Source of the DNA: Lepisosteus oculatus
Taxonomy: Eukaryota; Chordata; Actinopteri; Semionotiformes; Lepisosteidae
Reading direction: 5' to 3'
Length of the DNA: 64,000 bases
Assembly: GCF_040954835.1 (NCBI RefSeq)
Contig: NC_090707.1
Coordinates: 17,626,570 to 17,690,569, forward strand
The notes under the pieces were generated by a model. The model had not been told where the DNA came from, did not search any database, and saw only the letters and a list, made by a program, of their open reading frames with translations. Position numbers and translations under genes: made by a program. Shown here piece after piece: positions 1 to 64,000 of the stretch. Each line of letters opens with the position of its first letter. Within the stretch, counting starts at the first letter, position 1.

Positions 1-842
1 ATCTTGTCAACGGAGAAAGGGATCTGAAGTGCCTTCGCTCGCTGCTCATCTCGTGAGAGACGAGATTCTGCGCGGCTTTTTTGCTTGTCTTTGGTAAACG
101 GAGGCTTGCTATGCCCAGGGCTTGCTGGCAGCTCCTTCTTCTGTAATTTCGATGTGAGGCTGAGTGACTCACCTGCCTGTGGAGGAGTAGAAGGTGGTAC
201 TTGATAGCCGTCCATGTGATATGACATCGGGAACATCTCTGTGTGCTCGGATGGGGAACTCCCAGAATCGCTGTCCATCTCTTCAAGGTCAGAATCACTA
301 TACCCAAAGGATGTGTCACCATAAATAGAGGACTTCTGTGGTGAGGCCGCATTAGGACTTGAATCCATTGACAGCCCAGAGTCAGAATCATGAAATTCTG
401 TCAGTTTCTGAGGCTTGCTGTTCTCAAAACCATCCCCCGGTGTAAACTCGGTGATGTCCATTGGTTTTGGTGGTGGCCCACTCTGAACTTCAGCCTGTGG
501 GCTGTTTCCAGTGCTTGCTGGCGGAATGTTACCATGTGCTTTTGAGTTGAGTTGAAGGTCAGGATAGAACACATCACAGAAGTTATCAGTGTTGAAGGCT
601 GCGCCTAGATCTGAGACATTCAGTGTCATCTGGTTGAGGTTCTCCGGGGGAACAAGATTGGTATAGCAGTTTTCAAATGTGTTGAGAAATCCCGAAGGGC
701 ACAGAGTATCTGGTGTGTTTGCTCCAACTTCATCAGGGTTGGACATGTAGTAGTTGTAATTTGCATTCTGTAGCTCTGGAGGCTTGTTTGTGGTTGTGTA
801 GCCTGTCAAATCAGTCATGTCTTCGAGTGGCATACTAAGGCA
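1..842 (-). CDS. NFE2L2: NFE2L2 coding exon 5, partial (Neh6; bZIP beyond the edge)
   Basis: Last coding exon, 280 codons plus 2 bases visible (residues 196-475), opening CLSMPLEDM after a tandem acceptor TAGCAG. It contains the beta-TrCP degron DSGLS (349-353) inside [13 protein letters not shown], where human has DSDSGISLNTSP with its GSK3-primed serines. A second serine-rich site, DSDSGSSPS (385-393), lies where human has DSAPGS. Further on, [16 protein letters not shown] and [13 protein letters not shown] are near-identical to vertebrate Nrf2 upstream of the CNC domain. The window cuts the exon within the codon after SVDK. Confidence 0.97.
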
Positions 843-3800
843 CTGCTAGATAAAAAGAAAGAAAAAGAGTATGTTCACTTGTTTTATGCCCCTATCAACA
901 AATTAACATAACTGTGTTAGGAAGTAAGCAATACTGCTGATCGGAATTTAGTTGGGAATACGCCGGAAACATTTTGTGAACATCTCATTAAAAACAGATC
1001 AGCACAGAATATTTTTTTCACCTAAGATTTTTTTTAAAATACAGTTTATTGCTTCTTAAATAGTATCTTCCATTCCTTAAACAGAATTGCAAAATTCATT
1101 TCTTGCCTATGCTTGTCCTATTCATTTTTCTTTAACATTCCAATTTAAAGTGATTTTTAGGAGACAAATGATATTTGTCAAAAAGGAAATTTTATATTTG
1201 GAAAAGGTATTTCCAAATGCCATATCAATTTACAAAACAGCTTTAACAGTAGAAATAAAATTTTTAAAAATCAAGGTGACTTGTTTACAGAGATCACCGG
1301 TTCAGTATTATAGAGATGGCTCTCTCCACAGAAAAAAAAAGGAAATGAAATACTTTTATAGTTTGTGTCATTTGAGAACATACAGGTGATTACCAGAGTA
1401 GGAACCCCAATCAAACTGGGAATTTCCACAGTACAATGCTAGGTTTTGTATTTTTTATGCAATAAAGCCAAACAAAATGGTGTAAAAGGCAACAAAAATA
1501 CAATTTAATCAAAATGTGGTAATCGGCGATTTTTAAGAATTACTCAAATAAGAGAATTTCTTTATTTAGGTTTAATGCTTCACAGTCTTCTCTAGAGATA
1601 CTGCATCAGAGAGAACTCTCAATGTTTGTTCTGCACTTAAAAGAAAATTCTTTTGAGAGGATATATGACCCTTTACATCCCAGCTTTGCATCAAGGGATC
1701 TTAAGTATCCTTCTTTATATTTTAAAAGCCTGAACTGTGGTAATTTGATCGCAGAAGAATTACCGATGTGCATCTGCTGCCTGCATGTCCTTTTAATATC
1801 TATAGAACAAAGGTGTGCTTGTCTTCTGAATAGCTGGCTTATTCCACAGCAGAATTCTTTGGGTGTTTGTTACTTTTACAATCTCTTCCTATTGCAGAGT
1901 ATGAATTTGTCTATTGTAGTTACCTGCAGCTCTGGGATGGAAAGTAACTCCTGCCAAGCCTGCTCCAAGTCTTGAACAGTTTTCTGTTCAGGCAGTGAGG
2001 AGGTGAGTAGAGAAGGATGAACTTGCTGTGGCTGGTGGGGTGCCATTAAGACCTGGCTGCTCCCTGCCCCAAGTGTGACCGCAGAATCCAGTGACGGTGT
2101 TGAAGGCTGAAACGGGAGGAGTACACAGTATTAATCTACAAAAATACAAGAAAAGGCACACTTAAGGCAAGGAATTGACCGCACCTTCGGAAATAAAAAG
2201 AATGTAGTTATAACTGAGTTTTGATATGGTGCCGAGTGAAAAGCAGAGGTGCTCTTAATTATAAAAGGTGTCCTTTTACCTGAATGTCTTCTACCAAAGG
2301 GAATGTCTCTGCAAGCAACTGCATACATTCGTCAAATGACAACGACTCTCCTTCTTCTTCTGAGAAAAGGACATTCTGCAAATGAGATTGAAAAAGTCAG
2401 TACGCGGTCTTCTTTCTGTACAAGAACTGCACCATATATTTATATTTGCACATTTACTTTGTTCTGGAACATTCTGGGAAAAAAAAGGATAGGGTACTGA
2501 ATTTTAGTTTACATGGTAAGGTTTTCTTTACCCATAATTATATGAACAACAATAAAAAAGGCTTTGTCCGGCTTTCATACAGCTAATACAAAGGTTTTTT
2601 TACCCAGGCTTCAAAGGCATTAAAACAGTCCATGTGGACTGCTCAGCCACCTGTTTTATCCTAATTACAGTGGGTAATTCAGTTACCTAGTTACCATCCA
2701 AATTAACTCCAGCATGCAATGGGATGAGTCTTTCTATGCTGGCAGCAGTGACAGCTGGGTACCTGTGGGGCCTCTGTGGGTGCTGTTGTAGTTTCAGGTT
2801 GAGTGCTCTGTGGTGGCCGGGGAACAAACTCTCCTGTCTCTTCATCCAGTTGCAGCTGAGAGAGCAGGGCTTTCTCCTGCTCCTTCAAGAGCTGCTCTTG
2901 CTTCTCCTCTTCAAGCTTTCTCCGTTTCTCGAGCTCGTGCTCCTTCTGTCGGTGGCTGTAATCGAAAACTTCCCGGCCTGCGCCCAGGTCGATGTCCTGC
3001 CTCCAGAGGATGTCAATCAGGTCCATATCCTGCAAGAGAAAACAGGTTGGAAAAGAAAACTGTGGTTGAGCGTAGCACGTTCATGAGTACAGCATGAACG
3101 TGCTACGCCACAGAAACACAGCGATACCTCTTCCTACTAGTTGGCCGTGCTTTGACTTCACAACCCTGCAACGTTACTATGAGGTGACTGTAATGGAGAA
3201 GCACAATGAATAATAGATGCATTTCTCCTTTTTCCTTATGCCGGAAGCTCCAGTCATAGCTCACAGAAGCCAAACATTTATATGAGACAAAAGTCTAGCC
3301 GTTAAAAAAAAAGAAACAAAAAAACCACATACCGCTTAGGATTACCAGGAAACACAGGAAAAATTTGAAACCTACTTCCTTTTGTATCAATAACCATGAA
3401 AAGTTGTGGTTTAAGTACATTTAAAAGATTAGAATACTTACAAAAGCAGCATTTTGTAATTAACCTGTTCCTCCTTCAGGATTGTGGTGCATATCCTTTA
3501 GGCAGGCAATAACAAAATGTGTCGGTTTAAGGGACCAATCATTCCCATGAATAAGCTGCTGCCTGAAACCCTGAGGTACCCAGAGCTGGAGGGTAATCGT
3601 TTGCAAGGCTCGAATTTCACTCCAATCACACGGCAGCAGGGGCATGGCCAACCATAAGACAGCCCAGGAAGGAATGTTCTTTTCAGGTAGGAACACAAAC
3701 CAGCACTGTTTAACCAAACTCTGCTTTTGCAAGCATAACCTGCAATGTACATAATAGAAAATTATTTACTGTAGCTATCTGTGACTTTCCATTTCCCTGT

Positions 3801-6800
3801 TTTACTGTTTGTTGTTGTCTATTGTTACTATTTAATTTTTGCCTTCTGTTCTTAGATGATTATTATCTACAACTTATAACTGAATTCATTAAATATCAGA
3901 ACGGCTTCCACTTGGATGCTAGGCTAAGTATTTTTCTATAAACTGACCCCCATTCGAATATTTTAATTTAAAGGAGCTCTAGGCATCAGATTCACAACAG
4001 CAACAGATTAACGTCAGGAAGGGGACAATGATAACCAAATAGTTACGGGTAACCAAGAGGTTTTTAGAAAATCATCTATGTTTTACAGTAATATTCTGTA
4101 TTTGAAGTTTCATCATGTTGTATATAGGAATAAAGAGGATTAAATAAACATGTAAAAAATCTCACAAAGAGAGGTCAGCGAAAAATGTGGCAAATTCATA
4201 AACATGTAAGACATATAAAATTATTATGTACACATATGTAACTTGCACAACAAGCAGAGGTCTCCAGCTTTCATTTCCAGAATTAGGATTAGAGACCCCA
4301 GCTTTAGAAATATACTGCATAAAACTGTTCTGGGTTGGTCATTCATTATTTGTGCAAGGCATTATTTTTAAATCACAAGTAAAAACTATTTTAGAAAGCA
4401 AATACAAAGATAACAGATCATTTTAAACAAATTTTGATTCTGGGTGTCAAAAGAGCATATCAAAGTGTAAAGGTCAAATATGAGCTGTAAAATCAAAACA
4501 AAAAGGTGGGATTCTCTGATTAATAAAGCAATAATTGCAAAGGATTCTGACCAAAAATATATAAAAATATTTAGAAGAGAAAAAACGTCTGAATTGTTCT
4601 AAACGGCAGTTCAGATATGTTAATCTCCTGTGAGATTAAATAAATAACTGCTGCATGCATATAGCAACTTTCATTCAAAAACCTATTTTTTAAGATACCA
4701 AGGACCAGTCGCCCTACTGCCAAGCAGATCATGCAGGTAGGTTAGACTGTGTTTGTGCCTTACCAATTAACTTAAGGGGGGATTTAAAATAAATGCATAG
4801 CCTATGTCTCATAAGGCATTAACCCAGCTTTATTGTAAAATTACTCTATGTACAAATCTCCAGTTATTAGTACAGTATGAAAAGGGTAACTGATTTGTGA
4901 TAACACCTGCAAAATACTTCCTATATCAATCAGCTTGGGGTTTACTGTAGAAATTTAAAATATCATATGACAGAAAGATTCAGACACATTTGATTACCAA
5001 AAGCCTGTAGACAGACCATCATGAACCCCATAGGCTTTTCAACAAACATGCTAAGAGCTTTGTTGCTCTTAGAAGTTACAAGAGCCCTGAAAGGTTACAA
5101 AAACCCACACACTGAATCACAAGAAAGTTGCCAGACATGTGATTTTTTTCCCATCTGGGAAAAACAATAATTTTTTACTTCCTCAATTGAATGTCTTGCA
5201 TCACTTGACTGGAAATGGTCTCAGAGAAAGCCTTTTTTTAAAGAGGCAACAAACGAAGTAGACATTCATTCTTTTGATGAGAAACAGAGTATAGCAGAAA
5301 GACAACTGTTCAGCTTCCCAGAACTTCAGCACTGAAGGGCTTTGACAATTTTAGAAATGAAACAGCACTTAAGACAACTGTCACCATCAAGCTAAACTGT
5401 CATTTTCATGATACTAGAATAATCTGCAACTGTTGAATTAATTTACAGGAAGAGAAACAGGAAATACTTCACTGTGAATTTCAATTAAAATAAACCAGTT
5501 GTATCAGTTTTCAACAGAATTAGGATGTAAAGATTGTTCTGTCAAGGTTATTCAAGGGTATTAAAATCAAGTTATAATCCTAGTTAATCCAATCACAAAT
5601 TAAAAATCAATTAGAAAGTAATTATAATAGGGGGTTCCAAATATTTTGGCCAGTGAGTGCATACTGTAGCAAATCTGTACAATGCTAAAAAACCCAAATA
5701 TAGAACCAAATTTTACAGAACCAATCCAAAAACCGATAGTAATGGGCAAACCAAACGCTTTCATTCATTAGCTTGACAGTTTGAAACGAAATAACACCAA
5801 ATATGCTACCATGTTATATGGAAAGCCACAAAACTAACAGACCAAACATCTTCTTTGCATTACAGAGGCACTGTTTTGAATTATAAGGGACAGCACTTTA
5901 TGAAAACAAAGTTATTAGAACAATTAATTAGTTATGAGTTTTCAATAGCAGTAAACATAGGCGAAGGCAATTTTAAACAACAGTACTTGCTCTATAAACT
6001 AAATCAGTCCAAAAACAATATTGGTCTCGCTAAATATTGCCACTTCTTTATTACTAATTCAAATAATTCAAATACCAGTTCTGTCTTTGTCTGGAGCTGA
6101 GCTGAGAAAGCACATACATTTCAGTAGAAAAAAAGTAGGGGTTAACCCTTATATCCTGGTTATATTCCACTCTGGCCTTGATAAAGTTCTCTTTTTACCA
6201 AACTGGTCAAACACTCTCTTAATGTTGTTCCTGAACTGCTGTGAAGCACAGGATAGGGGCTTTGAAAAGTTCAGGTGTATGCTTGTACTAAGCGGTAGAT
6301 GCTGTGTCCTCTCCTATAAGATGAGCACTTTGAGATCCTTTGGATGAAATGTGCTAAATAAATTTAAGGAATTGATATTTTTAAAACAGCACACAGAAAA
6401 TGTGGATGCTAAGCAGTAAAAAAGAAGCAATCTGTGTTTATTCTGAATAAAAGCAAATCACTTTGCCATCTTCAAAGTTAAGCGCATTAACACAAAACGC
6501 TACAGGAGTGACTCAAGACTGTAATTGAGAGCTGAGCAATCACAGGTGCTGTCTGACAATGAGCAGGTGCTAAAGGTGGTCAGGAATGGAGCAGTTCTGA
6601 TTTCTGTGGGGAGTTCATTCCACTGAGGAGCAAGTGTGGAGAATTAATGGGCTTTGGAAGTAAGAGAATGGAGATGGGGATACGGAAAGTAGATCCTGTG
6701 GGATCAAAAGCACAATATACAGTAATATTGTGTAAATTATTAATTATTGTCTCTTATGTGCAACACCAAACAAGGTCCTATTCAAACAAATGGACATAAA

Positions 6801-9800
6801 AATCACTCGCAACAAGAGTCAGACTGTTAGCCCCATTGTTACAACAAGATATTTGTTCAAAACCTAGACCACTTAAATTCAGGTTCGACAGTCAAGTGGT
6901 GTCATGCAAAAACGACCATGCCTGAGGCGTCAACATGTTGGTGTGTCTGATCTGTTGTCAATATCCATAATGAAGATCATATTTTAAGTGGAAATTTTCA
7001 TTTTTAAAAAAAGTAAAATATTAGTCATAATACCACCGATACCACTACTACTACCGCTAATAATAACTTAACTTAAATTAGCTTTAAATATTTTAATATC
7101 AATATCATATTGAAAATTTGAAATCATATTGAAATAATACCTAGCAGAATATATAATACTACATTCAATAACTATCCTTGCTTAAATATTGTATTTACCT
7201 TAAATACTGAAGATATTATATGGTAAATATTATCATAGTAAATAGAAATTAATAAACCATAGAAATCTGAAAATTATTATAAAGTTTCAGTAGATGATTG
7301 TTTTGGACCTCTGTAAAAGCGGAGAGTTTTGTTGCTTTTTTTCTTTCACAGCCCTAACTCTTGAACTATGACAGATGTAAACGTACATAAATAAATCAAG
7401 GGACAAACTTTTTTTACAAAACTGCGTATAAAACGTGCAATGGAAGTATTGCTGCAGTGCTGCCTTTTATCACAACATCAGATATTCTTAACTTGTCTTT
7501 GTAATATGCATGAAGGTCAAAGTTAAACTCTTGGCTTATCATGTCCGCTTGCTACAGGCTCCTGGCTTATGATAAGAGCTTTAAAGTGAAAGCACAAGTT
7601 CTCAAATAAGTAGATATATTTCAAATTTTGCTTTTCATTCTTGCAGCACTTTATAAAATAGGAACTCACAAAACACACAATATTACATCACTGTGAATCA
7701 TGGACACCGCAATAATACACTGCTGGGCCTTCAAGTATTTTCTTGTTTCAAATTGGCATAAATTACTAGTTCTTGTACAACTATTATAGCTGGCTCAGCC
7801 AGCCATTTTCAAGCACATGACCTCAACAGTAAAAAACCGGCAGGTCTCTGTTGACACAAAACATGCTTTGCATCCTTTCGTCTAGCAATTTTTCACCATA
7901 CAGCTCAATATAGCTTTCTGAGAGAAAACAGGTTATGCTTTTTAACTTATTTATGTAATTTCATTTATGCCAGATAACTTATCATTTGGATAGAATTTAA
8001 AATGAGAGTTTTAACAATTCTTTAAATACACAAGTATTTATGAACACTCATGTCAGATAATCGATCATTAATGCACTACAAACAGTACAATAGCAAAAAA
8101 CTAGACACAGCTCATTGCCTCACCATGGTGATTACAACAAAGTATCTCTGGAAAGAGGCCTCAGGAAAGCTAATATGCTGCACAATACAACATTCTAAGT
8201 AGAAGTTATTTAATAAAAAGGATAAAACAGAATAAAGGCATCAAAGTTCAGGAAGGAAAAAAAGGTTCTCTGGCTAAACAGGACTTCTGACATATTTTCT
8301 TATGACTCCCACATTCAATTTGTTTTTCACAAATGGGTGTGTACTCTGGTACACAATGTGCCTGGAGTGCCGTGATGCAACTGAAACTTATCAGGTTATT
8401 TTAACCCTTTATTGGTGCACTACAGTCTCTAAAAACACGACAGAAAAAGATTACAGTAGATGCAGTTCACTGCCCTGCTGTGCAGAATACTATGCATACT
8501 GAGTACAATATATTTCTGTAATTTCTCCAACAGAACTGTGGTGCCGTGAAGCTTGCTTGTACAGTGGAAACAGTTATGAAAGACCAAATGTAGGAGAGTA
8601 AAATGAGAATTGTGGTTCATATTGGCTGCTTGGGTGAGTTTCCCACTGCACGAATGTCACCATAATCAATAAAAAAAACTTTTCAAGCTTATCTAGAGGA
8701 TTGTTAAAGGATGGCTTTGATTACACAAGAGCACTGTTTTTGCTGCACCACAGTCGCTCCTGTGAACCTTCCGAAACAAAGTATGCCCCACTGTTATCTG
8801 AAATAAATAAAATATTTGTATCAAAGCAATGCAGAAGATGTTGCCCTGGATATAAACTATCCAGCTGTGCCCAAGATGTTTTTGAGGCAGCCAGTTTGTC
8901 TCCAAACAGCACTCTCAGTAACTATGTGATCACTGATGGTGGACAGATGTGAGTCAAGACTGTGAGTGTTCACAAGCATGAGGAATAACAGATTCTGTAG
9001 GCAGGCTAGAAGGTAAAAAAAATGCAAAACATCTGTGTGGATGGGGAGCAGACAAGGGGACAGCAATCATTACAATCGGTAAAGGCTGCCATGTCTCCTC
9101 ACAAGTATCTTAAATTCTGAAGTTCATTAACAATTTAAAAATTAACACAGCATTAAAATATAAAGGTTACAGAGCCACCCATTCAGTCCATTTAAGTTGT
9201 CTGGTCTCTAGCAGTTCATTAAACCAAGGCCCTCATCCATCTTGAAAGAAGCAAAGGTATCAGCTTCAACAAGGCTGCATAGCTTGTTCCAGACACCTAC
9301 ATTTTTTGAAAAGGTTCCTCTTGTTCTCAATATTAAATGCACTTCCTTGTAGTTTCCAATTGTGTCATCTGGTTAATGTTTTACTGTTGACTCTGAAGAA
9401 TGCTTTTGAATACTAGAATCAGATCCCGTCATAGTCTTCTATCTTCCTAGATTCAGTTATTTTAGTCTGTTAGAGTGTGACATTCCTCTAAATCCAGAAA
9501 TATACCTGGTTGTTCTACTTTGGATTCATTATTGTGAACATATGAATAGTTAGGCTGATAAAATGGGTCCAATCAGTGTTACAGATACAGTTATATATAA
9601 AAATAAGATCTACAGACACTTTTATGAAGAAAATAGGCTTTAACCCCAGTTTGGAAAAGAACATTGAAAGGTTTAAAACTGCTCTGAGTCACAAACTTTG
9701 AATTTCTAATACAAAACATCCAAGAACAGCTACTCAGTAACCAGATCCTAATAAATGCAATATAGAGACTAAATATATTAGAGGTTGTTTGGTGTAGTTG

Positions 9801-12800
9801 GCTCAGCTGAGGGAATGGCAGCCTAACCATAAGGATGAGCCTAATCAAAATCTCCCTCACTTTCATGAGGAATGAGCTACGGAGCTGCTGTAAGGGTGTA
9901 GATAGGGTGGTTGGAGCAAGACAGATGTTCAAAGGAGGTTCAAGAAGCAAGATACATATGATATGTATGTAGGAGAGCAGTAGGCCAAGTAGGCAAAATT
10001 ATAATCTAACCTTCCCTTTGAACGTCTGTACAAAACTTCATTAATTTATTTCAGAAATCTTTCCAAAATCCATCAGGCAGTCCCACTGTATCTGGAGTAC
10101 GATCTTTGATCTAAGAGCCTCTTTCTATTTTTTGCTGATTTTGTTCAGCTCTTGATCTTAGAGCAAGTGGGCATACCCATTCTTCTGATGTTCAACAAGA
10201 TAACTGATGCCATTAATGTTTGTAATTAAGTGCAGAACATAATGGAAATGGACATTTTGGGTTCAACCGTTTTTGCTCTGTGTATACCAGCATCCCACAT
10301 GATACTCGTCTAAACTGCTCTTTGTTATTCTACAAAATATAGTCAGGTATCCGTAAGACATGCTGTCGTCTAGGTTAACAAGTTATGTTCTGTCTCACTG
10401 CAGTCCTCTATGAATGGAAAGATTACTGAAAATGTCTGAATGCATACTAGTCTCAGACGGCAAGGTGGTGTAGTGGCTAGCATTGCTACCTCACAGTGCT
10501 GGGGCCTTGGGATTAATTCCTGAGGCACTGTCTGGGTGGAGTCTGTATGTTCTCCCCGTATTCATGTGGGTTTCCTCCAGGTGCTCTGGATTCCTCCCAC
10601 AGTCCAAACACATACTGGTAGGTTAACAGGCTTCTGGGAAAACTGGCCCAGGTGTGCGTCTGTTTGTGTCTGTGTGTGCCCTGCAATGTACAAGCGTCCC
10701 GTTCCGTTCAGGGTGTATCCTACCCTGAGCGCAAAGCTTGCCAGGACAGGCTCTGCCTCATTCTTCAATGTTTTTAGCTTCAATGTGATTAAAACTGTAA
10801 TGCAACAAGAGTCTAAAGTGTTAAGCATATTTTTAGAATAGATACTGACCATTCAAGAGGTTGAATAATTGTCTTTGATTCACCTTTTAAATGTCTTCCA
10901 TGTTTGTGAAATCATTCTTGATAAAGGCCGTGTGCCAAACGTTGATGAAACATTTCACTGAGCTCTTTTTGTCACAGTTATCTCAGATGTTATAAAAGAC
11001 TTTCATTATAAAAAAGATTTTTGGCATTACATATACTTTGGGGTGTATGCGGAAAAGTTAAAAGAAAAAAAAATTGCATAAGTAGTAGTAATAAAATCCA
11101 CACGGACAAGTTTTATAACTGGTACACTACAATGAGATTTGGAAAGCAAATATTGGATGTTTTAGTGGAAATTTATTAAATTAAATATTTGTACATCTAA
11201 TAGTATCCAATAATCTTGGCGAAAATCCATATTTAATATTTGTTACTTAATACTTTTCTCTATAAAATTTAGAGCTTTTAAGATTTTCTAAGAATACAAG
11301 ATATGAACATGATTTGAGTTCTAAAGAAAACATAATTATAGCAATATTCAGCTGAGCTCTACAAGACTGCAATGTTTAGACTGTGAAGATAATGTTCTAA
11401 AAAATCTGAAATTCATGTGTTATCAAAAGTGACATTTATCCACAAATTAACGCACTCAGAACTGTATGGTCATATGGTCAGTTTTACTCTGAACATGCAG
11501 AGGCAAATTTTATTTTAAAACAGGGCTGTAATTTCTGTTCAAAATTCACCTAAAGGCTAACAGATATCAACACTCAAGGAATGTCATCTATATGTACTTC
11601 AATGTAATCATGATTCTAATTTTTGATTAACTAAAAAGTTTAATAGTTAGGCTTCTGTATATTAAAAATGAATATTGTACTCTCAACTGTATTTTTTTAA
11701 GGGAGCCTCCTTGAAGTCCCCCCATCGCACACTCTAGAGGTCATTAGAGCAGTGCTCAGTCTACTGTAGATGATGTAAGAGCACTCCTTAAATGTAAACT
11801 TTCCACATTTTGTTTCTTTTATTTTTTAGTGTTTGGGGAATTAACTTTAATTATCTGATAAAGAAACAATCTGCCTGGTTATCTATGTTTATGTTTAATC
11901 TTTGTAAATGAACATTAATGGGTTTTTCAAAACACTGTAAATTAAAATAGGAAATAAAATCCTTACTGATATTCTCTGAATATCATTGCTAAAATTACAT
12001 TCACACAAATCACATTTATTTCTGGCCCAACAAAAATATACTACTTCTTTTCTCACCTGTTCTATTGACCTTTTGTACAGAAATCACAGATAAACACAAA
12101 CACTGTCAATGTTTCAATGGCACATACAGTAAATCATAACCATTCCCTTATGGTAATGAGTATGACTGTTTAAATTTTCAAGGAGTTTAAATACCACAGC
12201 AACAACTCTTTTGTCAAACAGACACACATACAGTAGTAGCTGTATAGAACTTACAAGCAACAAATAACTTTGTACAGTCACTCAACTTTGGCCTGTATTA
12301 TACAAAAAGGCTCTGACTTACAGTATATGTGAAGTAGCATTAAAGCATGTCTTTTTTATATTACTCAATTAAGTTCAATTACTTAATTGAACTATATGAC
12401 AGAAAGTAATTATTAAGCAAAATATTGTAGGAGCAGAAACTCTTGTTTTTAATTCTATAATAAGACTACTGTACATGCTACACAGTTGTGTTCCAAGACT
12501 ACAGCTTGTTACAATACTGCATGCTCCTGAAACTGTCTGGAATTGTTTTTTTTTTACAAATTGGGCTTGCAGTGTACTCAATAACCATCACACCAAAGCT
12601 CTTACAAAAGCACCTGTCTCCAAACGTTGACGCGATGGAAGTGCTTGCATTGTGGTTTTCCCAGTAGCTGAGAATGATGTCAGACAGCCAGCATCCTCAA
12701 AGACAAACAACTGCTGCCTGAATGAAGGCCGACATCTTGAAAATGAAGGCACAATTACAGGTTCATTAACTGAACAGATGCTGCAGCAGCTTGAAGTTTT

Positions 12801-14951
12801 ATACATTGTGGAACCTCCCTTCTCATTCTTTAAGTTCTGCAAAAACCTCAAGATGCAGAAATAAGCCAAGTACTCCACATTTTGGGTGAAATATCTTGAA
12901 ATGGATTTTGTGGCACACGTGAATGTACAGTTTATGCTTTCAAGCATCGTATTGTAGCGCTCTGGGGTTCACATGGGTATGCGCCCTCGCCGCTGCCGCC
13001 TAGGGTCACCCTCCCACCGCTGGGGACTCGAACCCGGGCCTCCGGCGTCACTCAACAGGGACCCAGCCAGCTGAGCTAAAGGAAAATCTCCCATCAGCCC
13101 AATGGCTGCAGTCCCTGCTATTCACAGGGAAGGGCGGTGACGTCACCACGCTGGTAAGCTAGCTCACGCAACCTCTAATGTCAGCCGTATGCGTTACAGT
13201 ATTATAGAAATACAGTTTATTTACTACATTAACATACAATAATTCACAAAAACTGCATTAATAAAATTTTTCAACACAGTTTGAATTCAAAACTTTAGGC
13301 CTCTTTGCATTCTGTGTTCCCAAAATAAACCATAAATTAATCAAGCATTCCACTTAGCAAACTTTATTAAGAGTTACGCCACCTGTTTACAACACCAGAA
13401 ATTCCACAGGATTTAATATAAAGGAGGAGATCCACTCTATCCACCACTGAAGTGTAGCCACTCAAATTCACATTACTGATTTGGCGTAAAGATAATGGAC
13501 AAACTACTAAATATTTTTTAGACGTAACCAATGAAATCCCAGCGTAAGAGGCTGCACGTGGAGTATGTAACCTTCCCTGAACTTCTGGCTTGTGGAAAAG
13601 CAAAATGAAGAGCCCAAGGGGAGCATGAACTCCATAGAGAGAGGCTACGTAAGGTGTTAAGGAAAACTGGTGTGGTCAGGCCCACACCAACACCAAGGCA
13701 AGAACAGGCTTTAAACCAGTCAACTGTGCACATGCAGACGTACCATGGCAACCACTGAGGCAAGGTTCATTGGCACAGATAAACCTAGTGTGAATAAAGG
13801 TTGTCTGAAGGCAAACTCAAATGCCACCAGACTAAGAAACCTGTTATTCTTGAGCTACTTCTTTTCCATTGGGTTCCTGCGCGGGCAACTTTTCACTCCA
13901 ACGCGAGTGTCAAGTTGAGCTCTTTTAAAAAGGAACATTATCCCCTTGCTGTCACGCCCGTTTCAACGCTTCCGTTCTCTAAAGGGGGATTTCACAATTA
14001 AACCGGCTGGGCTCAGACATTCTGCCAATTTTAACCATAGCTGTCAACAAATCTTCTCATAGGCGGGCCAGTTATTATTTGCTGAGATAAGATTAAGCTC
14101 TTTATGGTGCAGAATACATCATGGTAAAGCAAACAATAAATTCCTGGTAAGGGCTGCTTGCGATTGTGCAATCAGCTGCACAGAGCAAAGCCTAGCCTGT
14201 GATACCATCTTTTAGAGCGATCACACGCTATGGGGGGACTAGATGGTGTCAAGGGGGAACTTGACTTCCGACAAACCTGACTGTAGTGGGAGAGAAAGTG
14301 ATGAGTGAAGTTTTGTCTAAACTTTATGGCGTTTAGGCTTATACAAAGATGATTTGTTTCCACGCGTCTCTGATTTCTTTGAAAAACTGTCATAATTCCT
14401 CACACAAGGAGCGAGGGCTTTGGACCCAGTGGACGGACTTCAATGACTTCGCAGAATTTTATATGAAAGCGTGAGTGGCGCAGAATCTGATACAGAGCTC
14501 TTCTGAACGCCAACAATTCAGTGCAAACAGTAATTAATTTACACTTATTACAGAGTACAGTTCTAGAACAACATATTATTCCATAACTATGGAATTCCGT
14601 AAATTTCCTGTTGCGTCACTTGCGTATTAGCCAAATAGTAAACAATTCATATGACCTTATAAGATAATTGCGTTGTTTTAGTTATATGTTTGAAAAACAT
14701 AAAATATATACATGTACGCTTCATCAAATACAGTTTAAGAGATTTATTGTATTACATTAAGTTCTCAACCAATGAACTGAAGAAGAATGAATGATAGATA
14801 TTAAAACAGTTACTTCCCGGTAAGCCTGTGCTGTAGTTTATATAAGATTTCCAGGCAGGGCTATTCTGACGGACCATGATGATGATAACAGCAACGTACT
14901 GTAGCAACTTACCTGTTGACTCTGATGCAATTTTGGCAGCTCGATCTCCAT
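1..14951 (-). CDS. NFE2L2: NFE2L2 (Nrf2) gene, coding span; 3' part lies beyond the left edge
   Basis: Cap'n'collar bZIP transcription factor that heterodimerises with small MAF proteins on antioxidant response elements and is held down by KEAP1/CUL3 ubiquitination. Five coding exons join to 475 codons plus 2 bases: join(<1..842, 1924..2106, 2280..2375, 2763..3029, 14913..14951), complement. Visible parts are Neh2 (DLG at residues 27-29, ETGE at 77-80), Neh4 (exon 3), Neh5 (end of exon 4 into exon 5) and Neh6 (DSGLS at 349-353). The CNC-bZIP (Neh1) and Neh3 regions should lie just left of base 1, because the last readable residues ([11 protein letters not shown]) match the segment that precedes them in vertebrate Nrf2. 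All four introns are phase 0 with GT/AG borders. Six lysines lie between DLG and ETGE; human has seven. The N-terminus is the fish type, shorter than the human one. Identity is very secure; only the left end is incomplete. Confidence 0.97.
843..848 (-). other. Tandem NAGNAG splice acceptor at NFE2L2 exon 5
   Basis: On the minus strand the intron ends TTTTTATC-TAG-CAG before TGCCTT. Use of the second AG joins ELQ to CLSM, as in human. Use of the first AG would insert one extra Gln inside the Neh5/export motif. Both AGs are plain in the sequence; which one is used cannot be told. Confidence 0.75.
843..1923 (-). other. NFE2L2 intron 4
   Basis: 1.08 kb of AT-rich sequence between exons 4 and 5. 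I see no repeat, RNA gene or coding exon in it. The open frames at 1087-1389 and 1622-1975 are on the opposite strand, lack coding character, and the second runs into exon 4 antisense. Confidence 0.8.
1924..2106 (-). CDS. NFE2L2: NFE2L2 coding exon 4 (linker and Neh5)
   Basis: 61 codons, residues 135-195, between GTTTCAG and CAG|GTAACT. The first two thirds is low-complexity Ser/Pro/Gln-rich sequence with no clear counterpart in mammals. The end, [18 protein letters not shown], is the Neh5 transactivation motif and redox-sensitive export signal. Neh5 is interrupted by the intron exactly as in human, continuing with CL in exon 5. Confidence 0.95.
2280..2375 (-). CDS. NFE2L2: NFE2L2 coding exon 3 (Neh4)
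   Basis: 32 codons, residues 103-134, bounded by TTGCAG and CAG|GTAAAA. The core [19 protein letters not shown] is the Neh4 transactivation segment that binds CBP/p300 in mammals; human has FDDCMQLLAQTFPFVDDNE at this place. The exon is preceded by an acidic stretch (SEEEGES). Confidence 0.95.
2376..2762 (-). other. NFE2L2 intron 2
   Basis: 387 bp phase-0 intron between the Neh2 and Neh4 exons. Nothing recognisable beyond the splice signals. Confidence 0.85.
2763..3029 (-). CDS. NFE2L2: NFE2L2 coding exon 2 (Neh2, KEAP1-binding)
   Basis: 89 codons, residues 14-102, between acceptor TCTCTTGCAG and donor CAG|GTACCC. It opens [16 protein letters not shown], which holds the low-affinity DLG KEAP1 motif, and ends its conserved part [10 protein letters not shown], the high-affinity ETGE motif. 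A long charged helix lies between, with lysines at residues 42, 48, 51, 56, 62 and 66, the usual ubiquitin acceptors. Ser38 sits where human Nrf2 has the PKC site Ser40. The Met at residue 15 corresponds to the start used by the shorter human isoform. At 267 nt in phase 0-0, the exon could be skipped without breaking the frame. Confidence 0.97.
3060..3113. other. Perfect 16-bp inverted repeat (RNA hairpin) just upstream of NFE2L2 exon 2
   Basis: Arms 3070-3085 (GCGTAGCACGTTCATG) and 3093-3108 are exact reverse complements around a 7-nt loop. Five further pairs (3060-3064 with 3109-3113) follow a 5-nt bulge. In the NFE2L2 pre-mRNA it would lie about 40-80 nt before the exon 2 acceptor, the branch-point zone. 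It does not resemble a microRNA family I know. Confidence 0.85.
9165..9590 (-). mobile_element. Remnant of a CR1/L2-like LINE 3' region, antisense to the window
   Basis: Contains TATCAGCTTCAACAAGGCTG and AGCTTGTTCCAGACACCTAC, hallmarks of a widespread fish non-LTR element whose sense strand encodes the end of a reverse-transcriptase protein (…WNKLP…). The reading frame is destroyed. Related pieces occur at 37.6, 40.1, 41.1 and 48.1 kb. The class name is by recognition only. Confidence 0.6.
10459..10760 (+). mobile_element. V-SINE-like (HE1/DANA type) SINE, 3' truncated
   Basis: Starts with the tRNA-like head GGCAAGGTGGTGTAGTGGCT, then has the conserved core (TGTATGTTCTCCCCGTATTC, GTGGGTTTCCTCCAGGTGCT, CCTCCCACAGTCCAAACAC) shared by fish V-SINEs. 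The usual GGATGG tail is not seen and no target duplication was found. The open frames at 10536-10852 are shadows of it. Confidence 0.8.
12953..13198. mobile_element. 246-bp TGTA…TACA element with tRNA-like core and 4-bp duplication GTAT
   Basis: Ends are TGTAGCG and CGTTACA (imperfect inverted repeats). The flanks carry GTAT on both sides (12949-12952, 13199-13202). On the minus strand the interior reads AGCTCAGCTGGCTGGG…GGTTCGAGTCCCC, like tRNA A and B boxes. It is GC- and CpG-rich in an AT-rich intron and includes a full CRE palindrome TGACGTCA (13138-13145). A shorter relative lies at 34080-34192. It could be a MITE, a solo LTR (TG…CA ends) or a tRNA-derived SINE; I cannot decide. Confidence 0.6.
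14443..14453 (+). promoter_or_regulatory. Candidate antioxidant response element in NFE2L2 intron 1
   Basis: ATGACTTCGCA fits the core RTGACNNNGCR exactly and lies about 460 bp downstream of exon 1. Nrf2 is known to activate its own gene through such sites in mouse. The core is short, so several chance matches are expected in 64 kb; this one stands out only by position. Confidence 0.25.
14913..14951 (-). CDS. NFE2L2: NFE2L2 coding exon 1
   Basis: Thirteen codons reading [13 protein letters not shown], followed by a consensus donor (CAG|GTAAGT on the minus strand). The start codon at 14951-14949 has G at -3 and G at +4. The human exon 1 peptide likewise ends in a QQ just before [11 protein letters not shown]. 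The reading frame passes to exon 2 in phase 0. Confidence 0.93.
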
Positions 14952-15260
14952 CACGGTAGCGAGTTGTAATCCTTTCCTCCCTTACAACACACCCAATATC
15001 CTAAGTGTCAGTGTGTCCCCTCGCCACTATATGAAATGACAACTATCAAACACACTAGATCGTAAGGCATGTATCTCTTCTGTGTTAGAAAATGCTTCAA
15101 GTCATACGAAAGCACACGGAAACCCCAGCAGATCCCGAAAGCCCAGCCCACAAGCTGCGGCAGCAGCCAGTCAAGGACGTCCAGACTAACTGCGGAGGGA
15201 TCGTCCCCCCTAATCCTTCAATTTCGCCTTTCGCTTCACAAGGGCTATAAATATTAAGAG
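14952..15260 (-). promoter_or_regulatory. NFE2L2 proximal promoter / 5' UTR region (inferred)
   Basis: The 300 bp upstream of the start codon is richer in GC and CpG than its surroundings (15130-15235) and has a minus-strand TATTTATA at 15253-15246 that could serve as a TATA-like box. The transcription start cannot be placed. Farther up, at 15604-15609, is a CACGTG E-box. Confidence 0.4.
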
Positions 15261-18200
15261 TTGTGCGAGGCACGTTTTGCTCTTTACATTTTTTTTACCC
15301 TCTCACAAAACTCAGTTCTCTCGCAAACATAGATATGTCTTAAATTAGCCGTCAGAGTATGCGAGACCTGAGGTTATGAGAAATAAGTTTTCTTGAATTT
15401 GCTACAGTATTGTACTTATGTAAAAAAATCAGATAACATGCTGTAGGTTATTCTTTTATTTTTTTCCTGTATTGTAATCCCGTTTCGGTGATATTGTTTC
15501 AAAATTATGAAATAGCCACTGTATCCAGATCGTTATTATGTCTAATTAGATGTATTTTGGATTATACAGTTTACATCAGGCTACCAAAATAATTATTTGG
15601 GAGTCACGTGCTGGAGCATGTGACGTCCATACTAACACCGAGGAATATGGCTTTTATTCTGCTGCAACCCGGTACTTAAATCCTCGGTCACACAGAAGTG
15701 TGAATTAATTTCTTAGAACATGTTCCTGATAAATTCTAGACGCTGGTAAGACATTAATGAAACGGTTACTTGGAATTATCAGATGAAAAACATTTCATCT
15801 GTTACTATTAACAAACATTGATATTTTATCAAAACGAAATTAAACGTTGAGCAGGACATAACGTTCATTTAAATACATGGTAGGCAGTAATAGTAATATG
15901 CGGGGAATAAATAGTACTTATGCCTTTACCGATGAAGATGTCACCAATATACCCATTCATAAAAGCCAGAGGTTTTTAAGCAAAATGCAGATTTGAATAA
16001 AAGAAACTCAGGTGTTAGCCAAAAAAGTAAAATCATCAGACATGGATGGTATCTGCTTCAAAGCTCTTCAAATATATTAGTAATCACTAACAGTTGTTAA
16101 AAACTGGAGCAGCTGCAGAAAGGTATGAGAATGATGTTCTAATAACAATATAAAGACCAGAATTGCGAGCAGTTTTAACACTTTACAAGCAAACATTATA
16201 GTTATTAAAATAGGAAGCGTGTAAGGTTCGGAATTGATGCAAATTGTAAAGACAATAATCTTGGAATTATTTGTGTCTTCACTGACTTTTAAGAGTGCAT
16301 TTCCTCCAAAGACTGGAGAACACGTTGGAAGTACTGTAACTGCTACATCAGATGGCTAGCGGGGCATTTTAATCTTTCAAAGGCAGTGCATGTCTACCGG
16401 CTTTTCTTAGACTTCTTAGACTATTAAACATCAAGTCGAGAGGTCAGAAGACACACTCGATGGAGAAGGTGCTTCGGGGTTCAGGCGGGCGCCCTTGCCT
16501 GCTGCCTACACAGGTCGGCCCCGCACCGTCGGGCAGCAGACGAGGGTGCCCACCTGAACCCTGTTGTGTTACAATATTTTTAGGTGTATCAAGAAAATAA
16601 CATAGATTTCTACTGTAAATTCTATTGTAATTATGTTTCTCTTGAACAGAACATTTTCTATTATTGAAAATATATGTTGCTTTGTACAGTTTCTAAGATA
16701 GGCTGTAAACAGTGTTACGTTAGCTTTAGCACGTTTTCGGAATTAATCACATAGCCCGTTTTAGATCATTATCAGTTTGAAATTGCAGACGAGAATGGCG
16801 TTCGGGCAGTTACATTGGGTTGTACAGAATATCATACTTCTGGACAGGATTTGCATTGTCTTTTTTTTTAACCTGAAACCTCCCAAGTCTGGTAGGCTTT
16901 TTTTCAGGAACAGTTCGAAATTGCAGAATTAAATGGTGGTAAGGCCGCCATGCTGGATTGTACAGATATTCAATTTTAACATATTTCCATGATATGAGTA
17001 GTTTCAGAGGGTTTTCTGGAAATATTTATACTGACAAATTCTGATAGTGTAATATGCACTGAATAATGAGAGAAAGAACCTTGTGCATAGCAGGTGCTTA
17101 GAGATGATAATGTGAAGAAGGTCACCTTGGCGTCACAAGGTGAAAGATCATATGAGAGTTGCCTTCCAGCAAGAGCCAGATTCCAAAACTTTGCAGCAGT
17201 TCCTGTCATACTTTTCTCTGCCCCCTGGGTGCAGACTGGTGCTGCCTTTCTAATTGGTCCAGAATGGAAATCTCTAGCTTTCCCCAAGTGGCCTATGAAG
17301 AAACTGCAATACCAGCCCCTAGAGCTGTTATATAGGGGTGTTGCAAAACAGCTTGAATGATCAATCTTATGATCAGCATAACCCCTGTAAGGCTGGCCCC
17401 CCTTAACATCATCTCTCTGTGACTCCACCTCTTTGAGCCACCACCTGTCAAATCCCTGACTCTTCCCACTGCACAGTTCCATCAGACCCACCCAGCCAGT
17501 TCTCTGCTGAAGTGCTGAAGTAGGCCGGCTGCAGTCATGCTATGGGTAGGAGGAGGTGCTCTTGCTCTGTCTCAACTTCTCACTAGGTGGGGCCATGAGT
17601 ACTGGACCATCTGTTGTCCAGGACCTGTTGAGAAACACAATATCTCTCGCTGCCATTTCCAGGCAGGGAGACTCCTAAACATTCTTTTACTGCTCAGCAC
17701 TGACCATTAATATTCTCCGGGAGGTTTTCTATGGCATCATGTTTGAAGGTTGTCGATGTCTTTTTATCTGCTCGATGAACATCTCCTGGACCAAGAAGAT
17801 GGAGGCAGAAATTCCCTTTGTGCAGCGGCCACAGCCCGCTTTGCACAGACTGCTCCAAGCTTCAGCCTGCTAAGTGACACAAAGACTTCATTCTTTCTCA
17901 GAGTGGAAGGAAAATCCTCTCTCTTTCCTTCTGGGCCTTTGACTGCCTGCTTGATGCCATTGTCTACTCACTACAATCATCATTGTAATAAAACTGGTAG
18001 CTTTAGATAGTTCCTAAGCTAAGAATGATATTGCCCTTCAGGCCCATGAAACAGTGAATAACTTAAAGAGGACAAAATTCAGGACCTAATGCATAACTGG
18101 TGTTTGAATAAAAATACAACAGTGACAAAGGTCATCCTGGATGATCTCCTCCAGTGAACAGCCAGCCACTGCAAGGGTGCTCCATCCATAGATGTTTTCA

Positions 18201-18886
18201 AGCTCTATTATCTGATGCCTGTCAGCTTGAAGTATATATCTTGTAAAGTCATATAGAGTACTGGAGTCTGTCATTAGGGAGAAATTAGAATGACATTTGT
18301 ACAGCAATGATGTCACTGAGAATACTCTGCCCGGGCTATCGAGAGGGAGATTAATAAACATTCTAGTGTTTTTTTGAAGAAGCTTAAAATGATAGTAATG
18401 AGAATAGTGATTATAAATGTGTGTAAATATTCCAAACATTTTGATAAGGTTTCCCAAGATTGAAAAGTATTTATAAGGCTGTAATATTAAATTTAGTGCA
18501 GTGGCACACATAATTAATCATGAATTAACATGGCCTACATACTGTAAGTTAAAGTGTTGTTAAAAGGACTTTGTTGTGTTTTTCCCAACACTAGTTTCCA
18601 TTATTTGTATGAAAGTTAGACAACTAATATCTCTTAATCATGAGTCATGAGTAAGTCTGACTCCTTTTGATATAAAACAATTTTACAGTTTTGGCAAGTT
18701 TAAGAATTCTGTAAAGAGTGTTTTGAGAATGGGCAGTATCCTTAGATGCACAGAAGTTCTGCAAAAAATCTGGTCTAAACAGAATTCACATGATTTTGTT
18801 GTAAAATGTGTAGGGGTACCAGCATTCTCATCTCCACCCCGTGCAGATTCCAAAGATTTGACTTAGTCAAGTAGCTCTTTTGTTCA
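15261..18886. other. Intergenic stretch between NFE2L2 and the 5S-derived SINE
   Basis: Mostly AT-rich single-copy-looking DNA. The only structured item is the GC-rich inverted repeat at 16477-16561. The 171-codon open frame at 16976-17491 (minus) resembles no protein I recognise and lacks a credible context. 17370-17660 is more GC-rich and could be an old repeat; I could not identify it. Confidence 0.6.
16477..16573. repeat. GC-rich 31-bp inverted repeat, foldback relative of the TGTA-ended family
   Basis: Arms 16477-16507 and 16531-16561 match at 26 of 31 positions, all differences being transitions, around a 23-nt loop. The right end continues to TGTTACA (16573). Read on the minus strand, the right half (TGTAACACAACAGGGTTCAG…) and, on the plus strand, the left arm both resemble the start of the element at 12953 (…GGGGTTCACATGGGTATGCG, CGCCCTCGCCGCTGCC). 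This suggests two head parts joined in inverted order. No flanking duplication was found. Confidence 0.65.
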
Positions 18887-19385
18887 GCCAGCAGCCATAT
18901 CACCCTGCCTCACAACTGGCAGCACACTGAAGCTAAGCAGGTGTGAGTCTGGTCAGTATGTGGATGGGAGACCTCCTGGGAAAAACTAAGGTTGCTGCTG
19001 AAAGAGGTGTTAGTGGGACCAGCAGGGGGTGCTCACCCTGCGGTCTATGTGGGTCCTAATGCCCCAGTATAGTGATGGGGACATTCTATTGTAAACAGGT
19101 GCTGTTCTTTGGATGAGGTGTCCTGACTCTCTGTGGTCATTAAAAATCACAGCATAGGGGGTGTAACCCTGGTGTCCTACTCAAATTCCCATTGGCAAAT
19201 TTCCCTACCTAATAATCCCTATCTATGAATTGGCTTCATTACTGGCTTCCTCCCCGCTAATAGCTAATAGCTGATGTGTGGTGAGCGTTCTGGCGCACTA
19301 TGGCTGCTGTCGCATCATCCTGTAAGTCCTGTAAAGTGCTTTGAGTGGAGTATCCAGAAAAGCGCTATATAAGTGTAAGCAATTA
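18887..19385 (+). mobile_element. 5S-rRNA-derived SINE (SINE3 type)
   Basis: 18887-19000 follows 5S rRNA closely: CCATATCACCCTGCC at the start, GAAGCTAAGCAGG (box A) and GTGGATGGGAGACC…CTGGGAA (box C region), then GCTGCTG. A long non-5S body follows, ending AAAGCGCTATATAAGTGTAA, the LINE-like 3' end usual for such SINEs. It is not a functional 5S gene: substitutions and the attached body rule that out. A second, headless copy is at 28510-28820. Confidence 0.85.
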
Positions 19386-22300
19386 TTGTTTTGTCTTTTT
19401 GTTTATTCTGATGGTTTTCAAAGCACTATTTCCTGCTTTTCTGACATCTATTTCTTTGGCCAAGTCAGTATTTTATTATATTCTTAAACTGTATGTATGC
19501 AAAGAATAAAACAATTGTTTTGTCTCGAGATGAATAAGAGTTTATATACAGGTATTGTAAAAATCAATGACACATGAATTTCATATAAAAACAACTGCTT
19601 GTGAAAATGAAAGACAAAAAATGGGGTGCTTTCTTCAGACAGTCAAATGTTTGCATTTGAATAATGTAATACCAAATTTGAGATACTGTAGCTTGGTTTG
19701 CATTGAGTCTTGATGAACTGAATAACCTATCACCATTATACATTTTTTCATGAAGGACAACTGGAACCTTATGGAGATCGGGATTACTTATTTCATGAAC
19801 ATCCACCAATTTCCTCTAACTAATATGTCACCATCCACTCATATATCAGCAATATACGCCTCTTTCAAGGATTACCAGACTCCATTTTCGATACTTACAC
19901 AATCAACTATCCATTTTCTGAACATTTACTGTACGTCTGCATTCAAATCACGCGTAGCCACGCACAACACTCAACTTTACGACATCCACTCCCCACTATT
20001 TCCTGAAGCGCTGACGTCACTCATACGTGCACGCCTTCAAGCGACAGCGACCAATTCCAGTGTCAATTTCAAATACCCCCTCCATTAACACCCGGTTACA
20101 TATACTCTAGTATAGAATATCAAATTAATTACCAATAATAAACATTTTTTTAAAAAAATTGACCCTCGCAGAAAGTTTCGTTCAGATTTAGGTTGCATAA
20201 TTTTAATAATTGACCCCTGAACAATGTAACGGTAGTATCTGTCCATTACTGTACTGGCTGAAATTATATAACTCTCATAATATATAGTATGCACATTTTC
20301 ACTAAATGAGCAGAACGGCCTCCGCTTATTTGTAACATTTTCTTATGTTCTTATATATTAGTAATCTGTGTAGGAATGCATAGAAAATGAGTCAGCAAGG
20401 ACTTCAGAAATTCCTTCGAACATTGATGAAATGTGTGTGAAGAAGTCACCTTAAGGGAAGCAGGCCATATAAAAAAACGTCAGTGAACTTAATACCTCAC
20501 ATTATGTCAGACCATAGCACATCATGAAGAGGAAGTCTATTTCTGTGACCCAGATAAGAGCTGACATGACGGAGGCTGGTGAAATTCAAGGAAGCAGATA
20601 ATGGTTGGAAGATCAGTATAGATAGTTATATTGATCGCTATATCTGCTACATTGTCCAGGAATAACAATGGTGGGTCAATGTGGGTCAGTGGTTAGACTC
20701 AGTGAGCCTGTGTGCTTGATGATGTTCTCATAATTAAGTACTTTGAATTTCTCCTGTTCATATACCAGCACGTCTGGGATGTTCTTAAATATGCTCTGCC
20801 TCCAAGTGGTATCCTTCCAGAACTATTCCAGAGCTGGGCATGTCCCTGAGAGAACAGAATGCAATCAGAATTTCTCATTTTATATCACTGTCACGTTTTG
20901 TTAGCTTCATTTGAGGTTAAGGGCTTAATGTAGACTCACTGTCATGATGGTTCATTTAATTATATTGAATAGTGCATTAGTCACTTTTCCTTCCTTTTAT
21001 AAATATTATGGCGTAACTTATTACGTTATGTACACACAGACACATTTTTTCCCTGTGTGGATAAAAATAATTTTGTTATATTACATTGAATTGTTTCGCG
21101 AGTGCTTGTTTCATAATGACCCCTAGCGGTTGAAATTGGGGAAAAAAATGGTTTTCGTCAAGGCAGAAAATATATCTGCTTCTGATAGACAATCGAACGT
21201 GGCTCGAACGATTGGAAACTACAAACCAAATTCCTGCCTGTTTCCATTGGAGAAGCAAGAATACCTAAAAAAATAAAATAAAATACATTGTCAAACACTT
21301 GGATTGTAGTTAATAAATGTCAGGCGAGTCACAACTCGAATCTGACTCGAAGCCTTGACTATCACCACTGATATGGTAAATTCCGTTTTTAAATTACTTT
21401 AAAAAGAGATTATTATTAAAAGTTACAGAATAAAGTTGGTAATTGTGTTACTAAAGACTTTTCAAAAAAAGTTGAACTGAAAGTCATTGGAAAAACAGCT
21501 AGAATATATCTATTTTCTATTAAAAAAAACTGCTGCAGTCAACTTGTGAGTGTTAAACCCTGTAAAAATACAATCAGACTCAGACAGGTTTTGTTTCAAT
21601 GTTAAGCCTCATCCTTGGCTTCTAAAGCACCATTCCCTGATTCCCCCCAAAAAACACTGCACAGAATTATATCATTTTGTACAATTAAAGTTACACCAAC
21701 GTAGTGGAAAGGTGAGACTGAAGTGACCCTGTGCAGATAAAATAATAACTGTTTTGAAGTTCACTAAAATTTTCTTTACGTCAATGTGCAAGGAAAAAAC
21801 CTGTTATTTGTGGCTGGTCAGAGATGATGAGCGTGCCTCTGTTTTCATTGTCTCCTACCACAAGGCTCAGAGTTGAAACCTATGGACAGCTAAAGTTAAG
21901 GATGAAGATTATTGCAATTAACCCAAACAGAGTGCAGTCAGAGTATAGATGGATTTGGAGTAAGCAATTTATTTTTGGTATCCTTTTGGTGAAAAACAGT
22001 TTTTGACCAAGAAAAAAAAACACATCAAACGACAGCAAGAAATGTAACGCTGCTTTCTAATTGTTTCTGCATTTCGTTATAATAAACACAGAATTACTTA
22101 ACTAGAAACAAGCTTCAAGAATATGGGACACATTACAGACGTAATTCTTCCATAGCCAACTTATCCTTAAGGATTTCCAGGCATTTTCTTGAGGGATTCC
22201 TCCGTTCTAAGCTATACTTTACTCAATTTGATGTGCAGCTTTGGTTTGTCTTCCTTCCATTCATTCATAAGATCCTAGATAGGCAAGGTCACAGAAGTGG

Positions 22301-22740
22301 CATATAAGCCCCTTCCTTGCTGCTTGTCCTTCTCTAGTCAGATGTCTTTGGGCAAATGTTTCTGGCTGCACTTGAAGTATCTCTTCACGGACTTTCAGAC
22401 CTGAAAGGAGTATTGGCTATGGGAAATCTTACTGCAGAGCAAAATTGCTTTGTTGCTGTATTTTCCAGTCCCTGTGCATTATGGGAGCTAAGACCACTAA
22501 ACTCCAGATGGCAGCTTAGTGCCCAAAGCTGCAGACAACAACAGCTCTCTTGCAACATAACAGTTATCCCGGCAAACACATTCATGGTTTTGCCAAGAGC
22601 TAATTGGAAACAAAAGCTTTATTTTATTACCAACTCAGTTGTTTCAATAAGCTTTATGAATTTGCTCCTCCCTTTGTCAATCCTAACATAAAACCTTTCT
22701 GATTTTAAGTTATATGGCTGCCATAATCTTATTTATATAT
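19386..22740. other. Intergenic stretch
   Basis: AT-rich DNA without a recognisable gene. 19920-20060 is a locally CpG-bearing patch with a CRE palindrome TGACGTCA (20012-20019). At 20312-20356 there is a short end piece of the LINE family (AACGGCCTCCGCTTATTTGT followed by TTCTTATGTTCTTA). Confidence 0.6.
20312..20356 (+). mobile_element. Short 3' end fragment of the CR1/L2-like LINE family
   Basis: The text GCCTCCGCTTATTTGTAACA then TTTCTTATGTTCTTA is the known end of this family (…GGCCT…GTTTGTAAAC…TTCTTATGTTCTTATG). Only about 45 bp remain. Confidence 0.5.
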
Positions 22741-22742
22741 AG

Positions 22743-23070
22743 ACCATCAATCCATCCATTTTCACTCCGCTTTTCCTGGTAGGGGTCGCGGCTTTAGTTA
22801 GACTGGAACATCTTAATTGTAATATCACTGAATAAATGTAGTTAATCAGGCTTTGTTAAAGAAAATCTATTCCAATGCCCACCCTCTCATCCATCGTCTG
22901 AGAGCTGTTGTTTTCTTGCAAGGGTCAATGCAATCCTGGAAGCACAGGGCACCAGATGAAACTACTGCACCTTCTTCTTGGGACACAGGCCCACTGTGGA
23001 TGATGGTGATGGTGATGAATCAGCGCTAAACCCTACATCACTGTGTCACTCCCAGAAACCAATTATTTAT
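22743..23070 (-). mobile_element. Diverged V-SINE-type copy, antisense
   Basis: Begins with the complement of the GGATGGATGG tail (ATCCATCCATTTTCACTCCG, then GGTAGGGGTCGCGG). It continues with CTGGAAGCACAGGGCACCAG and ACACAGGCCCACT, parts of the 3' half of fish SINEs of this type. The head is not recognisable. Confidence 0.5.
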
Positions 23071-23330
23071 ATATATCATTTTTGACCAGCGTGAACAATC
23101 TCTTCCCCTTGGGTGATGGAAAATGCCCCAGCTAGAGCACTAATGACAATCATGTGTTGGTCACCAAATTTTTCAATAAATTTAAACAAACTTCTGAAGA
23201 GCATGCCTGAATTGCAGGAAAAGGACCAGACAGTTTGAAGGAAGTTAATCTTTTCAGTTGTAGCACTGTAAGAGAGAAGGGAAGAATTTGTTGAGGGTTT
23301 CAAATGTTATGTTTACTGAAAAAGGTTGAA

Positions 23331-23407
23331 TGACACAGTGGTGCAATGGTTAGCATTGTTGCCCTCTGATCCTGTATTGGATGAAGCAGTTAGAAAATGG
23401 ATGGATG
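23331..23407 (+). mobile_element. 77-bp internally deleted SINE with a 13-bp target duplication
   Basis: The V-SINE head (ACACAGTGGTGCAATGGTTA) is joined directly to the 3' tail (GAAAATGGATGGATG); the conserved core is absent. The insert is flanked by identical GAAAAAGGTTGAA at 23318-23330 and 23408-23420, so it appears to have been inserted in this short form by target-primed reverse transcription. Confidence 0.75.
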
Positions 23408-23586
23408 GAAAAAGGTTGAAACTCCTTTCAATTTTAGTCTAGTTTCCAAAACAGGATTCAGAAAATTTTAATACAATTATTTTTTACATGAAGGCTATGG
23501 ATGTTAATTTTTTATTGTCTGAATAAATGAATTGGAAATTCAACCCCATTCTTCAGCAGGTCAGTGAGATCTCAAACAATTGTACC

Positions 23587-23712
23587 TGGTTGGCATGGTG
23601 GTCAGTACTCCTCTATGTTTCTCTTGGTTGTAGTTCTAGCTATCCAAGGGCACCTTCTGTGTGGAGTTTGCATGTTACACACATTCATTTTCTTATCACC
23701 ATGGGACAGGTT
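23587..23712 (+). mobile_element. Old diverged V-SINE fragment
   Basis: Contains GGCATGGTGGTCAGTACTCC in place of the head and CTGTGTGGAGTTTGCATGTT from the core. The rest is decayed. The 110-codon open frame over it is a by-product. Confidence 0.5.
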
Positions 23713-26280
23713 TCCCCACTAAGGTGTTGTAGTAACATTCGAGATAGTTCTGCTTTGCACCATGTACCTCTTGGGTTAATCTCTGGATCATTACAACCTT
23801 CTAAAAATATAGCTGTTTTTGAAAGTAGATGTTTGTCCTCTTTCAGAGTCTTAAAATAATCAGTATTTTAAAGGTTTTATGTCTACTACAGAAATTTACT
23901 ACCTTCACTTATACTGTATATGTTTACTCATTTGATTAAATCCTTAAACATTTTACATTGGTACATATGGAGAGTAGTTTTTTAATTATTTAAAACTTTG
24001 CAAATGAGTAGCACCAGTAGTATTGGAGCACAGAAGGTAGTCTACTTTCTTATACTTGGTAAAAGTGTGATGCCAGTATATTGCTTCTGAAATTTAATCT
24101 GTTAGTTACTAGGTAATTATAATACCCTTTTATAATACAGTATTTTATACAGTAAATACTTTTGTCAAGACAAGACAGTACTGTATGTGAAGTCATTGAA
24201 CTATAAGGACATACGAAATGTAACAACCAAGAGGCATGTAGTTGACCCACTGAGTTTGCTTGCTAGTAGCTTTTTTTAAACAATCTATTTCGATTTATTC
24301 ATTTTAGCTTTTCACAAGAATACAAAAGTGAATGCAAAACACTTGTAAACAAAATGTGGATATATTCAGTGCAGGGGTCAACCTCGTTTCCCATTAGAAA
24401 AGTATGAAAAAAATAGAATTTAAATAACAAAAAATCAAGGGAAGGACAGAGATAAGAAGAAACAGTAGCAGAGACTGAGACCGGCATGTCAAGAAAGAAG
24501 CTTGAATACCTCAAAGCAAGATACGAATGGCTTCCAGGAGGAATAAGCTGTGTCTTGACTCACAAATTCTAAATTTAAACTTCTGCTAATGAAGCATCTG
24601 CATGAGATTCCTCCTCCAAAGGGCAAATAAGGGGTTTGTTTGTGTTTTTGGCTGCAATCAATTATACAGTATATGTTTTGCATCTAGGCCAGAGTGTTAC
24701 ACTGCAGCCTAGACAGATCAGTTCCTTTATCTTCAGCCCCAAACTGTTTGATAAATGGGGAGAGATCAAATATGATGTTAAGGAAATAAAATAAATGGAA
24801 GGGTTAAGGGAATACGAAAAATTGATTATGAATAGTTAAGAAAAGTCTTTTTTTCTGAAAAGTGAAATAAGTAAAAAGACCAGTAGTTTAAGTCTTGTTT
24901 AATAATGTTCTAATATGTGGTAAAGTTTGGAGCTAACTAGTAGCTATTTTGTTTGAGGATTGACGGATACCAGAAGATTTCCTTGCCTTTTCCAGACTCC
25001 AACAACCCCTTTTGTAAAAAAAATGTCTCACTGTTGATTCGAAAGAACCCAAACCGGTTGGCTCTTTTAATACCTTTCGGGATTTGGAATTCTTGTATGA
25101 AGTCCCCATAATCTTCAGGAATTTCCCAATTCCTAATTTGTTTTGGAAAAAACGAAGCAACAGAAAATTCCTTGTAGAAAATGTATATTGAACATTAGTG
25201 TGCCAGCTAGACAGTATTTCTTTGCAACTCCAATACGAATTAAATATAAGAACATAGGAATTTCCACACAATGTTGTATGGCATGTTACATTGTAAAATT
25301 TTGTATTCTAGGTTGCAATTTTGAGGGATTAGTAAATCACAAGTACGCCTGTTTAAAGAACTAGCATCTAGTGAGTCATAACCAAGAGCAGCATTTTAAC
25401 ATGCCACTTCAGAGTCATACACAACCCTTCTTGTATGATCCAAAGACGCATTTATTTTGCATATTTATAGTTACCATTGTAATTAACATTTTTGAAAATC
25501 CTTGTGAAAATCTCTGTGTCTTTAGTTCCATTACACTCTGTGGCTGACAGGGGCTTTTCTTGTTTTTCTGTAATATACCCAGACCTCTTGAACAGCATTC
25601 CAAAATAAATCAGGGACTTGAACAGATTGGGTGTTTTTATACCTCGCAGACTTAAAAAAAATGAAATGTATCAAATGTTTTTAGAAAAGCACGGTCTATC
25701 TCCCTTATTTGCTTTGTTTTCACATGTAGTTTTGTAATCTTAATTTTTATTATGATTTCCATGTTATGCTCTTTGAGATGACAGCTTTCATAGGTGATAT
25801 TATCATCATCATCACCGACATACAATTAAGGAAACGGTTAAGGCTTTTATTAATAACCATTCCAATTAAAATATTATGATTAGACTGTAGGTCTGGGGTG
25901 CTGGATTACAGTACATACCGTAAACAGTCATGCATTATTTACCATTTAAGTTTTAAATTCAGACTCAGTAGCTCAAAAATATTTAGCATAGTTATAAACT
26001 TACAATAAAAAACTGCAATAGTACTCAATGAAAAAATTGTTGAAAGCCAACGAGTACAGTCATAGTTTGAGGAAACAGATCTAGAAATTCTGTCAGCAGT
26101 GTGCAAGTAAAACGTATTGACATGCTGCAATTAGTCACGGTTTGAAAGATTTCTCCCTAATGATAGAGGCTTTTACCCCGCATTTTTACACGTACCTGTT
26201 AAGAAACTCACTTCGCCTCTACCTTAGCTTACAGTGCAGCCCTGTGTCTGCAATCACACTTTAAAAAAGTGCTTTTGCAA
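23713..26280. other. Intergenic stretch
   Basis: AT-rich DNA with no recognised gene, RNA or repeat. Open frames here are 60-112 codons long, on both strands, with no family resemblance. Confidence 0.6.
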
Positions 26281-26460
26281 AGCGCGTTCATGAGGACGCG
26301 TTCACGATTGGCAGCTCCACGTCGACATTCTTCCAGCTGCAGACTTCTGCACAGAGCAGGCAGACTCGGAGGTATACCGTTGTAAAGGCTGTGTAACAGT
26401 TCATGTTAAGACTTACGAAGGCCGACATTTCCAATATCCACAGATAAATTGTATACCGCC
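26281..26460 (+). promoter_or_regulatory. CpG-rich patch, candidate promoter of the mir-148 primary transcript
   Basis: About a dozen CpGs in 180 bp in an otherwise CpG-poor region. It has a direct repeat CGCGTTCA (26283-26290 and 26297-26304) and an inverted CCAAT box (ATTGG, 26307-26311). Downstream, CCAG|GTATGT at 26573/26574 is a good splice donor. It lies about 1.3 kb upstream of the microRNA on the same strand. The link is inference from position; it could equally serve another non-coding transcript. Confidence 0.4.
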
Positions 26461-27668
26461 TCTTTTGTTTGTCAGCATTCGACTGTTACTAGATCAGGTA
26501 TTTGCATGTATGTTCTCCTTCACTGCGTGTTTGACTACAGCTGGCGCCCATAGTGTTCACTTACTTCAGCCAGGTATGTATACTTCCTTTATGTTAAGTG
26601 TTCCTAAAAGTAAGCAGTTACATGGTACTGTATTTCATTTATTGGGTACGGACTTTACGGTTTTTTCTTTTTTCATTTATTTTAATACGAAGGTGATGGA
26701 CACTGGCATTCCTTCAACTTCTAACACAGTAAGTAATATTCCAAAATGTGCACGACAAATCTGCCTTAAAAGTGATCACATATTTTGCAAAGAAGCATAA
26801 ATCTATTAGACACTTTTATTGATCTTTTAAAGTAATTGTAATTTTCACAGCAGTGCAGTTTGCGTTATACCGTATGTGACAGACGGCTTGAAAGAAAAGT
26901 TCAGAACAAAATGCACTTGTTCTGGAAGCTGTGGATACAACTGAAAATGTGGATTTTGGATTTGTCTTGAGTACCCGACTCTATATTTGGAAAGTTTAGA
27001 CACGTCAGCTCTTCTACATATCGGCTCTCACAATTGTTAACTTCACAACCTTGAAGACAGACAAGGTGGAACAAGACTGTTCTATTGACTTAAGTCCATG
27101 GACAAAAAGTCTTTAAAGGATCTGAATAGACTTTCATTTTATTGTTCTGAACGTTTTTTGAGCAGTGTATTTTGAGTAAAAGCTATTTTATACGTGCAGT
27201 GTCTGCGTGTGTGCTGTAATAATAAAAACTAATAATTTCATTGAACACATTGAGACTTTTTCCAGGCTCTGAATGTGTTAAAATATGTGATGGAACAACA
27301 GAAGGTCTTTAAGTGACTGTGTCTTTTTAACTAGTAACCTGAGCCCATTTTCCAGCTCCAGATTACTTTTTAATTTATTTAGTCTTTATTGCAATGGAGT
27401 CTATATCTATAATTCTCCTCTACCTTCCAATTAGGCCTACATTTAGTACTTATCAATCAATTTTCAAATGCCTGGTATAAATATACGTACTAATTGCAAC
27501 CGCTAATTTATTCTATCGGTTTCCAGTAAATTTGGGGCTTTAGTAAGTGCTAACCAGAGATTATAACCTTTTCTGATGCCTTTTATTTTTCTGTCATTGC
27601 TTTAAAGGTGCTGCACTGGGGGACTTCTGAAAACCATTAACCTGGAAGAAAACGTGGCCGCACAGTGG

Positions 27669-27745
27669 CTTTCCAAGTAAAGTTCTGTAATACACTTAGA
27701 CTCTAATTGTTTGCAGTCAGTGCATTACAGAACTTTGTTTTGGGA
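27669..27745 (+). ncRNA. mir148: microRNA gene mir-148 (miR-148/152 family)
   Basis: The 3' arm at 27717-27738 begins TCAGTGCATTACAGAACTTT, with the family seed CAGUGCA, and as far as I recall equals zebrafish miR-148. The 5' arm (27679-27702, AAAGTTCTGTAATACACT…) pairs with it over 18 bp with one mismatch, around a loop of about 14-20 nt (CTAATTGTTTGC…). The lower stem CCAA/TTGG also pairs. The family represses targets such as DNMT1 and HLA-G in human by 3' UTR pairing. The gene is intergenic, 4.8 kb upstream of AGPS exon 1 and 12.7 kb upstream of NFE2L2 exon 1, in the direction of AGPS. It is not inside a COPZ gene, unlike mir-148b and mir-152. Confidence 0.94.
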
Positions 27746-28509
27746 GTTAATGCTCTGGCTTTGAGGAAATAGTACCTTTGGAGGTTGTGGTAATGATGCA
27801 AAATGTATTATTTTTTTCATCCTACAGTACACTGCATTTTTCATCAGGGTTCTTCACTTTTAGATAATTTGAACTTCAGTCGATTGAAAAAACTTTATAT
27901 TGAGAATATATGTCACAATAAAAGCACAGACTTGTGTGTTTATGTTCCAGTTATTGCTGGCTTGTATTGTTAGAAAATCTTCATGCAGATAAAAACCCTC
28001 ATCAATTTCATATCAGTATAATATGATGAATAGAGGGTGACAGATGAAAGAGTAAAAAGTATTCGATCAATGTCAAAATTCACAAGAAGAGTAAACATAA
28101 AGCCAAATGAAGAAAAATAACCACATTCACACATTCTTACTTCTGAGGGATTTCTAATTAATGGGCTTTGCAACATAAATACAAGTAAATGCAGCAGTTG
28201 TCAATAAATAACTAAGATATTTAATGGCAAAGTAGAATTCTGAAGTTGGCAAGCGACTAAACATATGATGCGAAAGACCCTGGGATCCTCACACGTATGC
28301 TAGTCTCATGTTTGGAGAGACCATAACTGAACTGGGATACTGAACAAACCAGGCTAGTCTGTTCTTAGCCTGTGGTCTTTCAAATATACATTTCTAATTA
28401 TTTTCACTGTAAATAAAATGCAGATTATAGTCATAATCATAGAAAAACCAAGGTTTCTTCTTGAAATTAGGGTGAAGAAAGGTCGACACAATCTTTAAGT
28501 GAATGTGTC

Positions 28510-28820
28510 TCGAGTAGAGCACTCACCCTGCAGTTTGTGTGGGTTCAAATGCCCCATATAGGGACGGGGACACTATACTGTAAAAAAGCTGCCGTCCTTT
28601 GGAGGAGAAGTAAAACTGAGGTCCTGACACTCAGTTTTCTTTTAAAATTTCAGGGCATTTCTCAGAAAGAGTTAGGGTGTTCCTGGTCAAGTGTCCCCCT
28701 GGACTTTACCAGTCATGTCCTCCTAATCCGATTTATGAATTGGCTTTATTACTCTGTTCTCCTATCCACTGATGGCTGATGTGTGGTGAGTGTACTATGA
28801 GCACTTTGGCTGCCTCCACA
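28510..28820 (+). mobile_element. 5S-derived SINE, body only (5' truncated)
   Basis: Shares GCACTCACCCTGCAGTTTGT, GTGGGTTCAAATGCCCCATA and TGATGTGTGGTGAGTGTACT with the body of the copy at 18887, but lacks the 5S-like head. 5' truncation is usual for such retroposons. Confidence 0.7.
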
Positions 28821-31507
28821 TCATTCAGATGGGTGGTACACATTGGTGGTGAAGGAGGGCAGTGAAATCTCTCTTCTTTGTGAATCAATTTTTTACTATC
28901 TGTAGAGTATTCCTGGTGTCTGGTTTAGTAATTTTGTTACTTAGAAACACTTTTATGCTCTTTGGCTTCTTCAGGTATTGATAGTTGCCCCTGTTCATAT
29001 GATAGCCTAAACTATAACATCACACGACCCTGTAAAGTGTTCACAAATGTTTGCATGATTAAGCATCTTCCCACTTTATGCTGTTTCTCACTTCCATACT
29101 CAGATGCAGTATATATTACCATTCCAGATACAAGTGCGATTATTTAGGTTAGTTGTTACACTGCTGCTTTCAGGACATTTATTGCTAGGGAGATCAGGGA
29201 GGCTAGTTTTCTCACTAGTTTCTGGAAAATAAAATGGCTAAATTGTTTGCAACGGTCATAAATTGGGTTTAGGTATTGTAAAGCTTTTTACAATCTAAAT
29301 CTAAAATAAAATATATTATTAGTATATGATGAAATCTGCTTTGGACCCCACCATTATTACTCAGCTTGTTTTGAAACTTTAATTACATATTACAATTTAC
29401 ACATATCAGTCAGAACTAATGGTTGTTTATCAAAATGTGTTTTATTATATTTCCAGAGCAGTAAAATGTGAAGAGATCATTTCCCGGAACATTTGTAATT
29501 CATTATTTCTGCACTAGAGTGCTGGATTTAAGAGGTCTTGTGCAGTATGAAAACAATGGAGCAATTAATTGTAAAGTTCTCTTGTTTTTCCAGCGTAACT
29601 GAAAAAAAAACAAAGCTGGATGTCTTGCTGAACAAACTCTGAACAACTTTTTAATTCTGTCTTGTATGAGACAGCATCTTAAACACGTTAATTCTCTTCA
29701 CTTTCTTGTATTCTGTTGCAAACACATTGTAAACTTTTAATCTGATAATAATGGTGGAAGACTGAAGGTGAAAAGTCATTGGTTATTTATAATCCTTTAA
29801 ATGACTGTGTAAGTGTGTTTTTGTTTTTAATTCTCTTGTCATGTAATCCAATTCATGTGCCGAAGGTCAGTTCTAAAAGAAATGTAATATTTTTTGTAAC
29901 AATAATGAATTAAAGCTTTGCAAGATTTCTGCCATTAACTAATAAATCTTCCAACAAATTTGTTTGCTTTCACAAACCAAGGTGTCTTTCACTTTTGATC
30001 TAAAGATCATCACTATCACACCATTATTTAATGGGTATCTGTACACACATTGGAACCATAGTACTTTATTATCCTGTATAAATCTTGGATAGAAGATTCA
30101 AAGTAAAGTACAGTACACTGTCTTCTCTGGGTGTTTATTACATTGAATTTACACTTATTTTTTATATACAGTATTATTAACTTAGTACAATTTACAGTCA
30201 CTTTGTATATGAACTGCCACACAACAATAATATTAACTGCAGCTGCCACATCACAGATTGTTCCATAAGGATGGAATACGTTTTAATTTAACATTGAGTA
30301 GTAATTAAGAAATAGCTAAGACATAAGACATATACAGTTGTTGTCAGGTTGGTTTTGACTAAAATAACATGCTATGTGGTTGACAATACATGGGATTTTG
30401 TTAGGCATGATTTTAAAGCAAAACTGCCAGTTTATCACAGGGTAGCTTTTACATATAATTAGTCTGAAAAACTGTCAGTTTCCACTACAGTGAGACTATG
30501 TAATAAAGGAGAGAATTGTTTTTTTGTCATTTAACCACAGTATATTCAACCTAAATGTGGGATATTTCAGAAATCATTTATTGTTTTTAACCAAATGCAT
30601 TGTGGGTGTGAAACGACTTTACAGTTAGGATAATTTAATTTTCCTATATAAAAAGAAAATGGTTCTAGTCTGACGGTTCTAGTCTCAATAGTCTGTTAAA
30701 AGTCCTTCTTTTAAAGTGGTGAAAAGAGTTATAAAATCCTTGAAAATAGTTTTTTATGTTTGCAAGTGAAAATCAAAGCATGCACATTTTACTTAAGGAA
30801 GCCAAAATATAAGTAGAATTACATCACTTTGTCAAAACAAGTGATTTTACTTTTCCCTAATTTGAACAAGAAAGAATTCATTTTTCAGGACAGGATTACA
30901 ATTGATATATATTAATTGATTCTCTGCACACAAAGAGGTGATGCATGGTAAAGGATTAGGTATTTTTGCTTATTAAATGTGGCAAGCATTCCATAAAGCA
31001 TCCAGTTATTCTGATCAATCATATGTTACATCTCTCAGTACACCATCTTATTTCTTTGAACATTTCTTTGGTATTGCCCATTGCAATAGTAAATGTTACA
31101 TTAGATTTTACCATCTGTCAGTAACATTCCTTTGTCTAAACAAGTCTGCAGCTTGAAATGTCCATGTACTGTAACCTTTTGTATAGGTAATACACCAAAA
31201 AGTGGAGACTCATATTTACTTATTATGTAAGTGTTATAAATATAGATATTCAATGTAATTTCAGGTTTCATTTCTTTTAAAATAGTCTTCATCTTTTGTT
31301 CAGTTATTTCACTTATTTGTCATCTATTATGTGGATTAGATTTTTATGCACCTTAAGAGTACGTTTTGCCACCCTCTAATCCAACAAAAGCAGAAAAAAG
31401 ATTTCTGGAAGCTTTATTGAAGAAGTGTCACCACACATAGTATTCTGAAGATCAGTAAAGAATGTGACACCAAGAGCCTGTTTCATGCATTAACTAACCA
31501 CTTTATT

Positions 31508-31803
31508 CAATACAAGGTTATGGGGGACCTGGAGCTTATCCCATCAAGCAACAGGTGCACGAGAGAATACACAGTGGATGGAACACCAGTCCTTCACAGG
31601 GCACACAGACAAACTCACTCCAGGGCCGATTTTCCCAGAAGCCAATTAACCTACTATTATGTTTTTTGAACTGCGGGAGTAAACCCACCAGAACACTGGG
31701 AGAACATAGAAACTCCACACAGATAGCACCTCAGATCCAGAATTTGACCCAGGGTTACAGCACCCTGAGGCATCAATGCTAACCACTGTGCCACAGTGCC
31801 ACC
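31508..31803 (-). mobile_element. V-SINE-like SINE, antisense
   Basis: Complement of the V-SINE core: GGGAGAACATAGAAACTCCA, GGGAGTAAACCCACCAGAAC, and the head end CTAACCACTGTGCCACAGTG at the right. The left end lacks a clear CCATCC tail and no duplication was found. The open frames 31536-31782 are shadows. Confidence 0.8.
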
Positions 31804-32390
31804 CATTCTACATTTACTTTAACTTCAGAATTCACATAAAGTCTTTTTCGTCTGAAATCTTTATGTCAACATTAGAAGAGCAGTAACAATCAGCAGATCA
31901 AAACAGAATGCAAAACGAAAATGAGCAAAATTTGAAAAGTGGTGGATATATACAGGACAACCCTTTTAATTAGGGGATTTCATAAAAAAAGATGTAGCCT
32001 GTACTATACTACAGGTTAAATTACAATTTAAGCAAATTTATGATTTAGAGTACGATGTTTTCCTGTTACATTAACAGTATTTTCCTGTAAATTTCCCAAT
32101 GCACGTTAGTATATGTAATTGGTGTACCTATTCAAAATAACGATAAAATAATTGAAAATATAGGACAGTAAATGTGTTTTAATACAGGTCTCTGAGTGCA
32201 TCAATACATGGCAAATTCGTTCTTCTTATTAAGCCAAACTCATGACGTCAAGGTTTTAAATCTTTATTTGAAAATGAGATCAGGAAAGTTTTGTTTTTTA
32301 AAAGCTCGTTCAAACCCCCCTCCATTGTATTTGTACTGTACGTTGTTACACCCTTACTCCGCAAACAAGACTACTATAAGGGAGCTGACA

Positions 32391-32542
32391 GGTGAGAACT
32401 CCGATCTGCTTTCTGAAGTTGCAAGTACACACCTCGTTCGAGCAGTGCATGCTGGGGGTGAGCTCTATACCTCACATCCTAATCATCACCGCTGACCTTT
32501 GACAGCCAGCCCAGCCTTTCCCCTGCACAACACGGAAGCAGC
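32391..32542 (+). promoter_or_regulatory. AGPS promoter / 5' UTR region
   Basis: Directly upstream of the AGPS start codon. It has GCATGCTGGG (32447-32456), part of the ZNF143-type motif seen in housekeeping promoters, and no TATA box. The start codon context is AGC-ATG-G (A at -3, G at +4). The transcription start is not determined. Confidence 0.45.
32493..32505 (-). promoter_or_regulatory. DR1 nuclear-receptor-like site (PPRE/HNF4-like) before AGPS
   Basis: On the minus strand the bases read CTGTCA-A-AGGTCA: one perfect AGGTCA half-site, a 1-bp spacer and a second half-site with two mismatches. It lies 38-50 bp upstream of the AGPS start codon. PPARs regulate many peroxisomal lipid genes through DR1 sites; use here is inference. 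Confidence 0.3.

Positions 32543-64000
<31,458 letters not shown>

Follow-up and report, generated by a model that had tools for sequence, protein, structure and literature searches.

A predicted mir-148 gene between NFE2L2 and AGPS, very probably the HOXD-side member of the miR-148/152 family

The window (C12:17626570–17690569, the whole stretch of 64,000 nt that was analysed, in a genome assembly of 1.20 Gb) holds a real miR-148 microRNA gene, situated between NFE2L2 and AGPS. Very probably the gene is functional and is the HOXD-paralogon ohnologue of mir-148a (HOXA/NFE2L3), mir-152 (HOXB/NFE2L1, COPZ2) and mir-148b (HOXC/NFE2, COPZ1), its transcription, processing and targets being predicted ones. 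As a microRNA gene it is ordinary and well supported; its four-fold history is unusually clean. The genome has four Hox clusters and retains the family as a full set of four members, each of them still beside an NFE2-type gene and a Hox cluster.

The hairpin, its products and its neighbours

The Rfam model of mir-148 (RF00248; curated cut-off 53 bits) was matched in full, from model position 1 to 74, with E 1.3e-15, and the hairpin (Table 1) falls within the interval 27669..27745 where the earlier note had placed it. None of 200 shuffles was as stable as the 73-nt fold, and none of 200 as the 96-nt fold around it (z −5.6); a stable unbranched hairpin was obtained from both folds, from which the overhangs were also taken. 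The longest uninterrupted helix of the 96-nt fold was 17 bp, where a paired arm of 18 bp had been claimed. The 3' arm was opened by TCAGTGCATTACAGAACTTTG at 27717, as had been proposed, and this sequence was matched exactly once in the window; with up to 3 mismatches to the mature-like sequence, two window matches were obtained, the 3' arm and its own complementary 5' arm (100 shuffles: 0).

The 5' end of miR-148-3p at this position is a prediction from the mir-148 family, and the 5p strand was assigned from its pairing with the 3p strand. The two strands would form a duplex carrying 3' overhangs of 2 nt, one at either end, the cut sites being predicted as well. The family seed CAGTGCA (3p nt 2–8) was identical at all four mir-148 loci of the genome.

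Table 1. Features of the window (positions from the first letter of the window)
Feature	Positions	Strand	Evidence
NFE2L2 last exon, part	1..845	−	acceptor site; bZIP end lies beyond the window
NFE2L2 exon 4	1924..2106	−	splice signals
NFE2L2 exon 3	2280..2375	−	splice signals
NFE2L2 exon 2 (Neh2 domain)	2763..3029	−	splice signals; PDB match to NRF2 peptide 3wn7, E 1.2e-13
NFE2L2 predicted first coding exon, followed by gtaagt	14913..14951	−	lone pattern-filter candidate over 3100–46000; surrounding sequence CpG-rich
CpG-rich stretch, candidate promoter of the primary transcript	26051..26650		400-base stretches with CpG observed/expected ≥ 0.85
mir-148 family precursor hairpin	27672..27744	+	Rfam RF00248, 79.2 bits; fold z −6.54
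Predicted 5p strand AAAGTTCTGTAATACACTTAGACT	27679..27702	+	pairing with the 3p strand, read by eye from the folds
Predicted mature miR-148-3p TCAGTGCATTACAGAACTTTGT	27717..27738	+	22 letters identical to printed sequences of salmon, grass carp and sardine
Open reading frame with AGPS exon	59179..59553	+	PDB match to AGPS 4bby, E 7.1e-45 (joined to a piece from L015)

Both neighbours named in the earlier note were confirmed by PDB matches, NFE2L2 (NRF2) on the minus strand and AGPS on the plus strand. The bZIP of NFE2L2, which lies outside the window in piece L008, was matched to NRF2 7x5e (E 2.7e-36). The ends of NFE2L2 exons 2–4 were counted by hand from the splice signals; for exon 1, nothing was obtained with a stricter pattern search, and the candidate of Table 1 was given by a looser pattern. 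AGPS exons presumably also stand in the frames 45976–46404 and 48639–49034. The microRNA is located upstream of NFE2L2 and divergent from it, ca. 12.7 kb from the predicted start codon.

No tRNA genes were found in the window. Three of the mir-148 loci have a match resembling 5S rRNA nearby, at window positions 18887–19003, at 6770–6888 of L014 and at 8599–8716 of L009; these are perhaps 5S-derived short interspersed elements.

The CpG-rich stretch is situated ca. 1.0–1.6 kb upstream of the hairpin, in a window of CpG observed/expected 0.34 as a whole, and the enclosing segment (25950–26850) gave a single genome match, namely itself. A comparable CpG patch at a like distance was found for 121 of 1200 window positions (ca. 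10% by chance), and the stretch is thus suggestive only of a promoter of the primary transcript. CpG-rich stretches were also found within 2.8 kb upstream of the hairpins on C1, C31 and C10, in generally CpG-rich regions. In the 30 nt downstream of the C12 hairpin a CNNC motif was not found; the other three loci have one, at some offset.

A working mir-148 might also be carried in a longer AGPS transcript and not in one of its own. The hairpin is indeed on the AGPS strand and upstream of AGPS, and with respect to the predicted NFE2L2 exon 1 it is antisense and ca. 12.7 kb upstream; against this, there is the separate CpG-rich stretch just upstream, with its single genome match, which would still leave room for an extended AGPS transcript. 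Such an origin of the transcript is considered unlikely, and it would be compatible with the assignment as a functional HOXD-side member of the family.

Four mir-148 loci beside NFE2-type genes and Hox clusters

The genome search for mir-148 (64 of 166206 first-look candidates scored) gave four loci above the cut-off: C31, 87.3 bits; C1, 84.3 bits; C12, 79.2 bits; C10, 61.0 bits. Seven rows were obtained in all, and in the three below the cut-off, three of these four hairpins were matched on their opposite strand. For the mature strand, the prediction is TCAGTGCATTACAGAACTTTGT (C12), TCAGTGCATAACAGAACTTTGG (C31), TCAGTGCATCACAGAACTTTGT (C1) and TCAGTGCACTACAGAACTTGGT (C10), with the middles TTAC, TAAC, TCAC and CTAC, respectively. 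The middle TCAC is taken by us to be the human 148b type and CTAC the 148a type; judged by the predicted mature strand, C10 is of the mir-148a type and C12 is the fourth member.

Searching the genome with the NFE2L2 bZIP gave six matches out of 13 candidates, one of which adjoins each of the four mir-148 loci; the distance from bZIP exon to hairpin is 27.7 kb (C12), 35.4 kb (C1), 24.1 kb (C31) and 12.5 kb (C10), and the two are on opposite strands in every case. The remaining two matches (C5, C2) were weak (47% over 57 residues) and are presumably BACH-like.

With a HOX4-like exon of C12 as query, 95 homeobox matches were obtained (150 of 176 candidates scored). The best four (100, 86, 86 and 78%) were on C12, C31, C1 and C10, each inside a dense run of matches; these runs are read as Hox clusters. 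Smaller homeobox groups elsewhere, e.g., three near 5.7 Mb of C5 (57–64%) and two at 78.5 Mb of C1 (54–60%), are taken to be ParaHox or other homeobox genes. The letter D of the C12 cluster is our assumption from known homeodomain sequences and the linkage to NFE2L2 and AGPS, and the letters A, B and C of the other three loci are likewise assumed assignments.

Between the last match of the Hox cluster and the hairpin, ca. 194 kb (C12), 270 kb (C31), 140 kb (C1) and 223 kb (C10) were counted, the hairpins lying beyond the 3' end of the clusters. The order Hox, NFE2-type gene, mir-148 was found at four of four loci, with mir-148 on the Hox strand. The one-to-one quartet of NFE2-family genes and mir-148 with a HOXD-paralogon member, as put forward earlier, is thus borne out in this one genome, in order and orientation at all four mir-148 loci, each with its NFE2-type gene and Hox cluster.

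The HOXD-side cluster (C12:17390843–17459810) comprises 10 homeobox matches, one of which sits between the presumed hoxd3 and hoxd1 and is perhaps hoxd2 (gene names presumed). A mir-10 locus was found inside the clusters on C12, C31 and C1, and two further loci of the mir-10 family (C5, C26) outside clusters; the exons flanking mir-10 on C12 are taken to be hoxd8-like and hoxd4-like.

On C1 and C31 the hairpin is followed by COPZ exons on its own strand, and the COPZ query had its seven genome matches with E 0.001 or better at these two places, with none elsewhere. This agrees with the human hosts, for mir-148b lies in COPZ1 and mir-152 in COPZ2 (PMC12688097), both microRNAs being intronic in human (PMC3675212). 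Because on neither C1 nor C31 was a COPZ exon located on the upstream side of the hairpin, we infer, and do not observe, that these hairpins are intronic in COPZ. At the C12 mir-148 locus a COPZ gene was not found, and COPZ stands beside two of the four loci alone. A relic of COPZ in the window was considered and rejected: with three COPZ2-like exon peptides as queries, no match in the window was better than E 0.58, and the genome matches were on C1 and C31 only.

Age and conservation of the four hairpins

Segments of 3 kb around each of the four hairpins were compared pairwise (six pairs). In all six, the similarity centred on the hairpins covered 58–90 nt and ended at the hairpin edges. Pairwise identities over ca. 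74 nt were: C12 to mir-152, 79%, to mir-148b, 77%, and to mir-148a, 78%; mir-152 to mir-148b, 86% (the closest pair); mir-148a to mir-152 and mir-148b, 71 and 69%. The C12 hairpin is therefore the closest relative of mir-148a among the other three, and the hairpin length (74 nt) by itself cannot settle the order of duplications.

This closeness to mir-148a, together with predicted mature strands of C12 and C10 that differ at two positions only, would be in keeping with a mir-148a copy of recent date, transposed or segmental, that came to lie beside NFE2L2 by chance; a recent transposed copy had been named in the earlier note as an outcome against its own proposal. The C12 hairpin, however, is no nearer to mir-148a than to mir-152 or mir-148b; similarity is confined to the hairpin; and the position and orientation with respect to its NFE2-type gene and Hox cluster are as at the other three loci. 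For four chance landings less than 40 kb from NFE2-type genes, a probability of roughly 5e-15 was estimated by hand. A recent copy was rejected on these grounds and is regarded as extremely improbable.

Other pieces with E < 0.001 were a match between one hairpin and the complement of another, a 345-nt stretch near the C12 (window about 28530–28859) and C31 hairpins, and a 74-nt piece (76%) common to the mir-152 (C31) and mir-148b (C1) loci, at the position of the first COPZ exon found. The 345-nt stretch was 75% identical; since its two copies are oppositely oriented and stand apart from the hairpin, it is probably a dispersed repeat.

When the four hairpins were aligned, pairing was kept in 96.2% of cells, and both sides had changed in 5 of the 27 pairs; slid controls of the same alignment gave 33–43% pairing and 0–1 such pairs. 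The observed values were reached by shuffles in 2/500 (covariation score), 11/500 (double-change pairs) and 119/500 (further pair types), with the fold of the C1 sequence, one of the four aligned, as the structure, a choice that favours the result. With four sequences, the pairing kept speaks only modestly for a hairpin that is old and under constraint.

The C12 locus could in principle be a relic of a true old duplicate, with the hairpin kept and its expression or processing gone; that neither a COPZ host nor a downstream CNNC motif was found would be in line with such decay. On the other hand, the stem is intact with its unbroken helix, double changes across the four copies keep the pairing, and a microRNA identical to the predicted mature strand was counted by RNA-seq in salmon (PMC7686242). 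A relic is accordingly thought very improbable, and a functional gene is preferred.

Fish miR-148 and comparison with known loci

The 22 letters of the predicted mature strand are identical to sardine spi-miR-148 (a prediction made with dre-miR-148 as the reference; PMC7320087), to ssa-miR-148a-3p in an RNA-seq table of Atlantic salmon (PMC7686242) and to a grass carp miR-148 primer (PMC4698583); a mimic used in a teleost study is the same sequence minus one nt (PMC5482802), and a zebrafish table lists dre-miR-148 for liver (PMC4647824). The product of the C12 locus is therefore not new, and the novelty implied earlier is reduced, the mature sequence having already been printed for fish miR-148. 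Zebrafish dre-miR-148 has, we assume, exactly the letters of the C12 prediction.

A mir-148 placed between NFE2L2 and AGPS was not found in the main texts among the literature matches listed. MirGeneDB 2.1 takes in gar and names genes by paralogon, according to PMC8728216, and the C12 locus may well be catalogued there; the retention of microRNAs on four subgenomes is described in PMC8789304, in the main text of which 'mir-148' does not occur.

Fish "miR-148a" with the C12 sequence may be the HOXD member and not the orthologue of mammalian miR-148a. On balance, we lean to the view that the fish miR-148/miR-148a with the middle TTAC derives from the HOXD/NFE2L2 locus, non-orthologous to mammalian miR-148a, and that mir-148 outlived its COPZ host at two of four loci by retaining an upstream CpG promoter. 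If so, functional comparisons of fish and mammals under the name miR-148a set ohnologues ca. 500 million years old side by side. The C12 locus offers a clear test of which fish miR-148 is orthologous to which mammalian one, and it may exemplify how an intronic microRNA persists once its host gene is gone.

For the preferred assignment as a functional HOXD-side gene, the ancestral unit would have been a Hox cluster, an NFE2-type gene and a divergently oriented mir-148, with a COPZ host present or not, and the two genome duplications of early vertebrates would have multiplied it. At C12, COPZ would have gone or never been there, and the microRNA would be intergenic between NFE2L2 and AGPS. By the scheme established for the microRNA class (primary transcript, Drosha, Dicer, Argonaute), a plus-strand primary transcript would be made by RNA polymerase II, perhaps from the CpG-rich stretch at ca. 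26.05–26.65 kb; the hairpin would be cut by Drosha/DGCR8 and then by Dicer, the 3p strand would enter Argonaute, and messages with family seed sites would be repressed, in part redundantly with the other three copies. To our knowledge, human has only three genes of the miR-148/152 family, and for this reason loss of the HOXD-side mir-148 on the mammalian lineage is plausible.

Compared with known systems, the mir-148b/COPZ1 and mir-152/COPZ2 loci have the same order and relative orientation of Hox, NFE2-type gene and microRNA as C12; they differ in that mir-148b and mir-152 of this genome are directly upstream of COPZ exons, with no COPZ found at C12. Human mir-148a is near NFE2L3, and mir-148a of this genome (C10) has the family, the seed and the divergence from the NFE2-type gene in common with the C12 locus; its middle is CTAC in place of TTAC, and the hairpins are 78% identical. 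The miR-148 of sardine, salmon and grass carp, in the sequences printed for them, has the same mature strand, and its orthology with the C12 locus is suggested by this sequence identity.
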